From positions 1-64,000 of the forward strand of contig DUBC01000036.1 in the NCBI GenBank assembly GCA_012960505.1: DNA of 64,000 nucleotides. Reading direction: 5' to 3'. A model generated the notes under the pieces. It was given only the letters and a program-made list of their open reading frames with translations. It ran no database searches and was not told where the DNA came from. The number at the start of each line of letters is the position of its first letter. The first letter of the stretch is position 1. Origin of the DNA: Verrucomicrobiales bacterium. Its GTDB lineage: Bacteria; Verrucomicrobiota; Verrucomicrobiia; Verrucomicrobiales; DEV007. This document shows, in pieces, positions 1-64,000 of this stretch. The position numbers and the translations under genes are program-made.

Positions 1-2
1 GC

Positions 3-833
3 GATTCGCTTTTAAATCCAAAATACTCCGGCCCCGGATCGTTCGGGGATGAGGCAGAGGAACCTCAAGCAGAGGAACCTCAAGCAGAGGAACCCCAAGC
101 AGAGGAACCCCAAGCAGAGGAACCAACAGGCCCAGTCAAAGTGGTTGGAATGAGCTCTCCTGCTACTGAAGAAGAGGTCATTGGTCAATTGCCGCAGCCA
201 CAAGAGGATGATTGGATGAAGGATGCATACGAACAGGTCGCTGATGCAGACAGAGCTGCGGAGGTAATGAATGAGTCCCGGAATGAAGTTTCTTCTGTTG
301 AAGCAAACGTCGAACAGACAGTCGAACCGGTTTACCAAGCGCCAGTTGAACCTGTTTATCAGGCGCCGGTTGAACCTCCTCTCATGGCTCCTCAGGTGGC
401 GGTGACGCCGCAATTGTATGCCCAGCAGCAGATGAATCCATATCAAAATGTTCAACCTTACCAACAAATATATTCTGCTCCACCTCCAGCAGGAGCCTAT
501 CCTTATCAACAGGGTATGCCTACATATGCTCCGCCCAATCAACAGGCTCCTGTGGGTCAGCCAAGGGGCATTCCTGGGCTCGCATGGGGAGTCATTGGTT
601 TAATCGGTGGTGCTGCTTTAGCTTTGCTTATTTTTCATTTTATGCCGATAAGCATAGCTGAAAATTTCCGCCCTGATCTTGTAGAAAGAGGTAAGAATCT
701 AGTAAAAATAAGAGGCAAAGCCGCTCAGGTTCAATCGGTCGCTCCAATTGCTCCGGCCGTTCCTGTTTCTCAACAGGAAGAATCGCCAAGTGAGCCAGAG
801 GCTGTCCCGAATTCAGATCCGGAATCTGAATAG
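3..833 (+). CDS. Proline/glutamate-rich single-pass membrane protein, 5' end outside the window
   Basis: The frame is open from the first bases of the window, so the true start lies upstream; the first internal ATG is at 141. The visible part has an acidic Glu-Glu-Pro-Gln-Ala tandem repeat, then a low-complexity stretch rich in Pro, Gln and Tyr with the repeated unit PVEPVYQA, then one hydrophobic helix (coordinates about 580-650, starting near GLAWGVIGLIGGAAL) and a basic then Ser/Pro/Glu-rich tail of about 60 residues. This suggests a protein with a long disordered arm and one membrane anchor. I do not recognise a family and infer no function. It ends at a TAG 10 bases before the convergent peroxiredoxin gene. 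Confidence 0.7.
   Translation, partial: DSLLNPKYSGPGSFGDEAEEPQAEEPQAEEPQAEEPQAEEPTGPVKVVGMSSPATEEEVIGQLPQPQEDDWMKDAYEQVADADRAAEVMNESRNEVSSVEANVEQTVEPVYQAPVEPVYQAPVEPPLMAPQVAVTPQLYAQQQMNPYQNVQPYQQIYSAPPPAGAYPYQQGMPTYAPPNQQAPVGQPRGIPGLAWGVIGLIGGAALALLIFHFMPISIAENFRPDLVERGKNLVKIRGKAAQVQSVAPIAPAVPVSQQEESPSEPEAVPNSDPESE
54..128 (+). repeat. 15-bp tandem repeat coding for EEPQA units
   Basis: Four full copies of the unit gcagaggaacctcaa (third position C/T variation) and a fifth diverged copy lie head to tail. Each unit adds five residues (A-E-E-P-Q) to the disordered arm of the surrounding protein. Copy number of such repeats can change by slippage. Confidence 0.85.
812..830. other. Perfect 7-bp inverted repeat at the 3' end of two convergent genes
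   Basis: TTCAGAT and ATCTGAA are separated by five bases, inside the last codons of the upstream gene and 14 bases beyond the stop of the convergent peroxiredoxin gene. It could form a hairpin in either transcript and help end transcription, but neither side has a clean T-tract directly after the stem, so a terminator call is uncertain. Confidence 0.35.
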
Positions 834-843
834 TGCTGAGAGA

Positions 844-1380
844 TTACTTTTTCTTTGTTAAAGAATCAGCCGCCGCTAACACTTTTTCTGTGTGGGTTTT
901 AGGAGAAACTTTACGGTCGATCCATGCTATTTTCCCATCCTTAATAAGGAAGCTTTCTCTGGCGCATATCTTTGGGGTAAAGAGTTTGATCCCAAAAGCT
1001 TTTACTAGAACTCCTTCAGTATCGGCAATTAGGGGAAATGTGTAATTGTTTTTGTCTTTGAATTTCTTTTGATCTTCGGCTTTGTCCATACTGATACCGA
1101 TGACCTTGATTCCTCTTTTTTTCAAAGATGACATGTTATCCCGCAAACTGCAGGCTTGGGCAGTTCATCCCCCTGTATTTGCTTTCGGATAGAAAAAGAG
1201 CAAGGTTGTTCCTTGCTTGTAATATTTGGCAAGATTAATGGCTTTGCCGGTTTCGTCATTGACGGCTGGGGCTGGAGCATTGGCTCCAACTGCAATGGAA
1301 TCTGCGGCAGTGACTGTAGGGTGTATAGTTAGAGCAGCGAGTATTATAACTGCTTTAAAGGTGAAGCGTGCTTTTTTCAT
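844..1380 (-). CDS. Exported selenocysteine peroxiredoxin (BCP/AhpC-TSA type), UGA read through
   Basis: Reduces hydroperoxides with a peroxidatic residue in a thioredoxin fold. The frame is 178 codons and holds one in-frame TGA at 1165-1167 (codon 72). Before it the protein reads LLFFYPKANTGG, after it TAQACSLRD, which is the BCP active site with the peroxidatic Cys replaced by the UGA and the resolving Cys in place five residues later. The remainder (KVIGISMD, FPLIADTEG) is normal for the family. An N-terminal signal peptide (about residues 1-25) suggests a periplasmic enzyme. A SECIS-like hairpin follows the UGA and selB is encoded about 18 kb away. Without recoding it would look like two broken genes. 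Selenocysteine peroxiredoxins are known in bacteria; the recoding here is inferred from sequence. It is convergent with the upstream gene and divergent from the amidohydrolase gene. Confidence 0.88.
1140..1167 (-). promoter_or_regulatory. Bacterial SECIS element with its UGA codon in the peroxiredoxin mRNA
   Basis: Read on the minus strand, UGA is at 1167-1165. Bases 11-16 after it (CCUGCA, 1154-1149) pair with bases 20-25 (UGCGGG, 1145-1140) to make a 6-bp stem with one G-U pair and a GUU apical loop. The loop begins with G and lies 16 bases past the UGA, which meets the published bacterial SECIS rule (small loop with G in the first two positions, 16-37 bases downstream). Confidence 0.75.
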
Positions 1381-1560
1381 TATTAGACAATTTGTAGAAT
1401 TTTCATCTCTATAGTAAACAAAAAAATAACCTTAAATATGAAATCTATTAAAGCATCGGGAAAATACGGTTTGAGGTACGTTATTTTTTATTTATATGCT
1501 ATATTATCTTTCTTTCTATTTCTTGTGAATTGAATCAAGTTTGTTTGGATAATTAGATCT

Positions 1561-4500
1561 TTGGTTACTACTATTTTACTTGTGCGGTTACTCCCAATAA
1601 TATTTTTTTTCTGCCCTCTTTTATTAACCCAAGGTCAAGAGGGTTTCGCTCCTGTTGAAGGTATTCGGAGTAATGATTCAAGATTGCATGCCTTGATGGG
1701 CGGGGTTGTGGTTAGTTCTCGCGGTGATCTTAAAGCGAATATTATTCTTCGCGATGGTCGCATTGATTCGATTGGTGAAAATGTCATCGCTCCTGAAGGG
1801 TCTAGAGTATGGAATATGGAAGGTAAGCGCATTTATCCTGGTTTTATTGAACCTTGGTTAGAGGGGGAAGTGTCAGATAAATTCACGGGCAGTCATTGGA
1901 ATAAAAAAGTAATGCCTGATCGGAATGCGGCATCATTGATAAGTTTGGATGAGGACAAATTAAAGTTGATGAGAGGCATGGGTTTCAGCGTTGCTCATAC
2001 AGTTCCAAAGGATGGAATCTTTAGAGGCAAGAGCGCACTGTTATTACTTCGTGATGGGGACAGAGGTGAGCAACTACTTAATTCATCAGTGGGTCAAGTT
2101 CTTGACTTCGATCATGGTGGTGGAGGATATCCTTCGTCTTTGATGGGATCCATTGCATTGGTGAGGCAAACTTTATCTGACGCAAAATGGTATCATGAGG
2201 CGATGGCGGCACATCTCAAGCTTCCGTCCAGTGCTGTGCGACCATCTCACAGTCGAGCCTTAAATAAATTAGAATTGACTGACAGATTTCTGTTCGTTGC
2301 TCGAGACGAGCTGGATTATGACCGTATTAAAACAGTGAAAAATGAATTTAAATTGGATGTAGTTGTGAAGGGAAACGGGTATGAATATCGACGTATCAGA
2401 GCATTGAAAGAGCTGGGATGTAATATAATAATGCCTTTGAATTTTCCTACGCTTCCTTCCATTGACGATCCGGCAAAAGCTTTGGATTATTCACTTGAAG
2501 AACTTCAGCATTGGGAATTTGCCCCTTCAGGTCCGGCCTTAGTATCCACAAATGGATTAAAACTTTCTTTTAGTTCACATGGTTTGGATGATCCATTGAA
2601 AAGCTTTTGGAAAAGGATTCGTATTGCAGTTAAACGTGGAATGGATCCTAATTATGCGCTCCAAGCATTGACTTCAATCCCCGCCAAAACACTAGGGATA
2701 GATGATAGGTGTGGAGATTTGGTGACTGGAAAATTTGCGAATCTTGTAGTTTCAGAAGGGGATCTATTTTTGGATGATCAATCAAAAATACATACGACTT
2801 GGGTCGACGGGATTCCTTACCTTAAGGAATTGAGTCCCGAGTTGAAGGTTTCTGGTCGTTGGGAAATTAGTGGTTTTGGGGATAAAGAGTCAATTATATG
2901 GGAAATACCTGAAGGTAAAAAAATCAAGGTGAAATACGGAGAGGGTAAAGAATTTTCTGGTGAATGGAAATTAGGGAGGCTCCTCCTGTTCCCACCTTCA
3001 GCAATTTTAGGAGAAAAAAAAGGCAATGCTCGTTTGTCGGCATCCTTTAATTCTGAAGAGAAGACTTTGAGCGGAGTAGGAGTGCTATCATCAGGAAAGA
3101 CACTTTGGTGGAACGCTAAGCGTGTCGAAGGAATTAAAGACAAAAAGAAAGAAGAGGAAAAGAAATCTGAAATTGAGGATGATGTACCTGGTCTTGAGTT
3201 TTCTTCCTATCCGGCTGGAGCTTATGGTGTAAGAAATCTTCCTTTAAAACTTTCTGAAAGGATTCTTTTTAAAGGTGCTACAATATGGACTAGTGCCGAT
3301 CAAGGGATTGTCAAAGAAGCCGATCTGTTAATCGATAAGGGGCGAATTGTCTCTATTGGAAAGGATCTTTCTCTTCCCGAGGGGGTCAAAGAAATAAATG
3401 CGTCAGGTAAGCATATCACTCCCGGACTAATTGATTGCCATTCTCATAGTGCTATTAGCAGGGGAGTGAATGAAGGAACTCATGCCGTTACTGTGGAAGT
3501 GAGAATCGGGGACTCTCTTGATCCTACTGATATTTCATTGTATCGGCAGCTTGCTGGTGGGTTGACGACTGCAAATTTATTGCATGGCTCTGCTAACCCT
3601 ATGGGGGGGCAGAACCAAGTTATTAAATTGCGGTGGGGTTCGGATCCTGACGGCTTAAGATTTGTTGGGGCAAAGCCTGGTGTCAAATTTGCTTTGGGTG
3701 AAAATGTTAAGCAATCAAATTGGGGTGATAATAACACAACGCGTTACCCTCAAACCCGCATGGGCGTCGAGCAGATCATGAAAGACACCTTTATTGCTGC
3801 TTCTGAGTACCGAAAGGATAAAATAAAAGCAGCTAAAGAGAACCGTCCCCATAGAAGAAATTATCGATTAGAGGCGGTTTTAGAAATATTAGATGGTGAT
3901 AGAATTGTTCATATTCATTCATACCGGCAGGATGAAATATTAATGTTTGTAAGGCTCGCTCAAAAGTTTGGCTTTGTTGTAGGAACTTTCCAGCATGTGT
4001 TAGAAGGCTATAAGGTAGCTGATGCTATTGCTGAGATTGGTGCAGGAGGTTCCACTTTCAGTGATTGGTGGGCATATAAATTTGAAGTATATGATGCGAT
4101 TCCATATAATGCGTCATTGATGAGTAAGGTGGGGGTCGTTACTTCATTCAACTCTGATAATAGTGAGCTTGCATGTCGAATGAATATAGAGGCAGCAAAG
4201 GCAGTCAAGTATGGTGAGGTTTCAGAAGAGGAGGCCCTGAAATTTGTTACCATTAATCCGGCAAAACAACTTCGAATTGATAGTAAAGTTGGTTCATTAG
4301 AGCCAGGAAAGGATGCTGACTTTGTTATTTGGAATGGGCATCCGCTTTCTACTTATTCTAAAGCGGAGCAAACTTGGATAGAGGGGGTGATTTATTTTGA
4401 TCTCGAGACCGATAGCATTTTGCGCAAAAGAGCCATCAATGAAAGAGCGAGATTAGTGAACAAAGTAATCTCGCAGAAAATTAAAGAACCAGAGGATGAT

Positions 4501-4671
4501 TCAAAAAATGATAAAAGTAGTAATTCAAAAGAAGAGACTGCTCAGTTATCTAAAAGGCCGAGATGGTTGCCAGTAATGTTAAAGTCTTGCACTACAATTA
4601 CTAGAGGATTGTATCATAACGGGAAGAGTTTACACACATGTACTAGCGGGAAGTGCTGTCAATCTAATTAA
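1561..4671 (+). CDS. Large exported amidohydrolase with a degenerate N-terminal and an intact C-terminal domain
   Basis: A metal-dependent hydrolase of the imidazolonepropionase/dihydroorotase-like superfamily, 1036 residues, with an N-terminal signal peptide. Residues about 40-420 form a first amidohydrolase-like domain that lacks the HxH metal motif at the expected place (it reads GKRIYPGFIEP). Residues about 575-960 form a second domain with the motif DCHSHS (His near 626 and 628), further histidines in HIHSYRQDE (about 783) and FQHVLEG (about 811), and an acidic metal site in FNSDNSEL (about 864). A charged linker (KDKKKEEEKKSE) joins them. The tail is Cys-rich (CTSGKCC). The start is TTG at 1561; GTG at 1582 is an alternative. 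The substrate is unknown; a peptide- or cyclic-amide-like compound is plausible. The next gene starts one base after the stop. Confidence 0.85.
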   Translation: MVTTILLVRLLPIIFFFCPLLLTQGQEGFAPVEGIRSNDSRLHALMGGVVVSSRGDLKANIILRDGRIDSIGENVIAPEGSRVWNMEGKRIYPGFIEPWLEGEVSDKFTGSHWNKKVMPDRNAASLISLDEDKLKLMRGMGFSVAHTVPKDGIFRGKSALLLLRDGDRGEQLLNSSVGQVLDFDHGGGGYPSSLMGSIALVRQTLSDAKWYHEAMAAHLKLPSSAVRPSHSRALNKLELTDRFLFVARDELDYDRIKTVKNEFKLDVVVKGNGYEYRRIRALKELGCNIIMPLNFPTLPSIDDPAKALDYSLEELQHWEFAPSGPALVSTNGLKLSFSSHGLDDPLKSFWKRIRIAVKRGMDPNYALQALTSIPAKTLGIDDRCGDLVTGKFANLVVSEGDLFLDDQSKIHTTWVDGIPYLKELSPELKVSGRWEISGFGDKESIIWEIPEGKKIKVKYGEGKEFSGEWKLGRLLLFPPSAILGEKKGNARLSASFNSEEKTLSGVGVLSSGKTLWWNAKRVEGIKDKKKEEEKKSEIEDDVPGLEFSSYPAGAYGVRNLPLKLSERILFKGATIWTSADQGIVKEADLLIDKGRIVSIGKDLSLPEGVKEINASGKHITPGLIDCHSHSAISRGVNEGTHAVTVEVRIGDSLDPTDISLYRQLAGGLTTANLLHGSANPMGGQNQVIKLRWGSDPDGLRFVGAKPGVKFALGENVKQSNWGDNNTTRYPQTRMGVEQIMKDTFIAASEYRKDKIKAAKENRPHRRNYRLEAVLEILDGDRIVHIHSYRQDEILMFVRLAQKFGFVVGTFQHVLEGYKVADAIAEIGAGGSTFSDWWAYKFEVYDAIPYNASLMSKVGVVTSFNSDNSELACRMNIEAAKAVKYGEVSEEEALKFVTINPAKQLRIDSKVGSLEPGKDADFVIWNGHPLSTYSKAEQTWIEGVIYFDLETDSILRKRAINERARLVNKVISQKIKEPEDDSKNDKSSNSKEETAQLSKRPRWLPVMLKSCTTITRGLYHNGKSLHTCTSGKCCQSN

Positions 4672-4672
4672 A

Positions 4673-6013
4673 ATGAGAAACTGTTTTATATTGTACTTAA
4701 TATGGTTGGGACATTTGGCAATTGTATTTGCGAATGACAATGTGCCATCGCTGAAACCGACAGGAACATTAGTTTTTAGTGAGGCGACCATTCATCCTGT
4801 CAGTTCTGATTCCTTTATTGGGTCAATGTTTATTGAAGATGGGAAGATAAAGAAGATCGAAAGAGCTAATCCGGATAAGCCAATCAAAGAACGTAAATCA
4901 GTGAAGGTAATTAATTGTTTGGGGAGGCATATCTATCCGGGAATGATCGCATCAAATACAGTCCTTGGGTTAACAGAAATTAGGGCCGTTAGGGCAACTA
5001 GAGATATGATTGAGTTTGGAGATATTAATCCGAATGTGAGAGCTGAGGTTACAGTGAATCCCGACAGTGAATTGTTGCCGGTTACACGCAGTAACGGAGT
5101 CCTTCATGTTTTGAGCGTGCCTCAAAGTAATGGATTAATTGCTGGACAGTCAGCTTTGATGAAGTTGGACGGTTGGACTTGGGAGGAAATGACAGTAAAA
5201 TCTTCTGTTGGTATGCATTTGCGCTGGCCGAATGTTCCTGATCCTGGGAGGGCTCTAAACGCAAAGCAGAAGAAGGCTCTTAAAGAAGCTTCCGATAAGA
5301 CGAAATTGCAGTTAAAAAGACTCGAAGAGAGCTTCAATAATGCCAGAGCTTATTTAAATGCAAAGAAGGTAGGGAACTTATTGAAAAAGACTGACTTGAG
5401 ATGGGAAGCAATGAAAGGTGTGTTGTCAGGTTCTGTGCCGATATATGTTCACGTTAATAGATTATTCGAAATTCAAGAAGCCGTTAAATTCGCCCTTGAG
5501 CAGAAGGTAAAGATTGTAATAGTCGGAGGTTCTGATGCGTGGAGAGCGATCCCGCTGTTAAAGAAACATAATGTTTCAGTCATTATTAGTCCTGTGAATT
5601 CTCTTCCAGGAAGACGCTGGGAGAATTATGACACGCCGATGGTCAATCCAGTTAAACTTCAACGCGCCGGTGTAAGATTTTGCATTGCGGGTCGTGGAGG
5701 ATCTATGGACGCACCTCATGAGAGGAATTTACCTTATCAGGCTGCTAGGGCGGCTGCATTTGGATTGCCTAGAGAAGAAGCATTGAAATCAGTGACCCTT
5801 TATCCGGCACAGATTCTAGGAGTTGATGACAGGCTTGGATCTTTGGAAGAGGGAAAGAATGCTACTTTCATAATAACTTCTGGAGATCCTTTAGAGGTAA
5901 CTACAAAAATATTTAATGCTTACATTGGTGGCCGACCAATAGACATGTCGAACAAGCAGACTCGGTTATACGAAAAGTATAAAAAGAAATATCTACAAAA
6001 AAATAGAGGTTAA
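4673..6013 (+). CDS. Amidohydrolase-like exported protein lacking metal ligands
   Basis: 446 residues with a signal peptide (about 1-21) and an amidohydrolase-type fold: a small beta-rich opening, the motif GRHIYPGMIAS where active relatives have a PGxxDxHxH motif, and the closing PAQILGVDDRLGSLEEGK typical of the family. The metal-binding HxH is missing, so it is probably not a standard hydrolase itself. It resembles the degenerate N-terminal half of the preceding protein. Separation by one base means the two are almost certainly co-translated and may form a heteromeric complex (inference). Confidence 0.82.
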   Translation: MRNCFILYLIWLGHLAIVFANDNVPSLKPTGTLVFSEATIHPVSSDSFIGSMFIEDGKIKKIERANPDKPIKERKSVKVINCLGRHIYPGMIASNTVLGLTEIRAVRATRDMIEFGDINPNVRAEVTVNPDSELLPVTRSNGVLHVLSVPQSNGLIAGQSALMKLDGWTWEEMTVKSSVGMHLRWPNVPDPGRALNAKQKKALKEASDKTKLQLKRLEESFNNARAYLNAKKVGNLLKKTDLRWEAMKGVLSGSVPIYVHVNRLFEIQEAVKFALEQKVKIVIVGGSDAWRAIPLLKKHNVSVIISPVNSLPGRRWENYDTPMVNPVKLQRAGVRFCIAGRGGSMDAPHERNLPYQAARAAAFGLPREEALKSVTLYPAQILGVDDRLGSLEEGKNATFIITSGDPLEVTTKIFNAYIGGRPIDMSNKQTRLYEKYKKKYLQKNRG

Positions 6014-6025
6014 GTAGAGTTCTAA

Positions 6026-7144
6026 TTAGAGTGATATCCTTTTACACTCTTCATCTGATTGAGATCCCTTTTCAAGAATTCTCATGCATTCGACGCCATC
6101 AAAGAAATTTGGATGTATTGATTCTTTGCGTGCAATTGCGTTTAAAAAATCTGCTGCGGCGTGCGCAAATGTGTGTTCATATCCGATGATATGACCCGGA
6201 GGCCACCAATTCCCTGCATATTCGTGGGAGGGATCTGTCACGAGGATTTTTCTAAATCCTTGTTCTTCTTGTGTATCGGAAGATGAAAAATATTCTAATT
6301 CATTCATTCTTTCTAGATCGAAAACGACACTCCCTTTGCTGCCGTTGATTTCAAATTGATTTCTATTCTTTCGTCCGCTGGCATACCGCGTGCATTCGAA
6401 TGAACCCACGGCACCATTTTTGAATTCAACTGCCATGAGTGAAGCGTCATCGACCGTGACTTCTTCTTTATTTGAATCGCCCGATGGGCGCTCATTAACA
6501 AATTTTGGTTTAATGCAAGAAATTGATGAAACTTCACCAATGAGATAACGTGCAAGATCAATGCAATGGGACCCAAGGTCAATGTGGGGTCCTCCACCCG
6601 AATGCTCATGCTGTAATTGCCATCTCATTGGCGCTTCAGGATTGGCAAGCCAGTCCTGTTGATAGGTGCTCCGCCAATGATATAGCTTACCGAGTTTGTC
6701 ATCTTCAATAAGTTTCTTTGCGAGCCTTACTGCAGGGCATCTTCGATAATTGTGATTGAGGTAATGTGTGATGTTGGCTTCCTCTGCAGATTTAAGCATC
6801 GATTCAGCTTGTCCTAGATTTAGAGCGAAGGGTTTTTCACAGAAAATATGCTTACCATTTTTAGCAGCAGCAATTGCCATGTCGTGATGCAGATATGTTG
6901 GAGTGGCTATGTCAACAATGTCGATATCGTCTCGATTAATAACATTTTCCCAGTCAGTAGAGATTTCCTCCCATCCCCATTTATTGGCAAATTTATTGAG
7001 TTCATTTTCATTACGACCACATGCGACTTTCAGTATTGGTGCAGCGTCGAGGTCAAAAAACTTCTCTGCTTGTTTCCAGCCATTCGAGTGGGCCCTTCCC
7101 ATGAATTGATGCCCTATGATCGCAATGTTTAGAGGTTTAGGCAT
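6026..7144 (-). CDS. Gfo/Idh/MocA family NAD(P)-dependent oxidoreductase
   Basis: Family members oxidise or reduce sugars and sugar derivatives with NAD(P). The 372-residue protein opens with the Rossmann motif IAIIGHQFMGRAHSNG (residues 7-22), has the conserved EKP triad at 103-105, and continues with the family C-terminal alpha/beta domain containing the PHIDLGSHCIDLARY active-site helix. No signal peptide is visible, so it is probably cytoplasmic. It converges on the amidohydrolase gene and is followed on the same strand upstream by an exported protease. The exact substrate cannot be told from sequence; sulfatases nearby suggest a polysaccharide-derived sugar (inference). Confidence 0.88.
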   Translation of the reverse strand: MPKPLNIAIIGHQFMGRAHSNGWKQAEKFFDLDAAPILKVACGRNENELNKFANKWGWEEISTDWENVINRDDIDIVDIATPTYLHHDMAIAAAKNGKHIFCEKPFALNLGQAESMLKSAEEANITHYLNHNYRRCPAVRLAKKLIEDDKLGKLYHWRSTYQQDWLANPEAPMRWQLQHEHSGGGPHIDLGSHCIDLARYLIGEVSSISCIKPKFVNERPSGDSNKEEVTVDDASLMAVEFKNGAVGSFECTRYASGRKNRNQFEINGSKGSVVFDLERMNELEYFSSSDTQEEQGFRKILVTDPSHEYAGNWWPPGHIIGYEHTFAHAAADFLNAIARKESIHPNFFDGVECMRILEKGSQSDEECKRISL

Positions 7145-7199
7145 GGGATTATTGTGAGTAATTAAATTGTTTAAATAAACTAGAGTTCAATGAGAGTAG

Positions 7200-8636
7200 T
7201 TATTTTGTGTAATAAACTTCTTGGGGGATTTGTTGAGAGCTTATGTTTGGCCCTTCATAGGAAACATCTAGTTTCTGATCGCCGCTATTTTCAAAGAAAG
7301 TAATACTAATTGGATGCATTCCAGCCCTTAGACGTATCAGTCCAATCGCGCTTATCACTCCATGCAGGCCATCATTATCCACAAGGAGTTGATCGCCTAT
7401 TGATAGTTGGCTTCCGTCATCAGAGGACAGCTTAAAAGTGTATAATCCCTCGTCTTTAATTTTTATAAATCCGGTAAAGCGCAAGCCGTAATCTTCACCA
7501 CCTTCAGAAACGAATGCTTGTTCTGTAGGTATTTTAACAATGCCTTCCTTTACTTTTTCTAATGAATTGAAGTCCGGTAATTTATTCCATTTTCCAGAAA
7601 ATGCTTCGAAATGTATTCCTGGTTTCATCCCTTCTTCAGGGACAGGCGCTAGTAGTTCTAATTCTGATAATATTAGTCTTAATTTTCTCTTTTCTTTTTC
7701 GTGGATGTATTCGATTTCGAGAGCTTCTTTAGGGCTCCTATCAATTAGGGTGAATAAATATTCGAACCCATTCTTGATTAAGGATTCATCAATTTTCGTT
7801 ATGATATCACCTGCAACTAAACCTGTTTTTTGTGCGGGGGATCTATCTGCTACTGATAAAATCTTAGCAGTTGGTCCATACATATCAATTTCGACTCCGA
7901 TCCAGAACCCGTACCGCAATTCTGGGGATAGCATTCGTGGAAAAACTTCCCTGACTCTGTCAATCGCGATTGCAAAATTTATATTCTCGGAGCCGAGTTG
8001 CTTTGATGTGATGGTTCCTATGTGTTCCCCTAGTGCATTAATTAAAGGTCCTCCGGAATTTCCACCACTCACAGCGGCGCTAGTCTGTATCATCCAAGGA
8101 AGAAAAGCTGATCCTGTAGAGGTGGAGCGATTAATGCCACTTATTATTCCTGTGGAAACTGAATGATTTAAACCTCCTGGGTTACCAATCGTTAAGATTG
8201 CTTCGCCAAGCATTAGATCATTACTTCGGCCGATTGGAAGAGGTTGCAAAGGGCTCTCAGCATCAATTTTTATTATTGCTAAGTCTTCTGAGCTCATTCT
8301 GGCAATTGTTTTAAATGGTAAAGGGGGTCTTCCATATAAAATTGCATTACCTTGTATGATTCCACTTATGACGTGATCATTGGTTAGAAGATACCCTGAT
8401 TCATGAATCACAGAAGCGCTTCCAGCTTGCACATTGTAGATTCCGGGCGTTCCTGATTCTTTAAATGTCTGAATGGAGGCGACCGAAGGGAGTGATTTTT
8501 TGATTATCTGAACGGTTTTAGTGATTCGTTCTGGAGCCGGATCTGCTACTACTTCCTGGCCTGAACCCGATATCATGTATGCAGTGTGCGCAACAAAAAA
8601 TATGAGGATGTTTTTTTTGTGAGAATGATAGTGCAT
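7200..8636 (-). CDS. Exported trypsin-like (HtrA) protease with PDZ and PA14 domains
   Basis: 478 residues. After a signal peptide comes a trypsin-like domain with the triad His88 (NDHVISG), Asp118 (SSEDLAII) and Ser194 (SGGNSGGPL), then a PDZ domain (about 243-325, SPAQKTGLVAGDIITKI), then a PA14 domain (about 335-478, GLYTFKLSSDDGSQLSI). HtrA proteases degrade or refold damaged envelope proteins; PA14 domains often bind glycans. The usual second PDZ is replaced here by PA14, which may direct the protease to carbohydrate-coated surfaces or matrix (inference). Catalytic residues are all present, so it should be active. Confidence 0.9.
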   Translation of the reverse strand: MHYHSHKKNILIFFVAHTAYMISGSGQEVVADPAPERITKTVQIIKKSLPSVASIQTFKESGTPGIYNVQAGSASVIHESGYLLTNDHVISGIIQGNAILYGRPPLPFKTIARMSSEDLAIIKIDAESPLQPLPIGRSNDLMLGEAILTIGNPGGLNHSVSTGIISGINRSTSTGSAFLPWMIQTSAAVSGGNSGGPLINALGEHIGTITSKQLGSENINFAIAIDRVREVFPRMLSPELRYGFWIGVEIDMYGPTAKILSVADRSPAQKTGLVAGDIITKIDESLIKNGFEYLFTLIDRSPKEALEIEYIHEKEKRKLRLILSELELLAPVPEEGMKPGIHFEAFSGKWNKLPDFNSLEKVKEGIVKIPTEQAFVSEGGEDYGLRFTGFIKIKDEGLYTFKLSSDDGSQLSIGDQLLVDNDGLHGVISAIGLIRLRAGMHPISITFFENSGDQKLDVSYEGPNISSQQIPQEVYYTK

Positions 8637-8685
8637 TATTTTCTCTGGGAATTATATAATTTTCTAGGATGCGGATCAGTGTTTT

Positions 8686-10122
8686 TCAGCTGTTATCAGG
8701 ATTCCTTTTTAGCAATCCGTTAATTGCTCTTTGTTCGGCTTTTTGATCAAATTTAGGATTCGGTTGCGTGGGGACAGGAGCCTTAACTTTAAATCTCCAT
8801 TTGCGTAGGTATGAGAGCAAGGACGAAGCTATTTCTGGTTGATCAGTTGTAAGATTCTTACTTTCGCTAATATCATTGTCCAAGTTAAAGAGCTCGGTCC
8901 GTCCGTCTTCGAAATATTCTATGAGCTTCCATTTTCCTTTCCTAATTACGCCGCAGGGCCGTGCCCGGAAGAGGGGGTCAGGCTGTTCATTGTGTCTTTG
9001 ATAGCTTTGCAAATAGGCGGGAAAATGCCAATACAAGGATCTTTCATTAATTTCTTTTCCTTTCAGTAATGGGATTAAACTGATTCCATCCAAGCTATGA
9101 TCTTTGTTAATTTGTCCTCCTGTGATTTCGCAGATGGTGGGATATAGATCGACTGCCGTGATTGGTGTTTCGCACTTGGATCCGGAGCGGACTACTTTTG
9201 GCCAGTTTACGAAAAAAGGGACGCGTATTCCTCCTTCGTAGTAAGTTCCTTTGTAACCTTTGAGTGGATGCATTGAGGTAGCAGGTCCATATCCTCCGTT
9301 GTCAGAGTAAAAAATGATAATTGTTTTTTCTTTTATGCCTAGAGAATTAAGGGTGGAGATAATTTTCCCGACTCCATCATCAACACTCTTAATCATGGCA
9401 GCCATGGTTGTGTCTTTGTGTAATTTTCCAGGGGCTTTGTTTTCAAAGTATTCCTTGTCTTTGTTTTTTGCTTGGATTGGAGTGTGAACTGCAAAGTGGG
9501 TGAGATATAGGAGCCACGGGAGTTCACTTTTTTCATTGATGAACTTAATAGCTTCTGAAGTGAGGGTATCTGTTAGATATTCGTTTCTATCGACCTTGGT
9601 GAGCCCTTTAATTTTCCCATGTGGCGGGAAGTATCCTTTTGGTGGGCTTCCCGATTTACTTCCACCAATATTAAGATCAAAACCGTGACGTGTTGGATCG
9701 GAACTTAAATGCCATTTTCCAATGGATGCAGTGGCATAACCAGCTTCTTTAGCGGCTTTAGCCCAGGTGGGAATCTCTGGACTTAATGTGTTGGTTCCAG
9801 GAATATGAATGAGTCTGCGATATGCAGATTTCCCCCTTGGCCCCGTTCCTACATTATATATTTTGTGGCGGGGGCTGTATTGCCCCGACAAGAGACATGC
9901 TCGAGAAGGGGCGCAATTAGCAGCGCCTGCATAAGCGTTTGAGAAAACCATTCCCCCCTTTGCTAGGCTATCTATGTTAGGAGTTTCATAAAAGTCTGAT
10001 CCAGCGTAGCTGGTGTCCCGCCAACCGAAGTCATCGAGGTAAATGAATAAAATATTGGGCTTATCCTCTTTTGCTTTTGACAGCACAGAGAATAAAAGAA
10101 GAAAAGATGCAATTAGGCGCAT
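8686..10122 (-). CDS. Exported formylglycine sulfatase
   Basis: Hydrolyses sulfate esters, probably on algal polysaccharides. 478 residues with a signal peptide (1-17), the metal-binding NILFIYLDDFGW with Asp30/Asp31, and the maturation motif Cys70-Ala-Pro-Ser-Arg in which Cys is converted to formylglycine. Further family marks are IGKWHLS (about 137) and the C-terminal FYSDNGGYGP metal site. The length is normal for the type I family. It is 16 bases from the DUF1080 gene on the same strand, so the two are likely one transcript. The specific substrate cannot be inferred. Confidence 0.93.
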   Translation of the reverse strand: MRLIASFLLLFSVLSKAKEDKPNILFIYLDDFGWRDTSYAGSDFYETPNIDSLAKGGMVFSNAYAGAANCAPSRACLLSGQYSPRHKIYNVGTGPRGKSAYRRLIHIPGTNTLSPEIPTWAKAAKEAGYATASIGKWHLSSDPTRHGFDLNIGGSKSGSPPKGYFPPHGKIKGLTKVDRNEYLTDTLTSEAIKFINEKSELPWLLYLTHFAVHTPIQAKNKDKEYFENKAPGKLHKDTTMAAMIKSVDDGVGKIISTLNSLGIKEKTIIIFYSDNGGYGPATSMHPLKGYKGTYYEGGIRVPFFVNWPKVVRSGSKCETPITAVDLYPTICEITGGQINKDHSLDGISLIPLLKGKEINERSLYWHFPAYLQSYQRHNEQPDPLFRARPCGVIRKGKWKLIEYFEDGRTELFNLDNDISESKNLTTDQPEIASSLLSYLRKWRFKVKAPVPTQPNPKFDQKAEQRAINGLLKRNPDNS

Positions 10123-10138
10123 GTATAAGACCGAGATT

Positions 10139-10966
10139 TTATAGCTCTTTTATCTTAATGTTGCGCCACTGGACTGTTAAAGGTCCTGCATTTGTTCCTA
10201 TGCCATGCACCTGTAATCCAATCAATCCTGTTGAATGTGTTTTATAGATAGCTTCATCGGTTAAATCTTCAATTTTATTGCCGTTAATCCAAGTTTGAAT
10301 TCTGTTTCCTTTAGCAATGATTCGGTACTTGTTCCATTCACCATCTTTAAAGTGTTTATGGGGCTTGAGGCGTTCCTTTGGAGTTAACCAACCTCTTCCC
10401 GTTGCTTCACCATAGACATATCCTGCCTCTGCGCCATTTTGTCCGCTTGCTTCAATTTCAACTTGAGGTCCATTTACGCGGCCACCGTATTTACTGGAAG
10501 GATTCTTTAATTGTGAGCGGATTTGAACTCCGGAATTGAGTTTGTTATTACATTTAACTTCGAATTCGAGTTCAAAGTCAGAATAACTTTTATCAGTACA
10601 AAGGAAAGTATTGCCGCTTCCTTTGGCGGTGGTTCCAAGTATAGAGTTTCCATGAATTTTGTAGGAAGCGTAACCACTCTTTATTGACCAGCCGTCTAAG
10701 TTCTTAGTGTCTGGGCCGAAGAGTGTGATAAAAGATTTCTTTGGAATCCCTTTTATTTTATCCTGCTCAAGATTTTTTGATATCCATTTTACAAGGGTTG
10801 AACTGCCGTTGCCGTAACCTCCTGGAAGAGGTCTAAAGTCTCGAGTTTGAATCTTAGGTGGATCTCCCCAATGCGCTGGGAATTTCTTTTTGTTAAAGGC
10901 TTCGGCTGTTGAGGTTAATAGGATTAATCCAAGATATGACAGGCAGAGGAGTGTTAGGGATTTCAT
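10139..10966 (-). CDS. Exported DUF1080 / 3-keto-disaccharide hydrolase-like protein
   Basis: 275 residues with a signal peptide (1-23). Residues about 85-275 form a DUF1080 concanavalin-like beta-sandwich: SFITLFGPDTKNLDGW at its start, SDFELEFEVKCNNKLNSGVQIRS in the middle and the closing GLIGLQVHGIGTNAGPLTVQWRNIKIKEL sheet. Members cleave or bind sugars, and some act on 3-keto-glycosides. It is the first gene of the minus-strand pair with the sulfatase, which supports a role in sulfated glycan breakdown (inference from context). Confidence 0.88.
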   Translation of the reverse strand: MKSLTLLCLSYLGLILLTSTAEAFNKKKFPAHWGDPPKIQTRDFRPLPGGYGNGSSTLVKWISKNLEQDKIKGIPKKSFITLFGPDTKNLDGWSIKSGYASYKIHGNSILGTTAKGSGNTFLCTDKSYSDFELEFEVKCNNKLNSGVQIRSQLKNPSSKYGGRVNGPQVEIEASGQNGAEAGYVYGEATGRGWLTPKERLKPHKHFKDGEWNKYRIIAKGNRIQTWINGNKIEDLTDEAIYKTHSTGLIGLQVHGIGTNAGPLTVQWRNIKIKEL

Positions 10967-11121
10967 TTTATTTTAATAATATTAAGCTACAAATGCTCTT
11001 TAGGTCTATCTAGAAAACATTTCAATTTTGGAAGTGGATAGACACAGAAACAAATGTAATTATCAACTTACGAAAATTGCCATATTATAAGTCAAAAATT
11101 ATTATTTGATTAAATCACATC

Positions 11122-12318
11122 ATGCCGGAACCCTCATCTGAAAATCAACCTGAAGAAGCCGATTTATTTTCAGACGAAGAGGCGAATTCATTAGAGAACC
11201 TGCCTGCGTCAGCTGAAAATCTTGATGAAAATGAGAATGATCTAATTATAAGAAAGTCTAAAAAAACAGAACTCGACAGCAGTCTAAACGACACTGAAGA
11301 AGTAAATATTTACAGAGGAAAGGGATCGGATAATGAAGGCGCTGATGCAACTTATGGTGAGTTAACGAAATTGCTTGACTCGAATGTTGCCGGGAAAGAG
11401 TTAAATGATTCTGAGGATTTTAATCTGGATGCAGATATTTTTAGTTCAGTGAAGCTTCCTATTGGGTTGGTTCTTGAGCCTCTTTATCAGAAAGAAAGAA
11501 GTGGCGTCAAAGTTAAGGCGGGGGTGTTTATTGCGGTTAGTCTTTTTGTGTTCATTGTCTTTTTGTTATGGGGTGGAAAAAATAATGAGTCTGGCGACTC
11601 TGATGCTAATTTGAAGGGCCCGTCAAAACATTCAGCTGAACACCTTCTGAAACCATTAGTTCCTATTGAAGGAGAGAACACAGCTGATATTCAATTGCGT
11701 GTTAGAGATACACTTGAAAAATTTTTTGGAGCTACCAAAAAAGAAGAACTTTACGGTGTCATAAGGAAGGGCGACGGTGTTTCAGATCTTTTTGCTGATT
11801 ATTATTCAAGAAACGAATTCTTAGTTCCTAGGCTAAATACTATTGATTCAGTTTTGAAATTTGAAGATCCATCTAATTTTTGGATCGCAAATATCACAGT
11901 TCAAGATGACATTCGAGCTCGCTCTGTAATATTGGAGGATTCTGATATTGGGTTCCTAGTGGATTGGGAAGAGTTCGTAAGGTACAGTTCTATGCGTTGG
12001 AAGGATTTTATTGATACTAAGAGTCTAGAGGCAATTGATTTTCGTGTTAGGGCAACTCTTGATGTGAATCCGGGTTTTGCATTTCCAGATAGGAAAAAAT
12101 GGATATGTGTCCGCATAGATGACTGGAAATCAGATGATATTCTATTTGGCTATGCGGCAGTCGGCACTGAATTATCACAGAGAATTCAGAAAGTTTTATA
12201 TGATGAATGGCAAAAAGATTGTGTTCTTAGGCTTCAGTTTCCTGAAGATTCAAAGGGGGGAATTAATCAAGTGCACATTTTAGATTTGGTTAATGATAGC
12301 TGGGTTAAATTTGACTAA
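11122..12318 (+). CDS. Unknown single-pass membrane protein with acidic N-terminal arm
   Basis: 398 residues. The first 130 are acidic and low complexity, with no signal peptide. One membrane helix follows at about 133-153 (GVFIAVSLFVFIVFLLWGG). The remaining 240 residues are a soluble, mixed alpha/beta domain, probably on the outer face of the membrane. I do not recognise the family. The layout (cytoplasmic arm, one helix, extracytoplasmic domain) resembles the proline-rich protein at the start of the window only in topology. It is followed 85 bases later by an ACT-domain protein. Confidence 0.75.
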   Translation: MPEPSSENQPEEADLFSDEEANSLENLPASAENLDENENDLIIRKSKKTELDSSLNDTEEVNIYRGKGSDNEGADATYGELTKLLDSNVAGKELNDSEDFNLDADIFSSVKLPIGLVLEPLYQKERSGVKVKAGVFIAVSLFVFIVFLLWGGKNNESGDSDANLKGPSKHSAEHLLKPLVPIEGENTADIQLRVRDTLEKFFGATKKEELYGVIRKGDGVSDLFADYYSRNEFLVPRLNTIDSVLKFEDPSNFWIANITVQDDIRARSVILEDSDIGFLVDWEEFVRYSSMRWKDFIDTKSLEAIDFRVRATLDVNPGFAFPDRKKWICVRIDDWKSDDILFGYAAVGTELSQRIQKVLYDEWQKDCVLRLQFPEDSKGGINQVHILDLVNDSWVKFD

Positions 12319-12403
12319 TTGACTTGGTTGTGATTAATCTTTTTTATCTGGAATAAGTGAGGTTCCATTATTTTAGTTAATAAATTTAAATCGCTTAAAT
12401 AAA

Positions 12404-12865
12404 ATGGGAATTGAAGATTCGGCAGTGACTAAAGGAGACCCCGTTAAGCAATTTTCGTTAATGTTGGAAAATCGCATCGGTGCTATGCATTCGATGATTA
12501 AATTATTGAACGATTCAAAAGTTTATGTGCTTGGTTTTAGTATACAAGATTCCTTTGATGTAACTATTCTTAGGCTAATTGTTAGCGATCCAAATCTTAC
12601 TGAAACGCTGTTCATTGAAAAAGGGATTCCTTATGTTGTTAATGAAATTGTTGTTATCCAATTGAGCGAAGGTTCGATTTCTCTTACCCAATGTCTTGCA
12701 ACTCTGTCTGCTGCGGAGACTAACATACATATTAGCTATCCGCTCAATATCAGTGATGAGGGAAGGTCCCTTGTGGCTCTGAGTGCAGAGGATGCAGATT
12801 TTGCTTCTGTAGCTCTGCAGAATGGAGGCTTCAAACTTTTATTTCAGGGTGATTTAAGTCGGTAG
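12404..12865 (+). CDS. ACT-domain protein
   Basis: 153 residues. Residues about 15-90 fit an ACT small-molecule-binding domain (KQFSLMLENRIGAMHSMIKLL, then DVTILRLIVSD), and the second half may be another, more diverged copy (SLVALSAEDADFASVALQNGGF). Such stand-alone proteins sense amino acids and regulate enzymes or resemble acetolactate synthase small subunits. No catalytic domain is attached, and no amino-acid operon lies nearby, so the ligand and partner are unknown. It is convergent with the glycosyltransferase gene. Confidence 0.75.
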   Translation: MGIEDSAVTKGDPVKQFSLMLENRIGAMHSMIKLLNDSKVYVLGFSIQDSFDVTILRLIVSDPNLTETLFIEKGIPYVVNEIVVIQLSEGSISLTQCLATLSAAETNIHISYPLNISDEGRSLVALSAEDADFASVALQNGGFKLLFQGDLSR

Positions 12866-12874
12866 TAAGATCAT

Positions 12875-14038
12875 TTATAGAGTTGCGATTTTCGCCACTT
12901 TATGTGCCGTTTTTCTATGGCCGTTTTTCTCTGCGGCTTTACGCATGGATAACCACTTCGAACCGTTCTCTTTTAGTATATTTCGAATTATTGTGTCTAG
13001 ATTTCTAGGGTTTGTTGCAATTAATCCTGCTCCGGAATTAGCAATTAATTCTGCGTTCCCTTCTTCTTGTCCAGGGATCATAGAGTCTATAATCATTGGG
13101 CATGATGAGGCGAGCGCCTCTTGAACTGATGCTCCTCCGGCTTTGCCAATGACTAAATGATGTTTGTTCAGTAGTTCAGGCATATTGTTTGTCCATTCAA
13201 TGATTTCGGTTTCATTGTCTGTCTCAGCATTGACTGTGCCTCTTAATCTTTGTGCATGCCTTCCTAGGACGATAGTTAATGAGATGTTGCAGGTTGAATT
13301 GTTCTTTATTCTATGAAGTGCTTTGAGTGTCTCTTTGACATGTTTTGTTTTTGCGGCTGGGGTATAAAGTATTCTAAGGGGGCTTGGCGGTTTTCTTTCT
13401 ATTCGATGCGTGCGGTAATTTTCAAATATTGGAGATACCGGGAAGCCAGTGATGTGAATTCTTTCTTTGGGGATTCCATTTTCTAGAAAGAAATCTGCCG
13501 AGATTTGGTCCAATACTAGGAAATGTCCTGAAGTTTTATTGAGCCATGCTCTGTTGATCGACTTTGAGTCAGTTACCATGGTGATAAGCTTGAACGGTAG
13601 TGGCTGAGATCCAAAGATTCTCTCTATTAGATTTCCATATAAAGGATAGGTGCTTATGACTGTCTTTGGTTTTGTTTTCTGCAGGTATGCAGCAGTGCCA
13701 CGGGTGACGGTAGGCATTAAGTCAAAGGAGTCTTCTCCGAATGAAATGTTATCTGCTATGCGGTATAACTTTTCCCATACGCTAGGGCATCGAGTAGTAA
13801 TAATTCGGTACCCTTTGGTAAGGCACTGCATCGTTGATGGGTGAATTGTGTTGAGTAGATCTATGGCTCCGCTATTTGGGATCTTTAAATTATTGAGTGC
13901 GGTAACGATGTTTTGAGCGGCGGTATTATGACCATCACCAAAGGATGCGGTTAAGACTGATACAAAATTATCTTTTCCAAAGGAATTTCCCCTTTTACTT
14001 TCATTTTCCTTTAAGTTGTTCCGTTGACTCTGAGGCAA
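12875..14038 (-). CDS. Monogalactosyldiacylglycerol-synthase-like glycosyltransferase
   Basis: Family enzymes transfer a sugar from a nucleotide sugar to diacylglycerol or a related acceptor at the inner membrane face (MGDG synthase, UgtP, MurG-related fold). The 387-residue protein has the family opening VLTASFGDGHNTAAQNI (about 28-44), the acceptor-domain stretch VISTYPLYGNLIERIFG (about 128-144), and the nucleotide-sugar motif IGKAGGASVQEALASSCPMI (about 296-315) followed by the conserved GQEEGNAELI. It has no signal peptide. It is divergent from mtnA and convergent with the ACT gene, so it is probably transcribed alone. The sugar and acceptor are not determinable. Confidence 0.85.
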   Translation of the reverse strand: MPQSQRNNLKENESKRGNSFGKDNFVSVLTASFGDGHNTAAQNIVTALNNLKIPNSGAIDLLNTIHPSTMQCLTKGYRIITTRCPSVWEKLYRIADNISFGEDSFDLMPTVTRGTAAYLQKTKPKTVISTYPLYGNLIERIFGSQPLPFKLITMVTDSKSINRAWLNKTSGHFLVLDQISADFFLENGIPKERIHITGFPVSPIFENYRTHRIERKPPSPLRILYTPAAKTKHVKETLKALHRIKNNSTCNISLTIVLGRHAQRLRGTVNAETDNETEIIEWTNNMPELLNKHHLVIGKAGGASVQEALASSCPMIIDSMIPGQEEGNAELIANSGAGLIATNPRNLDTIIRNILKENGSKWLSMRKAAEKNGHRKTAHKVAKIATL

Positions 14039-14132
14039 GGTATCTATCTTACTTGTTTAAGGTCAGAATTAATAGATCTGACTAATAATTCTGTATGGAT
14101 TTTTGTACAGATAGAATGCTATTATATTATCT

Positions 14133-15251
14133 ATGAATGTCGATGGTAAAGCTTACCGAACGGTTTGGACTGATAATGAAATATCCAGTTTTTCTGTAAA
14201 AATAATTGATCAGAAAAAGTTACCATTTTTCTTTGAGGTTAAGGAACTTTTTTCTGTCTCTGATGTAATTAGGGCAATCGCTGACATGCATGTAAGAGGA
14301 GCTGGATGCATTGGTGTTACGGCAGCTTACGGGATGTGGTTAGCTGCTAAAGAAAGTCGTGGAGATTCAATTCAATTACAGTCTTTCGCGGATGCTCTAA
14401 TGTGTTCTAGGCCTACTGCAACAAATCTAGCATGGGCTGTTGAGAGACAATTAAGTGTGCTTATCAATGCCGATCCCGCAGATTGGACTGAGATTGCCCT
14501 GAAAGAAGCTGAGTTAATCGCCGATGAAGATGCTAATTGGTGCCGCAGTATTGGGGAGAATGGAAAGGAATTGCTTTTAGATATAGCCAAAAATAAGTCT
14601 GATGATCAAACGGTTAACATACTTACACATTGTAATGCTGGGTGGCTTGCGTTTTCTGATTGGGGTTCTGCTACTGCCCCTATTTATGCGGCGCATAGAG
14701 ATGGTTTACCAATTCATGTTTGGGTTGATGAGACGCGTCCATTGAATCAAGGCTCACGTCTTACGGCATGGGAACTAGGCCAGGAAGGTGTTCCTCATAC
14801 AGTGATTGCAGATAATGTGGGGGGGCATCTTATGAATATAGGAAAGGTCGATATTGTTATAACTGGTACTGATAGAACGACTCGATATGGGGATGTTGCT
14901 AACAAGATTGGAACTTATCTTAAAGCTCTTGCGGCCCATGATAATGGAATTCCTTTTTATGTGGCTTTACCTTCTTCTACTTTTGATTGGACTGCATCCG
15001 AGGGGGGGCTTGGAATTCCAATAGAAGAACGTAACCAAGATGAGGTCAGAAGGATCGAAGGATTGTCTGCTGCGGGAGAGTTGATTGGCATCGAGTTGGC
15101 GATGCCCTGTGTTACATATGCTAATTATGCATTTGATATTACTCCATCTAGACTTGTTACTGGCCTTATTACGGAACGTGGTGTGTGTGATGCCTCAGAA
15201 AAGGGGGTTATGGAACTATTTCCAGACAAAAAACAACTTTGCAGCAGTTGA
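14133..15251 (+). CDS. mtnA: S-methyl-5-thioribose-1-phosphate isomerase
   Basis: Converts methylthioribose 1-phosphate to methylthioribulose 1-phosphate in methionine salvage; relatives act on ribose 1-phosphate. The 372-residue protein has the substrate-binding VRGAGCIGVTAAYG (about 50-63), the catalytic Cys near 167 in LTHCNAG, and the catalytic Asp near 246 in ITGTDRTTRYGDVANKIGTY. VDETRPLNQGSRLTAWEL is also typical. Length is normal. No other mtn genes are present here, so the pathway cannot be confirmed from context. The thymidylate kinase gene begins 59 bases downstream. Confidence 0.9.
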   Translation: MNVDGKAYRTVWTDNEISSFSVKIIDQKKLPFFFEVKELFSVSDVIRAIADMHVRGAGCIGVTAAYGMWLAAKESRGDSIQLQSFADALMCSRPTATNLAWAVERQLSVLINADPADWTEIALKEAELIADEDANWCRSIGENGKELLLDIAKNKSDDQTVNILTHCNAGWLAFSDWGSATAPIYAAHRDGLPIHVWVDETRPLNQGSRLTAWELGQEGVPHTVIADNVGGHLMNIGKVDIVITGTDRTTRYGDVANKIGTYLKALAAHDNGIPFYVALPSSTFDWTASEGGLGIPIEERNQDEVRRIEGLSAAGELIGIELAMPCVTYANYAFDITPSRLVTGLITERGVCDASEKGVMELFPDKKQLCSS

Positions 15252-15310
15252 TTTAAATTGTTTTTTATCGTGGTTCGACAAGTAGACAACGACAAGCTAT
15301 ATGAATTGTA

Positions 15311-15952
15311 ATGGCATTAGGCAGATTTATTAGTTTTGAAGGTTCTGAAGGATGTGGTAAGTCCACGCAGATCAAGCGCCTATTTGAACGTCTCCAAGGC
15401 ATTGGGCATGAGGTCTTGCTTACAAGGGAGCCTGGAGGCACTGAGTTGGGAGAATGTATCAGAGATTTATTGCAGCATGCACCTGAAGGCGAAAACATGA
15501 CTTCTGAATCTGAGCTCCTTTTATTTGCTGCTAGTCGTGCACAGCTTGTGAGGAGAGTCATTGAGCCTAAAATAAATGCAGGGGCCTATGTTCTGGCTGA
15601 TAGGTTTCATGATTCTACGACAATTTATCAAGGCATTGCACGGGGGCTAGGAGAAGAGATTGTTTCGGTGATGAATGATTTTGCGGTTGGCGATTGTTTG
15701 CCTGACTGTACGTTTTTATTGGATATAAGTGTAAGCGAAGGTCGTGAAAGGATTCGTGCTAGGTCTGGTGGGCAAGAGGATCGAATGGAACGAGAACCTG
15801 ATTCTTTTTTTGAGAAGGTGCGTGTAGGCTACCTTGAACTTGCAAATAATAATCCGGAAAGATTTGTGTTACTTGACGCTTCTAAATCCGCTGATGAATT
15901 GGAGTTAGAAATATGGAACAACTTAAATAAAAAGTATGGCGTTGGATCTTGA
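15311..15952 (+). CDS. tmk: Thymidylate kinase
   Basis: Phosphorylates dTMP to dTDP for DNA synthesis in the cytoplasm. 213 residues with the P-loop FEGSEGCGKSTQ (9-20), the DR(F/Y) motif in LADRFHDSTTIYQG (about 95) and the lid region RARSGGQEDRME. The length matches the family. The start codon is ATG at 15311. Its 3' end overlaps the start of holB by 17 bases, which is the conserved tmk-holB arrangement of many bacteria. Confidence 0.95.
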   Translation: MALGRFISFEGSEGCGKSTQIKRLFERLQGIGHEVLLTREPGGTELGECIRDLLQHAPEGENMTSESELLLFAASRAQLVRRVIEPKINAGAYVLADRFHDSTTIYQGIARGLGEEIVSVMNDFAVGDCLPDCTFLLDISVSEGRERIRARSGGQEDRMEREPDSFFEKVRVGYLELANNNPERFVLLDASKSADELELEIWNNLNKKYGVGS

Positions 15953-16919
15953 TAGCGCTTTTGAATATTTGAATAAATCGTTTTCTGCAAGGAGGCTTTC
16001 CCATGCTTACCTTATTACCGGACCTGCCGGGAGTGGGAAAAATGAGTTAGCCTTGCGTTTGATTTCGCTGGTTAACAAATTTCCGCAAGAAGAATCCTTG
16101 GCTAACGTGATCTCTAAGAATGTTCGGCTAATTCAACCAGAGTCAAAGTCGCGGAGAATTAAAGTTGAACAGGTACGTGAACTCGAGGGAATGTTTCATC
16201 AGAAAGCAAATAAGGGGTCATATAAGATAGGTATTATTGAAGATGCGGAGAGGCTAGGCGAGGAGGCTGAGAATGCATTTTTGAAGACACTGGAAGAGCC
16301 CCCTTTGAATTGTTTGATACTATTGATAACGGCGTTTCCTGAACAGTTACTTGATACTATTCTTTCCCGCTGCATAGAGGTTCCTTTGATGCAGGCTGAT
16401 TCAAGTATAGCAGCTAATGAATATGGTGATCGGCTTAGGGATCTTCTCCAAGGGATCCGTCCGGACGGCGAAGTTTCAGATGCACTTAAAATTGCTAGAG
16501 CTTTTTCTGATATACTAAAGGACGCTAAGGAAAAGTCAGAGAAGGAGGAAGACAAGGAGAGGAAGTTGGAGTCTGAATCGTTTGCGAAAACAACTGATGG
16601 GCGTTGGTTAAAGGATCGTGAGGATTATCATAAGGCTATTGCTCAGTCGCGTTATTTAGGTATCCGGTCTGACTTGCTTGAAGTGCTAATTTCATGGTTC
16701 GGTGATGCGCTTCGACATAAAAAAGGATACACAAGATTGGACTTTTCACAGCAATCGGAATTTACATTAAGCTTATCCAAAGGGTTTTCGACGGATGAAT
16801 TAATGAAAAAAATGAGATCTTTGGAACGATTGAGAGATGATCTTGGAACTAACGTTCAAGAGTCCCTTGCGATTGAAGTGAGTTTTCTTGAGGTTTTTGC
16901 GAATAATCAAACTGGCTAA
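15936..16919 (+). CDS. holB: DNA polymerase III delta-prime (clamp loader) subunit
   Basis: Part of the sliding-clamp loader at the replication fork. 327 residues with the Walker-A-like GPAGSGKNELALR (about 29-41), the sensor region NAFLKTLEEPP (about 115) and the clamp-loader SRC motif (LSRCIEVPL, about 145). The four-Cys zinc module that normally sits between Walker A and the KLEEPP motif is absent. It overlaps tmk and is followed 36-40 bases later by a glycerate kinase gene, so the genes are likely co-transcribed. Confidence 0.88.
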   Translation: MALDLDSAFEYLNKSFSARRLSHAYLITGPAGSGKNELALRLISLVNKFPQEESLANVISKNVRLIQPESKSRRIKVEQVRELEGMFHQKANKGSYKIGIIEDAERLGEEAENAFLKTLEEPPLNCLILLITAFPEQLLDTILSRCIEVPLMQADSSIAANEYGDRLRDLLQGIRPDGEVSDALKIARAFSDILKDAKEKSEKEEDKERKLESESFAKTTDGRWLKDREDYHKAIAQSRYLGIRSDLLEVLISWFGDALRHKKGYTRLDFSQQSEFTLSLSKGFSTDELMKKMRSLERLRDDLGTNVQESLAIEVSFLEVFANNQTG

Positions 16920-16958
16920 AGGTATAGGGATTACCTAATTGGGAATATTTAATTTGTG

Positions 16959-18080
16959 ATGCGAATATTAATTGCTCCAGATAAATTTAAAGGAACCATG
17001 CGTGGATCTGAAGTCGGAGAGGTGATAGGAAATGTTTTTGGGGATCATGAATGTCGAATCTTTCCTGTGGCCGATGGTGGAGAGGGGACCGCTGAAATAA
17101 TTGGCAATGCCCTCGGGGGTGCGTGGGTCAAGTCTCAGGTAAGGGGTCCATTAGGTGATATGGTGAATGCTGGTTTTTTTCTTGTATGTGATGATTGTGG
17201 TGGTGGAGGTACTGCTGTCATTGAAATGAATTCAGCTTCGGGGCTTGGTCTCATTCAGGGTAAGAAGCTAGATCCTTGGGTAGCTTCCACTCATGGTACC
17301 GGAGAGTTGATTATTGAGGCTAGAAATTTTGGTGTTGATAGAATTATTTTGGGTATTGGAGGAAGCGCAACGAATGATGGCGGAGCAGGAATGGGGCAGG
17401 CTCTGGGAGTTCGTTTTTTTAATGATGAGGGATTAGAGATTAGTGAGATTCCTGAGAGGTTGATGGAAGTTGATCAAATTTTTCCAGAAATTAGATTGGA
17501 TCTTCCTGAAATCATTGTTGCCTGTGATGTCAGAAATTCATTATTAGGGGAGGACGGAGCTACTAGAGTCTATGGTGAGCAGAAGGGGATAATTCAAAAA
17601 GATATGGAAAGACAGGAAGCTAGGCTGTTGAGATTTGCAGATCTTGTGGAATCTGAAATGGGTAATGCCTTCAGAGATGAGCCAGGTGCTGGGGCAGCTG
17701 GTGGGTTAGGGTTTGGGCTCATGTCTTTTTGTGAGGCGGAATTGCGATCAGGCTTCGATTTGGTGGCAGAGAGTATAGATTTAGAGGGTGTTATGGCTTC
17801 TTATGATTTAATCATAACTGGAGAAGGTTGTATGGATTCCCAGTCATTGATGGGGAAGGCGCCTTACGGGGTTGCAAAAATGGCTAGAAAGCTAGGCAAG
17901 CCCGTAGTGGCAATTTGCGGCTGCGTCCATGGTGCGGAAGCTCTTGAAAATGATTTTGATATTGTCCTTTCAATGGTTGATGAAAAAACAGATATGCAAC
18001 ACTCTATGTCTAATCCTCGGGAGGTTTTAAAAAACAAGGTTGATTCTTGCCGACAAATGATTGAGCAATTGGTATTGTGA
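16959..18080 (+). CDS. Glycerate kinase (GarK/GlxK family)
   Basis: Phosphorylates D-glycerate with ATP, giving 2- or 3-phosphoglycerate. The 373-residue protein shows the family opening MRILIAPDKFKGTMRGSEV, the ATEIIG-like stretch GEGTAEIIGNALGG, the strongly conserved GIGGSATNDGGAGMGQALG (about 130) and DLIITGEGCMDSQSLMGKAPYGVA (about 285). A GTG one codon earlier (16956) is possible, but ATG at 16959 gives the family N-terminus. The stop overlaps the start of fabD by four bases, so translation is coupled. Confidence 0.92.
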   Translation: MRILIAPDKFKGTMRGSEVGEVIGNVFGDHECRIFPVADGGEGTAEIIGNALGGAWVKSQVRGPLGDMVNAGFFLVCDDCGGGGTAVIEMNSASGLGLIQGKKLDPWVASTHGTGELIIEARNFGVDRIILGIGGSATNDGGAGMGQALGVRFFNDEGLEISEIPERLMEVDQIFPEIRLDLPEIIVACDVRNSLLGEDGATRVYGEQKGIIQKDMERQEARLLRFADLVESEMGNAFRDEPGAGAAGGLGFGLMSFCEAELRSGFDLVAESIDLEGVMASYDLIITGEGCMDSQSLMGKAPYGVAKMARKLGKPVVAICGCVHGAEALENDFDIVLSMVDEKTDMQHSMSNPREVLKNKVDSCRQMIEQLVL

Positions 18081-19009
18081 AAAAATCTATCGTTCTTTTA
18101 TTTGCAGGCCAAGGGGCTCAAGAAGTAGGTATGGGGTGCTCTTTGTCTGAGGCTTATCCTAAGGTTAAAGAAATTATAGCAATGGCAGATGAGGAGTTGG
18201 GTGCTGAACTATCTGAGGTAATGTTTAATGGCCCGAACGATAAACTGATTCAAACTTCATGGTGCCAACCTGCTTTGTATGTGCATGGTTTAGTATGTTG
18301 GGAAATGCTTAAAAAAAAATGCCCTTCTTTGAATCCTGTGGCTGCGGCAGGATTGTCGTTGGGTGAATTTACGGCATATTCAGCAGCAGGATCATTCAGT
18401 TTTTTAGCCGGATTAAAACTGGTGGCGAAGAGGGGGAAATTCATGGATGAGGAGTGTGCTATGACGGATGGATCGATGGCAGCTATCATAGGGGGTGATG
18501 AAGAGTCTGTGCGGAATCTTGCTAAGGAATATGATGTTGATGTGGCAAATTTAAATGCTCCTGGTCAGATAGTGATTTCCGGTTCCCGAGATAATATTCT
18601 TTCTGCTGTCAATAAGGTGAAGGATTTTGGATGCAGAATGGCAAAGGTTCTAGAAGTAGCGGGTGCGTATCACTCTAGATTGATGGCAGAAGCTCAGGAC
18701 AAGTTGGCTCAAGAACTTGAAATCTTTGATATTAATATGCCAAATTTTCCTGTCATATCGAATGTTGAAGCGAAATCTATTGTGGATATCGATTCGATTC
18801 GAGCCTCACTTGAAAGGCAAGTGACTGGATCTGTTCGTTGGTATGAGTCCATGGAATTCATTTTAGATTCGAATCCCGAAGCAACTTTTATTGAATTTAG
18901 TCCAAAGCCTGTTTTGGCAGGATTAATGAACAGGATTAGACGTGAAGTAGAAGTGCTAACGGTGAGTGATCCTGAATCTTTAGAGGAAGTGACAATAGCC
19001 TTATCTTAA
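18077..19009 (+). CDS. fabD: Malonyl-CoA:ACP transacylase
   Basis: Loads malonate onto acyl carrier protein for fatty-acid synthesis. 310 residues starting at GTG, with the opening LLFAGQGAQEVGMG, the nucleophile Ser94 in GLSLGEF and His199 in GAYHSRLM. Length is normal. It is the last gene of the tmk-holB-glycerate kinase-fabD run. The other fab genes are not in the window. Its last four bases overlap the 3' end of the convergent selB gene. Confidence 0.93.
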   Translation: MKKSIVLLFAGQGAQEVGMGCSLSEAYPKVKEIIAMADEELGAELSEVMFNGPNDKLIQTSWCQPALYVHGLVCWEMLKKKCPSLNPVAAAGLSLGEFTAYSAAGSFSFLAGLKLVAKRGKFMDEECAMTDGSMAAIIGGDEESVRNLAKEYDVDVANLNAPGQIVISGSRDNILSAVNKVKDFGCRMAKVLEVAGAYHSRLMAEAQDKLAQELEIFDINMPNFPVISNVEAKSIVDIDSIRASLERQVTGSVRWYESMEFILDSNPEATFIEFSPKPVLAGLMNRIRREVEVLTVSDPESLEEVTIALS

Positions 19010-20925
19010 GGTTGATTGAGTGAGCGTACATTACCTTCGCGTTTTGTGATCCCCTCCTTATCGAGTCGCTCCAAGAATGGGATTACAATTCTCCGAGTCG
19101 TTCCGAGTATCTTGCGAATATCCGCAGCAGTTGATGGCCCATTGGAGCTTATGAACCTTTTTACTTTTTCTACAGAATCTTCAAAATGAGAGGATAGTAG
19201 TATTGCCTTATCGTCTAATTGAATAGCTTCTCCAGTTTCCAAGAGAAATTTTAGTGCGGATGAGTCATCTTCATTTTGTACGAATTCTTTGGGATTAGGT
19301 GGCTCTAGAGGATTTAAATTAAGGGCATCACGTATCCGCTTGCCTGCTAATTGTAATTTGTCGGGGAGTCGTGGGCTATGATCTTTTCTTCGGATTATAG
19401 TTCCACTCCTGATGTATTCGCCGGTTCCGAGAGTCTCAACTAATATTTCAAAGAGCTTAGGGTCAGGTAGGTGCTTTTTCATGAAGCTTCTCAGCATATT
19501 AATATCAATGCCTGGAAGTTCTGGGTGTTTATTGTGAATCGTATCAATCCTTTTCGTGGCAACATCTATCAAATCGAGCCACCATTTTTTTTCAAATATC
19601 CAAGGCCCTGAGTTTATCGCATCTATTTGTTCTAGTGCTTCATTAATATGGGCTTTTGAGAAACATGACTGTGTTAATATTTCAGAAGCGGGAAAGTATT
19701 GATCGCGAGTTATAAGAGATTGAAGAAATGACTTTGCGCAGTTTGTTGATGAGGATCGAGTTTCAAGAAATTCTTTTTGTTCTTGGGACCTATAACTTTG
19801 GCGAGGAGGAGTTGGATCGAGGATAGTTCCTCCGGCAATGGTGAATCGCTTTGACCAGTCTCTTAAGACGAACCGATCGCCTGCGTGTGTGTAAGCTGGT
19901 TTGTCTAATCGGATCTCAGCGAGTGCCTTTTGACCTGGCTCGAGTTCTATATTGTCAAAAAACAATAATTTTCCTGAAATGTTAGAACTGCAATGGTGAA
20001 ATCTAATGCGCTGAGCATGCTTTATCTGTCCAGCTTTAGATTCTCTTTTAATTCTTTCAACTAAAACATGGATGCGACGAGAGGGTGATCCTATTTCCTC
20101 AATTGTGATTGTGTCGCCGCGTTTGACGCCGCTTCTGGATTTGCCTTTTCTGATTTCAACGTCAGGGATGTTGAGCGCTGTTCTCATGCCGGGCAAAGAT
20201 TCAGAAACTTCGTGTTGATGGTTTTGAATTGCACGGATTGTGGTTTCAGATGACTGAGGCTGGATGATTGCTTTTTGCCCCTTTGTGAATTTGCCTCCAG
20301 TCATGGTTCCAGTTATGACTGTTCCTACGCCTTTTGGCGAAAATACTCGGTCCACAGATAGCCTCGGCTTTTGAATGTCAGGAGGAGGAGTAACCTTTTT
20401 AATTTCTTGGATTAAAGCCTCTCGTAATTCTTCAATGCCTTCTCCGATTAGTGCGCAAACAGGAATGATGGGAGCATTTTCGAAGACACTACCCTTTAGT
20501 GACTCTGAAACCATTTCAGATGAAAATTCAATATCTTCAACGGAATCGGATTTAGTTAGAACGACTACGGCGTTACGAACATTTAAGTATGTTAAAACAT
20601 GAAGGTGCTCTTCTGACTGAGGCATCCACCCATCATCGGCAGCCACGACAAACATTGCTACGTCTACAGAGCCTGCTCCGGCAACCATGTTTTTGACGAA
20701 GTCAGCATGACCGGGAACATCAATGAGTCCGAGGCTGTAATTCTTTTTAGGCTCCTCAGAGTCATTTAATAGGAGATGAGCAAATCCAAGATCAATCGTC
20801 ATGCCGCGCGATTGTTCTTCGGGCAATCTGTCGGGATTGGTTCCGCTCAAAGCTTCAATCAGAGTGCTTTTGCCATGATCAATATGCCCAGCAGTCGCAA
20901 CAATGTAATTAGTGGGGGTACTCAT
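19006..20925 (-). CDS. selB: Selenocysteine-specific elongation factor SelB
   Basis: A GTPase that binds selenocysteyl-tRNA and the SECIS hairpin and delivers Sec at UGA. With the start at ATG 20925 the protein is 639 residues: IVATAGHIDHGKST (P-loop, 8-21), RGMTIDLGFA switch I (about 40), DVPGHADFV (about 69), TKSD for guanine (about 123), beta-barrel domains to about 370, and C-terminal winged helices ending in IRKILGTTRRIVIPFLERLD, the RNA-binding end of SelB. I chose 20925 rather than the upstream ATG because the protein then begins right before the G domain and the start overlaps the preceding stop as ATGA. Its presence shows that the organism can decode UGA as Sec. It is coupled to a lipoprotein gene. 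Confidence 0.96.
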   Translation of the reverse strand: MSTPTNYIVATAGHIDHGKSTLIEALSGTNPDRLPEEQSRGMTIDLGFAHLLLNDSEEPKKNYSLGLIDVPGHADFVKNMVAGAGSVDVAMFVVAADDGWMPQSEEHLHVLTYLNVRNAVVVLTKSDSVEDIEFSSEMVSESLKGSVFENAPIIPVCALIGEGIEELREALIQEIKKVTPPPDIQKPRLSVDRVFSPKGVGTVITGTMTGGKFTKGQKAIIQPQSSETTIRAIQNHQHEVSESLPGMRTALNIPDVEIRKGKSRSGVKRGDTITIEEIGSPSRRIHVLVERIKRESKAGQIKHAQRIRFHHCSSNISGKLLFFDNIELEPGQKALAEIRLDKPAYTHAGDRFVLRDWSKRFTIAGGTILDPTPPRQSYRSQEQKEFLETRSSSTNCAKSFLQSLITRDQYFPASEILTQSCFSKAHINEALEQIDAINSGPWIFEKKWWLDLIDVATKRIDTIHNKHPELPGIDINMLRSFMKKHLPDPKLFEILVETLGTGEYIRSGTIIRRKDHSPRLPDKLQLAGKRIRDALNLNPLEPPNPKEFVQNEDDSSALKFLLETGEAIQLDDKAILLSSHFEDSVEKVKRFISSNGPSTAADIRKILGTTRRIVIPFLERLDKEGITKREGNVRSLNQP

Positions 20926-21497
20926 TTCATCTGGGCTTGCCGAATTAAATCGAGGCTCATTGTGCAAGTTGGGCAAGATGTATGCGTTAATTCATTTAGT
21001 TTTCTATTAGTTAAATGCTTGGGCTGATCTGCTGTTTCCTGAGTCCACCAATATGATTTTTTGAAATGTTTGATATATTTTTTCGGATGCCCAAGTATAC
21101 CGTTGCTGAGAAGGATTACATGTAATGATTCGTGTCGTATGAGCCATTCTGGAATGCTTCCATCTGCATGGGCAAAGTATACGGCCGCCACATTATCCGC
21201 TTCTTTCCAAGAAGTGAGGCCTCCTTGAAATTTATTGCGAATCTTAGCTACAGGCATGCCTCTCCAGTCTTCATATTTTGCTGAGATTGGATCATGTACT
21301 TTGATGGTATCACCTTTGAACCTTTTGCCTGTTTTGGTTTCTAGATCTCTGATCTGCCCCTTGATTTGTGAAACGAGCCATTGGTTAGGATTTTCTTTTC
21401 CCTTAGGGGCTGTAAATGTAGGCTCACTGTAGGGGTGATGGCATCCGGAGAGGATGAATGCAATAAATAGACTTAAGAGTGATATTTTTGATGTCAT
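20922..21497 (-). CDS. Unknown lipoprotein with HExxH motif, translationally coupled to selB
   Basis: 191 residues. The N-terminus is a lipoprotein signal with lipobox LSGC (Cys near 19). A zinc-peptidase-like HESLH motif (about 121-125, in WLIRHESLHVILLS) follows, and a C-terminal pair of cysteines is in SCPTCTM (about 176-182). The HExxH plus downstream Cys pair suggest a zinc-binding or small metallopeptidase-like protein outside the cytoplasm, but I do not recognise a family. Its stop overlaps the selB start (ATGA), so the two are co-translated. Whether this has functional meaning for selenium is unknown. Confidence 0.75.
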   Translation of the reverse strand: MTSKISLLSLFIAFILSGCHHPYSEPTFTAPKGKENPNQWLVSQIKGQIRDLETKTGKRFKGDTIKVHDPISAKYEDWRGMPVAKIRNKFQGGLTSWKEADNVAAVYFAHADGSIPEWLIRHESLHVILLSNGILGHPKKYIKHFKKSYWWTQETADQPKHLTNRKLNELTHTSCPTCTMSLDLIRQAQMK

Positions 21498-21681
21498 TTA
21501 AAAAACAAAAATGGAGCTAACAGTAACACGAGATTTGATAGTGAAAAGCATTGGAGTTTGATATCATTATTAGTATGAATTAACAATAAAGTTTAGGCGT
21601 GAAACTTTTATGATAAGTTTTGTAGTTTAAATTAATTGCAAATGCTACTTAAGTTAATTTCAAGATATCTGTTTTTATTAT

Positions 21682-22710
21682 ATGTCTCAGAATGCAGTAG
21701 TTAATTTTTCTCCTGATCCGGGTTCTGTTGAAATTCGTGAAATTGAATATCCTGAACCGGATAATGATGATGTTATTATAAAGGTTGAAGCCGTTGGAGT
21801 CTGTGGAAGTGACATTCATCAGTGGCACTCTACTCATAGTTGGCCAGTGAATTATCCGATCGTTCTGGGGCATGAATTTGGAGGAAGGATTACTGAAACA
21901 GGAAAAAATGTTGAAGGATGGAAAATTGATGACCGTGTCGTTAGTGAAACTGCAGCAGTGATCAATTCTGATAGTCCCATGTCTCGCAGGGGTTTATATA
22001 ATCTGGATAAGGAAAGGAAGGGTTTTGGATATGGAGTTGATGGAGCAATGACTAATTATGTAAAGACTCCGGTGCGATGTTTACATAGAATTCCTAAAGG
22101 CATCCAAATGGAGTGTGCGGCTCTGACAGAGCCTTGCTGCGTTGCTTATAATGCGGTGATTAATAACTCAAGAATTAATCCTGGGGACAGAGCCATTGTT
22201 ATTGGGCCTGGGCCCATTGGGATATTGTGCGCTGTCTTTGCAAAGATGAGTGGAGCCGATGTCGTGTTAATTGGTTTGGATTCGGATTCTGATAGATTGG
22301 AAGTGGCCCGTTCTGGATTTGGATTAGAGACAATGGTTGGAGACGCTTCTGAATGGGCGCTTTGTGTCGATGGGTTAGGCGCAGATGTTATCATTGATGC
22401 GGCAGGTGTAAGTGAATCATTGAGGATAGCCATTGATTTGGTCAGGCCCATGGGGATCATCACTAAAGTTGGGTGGGGGCCCGAACCTCTAAATTTCTCT
22501 CTAGATCCCTTAGTTCAAAAGAATGTTACTTTGCAGGGTAGCTTTAGTCATAATTGGCCCATTTGGGAGCAGGTTTTACAATTGATGCATAGTGGTGAAC
22601 TGGACATTAGTCCAATCATTGGTGGCAAGTGGGCTTTGAATGAGTGGGACTCAGCCTTTGATGCAATGCAGTCAGGGAAGGTAGTCAAATCAGTGCTTAT
22701 TCCAGATTAA
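21682..22710 (+). CDS. Zinc-type medium-chain alcohol/polyol dehydrogenase
   Basis: Probably oxidises a polyol or sugar alcohol with NAD(P). 342 residues with the catalytic zinc ligands Cys41 (GVCGSDIHQWHS) and His64-Glu65 (GHEFGG), and a Rossmann motif IGPGPIGILCAVFA (about 173-186). The four-Cys structural zinc loop expected near residues 90-110 is missing: the sequence there reads AAVINSDSPMSRRGLYN. It is the first gene of a three-gene run with an SDR and a sugar-phosphate isomerase-like protein, pointing to a sugar or polyol catabolic route (inference). The specific substrate is unknown. Confidence 0.87.
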   Translation: MSQNAVVNFSPDPGSVEIREIEYPEPDNDDVIIKVEAVGVCGSDIHQWHSTHSWPVNYPIVLGHEFGGRITETGKNVEGWKIDDRVVSETAAVINSDSPMSRRGLYNLDKERKGFGYGVDGAMTNYVKTPVRCLHRIPKGIQMECAALTEPCCVAYNAVINNSRINPGDRAIVIGPGPIGILCAVFAKMSGADVVLIGLDSDSDRLEVARSGFGLETMVGDASEWALCVDGLGADVIIDAAGVSESLRIAIDLVRPMGIITKVGWGPEPLNFSLDPLVQKNVTLQGSFSHNWPIWEQVLQLMHSGELDISPIIGGKWALNEWDSAFDAMQSGKVVKSVLIPD

Positions 22711-22755
22711 AATTTTCATTGTTATGAGGATTATGTCAGGGCCAAGAAATAAATA

Positions 22756-23523
22756 ATGAAACTAAAAAACCAATCATACATTGTCACAGGAAGTTCCATG
22801 GGAATAGGTGAATCGATTGCTCGTAGAATAGTGAAGGAGGGTGGTAGCGTTTTGATTCACGGCTTGGAATCTGACGAAACTAAGGGAGTTGCGCAATCAT
22901 TAGGGATGCCTCATTGCGTGGGAGATCTTGCTTTGCCTGATCATTGTGAGGAAGTGGTAAAGACTGCAATAGAGGAATTTGGTCAATTGCATGGATTGAT
23001 AAATAATGCGGGAGCTGTTTTGAGAAATCTTATTGAAGAAACGGATGCAGCCTTTTGGGACACAGTAATGAATGTTAACGCTAGGGCCCCGCTACTCTTG
23101 ATCCGGGCGGCTCTAGAATACTTATCCGCGTCCAGGGGCTATGTGGTTAATATCGGTTCGGTCAACGCGTATTCAGGCGAACCTAACTTACTTGCATACA
23201 GTGCATCAAAGGGGGCTCTAATGACAATGACTCGTAATTTAGGAGACATTTTGCATCGTGATTATGGAGTTAAAGTAAACCAAATTAATCCTGGATGGGT
23301 TCTAAGTGATGCTGAAAAACAACGCAAGATAGATGAGGGGATGGACGCTGATTGGTTCGAACGTTTGGGGAAAGAAGAGGTGCCGAGCGGAAGAATGATA
23401 ACGACAGACGAGATTGCAGCGACGGCTGTACATTTTTTGAGTGAAGAGTTTGGTCCGATCAGTGGACAAGTCATTGAATTGTCTCAATTTCCATGCATTG
23501 GGAGGAACGCTCCAAAATGTTAA
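22756..23523 (+). CDS. Short-chain dehydrogenase/reductase
   Basis: 255 residues of the classical SDR family. NAD(P)-binding TGSSMGIGES (11-20), NNAG (83-86), and the catalytic Ser135, Tyr148 and Lys152 (YSASK) are all present. The C-terminal PISGQVIELS is also typical. No signal peptide is present. It lies 45 bases after the zinc dehydrogenase and 38 before the isomerase-like gene, on the same strand. The likely role is an oxidation or reduction step on a sugar acid or polyol. Confidence 0.9.
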   Translation: MKLKNQSYIVTGSSMGIGESIARRIVKEGGSVLIHGLESDETKGVAQSLGMPHCVGDLALPDHCEEVVKTAIEEFGQLHGLINNAGAVLRNLIEETDAAFWDTVMNVNARAPLLLIRAALEYLSASRGYVVNIGSVNAYSGEPNLLAYSASKGALMTMTRNLGDILHRDYGVKVNQINPGWVLSDAEKQRKIDEGMDADWFERLGKEEVPSGRMITTDEIAATAVHFLSEEFGPISGQVIELSQFPCIGRNAPKC

Positions 23524-23561
23524 TTTTAGTATTCATTGGACTCGAATAAATTGAATAAAGC

Positions 23562-24449
23562 ATGCCAAAATTAGCAGTTTTTCCAAAGGCCTACATGAAT
23601 GCTTTGTGCGTGGATGGTTCGATGTCCGTTCATGAATGGTTGAGTATAGCAGAAAGCTTGGATGTTGAAGGCGTCGAATGGTACGCGGAATTTATAGAAA
23701 ATAAAGAAAGAACAAATTGGGCGAAATTTAAATCACTTGCCCATGACAAGGGTTTAGAAATTCCGATGCTGTGTTGTTCTCCAGACTTTACTCACCCTGA
23801 CCTTTCTTTTCGGGAGAAGCAAATAGACAAGGAAAAGGAATGGATTGATATGGCAGCCGAATTGGGGGCGAGTTTCTGCAGAGTCTTGTCCGGTCAGAGG
23901 CGGCCAGATGTTTCTATAAGTGAAGGTCTCAAATATGCGGCGGATTGCATTCAATCATGCTTGAGTTATGCTGAGCAATGTGGGGTTTCTTTAGTTATTG
24001 AAAATCATTACAAGGATGATTTCTGGGAGTTCCCCGAATTTGCTCAACACATGAAGGTCTTTTGTGAACTTGTTGAAATGATTGAGCATCCGCGTTTCGG
24101 GGTCAATTATGATCCCAGTAATACTTATCTTGCTGGAGAAGACCCGATTGAACTCTTGCGTCGAGTCAGTACAAAAGTCAAGACGATGCACGCTAGTGAC
24201 CGTTATTTAATTGAAGGTAGCCTAGAGGATTTAAGGAAAGAGGAATGTGGATCGAGTGGGTACGCGAAGCGACTTCGTCATGGCCAAATCGGAGAAGGTC
24301 TTAATGACTATGATTCGATCTTTAGGGAGTTGAGGAGAGTTGGTTTTGATGGGTGGATTAGTATAGAAGATGGAGTCGATGGGATCGAGCAACTTCGACG
24401 GAGTGTTGATTTTTTAAGGAAGAAAATATCAGATCATTTCCCGATCTAG
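23562..24449 (+). CDS. Sugar phosphate isomerase/epimerase (xylose isomerase-like TIM barrel)
   Basis: 295 residues of the AP endonuclease 2/xylose isomerase-like TIM-barrel family. Metal-site stretches are visible: GVSLVIENHYKD (Glu, about 148), FGVNYDPSNTYLAGEDP (Asp, about 185), KTMHASDRY (His, about 208) and FDGWISIED (Glu, about 266). Such proteins isomerise or epimerise sugars or inositol derivatives with a divalent metal. It is the third gene of the small operon with the zinc dehydrogenase and the SDR. Confidence 0.87.
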   Translation: MPKLAVFPKAYMNALCVDGSMSVHEWLSIAESLDVEGVEWYAEFIENKERTNWAKFKSLAHDKGLEIPMLCCSPDFTHPDLSFREKQIDKEKEWIDMAAELGASFCRVLSGQRRPDVSISEGLKYAADCIQSCLSYAEQCGVSLVIENHYKDDFWEFPEFAQHMKVFCELVEMIEHPRFGVNYDPSNTYLAGEDPIELLRRVSTKVKTMHASDRYLIEGSLEDLRKEECGSSGYAKRLRHGQIGEGLNDYDSIFRELRRVGFDGWISIEDGVDGIEQLRRSVDFLRKKISDHFPI

Positions 24450-24500
24450 ATTGAATAGTTTAGTAAAAAATAATTCATTGAGAGAAGCTCTGTATATCAA

Positions 24501-25856
24501 ATGAAAACTGACTCAGACGATCCTCCAAAACTTTGTAAAGCGCCGCTCTTTTATAGGCAGTGGGAAATCATAAGAGATCCATCAAGATTCATAAATGTCC
24601 TGATAAAGGAATTCGGTGATTTCATATACTACAGAGGGGTGATTAATTTTTATCTTATAAATAATGCATCTTTGATTAAGAAAGTACTAAACGAAACGCA
24701 TCGAAATTTTGATAAAAATACAGTTATTTATAACCGATTTAGAAATGCATTTGGGAACGGATTAGTCACCGCTGAAGGTGCTCATTGGCGACGCCAAAGA
24801 AAATTAATTCAACCTTCATTTAGGCCGAAATTGATTGAAGGGTTTTCTCAAATTATGCTGAGTTCTAGCAATAGAACTATTGAGAGGTGGGATGACTTTT
24901 GTAAATTCAAGACTACATTTAATCTTACGAAGGAAATGAACATGTTAACGCTTGAGATTGCTGGGAAATCATTATTAAGCGACGGGTTTAATAGTGCGGC
25001 TAAGGATATAATTAGGTGGACTCATGTTATAAATAAATACAGTGCAGGAATTCCGTTCCCGATTATCAGCAGAAAATGGTTTCCTAGCCCACTCAATTTC
25101 AAGTTAAGACGTGCATTAAGAGAATACAGATCTTTTATATCAAAGACGATTGAGGCTCGGAAAGGCAATGATCAGGGAGAGGATCTGTTGTCCGTATTTT
25201 TAAGTATGAGGGACGAGAAAACTGGTCAAGGCATGGACGAGGATGAAATAGCAGAAGAAGTCCTTGGTGTAATTGTGGGTGGACAGGAAACTTCCGCGAC
25301 AGCTCTGGTCTGGACCCTTTACGAATTGAGTCTGAATGCTGACGTTGAAGAGAAGCTATTAAATGAGATCATGAATGTGACGTCTGGAGAACAGATAGAT
25401 TTTTCCAAAATTGGAGGATTAAAGTATTTGAAGATGGTGATCCAGGAGTCGATGCGTTTGCACCCACCCTTTTGGTTTGAGAATCGAAACGCAATGCATG
25501 ATGTGGAGTTAGGGGGCGTGCGTATCCAAAAAGGTTCAATGATTGCGATTAGTCGCTATGCGCTACATCGCAATACAGATTATTGGGATGATCCGGAAAC
25601 GTTTAATCCTAATCGATTTGATGAAGAATCTTCTAGAGAAAATAGTGGAGCGGATTCATTCGCCTACCAGCCATTTAGTAGCGGGCCAAGGGTATGCATC
25701 GGTCGTCATTTTGCAATGATGGAGATGATGATTATCCTTTGTTCGATATTGCAAAAATATAAGTTACGAGTGGATCCTCACTACAAACACAAAGTTGCCA
25801 CAAATTTGACAATGGAGCCTAAGGGGGGACTGCCAGTCATTCTTGAAAAGAGATAG
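24501..25856 (+). CDS. Cytochrome P450
   Basis: A haem monooxygenase that inserts oxygen into C-H bonds. 451 residues with the I-helix oxygen-activation motif VGGQETSA (G260-T264), the K-helix ExxR (E316-x-x-R319, ESMR), and the haem loop FSSGPRVCIGRHFA with the axial Cys399. It resembles the CYP4/CYP102-type bacterial branch, whose members often hydroxylate fatty acids or lipids. No reductase or ferredoxin gene is adjacent. It opens a run of four genes with a membrane protein, a ketoacyl-synthase-III-like protein and a flavin monooxygenase. Confidence 0.93.
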   Translation: MKTDSDDPPKLCKAPLFYRQWEIIRDPSRFINVLIKEFGDFIYYRGVINFYLINNASLIKKVLNETHRNFDKNTVIYNRFRNAFGNGLVTAEGAHWRRQRKLIQPSFRPKLIEGFSQIMLSSSNRTIERWDDFCKFKTTFNLTKEMNMLTLEIAGKSLLSDGFNSAAKDIIRWTHVINKYSAGIPFPIISRKWFPSPLNFKLRRALREYRSFISKTIEARKGNDQGEDLLSVFLSMRDEKTGQGMDEDEIAEEVLGVIVGGQETSATALVWTLYELSLNADVEEKLLNEIMNVTSGEQIDFSKIGGLKYLKMVIQESMRLHPPFWFENRNAMHDVELGGVRIQKGSMIAISRYALHRNTDYWDDPETFNPNRFDEESSRENSGADSFAYQPFSSGPRVCIGRHFAMMEMMIILCSILQKYKLRVDPHYKHKVATNLTMEPKGGLPVILEKR

Positions 25857-25955
25857 GAAAAGGCTCATAATCAACTCACACAGATTACAATTAAGTGATT
25901 TACATTATTTAATTATAAGGAGAGAGTCTTTAGCATTAATTAGGGCGATCTTTAC

Positions 25956-25970
25956 ATCGAAATTTTCGAT
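25956..25970. other. 15-base palindrome in the gap before the cluster's second gene
   Basis: ATCGAAA and TTTCGAT flank one central base in the 190-base gap between the P450 gene and the membrane-protein gene. A perfect 7-base inverted repeat could be an operator or a hairpin, but nothing else supports a role. The rest of the gap shows no gene or obvious promoter. Confidence 0.25.
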
Positions 25971-26046
25971 AACCGCTATTTCATTAATGTGGATACCATT
26001 CTATAGATGACTAATTGTTGCGCTTTGTTAAAGCTGATGAATATAG

Positions 26047-26961
26047 ATGAATAAGTATCCATACATTCCGCAGGCGATGAATGATCTCTTCAAGAAAGAG
26101 AAATCACGGATAGATTATCTTTTTCTTAGGCCGATCCTATTAATTGTATATTTTTTCCTCCGGGTATTGATCTTCCCGATAAAGTTTTTGCTTCATAGAA
26201 GGCCATTAGGATTTGAGGGCCGGTCCATAGACTGTTTGCTGGCTTTCGGCTTAAAATATCTTGCAAGCCATGAGGCGGCTGAACTTTTAATTCGCCACAT
26301 TCAGATCGAACCATTGATTTACCGTTTCTTGCTAAAGAATTTTAAGAATAATGACGAGAGTCCAGACGCGGATGTCGTGAAGGGAATGGACGGCCCGGAC
26401 TATCAAGAAACTGCGAACAATCAAAAATTAAACGGTATCGAAGGAGACTTTAGTGTTCTCTCCTTTAAGGAGATGATAGCTAATAGCATGACGATAGGTC
26501 ACGATGAGTTGTCCTATGAAGTGGCGGAACGCTTCGATAGGGAGATCTTCTTGAAAAATCTTAGCCAGCTACGTAAGGAAAAGCCCGAAGACCATAATCA
26601 ATATAGTAAGAAGATCCTGGAATTTAATAAAAAGTCTTCTTTCCAAATCCTTGGATGCACAAACGTTGTGATGCTAATAGTGATTATCATTAGTATTTTA
26701 GGTGACCTTAAAACAACAGTAAAAGCACTTAATTCATTTGGCTCGGATTCTGTTGTCCTGTGGGCGATGAAGCACATTTATAGTGATAACAAAGAAGTGC
26801 TAACGGACCTTGATTTTTATATGCAGGTCTATAACAACAGAAGCCATTACAATAGCAGTGTCTTTTTCTCTGACCCCAGCCAGTACCTCTATTATCACAT
26901 AGTATTTCATGAGTTTGTTTATAGTACATTACTAACGAAGTCTCCGAACTCAGTATCGTAG
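26047..26961 (+). CDS. Unknown membrane-associated protein of the P450/ketosynthase cluster
   Basis: 304 residues, no recognised family. Two hydrophobic segments are visible at about 24-50 (YLFLRPILLIVYFFLRVLIF) and about 203-222 (NVVMLIVIIISILGD). The middle is a soluble, charged region, and the C-terminus is rich in Tyr and His (QYLYYHIVFHEFVY). A lipid- or membrane-linked function in the neighbouring biosynthetic steps is plausible but unproven. The ketosynthase gene follows 25 bases later. Confidence 0.72.
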   Translation: MNKYPYIPQAMNDLFKKEKSRIDYLFLRPILLIVYFFLRVLIFPIKFLLHRRPLGFEGRSIDCLLAFGLKYLASHEAAELLIRHIQIEPLIYRFLLKNFKNNDESPDADVVKGMDGPDYQETANNQKLNGIEGDFSVLSFKEMIANSMTIGHDELSYEVAERFDREIFLKNLSQLRKEKPEDHNQYSKKILEFNKKSSFQILGCTNVVMLIVIIISILGDLKTTVKALNSFGSDSVVLWAMKHIYSDNKEVLTDLDFYMQVYNNRSHYNSSVFFSDPSQYLYYHIVFHEFVYSTLLTKSPNSVS

Positions 26962-26986
26962 AGTTATTAATCTATAGAGAAAATAT

Positions 26987-28075
26987 ATGAATTGTTACAT
27001 CACAGGGACCGGGGGTTATCTTCCAGGCGATGCAATTAATAATGAAGACATTTCGAAGTACATTGGAAAGCTCGAAGGAGAATCAGAGATAAAAGAGAAG
27101 ATCCTTAGGATGAACGGGATCAAGCAGCGCCATTATGCTCTTGATCGGCACCAGGACCCGACCCATGACGTGTATGAGCTTGCGGCTTTGGCCGTTGAAG
27201 ATTGCTTGAATAATTGTGGGTATAAAGAATCTATTGGATATCTATCGACAGGCACTACCAATGCACCGCTCGTTGCGCCAGGTCTCGCTAGCATTGTACA
27301 TTCGCGCTTAGCGGAAATGGGGATACTCCAAGAAAGTATAGAAATTAACTCGAATTCAGGAATATGCACTTCTGCGGCGCAAGCAATCATCAATGCTTGT
27401 CGGGTGGTGAGGCTAGGCGAACAGGCTTCAGCACTCAGTGTTGGCGTTGATCAGCCATCGGATATTTTAAAATCAACATCCATTGACGTTCCATCTGACC
27501 GTGACTCTCATGCCGATGACATCAAGAACTCTAAGTGGTTCATGTCAGTGTTTCTGCGATTCATGCTTTCTGATGGTGCTGGTGCTTTTCTAATTCAAGA
27601 TGAGCCCGCTCCTGACGGAATATCTTTTCAGGTTAATTGGACCCATTCAAAGTCGTTTGCTAATGAAGCGCCTTTGTGCATGAAACTCGAAAGTCGTACG
27701 CTGCTCCTTAGCCAAGACGTTAACGTGCTCAATCAGTACATGAGTCAGTATTCACGAGAATCAGTGATCAGTGCAATGGAGACGAACAATGACCGACTCG
27801 GGAGCTACAGAATAGTTTTACCTCATCTTTCATCATACTTTTTCCGTCGAATGATGTTGAAAATAATCAGGGAGCTGTGCAGCGGTTCTGATGAGACGGT
27901 CGATTATTGGACAAATTTAGAAACGGTGGGAAACACTGGCACAGCAAGTATTTATTTAATGCTTAACGAATACATTAAGAGTCACGATCTCAGAGGAGGT
28001 GATAAGATTCTTCTTTTTGTCCCAGAGTCAGGACAGTTTAATTTTGTAATTATTAGTTTGACGGTAGTGCGATAA
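26987..28075 (+). CDS. Beta-ketoacyl-synthase III-like condensing enzyme
   Basis: Joins an acyl unit to malonyl-ACP or a related extender by Claisen condensation. 362 residues, thiolase fold, with the triad Cys127 (SGICTSA), His280 (VLPHLSS) and Asn316 (VGNTGTAS), and the family opening YITGTGGYLPGDAI. It lacks the strict FabH loop sequences. The genome would still need its own FabH, so this copy may make a dedicated product such as an alkylated ring or long-chain ketone (inference). The flavin monooxygenase gene starts 2 bases after its stop. Confidence 0.86.
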   Translation: MNCYITGTGGYLPGDAINNEDISKYIGKLEGESEIKEKILRMNGIKQRHYALDRHQDPTHDVYELAALAVEDCLNNCGYKESIGYLSTGTTNAPLVAPGLASIVHSRLAEMGILQESIEINSNSGICTSAAQAIINACRVVRLGEQASALSVGVDQPSDILKSTSIDVPSDRDSHADDIKNSKWFMSVFLRFMLSDGAGAFLIQDEPAPDGISFQVNWTHSKSFANEAPLCMKLESRTLLLSQDVNVLNQYMSQYSRESVISAMETNNDRLGSYRIVLPHLSSYFFRRMMLKIIRELCSGSDETVDYWTNLETVGNTGTASIYLMLNEYIKSHDLRGGDKILLFVPESGQFNFVIISLTVVR

Positions 28076-28077
28076 AA

Positions 28078-29679
28078 ATGGAAGCCAAGAAGACACAGAA
28101 GAGGCTGGCGATCATTGGTGCGGGGAGTGGTGGGCTTGTAACTTTAAAATTAGCCTTGGATCAATTACCCGATTTGGAAGTCTGTTGTTTCGAAAAAACA
28201 TCTTCAACGCAAGGTGCCTGGGGAAAAACTTACAAGGGCTTCGTTTCGACTTCGACAAAATATACAACACAGTTCTCCTGCCACCGAAAATTTGACTCTC
28301 AGGTCCGAGCCGGCTCCAATGAGGAGTTCAATGAGTTTTTCAGGGACAATGAATACGGAGACTATCTTCAAAGCTTCGTAGAAGAAAAAAATCTAGGGGA
28401 TTTTATTTACAAAAATCATGACGTTCAAAAGATAACGAGGAAAGGAGGTAAGTGGGAATTGTCAATGCTATGTGAAGGGGAGCAGAAGGTACAATTGTTT
28501 GACTGTCTCGTTATCTCTACGGGCCTTGCTGAAAAACCAAAGGCAGTCGAGTCCACAGTTAAGACCTTGCTCTCTTTTAATGAAAAAGAACAGATCCGTG
28601 GAAAGAAGATAGTAGTGATCGGAGGAGGGGAATCAGCAACTGATATAGCTAACAGATTAGCATCACCTGAGCTGAAGAATCAGATTTACCTTTCTCTTAA
28701 GACGGGCATTCGTGTCAGTCCAAGGTACCATCCCATAAGGGGAGTCCCTTCTGATTTTCTAAGGAATAGATTTTTAATTTCAATACACGAAGATATTAGA
28801 AATGCGGTAGGGCAGAAATTTGTAGAGGCACGAATAAAGCACCAAGAAAAATTTGAGCGGTTCTTCAGATCCAAATCAAAAATGAAGGAAGGGGGTTCAT
28901 TATCTGACAAAAGAAAGTACTGGGACACGAAGCTGACAAAGAGGGCAAAGGGTCATCTCTTTAATATGTTTCATAATAAAAGCGATGCTTTCCTGGGGGC
29001 CGTGGCTGAGGGCCGCATTCGAATCATTGGTAAGAACATTGATGAGTCTTATGAAAATTACTTTGATTTCGATAATGAAGAGAAGATGGAGATTTCTCCT
29101 GATTATTTAGTTCCCATGATTGGGTATGAATCCAATCTTCATGAAATATCCGAAGGTTCAATTCAAGTGAAAGATTTCTTTCTTGGGTGTCAACATGTGG
29201 ATTGCTGCAACCTATTTCTAGTGGGATTTGCTCGTCCCATCATTGGGAATATTCCTACCATCAGTGAAATGCAGGCACGATATATTGTGGGGACAATAGA
29301 CGGGCAATACCAAAGACCGGCAGACATCAAAGAGCAGCATGCCATCGATCGGAATTCACTGGACAAGAGATACCCAAAACTAAATATCGATCAAATGTAT
29401 CCTGTAGATATGGTTCCTTATTGTAATAGATTGGCAAACAAAATGGATACGTATCCTTCCTTAAAAAAATTAAAATCAGTGCGGAGGTGGATCAAAGTCT
29501 TATTGTCTCCATTTTCAACCATGCACTATTTCGATGAAGACTTTGATCCGGATTATATAGACGAGCAGAGGGTATATTCACCATTAATCATCACAGCTCT
29601 TCTTGTTTTGATTAAGTTTTTTGACATTCCTTACACCAAAATAAAGAATATTACTGCCCCAGAAATCAAAAACGATTAA
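28078..29679 (+). CDS. Flavin-containing monooxygenase
   Basis: FAD/NADPH enzyme that oxygenates carbonyl, N or S groups. 533 residues with the FAD-binding IGAGSGG (10-16) and the NADPH-binding VIGGGESATDI (about 180-190). The stretch YTTQFSCHRKF resembles flavin monooxygenases rather than glutathione reductases. The C-terminal 90 residues include a hydrophobic segment (about 498-510, SPLIITALLVLI), possibly membrane contact. It lies 2 bases after the ketosynthase gene and is the last gene of the cluster, so a Baeyer-Villiger-type or hydroxylation step on its product is plausible. Confidence 0.85.
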   Translation: MEAKKTQKRLAIIGAGSGGLVTLKLALDQLPDLEVCCFEKTSSTQGAWGKTYKGFVSTSTKYTTQFSCHRKFDSQVRAGSNEEFNEFFRDNEYGDYLQSFVEEKNLGDFIYKNHDVQKITRKGGKWELSMLCEGEQKVQLFDCLVISTGLAEKPKAVESTVKTLLSFNEKEQIRGKKIVVIGGGESATDIANRLASPELKNQIYLSLKTGIRVSPRYHPIRGVPSDFLRNRFLISIHEDIRNAVGQKFVEARIKHQEKFERFFRSKSKMKEGGSLSDKRKYWDTKLTKRAKGHLFNMFHNKSDAFLGAVAEGRIRIIGKNIDESYENYFDFDNEEKMEISPDYLVPMIGYESNLHEISEGSIQVKDFFLGCQHVDCCNLFLVGFARPIIGNIPTISEMQARYIVGTIDGQYQRPADIKEQHAIDRNSLDKRYPKLNIDQMYPVDMVPYCNRLANKMDTYPSLKKLKSVRRWIKVLLSPFSTMHYFDEDFDPDYIDEQRVYSPLIITALLVLIKFFDIPYTKIKNITAPEIKND

Positions 29680-29790
29680 CTGATCTCTTTCTTCGGGATA
29701 TATAGTCGATACATTTGCATTTTTTTGTTGGTTAAAGTGTTGCGTAAGATTTATCTTTTTAGGAAGTAATAATAATAGATTACTGATTGA

Positions 29791-32700
29791 ATGGTGAATT
29801 TGAAAACACATGGCATAATTATAATTTTGATCTGTTGCGGGGGAGCTCTTTGTGCAGCGCCAATCACTTCAGAGCAATTGCAATTTTTCGAATCGAAGGT
29901 CCGACCTCTCTTGGTGGATAACTGCTACAAATGCCATTCCAATAAGGCTGAGAAGTTAAAAGGTGGGCTCTATTTGGACCATGGTACAACTGTAATTTCT
30001 GGAGGAGATTCAGGCCCATCAGTAGTCGCCGGTGATCCGGACAAGAGTCTTTTGATAGAGGCGGTCCGCTATGAAGATCCGGACACACAAATGCCTCCCA
30101 AGAAAAAGTTAATTGATGAAAATATTAAGATCCTTGAAGATTGGGTCTTGATGGGTGCGCCTTGGCCCAATGAGTCATTGCCTGATTCTGAGAAAAAGCT
30201 CGGGCCAAAGGTCTTTGATTTAAATAAGCGAAAGTCAGAGCATTGGTGCTGGCAGCCGATCGCTAAAAGTAATCCTCCTCAAGTCGCTTATAAGGATTGG
30301 TCTTCGGATCCGATCGATCTTCATATTTTGTCAGCACTTGAAAAGGAGGGACTCAAACCTTCTTTGCCGGCGGATAAAAATTCTTTGATGCGGCGTGTCT
30401 ATTTTGATTTGATTGGATTGCCGCCTAGTTCGGATGAAGTTCATGAGTTTTTGAATGATAAATCTGATGATGCTTATGAAAAGTTAGTTGATAAACTCCT
30501 ATCGTCTTCACACTTTGGGGAGCGTTGGGCACGGCATTGGATGGACCTGGTTCGGTACGCTGAGAGTTGTGGGCATGAATTTGATTACCCCATACCATAT
30601 GCAACAGAGTACAGGGATTACCTTATCCGGGCATTCAATGATGATGTCCGGTATGATCAATTTGCAGTTGAGCATATTGCCGGTGATTTGTTAGAGGACC
30701 CAAGAAAGAATCAAAAGGATAACTATAATGAATCGGTCATAGGAACAGGTTTCTGGCATCTCCATGAAGCGACTCATGCTCCTACAAATGTTAGAGGCAA
30801 TGAAGTGGAGAGGATGGACAATCAGATCGATGTTTTCAGTAAAGCCTTTTTGGGGCTCACGGTTTCGTGTGCCCGTTGTCATGATCACATGTTTGATGCT
30901 ATATCCACAAAGGATTATTATGCTCTGGCGGGTTATCTGCAAAGTTCACGCCGTCAGGAGGCTTTCCTTGATCCGGGAGATTCGATAGGATCTAAGATTT
31001 CACAAATAAAGAAACTCAAATTACAGTTGGATAGTATCCCTTTAGATTCTTTTACTAAGAACGTAGCTCCAGATAAGATAGCTCTGTACCTAATGGCTTC
31101 GAAGGATGCGATCAGTGGAGTGCAGCTAAGTGAAGTTTTTAAGAAATATAAAGTTTCAGAATCGACACTGAATCGATGGGTCGAAGCGGTTAAGGATCCT
31201 AAAATTAAGGACCCTGAGCATCCGTTATTTGTTTGGTCGCAGTTCATTGATGCAAATCAAAATTTAACCCCGGGCCTTTTCGATAAGAAAATGGAAACGG
31301 TCAAACGGAGATTAGCGGATCAACAGAAACAGCACCTCGAGTCAACGAAAGACAGCGTCAAGTTCGCAGACTTTTCGGAAAGTAGTTACAAGGAATCTGG
31401 ATGGTTAGTTCAGGGCGAAGCCTTTGAGGATGCGCCAACTAAGCCAGGCGAATGGGTCCAGTCTGATGGTAAAGCGGCCGTTCCTGGACGAGCCAATGGC
31501 GGGAGATTAGGAGGCAAGTTACAGGGAGTCCTTCGTTCCCCAACATTTACAATTTCACATAATCAGATCCACCATCGTCTCGGAGCCAGGAAAGGGGGCC
31601 TTCGTATTCGTGTGATTATAGACGGCTACTATATGGAGCCTTATAACGGGCTCTTATTTGGCGGGACAAGATTGAATGACCCGAACACTGACGGACATAA
31701 TAATTGGATGACTCAAGGAAGGGACTTGAAAATGTATAAGGGTCACAAAGCGCACATTGAATACATTGATCATGGGGACGGTTATTTTGATGTCGATGAG
31801 ATTTGGTTTTCGGACCGCGGAGCGCCTAAGCCCGGAGCTTCCGCTATTGCATATAAAATAGCCTCTAATGATAAGATTCATTCTGTCCAAGACCTTGCCA
31901 TTGCTTACGGATGGCTGTGGAAGCGTTCGATTAATGAGGACTCATCAAAAATAGATGAGGATGGGAGGAAGTTCCTTGCTTGGGGAGTCGCGTGTGGTGT
32001 CGATGATAAAAATGATGCCGATGAATCATTAAGACTAAGAAAAGAAATTTCTAAGCTTTGTGGTGAAGTTCCTGCTCCGCGCAAAGTTCAGGCACTTTGT
32101 GACGGGACCGGAGAAAATGAGTTTGTATTATTACGCGGCAATCATAGAAGGCTCGGAGATAAAGTTCCTAGAAGATTTCTTACTGCGCTAGGCGGAGAGA
32201 AAGAGCAAGCCCCACTAGTAGGTAGTGGACGATTGTCTCTTGCTAGGCAAGTCACTGATATCAATAACCCTTTAACGGCACGAGTATTCGTAAACAGATT
32301 GTGGCACCATTTATTTGGTAGAGGAATCGTTCCGTCTACCGATGATTTTGGAGTCTTAGGAAAGAGACCTTCGAACCCTGATCTGTTAGATCACTTGGCT
32401 TCTTCTTTCATGGGTGATAATTGGTCCATTAAGAGGGCAATAAGAAGAATAGTTCTTACGCAGACTTATCGTCAGTCCAGTTCAACTAATCCCGAGGGCT
32501 CCAAAGCGGATCCTCAGAATATATTTCTTCACAGAGCAAACCTAAAAAGAATTCAAGGTGAGTCTATTCGTGATAGCATTCTCATGGTTTCAGGAAGAAT
32601 AGATAATAAAATTTTCTGCGATGGCGGCTCTGTGCCGATCCATGTGACAGACTTCATGACGGGAAGGGGTCGTCCCCGAGGAGGCCCCCTAGATGGGAAG

Positions 32701-33075
32701 GGGAAGAGAAGTCTTTATGTGTCAGTGAAAAGGAACTTCTTGTCTCCGATGATGCTTGCATTTGATACTCCTGTCCCATTCAGCAGTATGGGCAAAAGGA
32801 CGGTCTCTAATGTTCCGGCTCAGGCACTCATAATGATGAATGATCCGTTCGTTCATGAGCAATCTGTTATATGGGCTAAGAGTTTCACTGATGCTAAATT
32901 AAATACGACTCAGATAGTGGAGCAGATGTACATGAAGGCTTTTTCGAGGGGCCCTAGCGAAAATGAATTAGGTGCAGCTTTGGAATTTCTTGGTGAGGGA
33001 AAAGTGGATGTGCAGAAATTAACAGATTTTGCTCATGTTATTTTTAATACGAAAGAATTTATATTTTTAAGATAA
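29791..33075 (+). CDS. Exported PSCyt1/PSCyt2-PSD1 domain protein
   Basis: A large exported protein typical of PVC bacteria. 1094 residues with a signal peptide (1-22), a cytochrome-like PSCyt1 domain with a covalent haem motif CYKCH (Cys45, Cys48, His49), a DUF1549-type domain (about 170-400, RRVYFDLIGLPPSS), a carbohydrate-binding-like middle part and a DUF1553 C-terminal region (about 815-1094, NPLTARVFVNRLWHHLFGRG). Such proteins are paired with DUF1501 proteins and are linked with exported sugar or polymer oxidation, but the biochemical role is not established. The DUF1501 gene follows 10 bases later. Confidence 0.92.
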   Translation: MVNLKTHGIIIILICCGGALCAAPITSEQLQFFESKVRPLLVDNCYKCHSNKAEKLKGGLYLDHGTTVISGGDSGPSVVAGDPDKSLLIEAVRYEDPDTQMPPKKKLIDENIKILEDWVLMGAPWPNESLPDSEKKLGPKVFDLNKRKSEHWCWQPIAKSNPPQVAYKDWSSDPIDLHILSALEKEGLKPSLPADKNSLMRRVYFDLIGLPPSSDEVHEFLNDKSDDAYEKLVDKLLSSSHFGERWARHWMDLVRYAESCGHEFDYPIPYATEYRDYLIRAFNDDVRYDQFAVEHIAGDLLEDPRKNQKDNYNESVIGTGFWHLHEATHAPTNVRGNEVERMDNQIDVFSKAFLGLTVSCARCHDHMFDAISTKDYYALAGYLQSSRRQEAFLDPGDSIGSKISQIKKLKLQLDSIPLDSFTKNVAPDKIALYLMASKDAISGVQLSEVFKKYKVSESTLNRWVEAVKDPKIKDPEHPLFVWSQFIDANQNLTPGLFDKKMETVKRRLADQQKQHLESTKDSVKFADFSESSYKESGWLVQGEAFEDAPTKPGEWVQSDGKAAVPGRANGGRLGGKLQGVLRSPTFTISHNQIHHRLGARKGGLRIRVIIDGYYMEPYNGLLFGGTRLNDPNTDGHNNWMTQGRDLKMYKGHKAHIEYIDHGDGYFDVDEIWFSDRGAPKPGASAIAYKIASNDKIHSVQDLAIAYGWLWKRSINEDSSKIDEDGRKFLAWGVACGVDDKNDADESLRLRKEISKLCGEVPAPRKVQALCDGTGENEFVLLRGNHRRLGDKVPRRFLTALGGEKEQAPLVGSGRLSLARQVTDINNPLTARVFVNRLWHHLFGRGIVPSTDDFGVLGKRPSNPDLLDHLASSFMGDNWSIKRAIRRIVLTQTYRQSSSTNPEGSKADPQNIFLHRANLKRIQGESIRDSILMVSGRIDNKIFCDGGSVPIHVTDFMTGRGRPRGGPLDGKGKRSLYVSVKRNFLSPMMLAFDTPVPFSSMGKRTVSNVPAQALIMMNDPFVHEQSVIWAKSFTDAKLNTTQIVEQMYMKAFSRGPSENELGAALEFLGEGKVDVQKLTDFAHVIFNTKEFIFLR

Positions 33076-33084
33076 ATTAGACAT

Positions 33085-34503
33085 ATGCATTGCAATAGAT
33101 TTAGACCGCAGCCTTTGAGTCGTAGAGATTTATTAAAGGGTTCAGGAATTGGGTTTGGAGCCTTCGCCTTGGATGCTCTTTTGATGCAAAATGCATCAGC
33201 TTCTAATGGTAAAGGGGTGATAGGCACTCACCATGAAGTGAAGGCGAAGAGTATCATTTTTCTTTACATGGATGGTGGGGTTTCGCATGTGGATTCGTTT
33301 GATCCAAAGCCTTTACTGAAAGAACATAATGGTAAAGATCCGTCTAAGTTCTTTAAGGTAGCTCCGACACAGTTCAATAATAACGGGAAAATTTTAGCAA
33401 GTCCCTGGGGATTTAAGAAGTACGGTAAGAGCGGAATTCCGATCAGTGATCTTTTCCCTAACATAGCTAAGCACGCTGATAAGCTTGCCGTGGTCAGATC
33501 AATGACATCGGAATTCTCTGAGCACACAAATGCTAATTATTTTTTGCACACTGGCAGTGGAGTTCAAGGGCGACCGAGCATGGGTTCATGGGTCACTTAT
33601 GGTCTAGGCAGTGAGAGTAAAGATTTGCCAGGATTTGTTGTAGTGAATGGGGGCCTCACGCCTCCTGGTGGACTTGATAACTTTAATAGTGGTTTTTTGC
33701 CTGCAGCCTATCAAGGATCAGTCTTCAAGCCACAAGCGTCACCGGTCGCGAACATTAAGCGTCGGGAAACTGATTCTAATCATCAGCAAAGGAAGCTCGA
33801 TTTGGTTGCTAAACTCGATAAGGAAATGTCTAATCGTACTGGCGGCCAGGACGCGATCGAGTCAGCTATCAAGAATTATGAGATGGCATTCCGAATGCAG
33901 AGTTCAGTTCCTGAGTTGGCCGATTTATCAAATGAATCGGATTCCATGAAGGAGCTTTACGGGATGAACCATAAGTATGACAAAGCGCGTATTTTTGCAT
34001 CGGAATGTTTGATGGCGCGTAGATTAGTGGAGAGGGGAGTCCGTTTCATTGAGCTGACGTGCCCCAATTGCGGCCATGATAGGTGGGACGCGCACGGGAA
34101 CCTTAAGCGTAATCATGAAGATAACTCGAGGGCAGTCGATCAGCCCATTTCTGCTTTATTGGAGGACCTTGAGCAGCGAGGAATGCTAGAAGAGACTCTA
34201 GTTGTTTGGGCCGGTGAATTTGGTCGGACTCCTTTCGCTCAGGGAAGTAATGGTAGGGACCATCATCCTTTTGCATATTCAATGTGGATGGCTGGAGGAG
34301 GGATCAAGGGAGGGACAGTCTATGGTAAGACCGATGAATTCGGATATCATGTCACTGAAGGTAAGGCTGAAATACATGACCTCCATGCGACGATGTTACA
34401 TCTGCTCGGAGTTGATCATGAGCGTAGTACATATAGATTCAGTGGCAGGGACATGAGGCTAACGGATGTGCATGGCCATGTTCTTCATGATATCATTTCA
34501 TGA
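33085..34503 (+). CDS. Exported DUF1501 protein
   Basis: 472 residues, partner of the preceding PSD1 protein in PVC genomes. A Tat-type signal (SRRDLLKGSGIGFGAF, about 12-27) suggests export of a folded protein. The family body is alkaline-phosphatase/sulfatase-like, with FLYMDGGVSHVDSFDPKP (about 57), MTSEFSEHTNANYFLHTG (about 140), ELTCPNCGHDRWDAHGN (about 320) and WAGEFGRTPFAQG (about 374). The metal-ligand-like Asp and His residues are present. The substrate is unknown. Confidence 0.92.
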   Translation: MHCNRFRPQPLSRRDLLKGSGIGFGAFALDALLMQNASASNGKGVIGTHHEVKAKSIIFLYMDGGVSHVDSFDPKPLLKEHNGKDPSKFFKVAPTQFNNNGKILASPWGFKKYGKSGIPISDLFPNIAKHADKLAVVRSMTSEFSEHTNANYFLHTGSGVQGRPSMGSWVTYGLGSESKDLPGFVVVNGGLTPPGGLDNFNSGFLPAAYQGSVFKPQASPVANIKRRETDSNHQQRKLDLVAKLDKEMSNRTGGQDAIESAIKNYEMAFRMQSSVPELADLSNESDSMKELYGMNHKYDKARIFASECLMARRLVERGVRFIELTCPNCGHDRWDAHGNLKRNHEDNSRAVDQPISALLEDLEQRGMLEETLVVWAGEFGRTPFAQGSNGRDHHPFAYSMWMAGGGIKGGTVYGKTDEFGYHVTEGKAEIHDLHATMLHLLGVDHERSTYRFSGRDMRLTDVHGHVLHDIIS

Positions 34504-34568
34504 TCTGTATTATTTTTTAATGAGTGATCTTGCTAATGATTCGTTAGTTTGATAAAAAAGATACTTCA

Positions 34569-35381
34569 ATGGGCGCTAAAAAGTCTAAGAAAGTTAAATC
34601 TAAGAGGGAACCGAAACCGGTTGTTGAAATTAAAGGTCTGACAGTGCGTTATGATCGTGTTGTTTTGCGCAAGATTTCCTGGAAAATTGAACGCGGGGAA
34701 CAGTGGGTCTTACTTGGATCAAATGGTTCAGGTAAAACGACTCTCCTAATGTCAATGGCGGGTTATGTGACTCCGACGAGAGGAGACGTTATTATTGGGG
34801 ATGAGGATGTCGCTTGGAGTGAATTGCGGAAAAGAATTGGAGTCGTTAGCGCGAGCGTTGCTCAAAAAATAGATCCTTCGGAAACTGTTTTTGAAGTGGT
34901 CTTAAGTGGTAAGAATGCAATGATTAATCATTGGGGGAAGATCCCTAGGGAGGACAGGAAAGCCGCAAAGAAGGCCCTCAGGAAGGTAGAAGTAGAGCAT
35001 CTTAGGAATCGTCCTTGGGGAGTCATATCCCAAGGTGAAAGGCAGAGGACGCTGGTAGGGAGAGCATTAATGTGTAAACCCAAATTACTAATTCTTGATG
35101 AGCCATGCGCTGGCCTCGATCCTGTCGCGAGAGAAGATTTCCTGGAGTTTATTAACCGACTCGCTTCCCGAAAGAAGGGGGCCCCAACACTAGTACTAGT
35201 GACTCATCACGTAGAAGAAATAATTCCTTCTATCACCCATGCAGCGTTACTTAATGAGGGAGAGTTCGTTGAAGCGGGTCCAGTAGAGGACACTTTAAAA
35301 ACAAGTAAACTAAGAAAAACGTTTGGCGAAAATGTTAGCTTGCGCAAAGCGGCTGGTAGGTATCGGCTAAAAGTTGATTAA
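34569..35381 (+). CDS. ABC transporter ATP-binding protein
   Basis: 270 residues with Walker A GSNGSGKTTLL (about 54-64), the Q-loop region, the signature SQGERQRTLVGRALM (about 152) and Walker B LLILDEPCAGLD (about 175-186), then the H-loop (VTHHVEEI). A basic Lys/Arg-rich tail of 15 residues precedes the domain. No membrane partner is adjacent: neighbours are DUF1501 and a sulfatase. The permease may lie elsewhere or the protein may act alone, like ModF/YheS-type ATPases. It may move a breakdown product of the neighbouring enzymes (inference). Confidence 0.9.
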   Translation: MGAKKSKKVKSKREPKPVVEIKGLTVRYDRVVLRKISWKIERGEQWVLLGSNGSGKTTLLMSMAGYVTPTRGDVIIGDEDVAWSELRKRIGVVSASVAQKIDPSETVFEVVLSGKNAMINHWGKIPREDRKAAKKALRKVEVEHLRNRPWGVISQGERQRTLVGRALMCKPKLLILDEPCAGLDPVAREDFLEFINRLASRKKGAPTLVLVTHHVEEIIPSITHAALLNEGEFVEAGPVEDTLKTSKLRKTFGENVSLRKAAGRYRLKVD

Positions 35382-35402
35382 TGAACTAAGAAAAAATATC
35401 GA

Positions 35403-36881
35403 ATGAAGATTTTCTCAATAATATTATTTATTTCCCCCTTATTTATCATAGCCTCTCAGGCTTCAGATCTAAATGGGTCACGTCCAAACATCATCTTAAT
35501 AATGACTGATGATCAGGGCTATGGTCCTATCGGCGCGAACGGACACCCATGGATTAAAACTCCAAACCTTGATCGCATGCATGGCCAGAGCACTAGGTTT
35601 GAGAGGTTCCTAGTCAGCCCTACCTGTTCACCTACGCGCTCAGCGATAATGGGAGGAAGGCATCCGCTCAAGAATGGAGTCACTCATACCATCCTTGAAA
35701 GGGAAAGAATGTCACTTGGAACAGTGACGGTTGCTCAGCACCTTAAAGAAGCGAAGTACAATACTGGGATATTCGGGAAGTGGCACTTAGGTGATGAGGC
35801 CAAGTACCAACCAAATAATAGAGGCTTTGATGAGGTTTTCATTCATGGTGCTGGGGGAATTGGACAATCCTATGCCTGCAGTTGTGCAGATGCTCCAGGG
35901 AACAAATATTTTGACCCAGTGATTCGTCATAATGGAAAGTTTGTGAAAACCAAAGGGTACTGTACTGATTTGTTTTTCACTGCGGCTCTTGGATGGATAA
36001 AAAAAATGAAAGAAGCGGACGAGCCTTTCTTTGCATACATCACCACGAACGCGCCTCATGGCCCATTCATTGCGCCTCCGAGTAACACCAAACGGTTCAA
36101 GGACATAGGATTTGGTAAAACTCAGGCAGGATTTTACGGAATGATAGAGAACATTGATGAGAACGTGGGGAGGCTCTCAGCACAAATATCTGAGTGGGGA
36201 TTGGATGAAAATACGATGTTAATTTTTATGTCTGATAACGGGATGACAGGTGGAGGCAGTGGCCGGCCCGGGAAAGAAATCGCTAAGGGCTATCCTTTTT
36301 ATAATGCGGGTCAAAAGGGTCTGAAGGGAAGCGTCGAGGAAGGTGGAGTGAGGGTCCCGTTTTTTGTACGCTGGAAAGGGAAAGTTCAGGAAAATAAAAG
36401 CGTTCAAAAAATGGCAGCTCATATAGATATATTTCCGACATTCGCTGAGTTAGCGGGCCTCAAGTTGAATAAAGATTTAAAGAAGCAAGTCGACGGCCGT
36501 AGTCTTCTTCCCCTCATTGAAAATCCTGGAGCGGATTGGGATGATCGATATTTATTTTCTCAGAAAGCACGTTGGAAGACAGGATCAGAACCTAATGATC
36601 ATATGTGGAAAACGTTCTCTGTAAGGAATCAAAGATATCGTCTAGTGGGCGAGGCTCTGTTTGATATGGAAAAGGATCCTGGTCAGAAAGTGAACATTGC
36701 GGAAGAGAAGCCTGGTCTCGTTAAGAAAATGCGAGCTGCATATGAAACTTTCTGGAAAGAGGCTAGACCATTGATGGTTAATGAGAAGGCTCCAATGTCA
36801 CCCGTTAGGCCATACCACGTCTGGTACCGTGAACAAGTGGATGAGGGAGGGATTCCAGTTTGGAACGTTCCCCAGCTTTAG
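35403..36881 (+). CDS. Exported formylglycine sulfatase (second copy)
   Basis: 492 residues with signal peptide (1-20), metal-binding Asp36/Asp37 (IMTDDQGYG) and the maturation motif Cys75-Ser-Pro-Thr-Arg. Other family marks are IFGKWHLGD (about 123) and IFMSDNGMTGGG (about 275). Its active site is of the arylsulfatase type and differs enough from the sulfatase at 8.7-10.1 kb to suggest another sulfated substrate. It is transcribed with the ABC ATPase and precedes the FG-GAP/ASPIC gene. Confidence 0.93.
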   Translation: MKIFSIILFISPLFIIASQASDLNGSRPNIILIMTDDQGYGPIGANGHPWIKTPNLDRMHGQSTRFERFLVSPTCSPTRSAIMGGRHPLKNGVTHTILERERMSLGTVTVAQHLKEAKYNTGIFGKWHLGDEAKYQPNNRGFDEVFIHGAGGIGQSYACSCADAPGNKYFDPVIRHNGKFVKTKGYCTDLFFTAALGWIKKMKEADEPFFAYITTNAPHGPFIAPPSNTKRFKDIGFGKTQAGFYGMIENIDENVGRLSAQISEWGLDENTMLIFMSDNGMTGGGSGRPGKEIAKGYPFYNAGQKGLKGSVEEGGVRVPFFVRWKGKVQENKSVQKMAAHIDIFPTFAELAGLKLNKDLKKQVDGRSLLPLIENPGADWDDRYLFSQKARWKTGSEPNDHMWKTFSVRNQRYRLVGEALFDMEKDPGQKVNIAEEKPGLVKKMRAAYETFWKEARPLMVNEKAPMSPVRPYHVWYREQVDEGGIPVWNVPQL

Positions 36882-36947
36882 TTTAACTAAATAATATAAA
36901 ATGCTCAGTGGTATTGACCTGAGTGATGCTTGGCATGAAGATTTGGT

Positions 36948-39900
36948 GTGTCGGTGGTTCGATTTGTCATTCTATTAACTTCATTATATTTATTTCTCGG
37001 TTGTGAGAGTAAATCTAGAAAGAAGACCCTGAGTTCTCCGGTAAGTAATGAACTTGTCGATTTAAATAAGAGAAAGTTCGAAGGAGTTGATAGGAAATTT
37101 TCAGAAGGAGGTTTAGGGATCGCCTTTCACTCTAAATCATCTTCAGTTCGCAATGTTAATTCTTCATGGAGCACTGAAGAGGTCACTGACGAAATAGAGA
37201 GTTCCTTTAGGATGATGTTTTTATCTGCGGACGATGCGGAGAAGCTGATTGGCAATGATTTTCGTGGAATGGAATTGGTCCCTTCTTCTGTGGAAAAAAT
37301 ATTATCAAAGTCCAATGAGGTTTCGATGTGGGAAGGGGCCGACGAGGAACGTCATGTTGGGAAGATAAAGTTCATTCAGTCATTATTAGAATTGCCGAAG
37401 AAGTTCCCTTTGGGCAATTACCTTAAAGTGATCGAGATATCGAGTCAGGGAGGGTCATTTAAGGCTTCGCTCATTGTTGATCATCTTGGTGAGTACAAGG
37501 AGGCTCATGCTGAATGGGTTTGTGAATGGGCTCGACGTTCTGATGGGGAGTTAAAATTACTTAGCTTGGAAAGGGAAAATTATTCGGAGCTAAGATCTGA
37601 TAAGAAGACTCTTTATAATGATTATACTCAGAGGGTCATAGGAGGCACTCCTCATTATGATACTCAGATCAATAAAGGTATTTCTGAGTGGGCGGGCTTA
37701 ATAACCAAGTTCGGCGACATGGCTATGACCGGTCACCATGGTCTGGCTGTTGGAGATGTGAACGGTGATGGCAGAGACGACGTGTTTGTATGTGATGGGG
37801 GCAGTTTACCAAATAGGTTATATGTTCAGAATGAGGATGGGACCGCAATGGAGGCCTCAATGAATGCGGGCATTGATTGGTATGAAGATTCTCGGGCAGC
37901 TCTTCTCTTGGACTTAGATAATGACGGGGACCAGGACCTAGTCGTTGCCACCATAGCTATGATTGTTTTTGCGGAAAATGATGGGAATGGTAAATTCACA
38001 ATCAGAGGAGGCTTTCCTGACGCTCAATATCCTTTCTCTTTAAGTTCATCGGATTTTGATTTGGATGGTGATCTTGACGTGTATGTTTGTATTTATGGGG
38101 AAGGGGACAGGGACTCTGGGTCTAGAGGGTTTGATGAGCGAGCTCCAGTTCCTTTTCACGACGCTAAGAATGGGGGCAAAAATGTTCTCTTAGTTAATCG
38201 TGGGGGATTTTCTTTTACTGATGAAACTGAATCTGTTGGCCTTGGAGTTAATAATGATCGTTGGAGCTTTTCTTCTTCGTGGGAGGATTATGATAATGAT
38301 GGGGATCCGGACCTTTATGTGGCGAATGATTTTGGGCGTAATTGTATGTATAGGAATGAGGGGGGGCATTTCACTGAAGATGCTAAAGGGTTAGGTTTAG
38401 AGAATACTGGTGCAGGGATGTCCGTGTCTTGGGGAGATTATGATAGGGACGGAACTTTTGATCTTTATGTAGGAAACATGTTCTCAGCAGCGGGTAATAG
38501 AGTAGGCAGACAAGATAAATTTGCTCCAGATAGGGACCTTTCTGAAATACAGGAAATGAAGAAAATGTTCCAAGGGAACACTCTTTACCGGGGCACTGAA
38601 GGAGGATTCTCTGATGTGACTAGGAATGCCCGAGTTTCGATGGGTCGATGGGCATGGAGTTCAGGATTTGTAGATATAGATAATGATGGTTGGGAAGATA
38701 TAGTAATTGCAAACGGATACATAACGGGTTGGAATAAGGAAGATGACTTGTGAAGTTTTTTTTGGCGTCAGGTCGTTTCGCCTAGTCCAGTCGATGCAAA
38801 TGATAAAGCTAAGCTTTCAAGGTACTCTGATTCTTGGGGCGAATTAGTTAACGCAGTTCGTGAAGGTGATTCTTGGAGCGGGAGTGAGAGGAATTCTATT
38901 TATGTAAATATGAGTGGGGACAAGTTTGTCGATTTCTCTCATCTTAGTGGTTTGGGTTTAGATGATGATGGGAGGGCATTGGCTGTGTGTGATTGGGACC
39001 GGGACGGAGACCAAGATATTTGGTTCCGTAACCGCAATGCGCCACGATTAAGATTAATGCTGAACGATAGTGCGAATCATCAGAAATCAGTGTCTTTGCG
39101 TCTCGAAGGAGTTCTGTGTAACCGTGATGCGATAGGAGCAAGAGTCACGTTAAAAACGCAGAATGAAATCATGGTCCGCTCCTTGAGAGCAGGTGAAATG
39201 TTTCTTTCCCAATCCACTAAGTGGTTACATTTTGGAATGGATATAAATGAGCGAGTAAAGAGCTTAGTTGTGTCATGGCCGGGAGGCGAAGATGAATCTT
39301 TTTCTGGAGTGAAGAGAGGGGGGCGCTATTTGCTCAAAGAGGGTCAAGGCGAGGCAGCCAATGGTTCCTTTCCTTCATTGGTATCACTGAAACTTGATGC
39401 TGTAGCTATTGAGAAACAAAACTCGTTTAGTGATCATGTGTATTTGCCAGTCGAAGTCCCATTTCCTCGATTATCTTACCGTGCTCCAGATGCAAAAATG
39501 AAGGAGATGAGGATCAATGGGGTCCCTCTATTAGTGACGTTTTGGGACAGTTCGTCTCAGGACAGTTCATCCGAATTGGAGTCATTAGAAGAGGAACGCG
39601 TGAGAATGAATTCTATGGGAATTGATTCATTGGCCTTGTCCGTTGACGGGATTGAAAGAGCAGGTTCGGCCTATGAATTAATAACTAAATCCAAATTCCA
39701 AGGGAATTGGGGATTCATTCCTGAAGACTTTTTTAGTTTAGTCAAGCGCTGGCGAGGAACTCTCTTTGAACGCTCGGCTCAAATAGAATTCCCTTTTTCT
39801 TTGTTGCTTAACGGTAACGGTAACTGTGTTGCGATATATCGGTCCCACGTTTCAGGTGAGATGATTCAGAACATGAGTCGGTTAGCTGCCATGGATGAAC

Positions 39901-40004
39901 TCTCGCGTTGGCACAATGCACCCTTATTACGTGGTAGTTGGTTCACGAATCCGGTCAGCAAAAATTACGTCAGATCGTTTCTCGAGCAGAGAATGAAAAG
40001 ATAA
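36948..40004 (+). CDS. Candidate selenocysteine FG-GAP/ASPIC lipoprotein, UGA read through at codon 602
   Basis: A CRTAC1/UnbV-type exported protein of 1018 residues if the in-frame TGA at 38751-38753 is decoded. It starts at GTG 36948 with a lipobox (FLGC, Cys19). Six Asp-rich calcium-type FG-GAP/VCBS repeats lie before the UGA (GDVNGDGRDD about 269, LDLDNDGDQD 320, DFDLDGDLDV 369, EDYDNDGDPD 446, GDYDRDGTFD 496, DIDNDGWED 576) and one after it (CDWDRDGDQD, 681). The reading across it is NGYITGWNKEDDL-U-SFFWRQVV, which stays like the family and in frame; from the UGA on there is no frame change to 40004. An ASPIC/UnbV domain (about 711-800) and a TlpA-like thioredoxin fold without CxxC (about 855-1010) follow. 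A SECIS-like hairpin sits behind the UGA. It is the last gene of the sulfatase run. A pseudogene would be the alternative explanation. Confidence 0.75.
38751..38782 (+). promoter_or_regulatory. Candidate SECIS with its UGA codon in the FG-GAP/ASPIC mRNA
   Basis: UGA is at 38751-38753. Bases 11-14 after it (GGCG, 38764-38767) pair perfectly with bases 26-29 (CGCC, 38779-38782). The 11-base loop between them contains AGGUCG, with GGU at positions 18-20; A-U and two G-U pairs could extend the stem to a UCG loop. The AGGUC string and its distance closely resemble the E. coli fdhF SECIS loop, where GGU is at positions 19-21. Fit by eye only, no folding energy computed. Confidence 0.65.
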
Positions 40005-40007
40005 TTT

Positions 40008-43000
40008 TTAGAGGCTAATATTGAAACGGAAATAAGTATCTTTTAATGAACTGATCGGGTCCGATGTCCGGACCGTTATGGTTTTGGTTTTCTTGTCATC
40101 GGAAATAGTTTCTGAAATGGTTTCCATTTGTGACTCTGAGTTCCAATCTTTAAGGTCGTGACTCAGTTGTATTTTTATATCTGCATCAGTTGCTTGGATG
40201 TTTTCCGTATAAGTTATTTCTAAAAATTGCTTCCCTGCGACGCTCACTACCTTTGCTCTAGGGTTTGCGAGAGGCTCTACAATATTAGGATTCGTATTGA
40301 ATGCATATTCGATGAGGTTAATGAGGCCATCTGCATCGTTATCACCTAAGTTATCTGTTATTTGATTGGTTTCTCTCCATTCTTTGAACCCTGATGATAC
40401 TGTTGCGTCAGGATAACCGGGCCGGCCTCCATTCACTGCATGTTCTTTCCAGCTCGAAGGTTCATTAGGCGTTTCGCCGGCAAGTACCAATGATGGACCG
40501 GTGCCGTCAGCGGCAATAGGCCATGGGATCTGGTCATTATAAGTAAAATCTACAATATTATTTGTGGTACCATTCTTAACGAATAGTCGCTCGCCATCAT
40601 TGGAAAGGCGGCCAGTGTATTCGCCGGCAATATAAATTTCTGGATCGTTGCCGTACCGAGCTCTGAATGCATTTTCATTACGGACAATGACGATCCTCTG
40701 ATCTGGATTTAGGATTGTATTTTCTGAGAAGATAAAATTGATACCATCTTCGAAATGTATATTTGAAAGGTCTATGGGCGAGGATGCCGTATTTAAAAAT
40801 TCAGCAAATTCGTAATCGTCCCGATCAGCAGATACGTTCATCTCATTTTCGGAGGAGGGTTCTTCTGGGTGATAATGAAGTTCTGTTATTTTGAAATTCG
40901 AAGAATTTGCAGGGACTGACCCTATTGAGAAGAAAGCTTCATTGAGGGCGCTCCATTCTCTATTGCTAGGGTTATAGGCGCGGGTTCGGATCAATGAGGG
41001 GTCATTAAGAATCACAGGTGAGGTGATCCTGCTCCCTACGCTCGTGTCAACTTCTCCCCGCAGAACCAGGTCAAAACTTATGTCGGAGCTGTTAGGAGAT
41101 GAGTTGTGAATTTCCACTGCGATCTGATTGACCCCATCGACAAAGCTAGAGCTTGGAACCTGATATTCATGGTAAATGCGTTCATTCGGAGTGCCTGAGG
41201 TTGAGTAAGTATCATAACCGGCATTTGCTGGAAGATTCTTTGTGCGAATGATCTCTGATCCGTTGGTGTAAACGGCTGCTCCGTCATCATATTTAAGTTT
41301 GATTATGAAAAATGAATAGGATGACGGGTTTGGCAGATCGACGCTAGTGCGGAAGTAGGTAGTGGCATTGCGTTGAGTGCCAGGAGCACCATCAGAATCA
41401 ATGTAGCTAATCAGAGTTGCTTCGTCGCCCTCATTGTATCCAAGTTCTGAGGGGCCTGATGGCCATTGAGAATCATTGAAGTCTCGACCAAACCATGAGG
41501 CACCTTGATCTGAACCGTCATCGAGATATTTCCAAACGTGTCCATTCTTAATGTAATCCTTTGGGATAGGAGCCTTGTCATTGAACGTCGCGGCGATTGC
41601 CTGAGGGTTAATTGATCCGCCTGAAAGTCTTGGGTCAGAGCCGTTCGTTGTATAATAGATTGCCAGAGTATTGGTGCTCATAGTGATGCCGGAACCCTCT
41701 GGTATTGATCCTCCGTGCTGATTGAATACTGGAGAAATTAAATTTGGATACATTCCAGCGCTTCTAAATTTTGCCATCATATTGGCCGTTAGTCTTGGCA
41801 ACTGGTTATTGAGAAGATTGTTTTGATATGCTTCCCAGCTCGTTGGAGAATGGTTAGCTCGTCCGCTACGTACGTTTGTCCATCTGGCAGCTTCTGCCAA
41901 AAATGGCATCTTAACTTCATCGACCCTGCGCTGTAGTCTTGAAGTTAATCGGTCAGGTGTCATTGCGCCATCATTGAAAAAATGTTTATGAATTTGATCA
42001 GCGAGTAAGATTTTGTAATCTGGATCTCCTTCTCTGCGGAAACGGGTCAATGCATTCAGTGGTCCGTTATGATTGACGGGATAGCCAGATGATCGAAGGA
42101 ATCCATCAGCGTCTTTCATAAAGAATTTGAAGGGAATGCCAAGGGGAACTGATCCGACACTACGGAATTCAGACTCAGAATTACCAGAAGTCCATAGCAG
42201 CATAAAATCAATTACATTTGGGATGTCGATGTGATTGGCTGAAGCCGAGAATGGAGAATTTCCATTAATTAAATTCCGAGTCTCTGTCCAATACTTCCCG
42301 CTACCGTCAAATACGACTCCTTGAAGAAATTCGCTCCCTGAATTGTTGGCGTTGATTGCCTCGTAATCTTCTTTGGATCCTCCTAGATACTCTGATGCCA
42401 TTGCGCCGTTCCAACGTTCGCGGAGGTGATACATTCCCCAGTATGTTCCGTTAAGGTAAACATGAACAAATCGTCCATGAGGGGCGATGTGCCCCATTTC
42501 CAGCATCGAGTCATCAGTGAAGCGGTTTGACATGTATGCGCCACGGTCAATCATATCGTGCGAACCTGACCTGAGGTTAATGCTATCAAATTCTTGTGCT
42601 GGAGGCATCTGATTCTCGACTCCCTCATAGATAGGATAACGAAGTTTGGTTGCTCCGTATTCACTTCTGAAATAGATACGGAAATTCTTTTTTGAAAAGT
42701 TTGTGTAGTATCCACCGAAAAGAGTGACGCCAGCATTTTCCTGAAACCCTTCGGTCCCGTCAGGGAAAATCATTTCAATAGATAGGGGCCTCTCCTTCTC
42801 TGTATTGAGTGTGTTTGGGCTTTCAAATGACAATGATATTGATGGTATTGCCTTAAGAGAATCCAACATCAATGGTTTGTATTTAGCATTTTCGGTGATG
42901 GATGTGCTCATGGTCCGCTGTCCTACAACATCGGCAGGAAATACATAGGTATTAGTATCGATATTGGTTGATGAATATCCTGACTTATAAGCGATGGCCC

Positions 43001-44252
43001 TTATGACTGTCGTTTCATTTATTGAAATTGGAGAGTTATATACGGTCCCTTCAGTTTTGCTTGGGGCCGTACCGTCCAGAGTGTATCTAATCTTAGCGTC
43101 TTCGGTTTTCGTGCTTATTTCGAGCTCAAAAGGATCTTCATAAAACCCTCTGTTCACATTGAATTTTGTGTCACCGACTAGTCCGTCTATACGTTTGCCG
43201 TTTATGGTTCCAGGCGTTGGATCTAAAAAGTAGCCGTTCTGAGGAGAATTCAGATCTGTTTTTCTTGCTGTGAGTTCCGGAGAGATGAGGAAGTCAGAGC
43301 TACTTTGAGAACCGTTCAATCCTTGTATTGCAAGTATGTTCTGACCTTTCTGCAGGGGCCCTGAAACAGAATATTCAAAGAATGTAATTGCATCATTTTC
43401 GTTAGATCGATTTGAAGTGGATGAGGAATTCCATTCTGGATCATCAGGTGCGCTAATTGAATGTATTTTTTTACCATTAAGATACGCAGCGAATCCGTCT
43501 TCCCATTTCATCCATAAAGTGAGATTACTTATTCCGCTAGCGTCAGTTAAATTGAAGGGGATTCTAATATAGATTGAAGCATTAATGCCCCGCATGACAG
43601 ATTTAACGTCACTCCCGTCTCCGATGTGTGGGATGTATTTTGTTGAGTTGTCATAACCGATGCCGGTTTTCCCAGAAGACCAAGACGCATCGTCGAATGT
43701 CGTTTCTGTCCATCCATCAATTGGGGCGAACGGAACGTGCCATTTTGCGTCACCGCCTTCGGTCAGAAACTTTACATCTCTAGGCTCTCCGTAACCGCTT
43801 CCGAATGAGACGTCTTCGTATTGCCGGGGATAGCTATTGAACTCGCTTGCTATAGTGACTCCGTCTGGTTTGATTAGGGCTAAGAAATCTCCATTTGATG
43901 AACTTAGCTTGAAGTTGGTGTGAAGATCATTGTTTGGATCTTTCAGGTCCTTGCCTGAAGCAAATACCAGAATGAACCCATCATCATTGAATTCTTTTTT
44001 GGGGAACGTCCACTTAGTTAAATTGAGTGGATCATCTGTCAGATGGTAACCTTCGAGGTCTCCGTTTTCTCTGTTAACGTTTGAAATTTCAATCCAGTCA
44101 TAATTTTGACCGTTACTGTCCTCTAGGCCCTTATTATTATTTGTAAGAAATTCACTTATTACTGCCGTCTGAACGGGTTCTGCCTGTAGTTGAATGTTAA
44201 ATAAATAAAAAGATAAGACTCCAAAATATATGAATTTTGATGATAGCGGCAT
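40008..44252 (-). CDS. Giant secreted CotH/lamin-tail-domain protein
   Basis: 1414 residues, secreted (signal peptide 1-24). Domains in order: lamin tail domain (about 28-150, ISEFLTNNNKGLEDSNG), a jelly-roll carbohydrate-binding-like domain (about 165-330), chitobiase-C-terminal/Fn3-like repeat (about 380-440, IRYTLDGTAPSKTEGTVY), CotH-kinase domain (about 470-800, with KKNFRIYFRSEYG and WGMYHLRERWNG), a second chitobiase-like unit (about 880-900), a second jelly roll (about 930-1100), a second lamin tail (about 1130-1270) and a C-terminal NDADGLINLIEYAF motif. Such proteins are common in PVC and Bacteroidetes, probably surface or matrix proteins; CotH phosphorylates protein substrates in Bacillus spore coats. 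It is convergent with the FG-GAP/ASPIC gene. Confidence 0.9.
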   Translation of the reverse strand: MPLSSKFIYFGVLSFYLFNIQLQAEPVQTAVISEFLTNNNKGLEDSNGQNYDWIEISNVNRENGDLEGYHLTDDPLNLTKWTFPKKEFNDDGFILVFASGKDLKDPNNDLHTNFKLSSSNGDFLALIKPDGVTIASEFNSYPRQYEDVSFGSGYGEPRDVKFLTEGGDAKWHVPFAPIDGWTETTFDDASWSSGKTGIGYDNSTKYIPHIGDGSDVKSVMRGINASIYIRIPFNLTDASGISNLTLWMKWEDGFAAYLNGKKIHSISAPDDPEWNSSSTSNRSNENDAITFFEYSVSGPLQKGQNILAIQGLNGSQSSSDFLISPELTARKTDLNSPQNGYFLDPTPGTINGKRIDGLVGDTKFNVNRGFYEDPFELEISTKTEDAKIRYTLDGTAPSKTEGTVYNSPISINETTVIRAIAYKSGYSSTNIDTNTYVFPADVVGQRTMSTSITENAKYKPLMLDSLKAIPSISLSFESPNTLNTEKERPLSIEMIFPDGTEGFQENAGVTLFGGYYTNFSKKNFRIYFRSEYGATKLRYPIYEGVENQMPPAQEFDSINLRSGSHDMIDRGAYMSNRFTDDSMLEMGHIAPHGRFVHVYLNGTYWGMYHLRERWNGAMASEYLGGSKEDYEAINANNSGSEFLQGVVFDGSGKYWTETRNLINGNSPFSASANHIDIPNVIDFMLLWTSGNSESEFRSVGSVPLGIPFKFFMKDADGFLRSSGYPVNHNGPLNALTRFRREGDPDYKILLADQIHKHFFNDGAMTPDRLTSRLQRRVDEVKMPFLAEAARWTNVRSGRANHSPTSWEAYQNNLLNNQLPRLTANMMAKFRSAGMYPNLISPVFNQHGGSIPEGSGITMSTNTLAIYYTTNGSDPRLSGGSINPQAIAATFNDKAPIPKDYIKNGHVWKYLDDGSDQGASWFGRDFNDSQWPSGPSELGYNEGDEATLISYIDSDGAPGTQRNATTYFRTSVDLPNPSSYSFFIIKLKYDDGAAVYTNGSEIIRTKNLPANAGYDTYSTSGTPNERIYHEYQVPSSSFVDGVNQIAVEIHNSSPNSSDISFDLVLRGEVDTSVGSRITSPVILNDPSLIRTRAYNPSNREWSALNEAFFSIGSVPANSSNFKITELHYHPEEPSSENEMNVSADRDDYEFAEFLNTASSPIDLSNIHFEDGINFIFSENTILNPDQRIVIVRNENAFRARYGNDPEIYIAGEYTGRLSNDGERLFVKNGTTNNIVDFTYNDQIPWPIAADGTGPSLVLAGETPNEPSSWKEHAVNGGRPGYPDATVSSGFKEWRETNQITDNLGDNDADGLINLIEYAFNTNPNIVEPLANPRAKVVSVAGKQFLEITYTENIQATDADIKIQLSHDLKDWNSESQMETISETISDDKKTKTITVRTSDPISSLKDTYFRFNISL

Positions 44253-44288
44253 GAGGTGATCAGTTATGAGGGATTATTGATGTTAGGG

Positions 44289-45332
44289 TTACCAACCAGC
44301 TCCTTTAACATTAGTTTGAATCCTGCAAATATACATATCTGCAGTCAGATAAAGAACCGATCCGTCTTCGCCCCAACCGCAATTGGCTGTCTTTTCTCCA
44401 GTGCTGATGCGTCCGAGTAATTTTCCAGACGAAGTGAAAATCAAAACGCCTCCTGGCCCGGTGGCCCAGACATTTCCTTTATTGTCAACTTTAAGACCAT
44501 CCGGTAGGCCTAGAAGCTTACCCACGTCGTCAGTTGCATCAAAGAACAGCTTCCCTTTGCCTAATGTTCCGTCGTCATTGACTGGAAACTTTTTCCATAT
44601 TGCAGCTTTGGGATCTGATTGTGCTACATATAGGTGCTTCTCATCTGGTGAGAAGGCAATGCCATTGGGCCGAGTCATTTCCTTTGTCAGGAGAGTCAAT
44701 TGTCCTGATTTTGAGAGGCGATAGACTCCACAAAAGTCGAGTTCACGTCTGGGATCGTTGTATCTGTTTGGTAATCCGTACGGAGGATCAGTGAAGTAAA
44801 GGTCACCAGTTGAATTGTAACAAGCATCATTTGGGCTATTCAGACGTTTTCCTTTGTAATTGTCTACTAAGGTTCTTTTTCCTCCTCCTTTTGTTATGAC
44901 GGATATGCGTCGGTCTCCATGTTCACAGGAAACGAGTCGTCCCTTGGAGTCCAGTAGGAGTCCGTTGCACCCAGGTTCATTGCCATAGTCAGTAGGGCCA
45001 GTGTAACCGGACGGTTTAAGGAAGAGGCTCACGCCCTTATTTTCTTTCCACTTCATGACGGAGTTTCTGGGAATGTCCGAAAATAATAAGTGACCGCCTT
45101 CTTTGTCTTTGACCCATACCGGTCCTTCGGCCCAAACAAAGCCATCACCGATGACTTCGATCTCCGCATCCTTCGCAATGAGTGAATCAATTTCAGGATC
45201 GGTTCTTATTACTTTGCCGATGGTAGGAAAATTTTTGGTATCTATTGTGCTTACTGCTGGGGTCTTTGAGTCCTGAGCGAATGAAGAAAAGGTTCCGGCA
45301 ATAAAAGTAAAGGCGATAAAATGAGCTCTCAT
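44289..45332 (-). CDS. Exported SMP-30/gluconolactonase-like protein
   Basis: 347 residues, signal peptide (1-19), six-bladed beta-propeller of the SMP-30/gluconolactonase/LRE type. Typical segments are EGPVWVKDKEGGHLLFSDI (metal Glu about 68), NGLLLDSKGRLVSCEHGDRR (about 122), NSPNDACYNSTGDLYFTDPPYG (Asn about 164) and RPNGIAFSPDEKHLYVAQSD (about 218). Members hydrolyse sugar lactones with a metal. It follows the CotH gene on the same strand with a 36-base gap (the CotH gene is downstream), so both are probably one transcript. Confidence 0.9.
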   Translation of the reverse strand: MRAHFIAFTFIAGTFSSFAQDSKTPAVSTIDTKNFPTIGKVIRTDPEIDSLIAKDAEIEVIGDGFVWAEGPVWVKDKEGGHLLFSDIPRNSVMKWKENKGVSLFLKPSGYTGPTDYGNEPGCNGLLLDSKGRLVSCEHGDRRISVITKGGGKRTLVDNYKGKRLNSPNDACYNSTGDLYFTDPPYGLPNRYNDPRRELDFCGVYRLSKSGQLTLLTKEMTRPNGIAFSPDEKHLYVAQSDPKAAIWKKFPVNDDGTLGKGKLFFDATDDVGKLLGLPDGLKVDNKGNVWATGPGGVLIFTSSGKLLGRISTGEKTANCGWGEDGSVLYLTADMYICRIQTNVKGAGW

Positions 45333-45362
45333 GGGTATAATTGTAACCCTGCATTGCCATTC

Positions 45363-45400
45363 GGAAAAGAAAAACCCTCCTCATTCTTTTAATGAGAAGG
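45363..45400 (-). terminator. Rho-independent terminator or attenuator, minus strand
   Basis: On the minus strand, CCTTCTCATT (45400-45391) pairs with AATGAGGAGG (45385-45376) across a 5-base loop to give a 10-base stem with one G-T pair, followed by G and a T-rich tract (TTTTTC TTTT). It lies 31 bases upstream of the SMP-30 start, in its own direction, so it could stop leader transcripts (attenuator) or end a short minus-strand RNA. It would not end any gene I annotate. Confidence 0.55.
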
Positions 45401-45511
45401 AGAATTTTGGATGAGTGAATCCAAGATTGTTTAGATTTTGTACTAATTGATTTGTGTTGAACTTTGATCTGCGAGATTTAATGTGTTTTTGTAATCCTGG
45501 TCTAATTAAAC

Positions 45512-46624
45512 TTGTCTTCCTTGTCCGAACAGAATTTCTCGAACGCGACAGATAACAAACTTCTTGTCGAAGGGGTGGCATCTATTCCTCGTGGATCCGG
45601 TTCCGAAAAGAACACCGGAGCTAAAGTAACGTCTCTTTTTGTGGCTGTCCTCTTTAATGGTACAATTTTGCTGATCCTAATGCTGATAAGTTTTACTTTT
45701 TTTGAGACAGATGAAATTGAATTAGTTGTTGCTCAAGGCCCTAGAGATACCAAGACAAACATCAATAAGGAGCAGTTCCAGCAGAAGCGGCAGATGAAAC
45801 CGACGCCAGCTTCATCATCTAGTTCATCTCCTATTTTGACATCTGTTGCAGTGTCCCCGAATGCTGTGTTCGCTATTGAAAGCTTGGCTGATACTAATAC
45901 TTTTGGGATTGGTGATGGTTGGGGAAAGGGGGCCAGCTTTGGATCTGGTCAGCAGGGAGGCAGTGTTGGTTTCTTCGGTTCCCGTTCAGTTGCTCAGAGA
46001 GTCGTTTTTATTGTGGACGTGTCTGCATCATTATCGAATCAGCAATTTACGATGATTAAGAATGAGCTCAATAAATCATTAAAGAGGTTAGCGCCGTCCG
46101 TTAATTTCCAAGTCATTTTCTTTTCAGGTCCGGCATGGTTCGCGGAAGATGAGCAAAGTGTAAAGAATAAGGTCCATACAATAATTCATAAAGATAAGAA
46201 ATATGTATGGAAAACAAATGGTGGTGCGAGTCGATACTACATTGAATCCGAAGAGGACTTGTACACATCGCCTTGGGTCATTGCGACTCAAGGAAATATT
46301 AAAAAAATTGGCCGTAGAATTGAAGCTGTTAAGAAGTCATTCGGAACTGACTGGAGGCACCCCTTAAAGATGGCATTGCAAATGAAGCCGACTGCTGATG
46401 TGGTTTATTTTTTGACTGATGGGGCAGTTGGAAATGGTCAACAGGCAGTAGATGAAGTCATTAAATTAAATAAGAGAGGCCCCAAGGCAAAGATTTACAC
46501 CATTTCCATGATGCAACCAAAGGCTGAGAATTTGTTAAAAGATTTAGCTGAAAGATCAGGTGGCGAGTTTTCCATTGTAATGGGGGACGGGGAAGTGAAG
46601 AAAAAAAAGAAAACAAAAAAATAG
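45512..46624 (+). CDS. Membrane-anchored von Willebrand factor A-like protein
   Basis: 370 residues. A Thr/Ser-rich N-terminus precedes one membrane helix (about 47-68, VAVLFNGTILLILMLISFTF). A Gly/Ser-rich linker (KGASFGSGQQGGSVGFFGS) leads to a VWA-like domain (about 165-360) with the MIDAS motif DVSAS (about 173-177) and the later FLTDGAVGNGQQA. The end is a Lys-rich tail. The start is TTG at 45512; no ATG is available before the helix. VWA proteins often mediate protein contacts outside or inside the membrane. No clear partner is next to it. Confidence 0.83.
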   Translation: MSSLSEQNFSNATDNKLLVEGVASIPRGSGSEKNTGAKVTSLFVAVLFNGTILLILMLISFTFFETDEIELVVAQGPRDTKTNINKEQFQQKRQMKPTPASSSSSSPILTSVAVSPNAVFAIESLADTNTFGIGDGWGKGASFGSGQQGGSVGFFGSRSVAQRVVFIVDVSASLSNQQFTMIKNELNKSLKRLAPSVNFQVIFFSGPAWFAEDEQSVKNKVHTIIHKDKKYVWKTNGGASRYYIESEEDLYTSPWVIATQGNIKKIGRRIEAVKKSFGTDWRHPLKMALQMKPTADVVYFLTDGAVGNGQQAVDEVIKLNKRGPKAKIYTISMMQPKAENLLKDLAERSGGEFSIVMGDGEVKKKKKTKK

Positions 46625-46757
46625 TTTTTCTGCGTAAGCTCATATGAAGGCCAAGAACGATGAGTTGTTTGGTATGGGTCTTTAAGCTTATTCACCTGCA
46701 ACAAATTTCGTGGTTCCCGTTATAATCTTCGGTGATTTTGTAATTGGGTGGTTCGTG

Positions 46758-46799
46758 GTGGGGTGTTAGGATTTAAGTATGAAGAAGCCATAACCCCAC
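46758..46799. other. Inverted repeat next to the first MORN-like gene copy
   Basis: GTGGGGT (46758-46764) and ACCCCAC (46793-46799) are perfect complements across 28 bases, the second arm touching the start codon of the first decayed gene copy. The 176-base gap that holds it shows no other structure. The same ACCCCACGATGAAC sequence also starts the third copy at 49464. Confidence 0.35.
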
Positions 46800-46800
46800 G

Positions 46801-47085
46801 ATGAACCCCGTACCATTATTAGTTATTCTTGTGTCACTGCCCCTTTTCTTCGGGGAGTGTTGGAAGAAAGAAAATATTACTGAAGTCCTAGAATTCGTTA
46901 CTGCGACTAAGCTTATAGAACCTACTATAGAAATTGAGAAGAATGGGTTATTCACTGTCAAGCATGAAAACAGGCAGAAGCTTTAGGAAGAAACCTATAA
47001 GGACGGTGAGCTTGTCGAAGGTTCTCAAAAGTGGTGGAACAAAAAGAGCGGACCTGTTGATTCATTGAGAAAAGATTTAAAATAA
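46801..47085 (+). pseudogene. Decayed MORN-like lipoprotein gene (copy 1)
   Basis: The reading frame begins with an exported-protein leader (MNPVPLLVILVSLPLFFG) and stops at a TAG after 61 codons. The frame continues after the stop as EETYKDGELVEGSQKWWNK and closes at 47085, with a tail much like that of the intact neighbour (FKDGKLVGGSAKYWN). This fits one shrunken gene with an internal deletion and a nonsense mutation. The stop is TAG, so selenocysteine readthrough does not apply. Confidence 0.65.
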
Positions 47086-47092
47086 TAACTCC

Positions 47093-47731
47093 ATGAACCC
47101 CGCGCGTCTGTTAATTGTTCTTGTGTCACTGTTCCTTATTTCCGGAAGATATTTATCTGGTCAACAATTAGAGAATGCGATTGCAGTTTGTAACAATATA
47201 ACGATTAAGAATAACGAGACTGAGATAAATATAAAAGAACTCGAAATACGCGGTGAAGGTCCGGATTTGAAAAATCCTGTACTTGTTAAGAAAAAATCAG
47301 GAATTCCTTTTTCGGGTAGAGTTTTCGAATTGTATAGAAATGGTCAAAGAAGGGCTTTGGGCTCACTAAAGAACGGCAAGCATCAAGATTCGTGGCTATT
47401 TTGGTACGATGATGGAAATAAAAAATGTGAAGCAACTTTTAATAATGGTAACAGGAATGGGTTATGGGTGTATTGGCATAAGAATACTCAAAAGAAATAC
47501 ATAGGTAACTTCAAGGACGGTAAAATGGATGGACTTTGGGTGTATTGGCATGAAAACGGACAGAAGAGATTTCAAGGGAACTTCAAGGATGGCAAGGAAC
47601 GAGGTGGACATGTCAGGTGGCATGAAAACGGGCAGAAGAAGGCGATAGAAAACTTCAAGGACGGCAAATTAGTCGGAGGTTCTGCTAAGTATTGGAACAG
47701 CAAAGGTGAACCTATTGATTCTAGAAAATAA
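47093..47731 (+). CDS. Exported MORN-like repeat protein (YwqK/toxin-antitoxin type)
   Basis: 212 residues, signal peptide (about 1-22). From about residue 75 it has five to six MORN variant repeats of about 23 residues built on the pattern GxxKDGKxxGxWxxWHxNGQKK (for example GLWVYWHENGQKRFQGNFKDG). Such repeats form a beta-rod and often act in binding; the YwqK group includes suspected effectors or antitoxins, but the activity here is unknown. Its leader is related to those of the decayed copies before and after it, so it is the only intact member of the cluster. Confidence 0.8.
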   Translation: MNPARLLIVLVSLFLISGRYLSGQQLENAIAVCNNITIKNNETEINIKELEIRGEGPDLKNPVLVKKKSGIPFSGRVFELYRNGQRRALGSLKNGKHQDSWLFWYDDGNKKCEATFNNGNRNGLWVYWHKNTQKKYIGNFKDGKMDGLWVYWHENGQKRFQGNFKDGKERGGHVRWHENGQKKAIENFKDGKLVGGSAKYWNSKGEPIDSRK

Positions 47732-47752
47732 GCTGATAAAAAATAACACTCC

Positions 47753-47887
47753 ATGAAACCCAAGCGCCTTGCACCCTCACACGCGGGTTCAGGCTTAGCC
47801 TCTTTCCTCAGACTCGCCCAACACAAAGAGATGCGGAAGCATTACTCATTTCTTGGATTATTCCTAATAATGGATGACGATCCCTGA
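47753..47887 (+). pseudogene. Possible remnant of another MORN-like gene start
   Basis: A 44-codon frame begins with MKPKRLAPSHAG. The bases around its ATG (aataacactccatgaaaccc) match those before the intact gene (aataactccatgaacccc), but the rest shows no family sequence and its 3' end overlaps the beta-helix gene. It may be only a duplicated gene edge. It is too weak to treat as a gene. Confidence 0.3.
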
Positions 47888-49302
47888 TCATTCACCTCAT
47901 TCCGATAACCGCTGATTTGATTGGCGGTTAGGATCACTTTGCTATCCTTGCGTATCATAATTCCCGAACCGCCGTTCTGCCCCTCGATAACATTATCTAT
48001 TGCGTTCAATTTTCCTTCCAATAATACACCGGCCACACCACCACCTCGAATTGTGTTTTTAATCAAAACGACCTTCGAGCCACCTAAAATTGCAATGATA
48101 GGTGGCATGCCTCCGGTTCTCACCAATTTATTGTTCTGAAGCAAGACCTCCGATCCGTCTGGAATTCCTACGGCTACCAGACGATTTTCAATACAAGCAT
48201 TATCAATGACGCGCGCCTGTGAATTACCTCGAATTCCAATCCCCGCCATCTTATTTCTTTCAAGACGGTTTCTTAGAAGTAAAGGTTTTGCAGAATCCAC
48301 ACCAATCCCCGCTGCCATATTCTCAAAACAATAATTGTCCACGATCAGGGGTGAACTCTCGTTCTGACAACCTATGCCGGCAAGCTTATTGCGGTAACAA
48401 CGATTACCTCGAATAATTGGAGCTGATTCGTCTTCAGCTCCGATCCCTGCCATTTCGTTATTATAGCAGTCGTTATTTTCGATTAGAGGACAAGTGTTAG
48501 TTCCCGTACGAATTCCGATCCCCGCTCGCCGATTGCCGTGACAGCGATTATTGCGAACTAATGGATTGGAAAACTCACTTACTCCAATACCGGCCCTCAC
48601 ATTGTTATAGCAAATATTTCTGGTAACCAAAGGACTGGCACCGTTATGACCGATTCCTGCGTAAAAATTCTCGAAGCATATATTGTTGTCAATATGAGCT
48701 GTTGAGCCTTGCATCGAACCTATCCCTCCACCCATATTCCGATAACAAATGTTACCGGATACCAGAGGAGAACATTGCTTTCCCTCAATACCGCGTATAG
48801 CTATTCCAGTATCTCCGTTATGGTTGACAATATTATTAATGATAATGCAGTTGATCCCTGCAATTGCGATCGCTGGAATTCCAAACTTTCCTATATGATC
48901 ATGTGATTGATTCTCTCCCTGCTCAGCCCAGTGCTTATCCCATCGTTTTGCATCGTATGCTCCAATACGCGTGACCGTAAATCCGTCTAACGTAGCACCC
49001 TCGGCCATCATGACTCCCGGCAAATGAGATTCTTCGTTGCCCCCGTCAATAATAGTCCTTTCAGCACGTACAAGCCCAAGCTTTCCTTTTTCTTTTTTGC
49101 CGACACTGCGAACAGTGATTCTAGGCTTGAGAGCAATGCGTTCGTTATAAGTGCCAGCGGCAACCTCTACGACATCACCAGAATCAGCAGCATTGATTGC
49201 AATCTGGATCGTCTTGTGATCCTCTGGAACCTGAATGCTCTTTCCTGACAAAGGATCCTTGGAACAAAGTAAAAAAAAGATCAATAGAAGTAGAATTTTC
49301 AT
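47842..49302 (-). CDS. Secreted parallel beta-helix protein with Cys ladder
   Basis: With the start at ATG 49302 (MKILLLL) the protein is 486 residues, signal peptide about 1-20. It is a NosD/PbH1-type right-handed beta-helix made of about 23-residue coils. An AGIG-like motif recurs roughly once per coil (RAGIG, MAGIG, LAGIG, AAGIG), and seven to eight successive coils carry Cys in the same position (GNICYRN, NNICFEN, RNICYNN, NNRCHGN, NNDCYNN, GNRCYRN, DNYCFEN). Such folds bind or cut polysaccharides; no catalytic residues are evident. An upstream ATG at 49335 adds 11 polar residues and is less likely. Confidence 0.85.
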   Translation of the reverse strand: MKILLLLIFFLLCSKDPLSGKSIQVPEDHKTIQIAINAADSGDVVEVAAGTYNERIALKPRITVRSVGKKEKGKLGLVRAERTIIDGGNEESHLPGVMMAEGATLDGFTVTRIGAYDAKRWDKHWAEQGENQSHDHIGKFGIPAIAIAGINCIIINNIVNHNGDTGIAIRGIEGKQCSPLVSGNICYRNMGGGIGSMQGSTAHIDNNICFENFYAGIGHNGASPLVTRNICYNNVRAGIGVSEFSNPLVRNNRCHGNRRAGIGIRTGTNTCPLIENNDCYNNEMAGIGAEDESAPIIRGNRCYRNKLAGIGCQNESSPLIVDNYCFENMAAGIGVDSAKPLLLRNRLERNKMAGIGIRGNSQARVIDNACIENRLVAVGIPDGSEVLLQNNKLVRTGGMPPIIAILGGSKVVLIKNTIRGGGVAGVLLEGKLNAIDNVIEGQNGGSGIMIRKDSKVILTANQISGYRNEVNDQGSSSIIRNNPRNE

Positions 49303-49471
49303 GTCATTTTTTCTGTTGCCATAGTAAGAAAGCATTAATGGTTAAGAGCAGTAGTCTTGCACCATTCTACATGTATCATAATTCCGGGTTCACATATCAA
49401 CTTATTTGAATCTGGATATTATTCGACGTTATAACTTTGTTCAAGGTTTGATCTCTCCAATCACCCCACGA

Positions 49472-49639
49472 TGAACTCCGTACCATTATTAGTTGTTCTA
49501 GTGTCACTGCCCCCTTCTTCTTGCGGGATGTGAGGAGAAGGAACCTGTTACTAAAGTTGCAGAAATAAAGTATAAACTCGAAGGTGATGTTATCACTAAC
49601 TTTTCTAAAAAAGTATCAGGAGCGCTAATCATTCCCCAG
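49472..49639 (+). pseudogene. Decayed MORN-like lipoprotein gene (copy 3, frameshifted)
   Basis: The first 17 codons match the leader of copy 1 (MNSVPLLVVLVSLP). A run of five Cs then shifts the frame and gives an early TGA. With one C removed the reading becomes LPLLLAGCEEKEPVTKVAEI, a good lipobox, and goes on as a lipoprotein start before running into the LamG-like gene on the other strand, which cuts it off. The ACCCCACGATGAAC start region is shared with copy 1. Confidence 0.65.
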
Positions 49640-51319
49640 CTAGAAGCCATCACCGTGCTCGTAGAAGTAGGCTTCGGTGCCATCATCATAGATCGGCTGG
49701 AGGGGTAGGAACTGGTTGATAAGCTCCAGTCTATCAGCTTCCGAGAGAGTAATGGTAACTTTCAGTGCGATGTCAATACGGACCCCATTGTCACGGTTCG
49801 AAGAACCGTCTCCAGGAGGATGTCGAGAAGTGGTGGCATCGAGACTGGGGCCGCCAACGGCCACGTAGGCAGTGTTGCTTGAAGCGTTGCGGTAAAGTAC
49901 ATAGAGGAGCTGGTCGTTGGTGATCTTGTCGTAGTCTGTCGTGTAGGCTTCTGTCGTGTCGGTCTGGCCAGGGGACGCAGGCGCAGTATGGTTGATGTAG
50001 GTTTTCTGAGATGGGAGAGGTTCCATCGTTAAGAAGCTATAGTTGTCAGATGCGTATGTGGTCCATCCGTTGGCGAGAGCAATTGATTTCATTGCCGCGG
50101 CATCATCGTTGTGATCCATTAGAAAATCGAGTAACCTGGATCCATGGCTTATTGAATTGAGAGTGCACCACCAGAAATCATCGGATCCGCCATAATAATC
50201 GAGGCCGTGGTATTGCTCGCCGTGGAAAAATATCTCGCCGGTATCGACGTGATATTCAATCTCGCGGTAGGTGTCGGATGCAAAGCGAGTACGCAACACT
50301 ATCCCTCGCGGGATTTTGGTGAACTTGGTCGCCAGGCGAAAGAACTCTTTCTCCTTATCGATTTCCCATGACATTGGTGAGGCGGCTTCCGCTTCAATGA
50401 ACCATTCTTCGAGGTTATTCGAGGACAGTAGGTGAGCATCGGAGTTCCATTTGAGGCTGCCGATACCATTATTGATGATGAGTTCAGGTGCCGCCAAGGT
50501 GCTCCGATCAGGTTGAGGGGGCAATCCTACGAGGTCGCCAAGATAGTTTTCGATGAGACCGCGAGCGGCGTCGCTTAAGGCAGATTCGAAGATGATCATC
50601 TGGCTCATATCGCCGACGAAATCATAGCCGTTCCCGCTGTATGCCCCGATGACGATGGCTGCGTTTGCTGTGACGCTGTTGGTCGGGGTTCCAACAAGAT
50701 TGAGATTCATACCGTTGGCATAGGTGTCGTGCGTATTGGCAGTGATGACGGTGCTCCAGACGGTATCAATGCCGTCGTAGGCAGTGATGTCATCGCCTGT
50801 ATAGGTTGTGCCGTTATACATCTCCACGCGAAAACCTTCGTTACCATCGTCGCGCTGATGCGATATGTTGTTGAGCCCTACGTTGTAGGCGTAGGTGCCA
50901 GAGGTGGCAAACGGCGAGTTGTCCTGATAATGGCCGAGCCAGAAGATGGTAAAGTTACTAGTTCCGGCATTGGTCAGAGTTCCTGAGAGGTAACGGCCAT
51001 CGGCGGCTACACTAGGGTCATTAAAAATCAAGCGACCGCTGCCATCGTAAGTAATTAGATTAGCAGCTCCGTTACCGCGCTGTGTTGACGAAGCGGCCAT
51101 GCCTTGGAGTGATTTGCCGTCTCCATCTACCGGGGTCCAGGATTCGACGACGTTCCCGGCAGTTGCGACTCCAGTGCGACCATCATAGTGGGCGACCAGC
51201 GCCGATCGAGCATCGGTTGAGAGCGCTGGCACATCTTCGAAGAGGCTCGCAGATGTAACGGCACAACAAATCAAGTAGATAGCAATCGCTGTCGGTATGA
51301 ATTCAGTTTTCATCGTCAT
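49640..51319 (-). CDS. Exported LamG/concanavalin-like protein
   Basis: 559 residues. A signal peptide (about 1-24) is followed by a LamG-type sandwich (about 30-270; ARSALVAHYDGRTGV, FTIFWLGHYQDNSPF, VGDMSQMIIFESALSDAARGLIENYLGDLVGL). The C-terminal 290 residues contain a SNNLEEWF stretch and a beta-rich segment that I cannot name. LamG domains usually bind carbohydrates. The codon usage is visibly more GC-rich than the neighbours. ATG at 51313 is an alternative start. It ends against the decayed MORN-like copy. Confidence 0.82.
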   Translation of the reverse strand: MTMKTEFIPTAIAIYLICCAVTSASLFEDVPALSTDARSALVAHYDGRTGVATAGNVVESWTPVDGDGKSLQGMAASSTQRGNGAANLITYDGSGRLIFNDPSVAADGRYLSGTLTNAGTSNFTIFWLGHYQDNSPFATSGTYAYNVGLNNISHQRDDGNEGFRVEMYNGTTYTGDDITAYDGIDTVWSTVITANTHDTYANGMNLNLVGTPTNSVTANAAIVIGAYSGNGYDFVGDMSQMIIFESALSDAARGLIENYLGDLVGLPPQPDRSTLAAPELIINNGIGSLKWNSDAHLLSSNNLEEWFIEAEAASPMSWEIDKEKEFFRLATKFTKIPRGIVLRTRFASDTYREIEYHVDTGEIFFHGEQYHGLDYYGGSDDFWWCTLNSISHGSRLLDFLMDHNDDAAAMKSIALANGWTTYASDNYSFLTMEPLPSQKTYINHTAPASPGQTDTTEAYTTDYDKITNDQLLYVLYRNASSNTAYVAVGGPSLDATTSRHPPGDGSSNRDNGVRIDIALKVTITLSEADRLELINQFLPLQPIYDDGTEAYFYEHGDGF

Positions 51320-51332
51320 GGATCAGAATAAG

Positions 51333-52262
51333 TTATTTTCCCCAATATTCATATGAGTCTGAACTGTCGGAGTTGTCTTTTTTGCTGTAGCTAAAAGAAA
51401 ACGCGAGAAGAGCTGCTAATATTGGAGGGATCAAGATAGTTAGTCTCCTTAATAATGATTTATTTGATTCATTAAATGTTAGTAGTCCGATCCAGGCAAT
51501 TGATGGTGCGGATAAGAGTAGGCAGAAAGAGTGAGTGGGAGGCAATTCAAAGTTTCCGAAATAAGAATAACAACTCATGTGTGCCCATATTAGTGCTGAG
51601 GCAATGGCATAACCTGGAGAGACTCTTTCTTGTTTCTTGATTAATCCTATTATCAGGCCAATAGACGCTATTAGGATCGTGATGCCAAGGAGTTGTGCGA
51701 TGGAGGCACTGTTGAACCCAACAACGATGGTTCCGGAGGCGATTGTCCCTAGTGCTATATAGAAAACAAAGAAATCTATAAGCTTTAACTTTGTAACGAT
51801 GGCGTGAAGTGAAATTATTGAGCAGACCATTGTGAGTGCAAGTGCACAGAAAACATTAATGCGATCAAATAAGCTGAACTCCTCATGGTATATTTTAAAT
51901 CCGTGCAAACCGAGCCCAAGAATGAGTATGGATATTAGTGTGGCAATTATATTTACTACATAAGTGGAGCGGATATTGAAAAGTCTTCTTAGTGTAAAAA
52001 GAGAAGCCAAAGCAAGTAGGCCAAAGGGTAGCCAATCGAAGGAGTCATTCGGTGGAAATCCATTGATTCCTTCTATGGTCTGATGGCCGATGCTATAACA
52101 AATGGCAAGGGCCCATATATCGAGCGGTTCAGAGATTAACTCTTTTGTCCTTAGGGATTTACTGAACTTATTACTCCATATTAGAACGAATATAGAAGTG
52201 GATAAGATTGCGGGTATGAGAAGGGGGCTGAAAAAAATATGTAATTGATCAATGCTCGGCAT
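51333..52262 (-). CDS. Unknown polytopic membrane protein
   Basis: 309 residues with about nine hydrophobic segments, among them LLIPAILSTSIFVLIW, NIIATLISILILGLGL, FALALTMVCSIISLHAIV and LLGITILIASIGLIIGLI. The C-terminus is short and acidic (SSDSYEYWG). No family motif is recognised and no transporter signature is seen. It lies 65 bases from the yceI-like gene on the same strand and could be in one transcript with it. Confidence 0.78.
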   Translation of the reverse strand: MPSIDQLHIFFSPLLIPAILSTSIFVLIWSNKFSKSLRTKELISEPLDIWALAICYSIGHQTIEGINGFPPNDSFDWLPFGLLALASLFTLRRLFNIRSTYVVNIIATLISILILGLGLHGFKIYHEEFSLFDRINVFCALALTMVCSIISLHAIVTKLKLIDFFVFYIALGTIASGTIVVGFNSASIAQLLGITILIASIGLIIGLIKKQERVSPGYAIASALIWAHMSCYSYFGNFELPPTHSFCLLLSAPSIAWIGLLTFNESNKSLLRRLTILIPPILAALLAFSFSYSKKDNSDSSDSYEYWGK

Positions 52263-52326
52263 TGTATTTTGCCGGTTTAGGGTTTGATCTTTTAAGCAGA
52301 TTTAATGGCGGCCATCATGGTCTTCT

Positions 52327-52899
52327 TTATTTGCCAAGCCCCTCAATACTTACGGTAATGTTGACTTGATCCGATAAAGCGTCTGGGAGCCCAAACTTCA
52401 TGCCGAAATCGCTTCGGGTGATGCTGAAGGTAGCGACGGCTCCCAATAGTGGGCGCTTATTGCCAAAGTGCTGACCTATCCCGTTAACTTTGTACGCAGC
52501 GGTGATTGTTTTTGTTTTGCCGAGCATTGTGAGCTGACCTGTAATTTTACCTTTGTCAGCGGATTGGCTTTTGAATTGAATTTCAGGGAACTGAACAACA
52601 TCAAAAAAATCTTTGTTCCTGAGATGGTCGTCTCGTTTTTTGTGGCCCGTATCGATGCTGGCAGCTTTGATAGTGAAAGCCAATTTACTTTTTTCAGGGC
52701 TGTCCGGATCGTATGTTACCGATCCTTTAAAATCATTAAAACGGCCGTGGGCTTTTCCTACTTTAAAATGAGTGATGTCGAATAGGATGTATGAACCGAC
52801 TGGCTCGATCTCATATTCAGCCGCATTCGAAGGCAATGTAATTAACATGCATGCGATAATTGCTGCGACATGTTTGATGATGGTTCTAATGGGAGGCAT
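52327..52899 (-). CDS. YceI-family periplasmic lipid-binding protein
   Basis: 190 residues with a signal peptide (1-27). The family lipocalin-like barrel follows: YEIEPVGSYILFDITHFKVGKAHGRFNDFKGSVTYDP (about 29-65), KNKDFFDVVQFPEIQFKS (about 95-112) and FSITRSDFGMKFG (about 163). YceI proteins bind isoprenoid or other amphiphilic molecules in the periplasm. The length is normal. It lies 6 bases downstream of aspS on the same strand. Confidence 0.93.
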   Translation of the reverse strand: MPPIRTIIKHVAAIIACMLITLPSNAAEYEIEPVGSYILFDITHFKVGKAHGRFNDFKGSVTYDPDSPEKSKLAFTIKAASIDTGHKKRDDHLRNKDFFDVVQFPEIQFKSQSADKGKITGQLTMLGKTKTITAAYKVNGIGQHFGNKRPLLGAVATFSITRSDFGMKFGLPDALSDQVNITVSIEGLGK

Positions 52900-52904
52900 G
52901 GATT

Positions 52905-54698
52905 CTATTCTGGTTTGTTTTCTTCTTTGTGAGTGGATTTAACATAGAGCTCGCGTAATTGTTTAAAATCAACTTCAGCAGGGCTAGAGGACATGAGGTC
53001 GATTCCTCGATTATTTTTCGGGAACGCTATCACTTCCCTAATGCTCTCTTCACCGGCGATCAACATCACTAATCGATCAAATCCAAGTGCCACACCTCCA
53101 TGAGGAGGTGCTCCAAAACTGAAAGCGTCCAGTAGGTGGCCGAACTCTTCTTTCGCTTCATCTTCTTCTATTCCTAAGACTGAGAATACTTTTGTTTGCA
53201 GCTCACCTTCATGAATTCTAATGGATCCCCCACCTATTTCATTGCCATTCAAAATGACATCGTAGGCCTCTGCTCTGATCATTCCATAATTGGCTTCGTC
53301 ATTTAACAATTCTTTATCTTCATCTATTGGGCGAGTGAATGGATGGTGAACGGCGTTCCATTTTCCAGTCTCTTTGTCTTGAGCGAGTAGTGGAAAGTCA
53401 GTGACCCATAAGAATTCAAGGTCATCGTTATCTTTTGTCAGTTCCAGGTACTGTGAGCACTCCAAACGGACCCTTCCTAAAACCTCACAGATGATCTCCC
53501 AATCTCCGGCTCCGAATAAAATCAAATCACCTTCCTCAATTTTCATCGTTTCAGTGAGAGCGGCTTTTTCTTCTTCGCTGAAGAATTTAACGATGGGAGA
53601 TTTCCATTCACCATCTTCAACTTTTATGAACGCGAGCCCCTTGGCTCCGTGCAATTGGGCAGTCTCGGTCAAATGATTCATTTGTCCTGTCGTGACGCAG
53701 GCAAAGTTCTTTGCATTGATGGCTTTTACTACGCCTCCATCATTCAGGGCTCCACTGAATACTTTAAATTCACTACTTTTGAATACGTCCTTTAGGTCAG
53801 TCAGTTCCATCCCGAACCTCTTGTCAGGTTTGTCACTGCCATACATGTTCATTGCATCCTGATAAGTGAGCCTTGGGAAAGGAGCCTCAATTTGAATTCC
53901 CGTTGCTTCCTTAAAGCATCTAGATAATAGGCCCTCTATGATCTTTATGATATCATCAGCGTTCACGAATGAGGCCTCTATGTCTACTTGGGTAAATTCA
54001 GGCTGACGGTCAGCGCGCAGGTCCTCGTCACGGAAACAACGAGCAATTTGGAAGTACTTTTCGACTCCGGCAACTTGGAGCAATTGTTTGTACTGTTGAG
54101 GGGCCTGGGGAAGTGCGTAAAATTTTCCAGGATTTAGCCTAGAGGGGACAAGGAAATCTCTGGCCCCCTCGGGGGTGCTCTTACTTAGGATTGGGGTCTC
54201 AATTTCCAAATAACCCATCTCATCAAGATAATCTCTGCATGACTTTGCGACGCGATGGCGGATCTGTAAATTTCGAGCCATCCTGGGTCGACGCAAGTCA
54301 AGGTACCGATGCTTGAGCCTTAGGTCCTCATTGGAAAGTTCCTTGTCGAGTTGAAATGGGAGTACCTCGGAGTGATTGACGATTTCCAGGCTATTGGCTA
54401 CAAGCTCAATTTCTCCGGTGTCAATATTTGGATTGGTTGTGGCTTGGCCTTCAATCTCCGGTCTTTCCGATACGATTCCGGTAACGCGGACGACATCTTC
54501 CTGCCTCAGTCCATGGGACATCTTAGCTGCTTCTGCGTCCTCTTCACTCCTGAATACGGCTTGCGTAATTCCTTCGCGATCTCTTATGTCTATGAATATT
54601 ACTCCATGATGGTCGCGCTTGCTATTGACCCAACCAATGAGGGTTGCAGTTTGGCCAATGTGTTCTTTGCGGAGTTCGTTGCAATTGTGCGTTCGCAT
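52905..54698 (-). CDS. aspS: Aspartyl-tRNA synthetase
   Basis: Charges tRNA-Asp (or tRNA-Asp and tRNA-Asn if non-discriminating). 597 residues with an N-terminal OB fold (HIGQTATLIGWVNSKRDHHGVIFIDIRD), class II motif 2 (FRDEDLRADRQPEFTQVDIE, about 225), a GAD-type insertion (about 300-430) and motif 3 GVALGFDRLVMLIAG (about 545) followed by the typical NNRGIDLMSSSP. Length is normal for the bacterial type. It is in one run with hisS (35 bases apart) and yceI-like gene. Confidence 0.96.
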   Translation of the reverse strand: MRTHNCNELRKEHIGQTATLIGWVNSKRDHHGVIFIDIRDREGITQAVFRSEEDAEAAKMSHGLRQEDVVRVTGIVSERPEIEGQATTNPNIDTGEIELVANSLEIVNHSEVLPFQLDKELSNEDLRLKHRYLDLRRPRMARNLQIRHRVAKSCRDYLDEMGYLEIETPILSKSTPEGARDFLVPSRLNPGKFYALPQAPQQYKQLLQVAGVEKYFQIARCFRDEDLRADRQPEFTQVDIEASFVNADDIIKIIEGLLSRCFKEATGIQIEAPFPRLTYQDAMNMYGSDKPDKRFGMELTDLKDVFKSSEFKVFSGALNDGGVVKAINAKNFACVTTGQMNHLTETAQLHGAKGLAFIKVEDGEWKSPIVKFFSEEEKAALTETMKIEEGDLILFGAGDWEIICEVLGRVRLECSQYLELTKDNDDLEFLWVTDFPLLAQDKETGKWNAVHHPFTRPIDEDKELLNDEANYGMIRAEAYDVILNGNEIGGGSIRIHEGELQTKVFSVLGIEEDEAKEEFGHLLDAFSFGAPPHGGVALGFDRLVMLIAGEESIREVIAFPKNNRGIDLMSSSPAEVDFKQLRELYVKSTHKEENKPE

Positions 54699-54732
54699 AT
54701 ATTTAGAAGGAAATTTATATTTGGGGGGCTAT

Positions 54733-56025
54733 TTATTTTGCTAAGAGCGGGCCTTCGGGAGGAGTGTTTTTGATGGACTTAATGAACTTAAGAATCTGGT
54801 CAGTTTCAATCTCTATTTCTTCCCGCTGGATTAAATCTTTTACTTTAATTTTTGGATATTCTGATCCGATAATTACTGCAGTTCTAGATTTGAGGTTCTC
54901 AGCATTTCCAAATTGTTTGCCAACTTTTGTTGGTGCGAGTGGATAAGAGACTCGGCAACCGTTGTTTCTTAGTAGTTGCGCTATGGAGAGTGCATCGTTC
55001 CGGTGATTTTCATCAGCAATTATAATGTATGCGTCTGAAGAATCTTCAGTTCCCAAGTAATTTAATAATTTAGTATTTGCCGATTTTGTTTGTTTAATGA
55101 GGTCAGTGATTACGACGTCACCCATCGCGAATCCGCAAGCAGGGATGTCAGCGGCGCCGTCACTGATGAGTGAGCACAGTTTATCGTACCTTCCTCCTCC
55201 AGCAATTGCTCTCATGTTTCTATTCGTGTCGAACACTTCGAAGACCGTGCCAGTATAGTACGCTAATCCTCTTACAACATTAAGATCCACTTTAACATAA
55301 TCGGATAGTCCGCGAGCTTGTAGATTGTTTATTACTGATGAGAAGTGCTTACTGTCAGCGGCAGAATCTATAAAATTCTGTACAGCTTCTCTTGTCGTTC
55401 CGATTTTTACTAGAGCTTCATTAGTTACCTCGTCTTTTTCTTTTTCAATTTTATCAATCGTTTGAAGAAAATGTTCTTGGTAGGAGCTGTCGATGGATTC
55501 TTGGCGCATGAATTCTAACCATGCTTCCCGGTCACTGAGGCGTATAATGAAGTCTTCTTTAGTGAAGCCAAGTGCCAACATTAAATCTATTGAAAATGCA
55601 ATCAGTTCCGCGTCAGCCTCTTTAGATTCCTCACCTAATATATCGGCATTGAGTTGATAAAATTCTCTTGTCCTACCTTTCTGCGGTTTTTCGTATCGGA
55701 AAAATTGCCCAATGCCAAACCATCGTAATGGTTTCTTATAGTCTCGTTGACGTGTCGCGGCCATCCGAGCCAGTGTAGGAGTGAGTTCGGGACGCATAGC
55801 CACTCCGCGTTCGCCTCTATCATCAAAGTGAAAGAGCTGCCCTAGAATCTCGTCGCCACTCTTTTTCTTATATAAATCTGTTGGTTCTAGAATGGGGCCA
55901 TCATATTCATGGAAGCCATATATGCGCGAAATCTCGCGCCATTTCCCGAAAACGTAATTTCTGACAGCGCAATCTTCCGGGAAAAAATCCCGGAAACCGG
56001 GGAGTTTTTGTATTTTTTCACCCAT
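54733..56025 (-). CDS. hisS: Histidyl-tRNA synthetase
   Basis: Charges tRNA-His. With the start at ATG 56025 the protein is 430 residues, beginning MGEKIQKLPGFRDFFPED like the family; an upstream ATG adds 16 residues unlike it. Class II motif 2 is RWFGIGQFFRYEKPQKGRTREFYQ (about 100), the histidine signature is VVRGLAYYTGTVFEVFD (about 235) and RAIAGGGRYDKL (about 260), and a C-terminal anticodon-binding domain starts near 330. hisS-aspS adjacency is common in bacteria. Confidence 0.95.
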   Translation of the reverse strand: MGEKIQKLPGFRDFFPEDCAVRNYVFGKWREISRIYGFHEYDGPILEPTDLYKKKSGDEILGQLFHFDDRGERGVAMRPELTPTLARMAATRQRDYKKPLRWFGIGQFFRYEKPQKGRTREFYQLNADILGEESKEADAELIAFSIDLMLALGFTKEDFIIRLSDREAWLEFMRQESIDSSYQEHFLQTIDKIEKEKDEVTNEALVKIGTTREAVQNFIDSAADSKHFSSVINNLQARGLSDYVKVDLNVVRGLAYYTGTVFEVFDTNRNMRAIAGGGRYDKLCSLISDGAADIPACGFAMGDVVITDLIKQTKSANTKLLNYLGTEDSSDAYIIIADENHRNDALSIAQLLRNNGCRVSYPLAPTKVGKQFGNAENLKSRTAVIIGSEYPKIKVKDLIQREEIEIETDQILKFIKSIKNTPPEGPLLAK

Positions 56026-56122
56026 TTCTTGTGTTATGACCGACCAATTTGGCTGCTTAATCGCGAAATTCAACCGATTTGGACATTGAGGCTTCAGCTG
56101 ATCTGGTCAAAGTGTTCTATAA

Positions 56123-57184
56123 ATGCTTACTGAGCTAAGAATAAGCAACTTTCGTTGTTTTGAGAGTTTTGACTGCTCTTTAGAGAGTGGAACTACACTA
56201 TTTGTAGGTGAAAACGCTCAAGGAAAGACATCAATTTTGGAATCTATATGCGTTCTTATGCGCTTACAGTCGCCCAGGAGCAACAAAGTCAGTGATCAAA
56301 TAAGGTTTGATGCAGAAGCTTGCTCTATCGAAGGAATCTTATCAGGGAAGCGGCTTCTTTTTTCTGCAGCTGGTCCAAAGCGGCGGATGACAGTTGATAA
56401 TGAATCTTTTAGCAAACGCAAAGACTATCTAGCGGAAACGGGTCTAGTGGTCTGGATAGGTAATGATGATATTGATCTTGTTAGGGGAAGTGCTGAGTCA
56501 AGGAGACGATACTTGGACTTTGGAGCCTCTCAGCTTAGTGCAGGCTACTTGCCGGCGCTGAGAGCTTATACGAGAGCGCTGCGTGCAAGGAACTTTCTCT
56601 TGAAGCGTGATGCTAATCCATGCTGGGATCAGATAGACTCATATACGAAGCTCTTGGTTCAGCATGGTACTTACATTGCCGAGCAGAGATCAGCTCTAAT
56701 ATCGTCTCTTGTTCCTTTTGCAAAGAAATTACAATTGGATGTGAGTGGAAAAGATGAACTCCTTTCATTAAATTATGTGCGTTCAGGGAATGAGGACTTG
56801 GAGCTTGCTTATGAGGAGAAAAAGGAAGCAGAGGCCAAACAGAGGCTCACCTTAGTGGGACCTCACCGTGATGACCTTGAGCTATCTATTAATTCATTGC
56901 TCGCTTCTAAGTTTGCTTCGGAGGGGCAGCAAAGGACAATTGCCTTATCTCTAAAAATTGCACAATCGCATGTGCTCCGTGAGCGTAAAGGATCGAATCC
57001 AATATTGTTAATTGATGACATTTTTGGAGAACTTGATTCCTCTAGACGTAATCGTCTCTTGTCTAGTTTTCCTGAAGGAGCTCAAAAAATTATTACTACT
57101 ACTAGTTTGGACTGGGCTTCGGATGGATGCCTCGAAGGTTCACGGTGCTATTCATTGAGCAAGGGTCTGCTTGATGAGATGTAA
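56123..57184 (+). CDS. recF: DNA replication/repair protein RecF
   Basis: An SMC-like ATPase for loading RecA at gaps. 353 residues with Walker A GENAQGKTSILES (30-42), DIDLVRGSAESRRRYLDFGASQL (about 115-138), the signature SEGQQRTIALSLKIAQSH (about 270) and Walker B ILLIDDIFGELD (about 293). The usual dnaA-dnaN-recF-gyrB context is absent, since it stands alone between hisS (divergent) and a 3D-domain protein. Confidence 0.93.
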   Translation: MLTELRISNFRCFESFDCSLESGTTLFVGENAQGKTSILESICVLMRLQSPRSNKVSDQIRFDAEACSIEGILSGKRLLFSAAGPKRRMTVDNESFSKRKDYLAETGLVVWIGNDDIDLVRGSAESRRRYLDFGASQLSAGYLPALRAYTRALRARNFLLKRDANPCWDQIDSYTKLLVQHGTYIAEQRSALISSLVPFAKKLQLDVSGKDELLSLNYVRSGNEDLELAYEEKKEAEAKQRLTLVGPHRDDLELSINSLLASKFASEGQQRTIALSLKIAQSHVLRERKGSNPILLIDDIFGELDSSRRNRLLSSFPEGAQKIITTTSLDWASDGCLEGSRCYSLSKGLLDEM

Positions 57185-57301
57185 TAGGAAATAAGGAAAT
57201 ACGTTGAAATAGATCAAAACTTATGGAGATTATTGCTTAATATATTTTAATATTCAGCTAGCATTAAATTTCCTAACTTCTGATAACTTTTTCAATTCCC
57301 C

Positions 57302-57814
57302 ATGAGAATTATTTTTTTGATGATTGTTGCGTCAGCACCTTGTTTCTTTTGTGGCTCTTGTAGTTTTTCGGAATTCTCCTTATTCAATCAACTCGGCAAG
57401 ATAGAGGCATCGGGTCCTGCTTATACGGTAAGGACAACGGCGTATAGCCATAGAGAAAAGGAGCAGAGGGGTAAGTACGGAGCGTTGACTGCTTCTGGTC
57501 GTCGTTTGCGGTATGGAAAGATTCGTAGTGCTGGGGCGGATTGGTCAAGGTACCCGCTCGGCACTAAGTTCAGGATCGTTGGTCAGCCCCATATTTATGT
57601 AGTTGAGGATTATGGTAGATCTCTGGTAGGGACAAATACTATTGATTTATATAAGCCTACACTCAGAGGCATACGCAATTGGGGCACTCGCCGAGTTAAT
57701 ATCCAGATAATTGAATGGGGAAGTCTTCAGCGGAGTGAGGAAATTTTGAAGGGTCGGCTCCATTATGCGCATGTTCGAAAGATGTACAATGCGATTAATG
57801 CAAAACGTAATTGA
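57302..57814 (+). CDS. 3D-domain (MltA/RlpA-like double-psi barrel) exported protein
   Basis: 170 residues. The signal peptide (about 1-19) ends in a possible lipobox (CSGC-like FFCGSC). A 3D/DPBB domain (about 43-140) has AYSHREKEQRGKYGALTASG, PLGTKFRIVG and the Asp cluster VVEDYGRS and NTIDLYKP, as in lytic transglycosylase C-terminal domains. It probably acts on peptidoglycan in the envelope. A catalytic Asp is present, but no glycosidase domain is attached. It is 52 bases upstream of nth. Confidence 0.85.
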   Translation: MRIIFLMIVASAPCFFCGSCSFSEFSLFNQLGKIEASGPAYTVRTTAYSHREKEQRGKYGALTASGRRLRYGKIRSAGADWSRYPLGTKFRIVGQPHIYVVEDYGRSLVGTNTIDLYKPTLRGIRNWGTRRVNIQIIEWGSLQRSEEILKGRLHYAHVRKMYNAINAKRN

Positions 57815-57865
57815 ATATAATAACAGTTCGGATTCAGGAATTTAGATGATTAATGTTCTCTCAAT

Positions 57866-58519
57866 ATGACCAAGAAGGACCGCGCGAAATTTGTGCTTCA
57901 AAGATTGGACTTTCTTTACCCAGAAACTCCTATCCCTCTTAATCATTATAGTCATTATACGTTATTGATTTCAGTGTTGCTTTCAGCTCAGTGCACTGAT
58001 GAAAGAGTGAATAAGGTTACACCGTCTCTATTTTCTGAGGCGGACACTCCTTCTTCTATGGCTAAAATGACTGTTTCGGATATCCAGAAAATTATACGAC
58101 CTTGTGGACTGTCTCCTCAAAAAGCTAAAGCGATAAGATCCTTGTCTAAGATCCTTCATGAGCAGCACGAGGGTGAAGTTCCAAGGACCTTCGAAGAACT
58201 TGAGGCCTTGCCGGGGGTCGGGCACAAGACAGCATCGGTTGTAATGTCGCAGGCTTTTGGGGTCTCTGCATTCCCTGTCGATACTCATATTCACCGTTTG
58301 GCTCAGAGATGGGGTCTTAGTAACGGGAAAAATGTTACGCAGACAGAGAGGGATCTTAAGAGGCTCTTTCCTGAGAGGAGTTGGAACAAATTGCACCTCC
58401 AAATAATTTTTTATGGCCGAGCTCATTGCACGGCGAGGAGATGCGACGGTAGGGTCTGTGATATTTGTAGGTCCCTTTATCCGGATCGCAAGAGGCCGAA
58501 GAAGACGAAGCGGTCCTGA
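57866..58519 (+). CDS. nth: Endonuclease III (DNA glycosylase/AP lyase)
   Basis: Removes oxidised pyrimidines and cleaves at abasic sites. 217 residues with LLSAQCTDERVN (about 33-44), the helix-hairpin-helix LEALPGVGHKTASVVMSQ including the catalytic Lys, and the catalytic Asp in FPVDTHIHR. The C-terminal iron-sulfur region has Cys in CTARRC-DGRVC-DIC, i.e. spacing C-x4-C-x4-C-x2-C, not the canonical C-x6-C-x2-C-x5-C, so the cluster may be variant. The closing RKRPKKTKRS is basic. Confidence 0.92.
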   Translation: MTKKDRAKFVLQRLDFLYPETPIPLNHYSHYTLLISVLLSAQCTDERVNKVTPSLFSEADTPSSMAKMTVSDIQKIIRPCGLSPQKAKAIRSLSKILHEQHEGEVPRTFEELEALPGVGHKTASVVMSQAFGVSAFPVDTHIHRLAQRWGLSNGKNVTQTERDLKRLFPERSWNKLHLQIIFYGRAHCTARRCDGRVCDICRSLYPDRKRPKKTKRS

Positions 58520-58531
58520 TTTATCTTCGTT

Positions 58532-59233
58532 CTATTTGTCAGATTGGGAGAGTTTATCTGTACTCAAAGTGATTAAATTCTCCGCAAATTTCACACTGTT
58601 TATTTTCTTCAGAGAGTCTGCAAAGTGGTCATCATTTTTATACATTTCAAGTTGATCCTGGGTCCGCCACTTTTGTAATAAATTCTCGGGCATTGATGAG
58701 CCGTTACTTGATTTGAAATTGCTGACTCGAAGGAATGCCGCTCCATTTAATACTTCTAACTTTAAAGTCATCTCGCCGTTCCAATATTTTCTTTCCTGCC
58801 AAGGAAGGAACTTCCGCATTTTTCTTGAACACAGAGCAGTGATGGTTCCGTCAGATTTGATTCCTTGGAAGAAGTACTCATTTCGTAAGTCTGATAGATA
58901 GTTATCGTTTGCGATCAGAATATTGATGTCTTTGACTGATAGGCTCAGCTCAGTTGTTTCAGATGAATCGGAATTTATCTGCTGATCGAACGTTTTTATT
59001 TTTGATCTTATACTATTAAGTTCAGCTTCTGTTCCTTGCTCTTCAGGTATGTCAAGGGGCTCGGTTTCACTGTAAGGAACCAATTCTTCTAAGTGCCTTG
59101 CCCCACTCACTATGATTTGTATGACTATTCCTGTCATGAAGGCGAGTAGGAGACACACAATTGCACAGCCCAATTTAGGGTAATTGCTTCCTTTTCGTTC
59201 ATTGTTCTTTATAATTATTTCTTCTGTGCTCAT
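58532..59233 (-). CDS. Unknown single-pass membrane protein
   Basis: With the start at 59233 (MSTEEIIIKN) the protein is 233 residues. One hydrophobic helix is near 20-40 (GCAIVCLLLAFMTGIVIQIIV). The rest is a soluble domain, with LSLSVKDINILIANDNYLSDL and a beta-rich GEMTLKLEVLNGAAFLRVSNF stretch, and no motif I can name. The upstream ATG at 59251 adds six residues. It is convergent with nth and divergent from mnmA. Function unknown. Confidence 0.72.
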   Translation of the reverse strand: MSTEEIIIKNNERKGSNYPKLGCAIVCLLLAFMTGIVIQIIVSGARHLEELVPYSETEPLDIPEEQGTEAELNSIRSKIKTFDQQINSDSSETTELSLSVKDINILIANDNYLSDLRNEYFFQGIKSDGTITALCSRKMRKFLPWQERKYWNGEMTLKLEVLNGAAFLRVSNFKSSNGSSMPENLLQKWRTQDQLEMYKNDDHFADSLKKINSVKFAENLITLSTDKLSQSDK

Positions 59234-59315
59234 TGAGTTTACTGGTATCAATTATAGGCAATTTCAAGAATCGTCCACTTGAACCTTTTAACTTAGGGAG
59301 GAGACTATTTTATTA

Positions 59316-60407
59316 ATGCGAGTTTTGGTAGCCATGTCAGGAGGAGTGGACAGCAGTGTAGCTGCTGCCCAATTAATTAGTGAAGGGCATGAAGTGGTTG
59401 GAGCGTACATGAAGAATTGGATTAATGAGGGAAATATTATTGGGGACTGTCCTTGGCAACAGGACATTGTGGATGCTCGCGCAGTTGCAGATCATCTGGG
59501 CATTGATTTTCGGGTAGTGAATATGATGGATGAGTATCGTCAAAGAATCGTAAAATATTTACTAGAAGGGTATCAGTCTGGAATCACGCCTAACCCGGAC
59601 GTGATGTGTAATCGAGAAATGAAATTTGGAGTGTTTCTTGATTATGCTAAGAGCGAAGGTTTCGAGGCCGTAGCAACTGGTCATTATGCGAAGATCAGAT
59701 CAAATAATGACGGGACACGTGATATTCTTTGCGGGAATGACTCTAATAAGAATCAGACATACTTCTTGGCCCTGTTGAATCAGGATCAGGTCCTTCATGC
59801 TCTTTTCCCAATTGGACATTTACTCAAACCTGAGTTGCGGGATCAAGCAGATCAGCTAGGGCTTCCAAATGCTAAGAAAAAAGATAGTCAGGGCATTTGT
59901 TTCATCGGTGAGGTGAAGATGTCTGATTTTTTACAAAATTACGTAGATGATAGTCCTGGTTCAATCGTGAATCTTGATGGAGAGATTCTTGGAGAACATC
60001 GTGGTTTGCATTTATACACTTTGGGTCAGCGCAAAGGGATAGGTGTTCCGTCGAATACTTACCGTGAGGCCTATGTTGTAGTGGGGAAGAGAGCAGAAGA
60101 AAACGAATTGATTGTCGGTTTTGATCAAGAGGACACGCCGTATCTTTATGCTTCGAGTTGCACTGTTGGAAGTTTATCTTTCGTTAACAGGAAGCTAGTT
60201 CAGGGAGAAAAAATATTAGCTCAACCGAGATACAGAACGCCGGCAGTGCCTGCGTCGTTTAATTGCAGAGGGGACGAAGAGGACTCGATCGATTTGATCT
60301 TCGAACAGCCTCAGCGAGCAATTACGCCTGGCCAGGTGTGTGCGTTTTACGATGAAGATGTATTATTAGGAGGCGGGATCTTTGAATCGGTCGACTACAC
60401 AAAATGA
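59316..60407 (+). CDS. mnmA: tRNA-specific 2-thiouridylase
   Basis: Makes 2-thiouridine at wobble position 34 of Lys, Glu and Gln tRNAs. 363 residues with the ATP pyrophosphatase P-loop [13 protein letters not shown] (5-17), a catalytic Cys near 98 ([13 protein letters not shown]) and a second near 195 ([10 protein letters not shown]), and the tRNA-contacting C-terminal barrel. Length is normal. Whether a 2-selenouridine step exists depends on a selU gene, which is not visible here. Confidence 0.95.
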
Positions 60408-60440
60408 GTCTCGAAAATTTTAATCTGAGCCTCTAATTAT

Positions 60441-60824
60441 TTAAAGGGCTTCGATTTCTGCAACCGCTTCAATTTCAATCCTGCAATCGAGAGGCAGGCA
60501 CGCGACCTGGATCGTGGACCTCGCTGGTTTGTGCGATTCAAAATGCTTTTCATAGACACTGTTAAATTGAGAGAATTCAGCCATGTCCTTTAAAAATACT
60601 GTCGTTTTGACAACATTCATAAGAGAGAGTCCTTCATTCTCAAGGATAGCTTTAAGGTTCGCCATTACTTGGTCAGTTTGATCTTCGATCAGATCGGCAA
60701 CTAGTGAACCAGTTGATGGATCTATGGGGATTTGACCGGAAGTTATTAGTAGGTTCCCAGTCCTAACGGCGTGAGAGTATGGTCCTATCGCTTTGGGGGA
60801 ATTTTCTGCGGTGATTTTTTGCAT
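60441..60824 (-). CDS. ridA: RidA/YjgF/UK114-family deaminase
   Basis: Hydrolyses reactive enamine/imine intermediates. 127 residues, the usual length. Conserved features are SPKAIGPYSHAVRTGNLLITSGQIPIDP (about 9-36), LMNVVKTTVFLKDMAEF and the closing ARSTIQVACLPLDCRIEIEAVAEI that holds the catalytic Arg. No signal peptide. It is near aroE on the same strand with a 29-base gap. Confidence 0.94.
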   Translation of the reverse strand: MQKITAENSPKAIGPYSHAVRTGNLLITSGQIPIDPSTGSLVADLIEDQTDQVMANLKAILENEGLSLMNVVKTTVFLKDMAEFSQFNSVYEKHFESHKPARSTIQVACLPLDCRIEIEAVAEIEAL

Positions 60825-60853
60825 TGTAGGTTCTTTAGGTGATATGAAATTGA

Positions 60854-61795
60854 TTAATCCTTGAGTGCATTATTGAGACCCTTGCGCATTTCATTTATAG
60901 GGGCTTCACGATTGAACCAGGTCTCAAATGAGATGGCGCCCTGATGAAGGAGCATAGAAATCCCATTAGCGGAGCGGGCCCCAGTCGATATGGCGTTTCT
61001 TATTAATTTTGTTTTTCTAGGGCTATATACCATATCGTATACGAGATGGTGTGGTTGCAATAAGCCGGAAGGAATGAGTTCAGGGTCAGAGTTCTTCATG
61101 CCGAGGGAACTAGCATTGATGATGAGGTCGATGTCTCCGAGTTCATCTACGAGTTCGAGCTTGGACCATCCTGTCATCTTTAACCGAGATGATGAGGAAT
61201 GAATGTGTTTTTCTTTCAGGTCCTTCGCTACTTCATCATACACGGGTTTGACCTTTTCTTCTGTCCTGTTGACTAGGACTAACCTCTCCACTTCTTCGAT
61301 TGCGCATTGTATGGCAACTGCGCGCCCGGCACCGCCTCCGGCTCCGAGGATCATTACCCGCAAATCACTAAGATCGATTGAAAATTCTTCTCGTATTGCG
61401 CGGACCAGGCCGGGCCCGTCACTGTTACTTCCTATGGATTTTCCGTTCTCGAAGCGGACCGTATTCACGGCTCCCATTCTGCGGGCCGAATCGTCGACGC
61501 TGTCGCAGGCGTTAATGGCTTCGAACTTCAAAGGGACAGTGCAGTTTGTCCCATAGAATCCGTTCTCCTTGATTAAGTTCAAAGCTTCTGAAAATTCGTC
61601 CTCTGGAACTTTGATTTTTACGTATTGAGACTTAATGCCACAGAAATTTAATGCCGGGTTATGAAGTTGTGGGGACAGTGAGTGTTCTACAGGGTTTCCG
61701 AAAACAGATAGTAATGCCGGAACATCAAATTGCTCATTTATGGTAGACCAGTCTTTGAGGTCGCTAACGGTAAATGTTTTCTCTGAATCGTTCAT
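60854..61795 (-). CDS. aroE: Shikimate dehydrogenase
   Basis: Reduces 3-dehydroshikimate in the aromatic amino-acid pathway. With the start at ATG 61795 the protein is 313 residues. Substrate-binding FGNPVEHSLSPQLHN (about 30-44), the catalytic Lys in GTNCTVPLKFEAI (about 84) and Asp region, then NADP-binding LGAGGGAGRAVAIQ (about 148-161) and NRTEEKVKP are present. An earlier ATG would overlap gltX, so 61795 is chosen. It lies 4 bases after the gltX stop, so the genes are coupled. Confidence 0.93.
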   Translation of the reverse strand: MNDSEKTFTVSDLKDWSTINEQFDVPALLSVFGNPVEHSLSPQLHNPALNFCGIKSQYVKIKVPEDEFSEALNLIKENGFYGTNCTVPLKFEAINACDSVDDSARRMGAVNTVRFENGKSIGSNSDGPGLVRAIREEFSIDLSDLRVMILGAGGGAGRAVAIQCAIEEVERLVLVNRTEEKVKPVYDEVAKDLKEKHIHSSSSRLKMTGWSKLELVDELGDIDLIINASSLGMKNSDPELIPSGLLQPHHLVYDMVYSPRKTKLIRNAISTGARSANGISMLLHQGAISFETWFNREAPINEMRKGLNNALKD

Positions 61796-61799
61796 CGAA

Positions 61800-63149
61800 T
61801 TAAATATTAGTATAGATTTTATCGAGCCTTTCCTTGATCCTTGCAACCGTCGCGACTCTTCCAATCGTTTCTAGAGTGGGCATCAGATCAGTGCCTTGTC
61901 CTACCCCAGTAGCACAAACGCGTAAAGGAAACATCAGAGCTCCTATTTTGATTTGTTTTGTGCCCGCGAAATCTTTGACTGCGTTCTTTATATTTTCAGC
62001 GACCCAAGGGTCCAGAGATTCAAGGATGGTACTTAGTTCCTTGATTCTTTCACCAATTTCTGGATCAGTTGAAATTTTTAGAGATGCGTCATAATCTGTG
62101 GGATAGTTGTCATTTAAAATTGGCTCTAGTATTTTTTCTATTTCTGAGAGGTGCTGGACCCTAGGTTGGGTCAAGGAGATTACCTGTTCTGATGCATTGC
62201 TTGAGAAGGGGAGAGCCCTTTCAAGGTATTCCTCTTCAGTCAGATCGCTGACATATTGCCCGTTAAGCCATTTACATTTATTCAAATCAAAACGTGAATT
62301 GCTTTTGTTTAAATGGTCAAAGTCGAACAGTTCAATTATTTCACTCGTGGTTAATTTTTCTCTATCGTCTTTTGGAGACCAGCCAAGTAATGCAATGTAA
62401 TTTGTTACGGATTCTGCTAAGAAGCCTTCATTTTTGTACCATTCGATTCCTGCTCCAGCATCCCTTTTGCTCATCTTGGAACCATCTTCATTCAATATTA
62501 GAGGAATGTGTGCAAAGATCGGAGCGGGGCACTTTATGGCGTTAAACAAAGCGACATGCTTTGGAGTATTGGATAGATGGTCTTCTCCTCTCAAGACATG
62601 AGAGATGTTCATTTCAATATCATCAATGACGTTAACGAAATGAAACAAAAAGGTCCCATCAGGTCTCCGGATTATGAAATCCGGATTCGCTTCAATTTCT
62701 ATTCCCTTTTCTTTGTCCCAGGCACGATTGCCCGTCGTACTTAAATTAATAGTTTGAGGTCCACAAATTTCATCATGAAACTCAACGTCGGAAATTGGGA
62801 CCTTGAAACGGATCGCTCCATTATCTTCATATACTAGATCAGAGTCTTCTAATCTCTTGAGGTATTCCTCATAAACACTTTGGCGCTGGCTCTGATAGAA
62901 GGGCCCATCGCCACTTTCTTTTCCTGGGCCTTCGTCCCAGTCCAGATTGAGCCATTTCAAGCCATTTAATATTTCGTCACATGATTCATCCGTGTTCCGT
63001 TCATGGTCAGTGTCTTCTATCCGAAGAATGAACTCTCCATCATTGTGCTTAGCGTAAAGCCAATTAAATAATGCAGTGCGAGCCCCTCCAACATGAAGAT
63101 ATCCTGTAGGAGAAGGGGCAAATCTTGTTCTAATTTTAGAGGATTCCAT
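61800..63149 (-). CDS. gltX: Glutamyl-tRNA synthetase
   Basis: Class I synthetase charging tRNA-Glu. 449 residues with the HIGH-like motif RFAPSPTGYLHVGGARTALF (9-28), LRGEDHLSNTPKH (about 188) and the KMSKR motif (SKMSKRDAG, about 226). The C-terminal anticodon domain is shorter than in E. coli but still present. Length is normal for the bacterial family. It is first in the gltX-aroE-ridA run on the minus strand. Confidence 0.95.
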   Translation of the reverse strand: MESSKIRTRFAPSPTGYLHVGGARTALFNWLYAKHNDGEFILRIEDTDHERNTDESCDEILNGLKWLNLDWDEGPGKESGDGPFYQSQRQSVYEEYLKRLEDSDLVYEDNGAIRFKVPISDVEFHDEICGPQTINLSTTGNRAWDKEKGIEIEANPDFIIRRPDGTFLFHFVNVIDDIEMNISHVLRGEDHLSNTPKHVALFNAIKCPAPIFAHIPLILNEDGSKMSKRDAGAGIEWYKNEGFLAESVTNYIALLGWSPKDDREKLTTSEIIELFDFDHLNKSNSRFDLNKCKWLNGQYVSDLTEEEYLERALPFSSNASEQVISLTQPRVQHLSEIEKILEPILNDNYPTDYDASLKISTDPEIGERIKELSTILESLDPWVAENIKNAVKDFAGTKQIKIGALMFPLRVCATGVGQGTDLMPTLETIGRVATVARIKERLDKIYTNI

Positions 63150-63262
63150 TTTTGGTTTGTGTCATGATGCTATCAGCATTGGCTCAGGTCAAAAGGAACT
63201 GTTTGAATAAACATAAGTTTTCTTCTTTTGAGTCTTACTCAGGCAGAGTTATGGTATGAGTC

Positions 63263-64000
63263 ATGTTCAAGTTAAAGTTGCACTGGCAGATTTTAATAGC
63301 TCTTCTTTTTGGCCTTATTGCAGGGACCCTCATTCAACGTGAGTTTGGTTTGCATGCAAAGGAGACTGTTTATGTTGGCATACTAAAGTTTCTTGGCAAT
63401 ACGGTTTTTATAGGCCTCCTGAAGATGGTGATCGTGCCTCTCATATTCTCTTCTATCGTGGCAGGGATTGCTGGGAGGAAGAAGTCAGGGGGATTTGGGC
63501 GTCTGGGACTAAAAACGTTGGGATATTATATGCTGACGAGTTCTGTAGCTATTGTGATTGGTCTTTCGGTAGTTAATCTGATGAAACCTGGCCTCGTTGA
63601 TGGCCAGCCAAATCCTGAACTAGTTAAGTTCATGAGTGAGAACAGTGAAGAATTTGAGAAGAAAGGAGCATCGGTCGGCAAGGATGCGACTGGTCTTCAG
63701 GACGAGCCGCATCCTCTTGGAGTCGTGGGTTCTTTGATTGAGAGAATGATTCCTGAAAATGTTTTTCAATCAGCTTCAGATAATGGGGCCATGCTATCTC
63801 TCATATTCATTAGTATACTCACAGCGTTTGGCCTCTTGTCCTTGCAGGGGCAGGCGGCAGAGACTCTCACTGATCTGATCATAGGAGTCAATGAGCTCAT
63901 GATTAAAATAACAGGATGGATCATGAAGCTGGCGCCTCTGGGAGTTTTTGGTCTGATGGGTTGGACCATTTCTCAGACAGGTCCTTCCTTTTTATTCTCT
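63263..64000 (+). CDS. Dicarboxylate/amino acid:cation symporter, 3' end outside window
   Basis: A transporter of the SDF family (DctA/GltP), which takes up dicarboxylates or glutamate with protons or sodium. The visible 246 residues run open to the window edge, so the gene is cut. The opening FKLKLHWQILIALLFGLIAG (2-21), the second helix LKMVIVPLIFSSIVAGIAG (about 53-71), a long charged loop (about 110-160) and AMLSLIFISILTAFGLL (about 180) are typical. Start ATG 63263 has no strong ribosome site. It is divergent from gltX with a 113-base gap. Confidence 0.9.
   Translation, partial: MFKLKLHWQILIALLFGLIAGTLIQREFGLHAKETVYVGILKFLGNTVFIGLLKMVIVPLIFSSIVAGIAGRKKSGGFGRLGLKTLGYYMLTSSVAIVIGLSVVNLMKPGLVDGQPNPELVKFMSENSEEFEKKGASVGKDATGLQDEPHPLGVVGSLIERMIPENVFQSASDNGAMLSLIFISILTAFGLLSLQGQAAETLTDLIIGVNELMIKITGWIMKLAPLGVFGLMGWTISQTGPSFLFS

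Follow-up and report, generated by a model that had tools for sequence, protein, structure and literature searches.

Prokaryotic selenoproteins were catalogued in 2026 as 119 families, those annotated in GenBank included (PMC13188914, Table 1), and bacterial SECIS elements are described there as stem-loops with a G in the first loop positions, located 16-37 nt after the UGA. For the Planctomycetes, selenoproteins were reported in P1 and P2 in a 2016 paper whose main text names no FG-GAP/ASPIC/CRTAC1-type domains (PMC4807772). Furthermore, the search tool deep-Sep keeps candidates only if they have a known selenocysteine (Sec) homologue or Cys homologues among their top matches (PMC12013277).

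Here, we analyzed a gene for an exported FG-GAP/ASPIC protein with an in-frame UGA, located in a window of 64,000 nucleotides (the whole stretch of DNA under study, from a Verrucomicrobiales bacterium), together with its relatives in other genomes. An earlier note on this DNA had stated that the FG-GAP/ASPIC family is not known to include a described selenoprotein. In agreement with this, no FG-GAP, ASPIC, or CRTAC1 family is listed among the 119 families of the catalogue, no NCBIfam model (selenoprotein models included) matched over its cut-off, PADLOC returned no family name, and the searchable full texts contained no report combining FG-GAP with selenocysteine or ASPIC, UnbV, or CRTAC1 with selenoprotein. 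We could not find the family described, and it may be new, judging from the openly searchable full texts that were covered.

Architecture of the window gene

As the earlier note had stated, the gene runs from its GTG to its TAA in one frame, without frameshift and with a TGA at codon 602 as the sole internal stop; with UGA602 read, the product has 1018 residues (Table 1). The sequence is family-like on both sides of this codon, and Pfam matches over their cut-offs (129.4, 66, and 48.4 bits) place FG-GAP repeats before it and UnbV_ASPIC after it. Judging from its N-terminus, the product is probably a lipoprotein.

Table 1. Features of the window gene and the selB gene in the window.
Feature	Coordinates	Strand	Basis
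Exported FG-GAP/ASPIC protein gene, 1018 residues with UGA602 as Sec	36948..40004	+	One frame, single internal TGA; Pfam FG-GAP_3, FG-GAP, UnbV_ASPIC
Probable signal peptide and lipobox (LFLGC, Cys19)	36948..37004	+	Read off the sequence; conserved in L009
UGA codon 602, proposed selenocysteine	38751..38753	+	TGA in 92/92 alignable homologues; opposite Cys of same-genome paralogue L119
Bacterial SECIS-like hairpin, loop GGUCG from 17 nt after UGA, two mismatched pairs in window copy	38764..38782	+	Family hairpin; model R1 match
FG-GAP beta-propeller with proposed Sec-bearing helical insert (residues about 583-640)	37680..39062	+	Pfam; AlphaFold2; CRTAC1 structure match
UnbV_ASPIC domain, residues 728-793	39129..39326	+	Pfam 48.4 bits, cut-off 23.4
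Degenerate TlpA/ResA-like thioredoxin domain	39465..40001	+	CxxC in 82/85 aligned members, absent in window copy; family profile; typical-member fold
selB, Sec-specific elongation factor	19006..20976	-	TIGR00475 324.6 bits, cut-off 242.25

Conservation of the UGA codon

In the genome to which the window belongs, a search identified ten homologues, each of them interrupted by a single in-frame stop that is always a TGA, which places the in-frame TGA far from chance. A class-wide search around the window, in a sample consisting mostly of other genera, found the family in this genome alone. A scan of GTDB contigs revealed 79 family loci in Verrucomicrobiota, Planctomycetota, Lentisphaerota, and Acidobacteriota. 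The earlier note had proposed aligning homologues at the UGA. When this was done, TGA was found at codon 602 in 92 of 92 alignable homologues, the paralogues of this genome included; the remaining two of the 94 matches belong to different FG-GAP proteins that lack the motif. A Cys was found at the site in the distant paralogue L119. The site itself is characterized by the motif DLUSxxWRxV, flanked as in NG[FY][ILV][TS]...DLUS[FV][FY]WRQVVS, and the same UGA codon, together with the RNA signal described below, recurs in related genes that number well over 100 and are spread across several bacterial phyla.

The family is also multicopy elsewhere, with at least 14 UGA-bearing members in one Planctomycetota genome (G150, the genome of L018). 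A second, shorter subfamily, represented by two paralogues of this genome (L117, G000 C11, and L118, G000 C13) and by L085 (176-2992), retains DLUSxxWRAVV; in L118 and L085, the hairpin closes one base earlier, with a GGUC tetraloop.

With respect to family relatives that lack the UGA, paralogue L119 of this genome reads DYCTRFW where the family has DLUSFFW, and BLASTP of the window protein against L119 (537 residues, E 4e-40) places its Cys exactly opposite residue 602. The same Cys occurs in L123, whose genome (G412) is absent from the set with a SelB match. The nearer non-UGA paralogues carry Glu, Ala, Asp, Asn, Gln, or Arg at the site, not Cys, and the usual Sec/Cys exchange is therefore confined to the distant DYC paralogues. 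Thus, the Cys that the earlier note had named as possible support for Sec is present in L119 and L123 but does not extend to the closest non-Sec paralogues, which carry Glu or Ala; for this reason, deep-Sep would tend to discard the family. In the Planctomycetota paralogues L160-L174 and L176-L178, Sec is replaced by Glu, Ala, Asp, Asn, or Gln, and none of them has a CxxC; two of these paralogues lie close together on C458 of G642.

The RNA hairpin downstream of the UGA

The family hairpin consists of a six-pair stem and the loop GGUCG, located exactly 17 nt after the UGA, and its stem is fully paired in 60 of 75 distinct sequences. Both sides of the stem vary at three pairs, and the alternation between WRQVV and WRRVA in the protein exactly matches an A-U/G-C alternation in the stem. 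The covariation score of 0.226 was above that of every slid register and compares with 0.126 after shuffling, where none of 500 shuffles reached it. Furthermore, mean pairing amounted to 5.72 of 6 pairs, as opposed to 3.51 +/- 0.11 when synonymous codons were redrawn by the genes' own usage, and the hairpin energy was -9.0, compared to -4.35 +/- 0.22 under the same synonymous-codon null. Since redrawing synonymous codons weakens the hairpin, protein conservation is not its explanation. A fully paired hairpin was present in 102 of 119 UGA genes but in only 1 of 18 non-UGA paralogues. At the family level, the element therefore has the traits of a bacterial SECIS: its GGUCG loop lies at 17 nt, its stem covaries, and its codons are constrained.

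No Rfam family was found at the UGA site or anywhere else in the window, and a family-specific hairpin model (R1) was therefore built, leaving out the window clade. Across the window, this model ranks the UGA site first, with 28.7 bits (E 1.8e-5), a score that derives partly from conserved coding sequence.

In its own sequence, the window hairpin is atypical. In the family register, it forms 4 of 6 pairs, the other two positions being mismatched (U.U and C.U), and folds at -5.3 kcal/mol, which makes it among the weakest SECIS of the family. The hairpins of L009 and L011 resemble it (4 of 6 pairs, about -5 kcal/mol), whereas that of the more distant L010 is fully paired (-10.0 kcal/mol). The window hairpin did not exceed its own synonymous null (p 0.33), and it misses the -7.5 kcal/mol limit of the published bSECIS prediction model, which is known to miss atypical elements (PMC13188914). 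This limit is no defining trait, and missing it lowers confidence in the window copy, not in the family. The GGCG/CGCC stem proposed in the earlier note is thus real, albeit weaker than implied, and the spacing, which had been equated with that of Escherichia coli fdhF, was nearly right: counted from the UGA, GGUC begins at 18 nt in fdhF and at 17 nt in the window gene.

Selenocysteine machinery and genomic context

This genome encodes a complete Sec machinery, with SelA, SelB, SelD, and tRNA-Sec all above their respective cut-offs; the tRNA-Sec (61.2 bits, cut-off 47) lies about 1.5 kb from SelA, and the presence of SelB within the window had been correctly noted before (Table 1). The SelD gene (L125, G000 C2:143520-144446) is a selenoprotein gene as well, with an in-frame UGA in the context SKTCG-U-AAKIDPVG, and this UGA is followed by a GGUC motif at the same 17 nt spacing as in the family hairpin.

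The family tracks SelB across genomes. In raw counts that ignore relatedness and include many incomplete genomes, the 49 genomes reached via family loci had SelB over cut-off in 41 cases, tRNA-Sec in 41, and at least one of them in 45, compared to a SelB background of 14 of 289 genomes in the phylum of the window; likewise, 59 of 294 evenly drawn Planctomycetota genomes carried the family, and SelB was found in 58 of these 59 but in 172 of the 294 overall (Fisher 1e-14).

A comparison of neighbors across the 79 loci revealed no conserved operon; shared neighbors were limited to CotH-like, DUF1501/PSCyt, and sulfatase genes that recur in a scattered fashion, and the genomic context therefore gave no function. 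Sulfatase genes adjoin both the window gene (35403-36881) and the Cys-form paralogue (L119:479-1852). On the opposite strand, a large CotH/lamin-tail-like exported protein is encoded at 40008-44252 of the window, with related ORFs near the family in about eleven loci. Moreover, the window contains, upstream of an ABC ATPase gene, a PSCyt1/PSCyt2/PSD1 and DUF1501 gene pair (29791-34503), a pair that is typical of planctomycete-type bacteria.

Predicted structure and the thioredoxin domain

In the AlphaFold2 models of a typical member (pLDDT 88, pTM 0.91) and of the window copy (pLDDT 88, pTM 0.90), a short helix begins at the proposed Sec. With Z 40.7 and an rmsd of 2.3 over 453 residues, the propeller matches that of murine CRTAC1 (PDB 9etn_A); against a viral structure library, only weak partial matches were obtained. 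In the typical member L014, the C-terminus matches the TlpA and ResA fold, as does the family profile, and TPR repeats sometimes follow this thioredoxin domain. While the earlier note was right about the FG-GAP/ASPIC architecture, it missed this C-terminal domain as well as the loss of its CxxC in the window copy, which reads SQDS, without Cys, at the corresponding position (residues 870-873, 39555-39566).

The thioredoxin CxxC was found in 115 of 119 UGA genes, the 4 exceptions constituting the window clade, and in 0 of 18 non-UGA genes. The latter keep the thioredoxin-like domain with its cysteines gone, and their Sec site is occupied by Glu, Ala, Asp, Asn, or Gln. On a quick tree (approximate and with uncertain root), the non-UGA rows require at least three changes, and the association between UGA and CxxC is therefore unlikely to reflect a single event. 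This co-occurrence suggests a built-in redox relay, for which the simplest reading would be that the CxxC reduces Sec. However, since the thioredoxin domain is missing from the two short UGA paralogues of this genome (L117 and L118), reduction by a partner in trans must be possible as well.

Besides the CxxC, which is missing in all four of its members, the window clade lost Cys650, a residue kept in 67 of 85 aligned members. Nevertheless, the sequence downstream of the UGA is constrained, with dN/dS values of 0.12-0.22, of which those for the window gene against its relatives are 0.12-0.17 (upstream 0.09-0.12). Codons 603-654, a stretch of 52 codons beyond the reach of any start codon, are under purifying selection.

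Discussion

The conserved UGA, the Sec machinery, the RNA signal, selection, protein architecture, and the co-occurrence of UGA and CxxC form the sequence basis from which we infer Sec insertion, redox activity, the relay, and the substrate alike. For the family as a whole, decoding as Sec appears close to certain. The window gene, in turn, is very likely a member of this large family of exported selenoproteins in which UGA602 would be decoded as Sec by SelB via the hairpin. The earlier note's proposal of Sec in an exported CRTAC1-like lipoprotein is the best-supported reading, backed by the conserved UGA, the machinery, the covarying hairpin, the Cys homologue, and downstream selection.

We propose that SelB, guided by the hairpin whose GGUCG loop begins 17 nt after the codon, decodes UGA602 as selenocysteine. 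A helix that is inserted into a probably Ca-binding FG-GAP propeller of the CRTAC1 fold would thus begin with Sec. In typical members, Sec would carry out redox chemistry on an exported substrate, and the reductant that restores it would come from the same chain, namely the CxxC of the C-terminal TlpA/ResA-like thioredoxin domain; such a relay with the fused domain is the reading that we moderately favor for these members. The window clade has kept the UGA and lost the CxxC, and its Sec would therefore need a partner in trans; its weaker SECIS may also lower insertion.

At the protein level, an in-frame TGA amid continuous homology would look identical if UGA602 were read through by a near-cognate tRNA, e.g., for Trp, without SelB, or if UGA were reassigned in this organism. 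However, the family tracks SelB, a covarying hairpin lies at SECIS spacing, and relatives have Cys, Glu, or Ala at the site but never Trp, which renders this explanation highly improbable. A change of the genetic code was rejected, since, among the 42 non-overlapping window ORFs with a length of 200 aa or more, TGA terminates 8 and is thus an ordinary stop. Breaks of this kind do come from single-base errors and young pseudogenes, yet ten paralogues share the codon, as do dozens of genomes that were assembled independently, and purifying selection acts on both sides of the TGA. A sequencing error, or a pseudogene with a nonsense mutation, therefore has a practically negligible probability.

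The alternative that deserves the most attention accepts the selenoprotein family as genuine and regards the window copy as decaying, with UGA602 mostly stopping translation to give a truncated product of 601 residues. The reduced pairing of the hairpins in the window gene, L009, and L011 relative to L010 would fit such a decay, as would the loss of CxxC and Cys650 in the window clade. On the other hand, the window gene remains under downstream constraint when compared to its relatives, codons 603-654 are conserved though they have no start codon of their own, neither a frameshift nor a second stop occurs in four species, and the altered hairpin is identical across three species. Decay is therefore unlikely, although clearly less so than the other alternatives. 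In the window copy, reading of the UGA probably continues, perhaps with lower efficiency, and we consider its decoding as Sec likely, with less confidence than for the family as a whole.

If the Sec reading is true, a large selenoprotein family on an unlisted scaffold would be added to the 119 catalogued ones, which would help to explain why many Planctomycetota and Verrucomicrobiota keep the Sec machinery. Current finders can miss the family because they require close Cys or known Sec homologues, and its genes are annotated as truncated or as pseudogenes wherever the UGA is taken as a stop. Moreover, the chemistry can be tested directly through the association of Sec with the CxxC in a fused thioredoxin domain. 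Going further, it seems marginally favored that these proteins are exported selenoenzymes built on a beta-propeller and equipped with their own thioredoxin reductant, performing Sec chemistry outside the thioredoxin fold, present in multiple copies (ten genes here and, in one Planctomycetota genome, at least fourteen), and possibly constituting the main selenium user in many marine Planctomycetota and Verrucomicrobiota.

Comparison with known systems

The Cys-form DYC paralogues L119 (of this genome) and L123 are homologous to the family across about 540 residues and have Cys at the Sec site, but they differ by the lack of a thioredoxin domain, the motif DYCxxFW, and an identity of about 27%. 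CRTAC1 and other proteins combining FG-GAP_3 and UnbV_ASPIC (PF13517, PF07593; murine CRTAC1, 9etn) share the domain content and the propeller fold, whereas the helical insert with the proposed Sec and the C-terminal thioredoxin domain are extra; no CRTAC1 member was found described as a selenoprotein. With the TlpA/ResA/DsbE oxidoreductases, typical family members have in common the C-terminal fold and the WASWCxPC motif, although here the domain is fused to a propeller with the proposed Sec and has lost its CxxC in the window clade. Finally, the catalogued bacterial selenoproteins, many of which are thioredoxin-like or thioredoxin-linked, use the same SelB/SECIS mechanism that is proposed here, but in this family the Sec would reside in a propeller insert and not in a thioredoxin fold.
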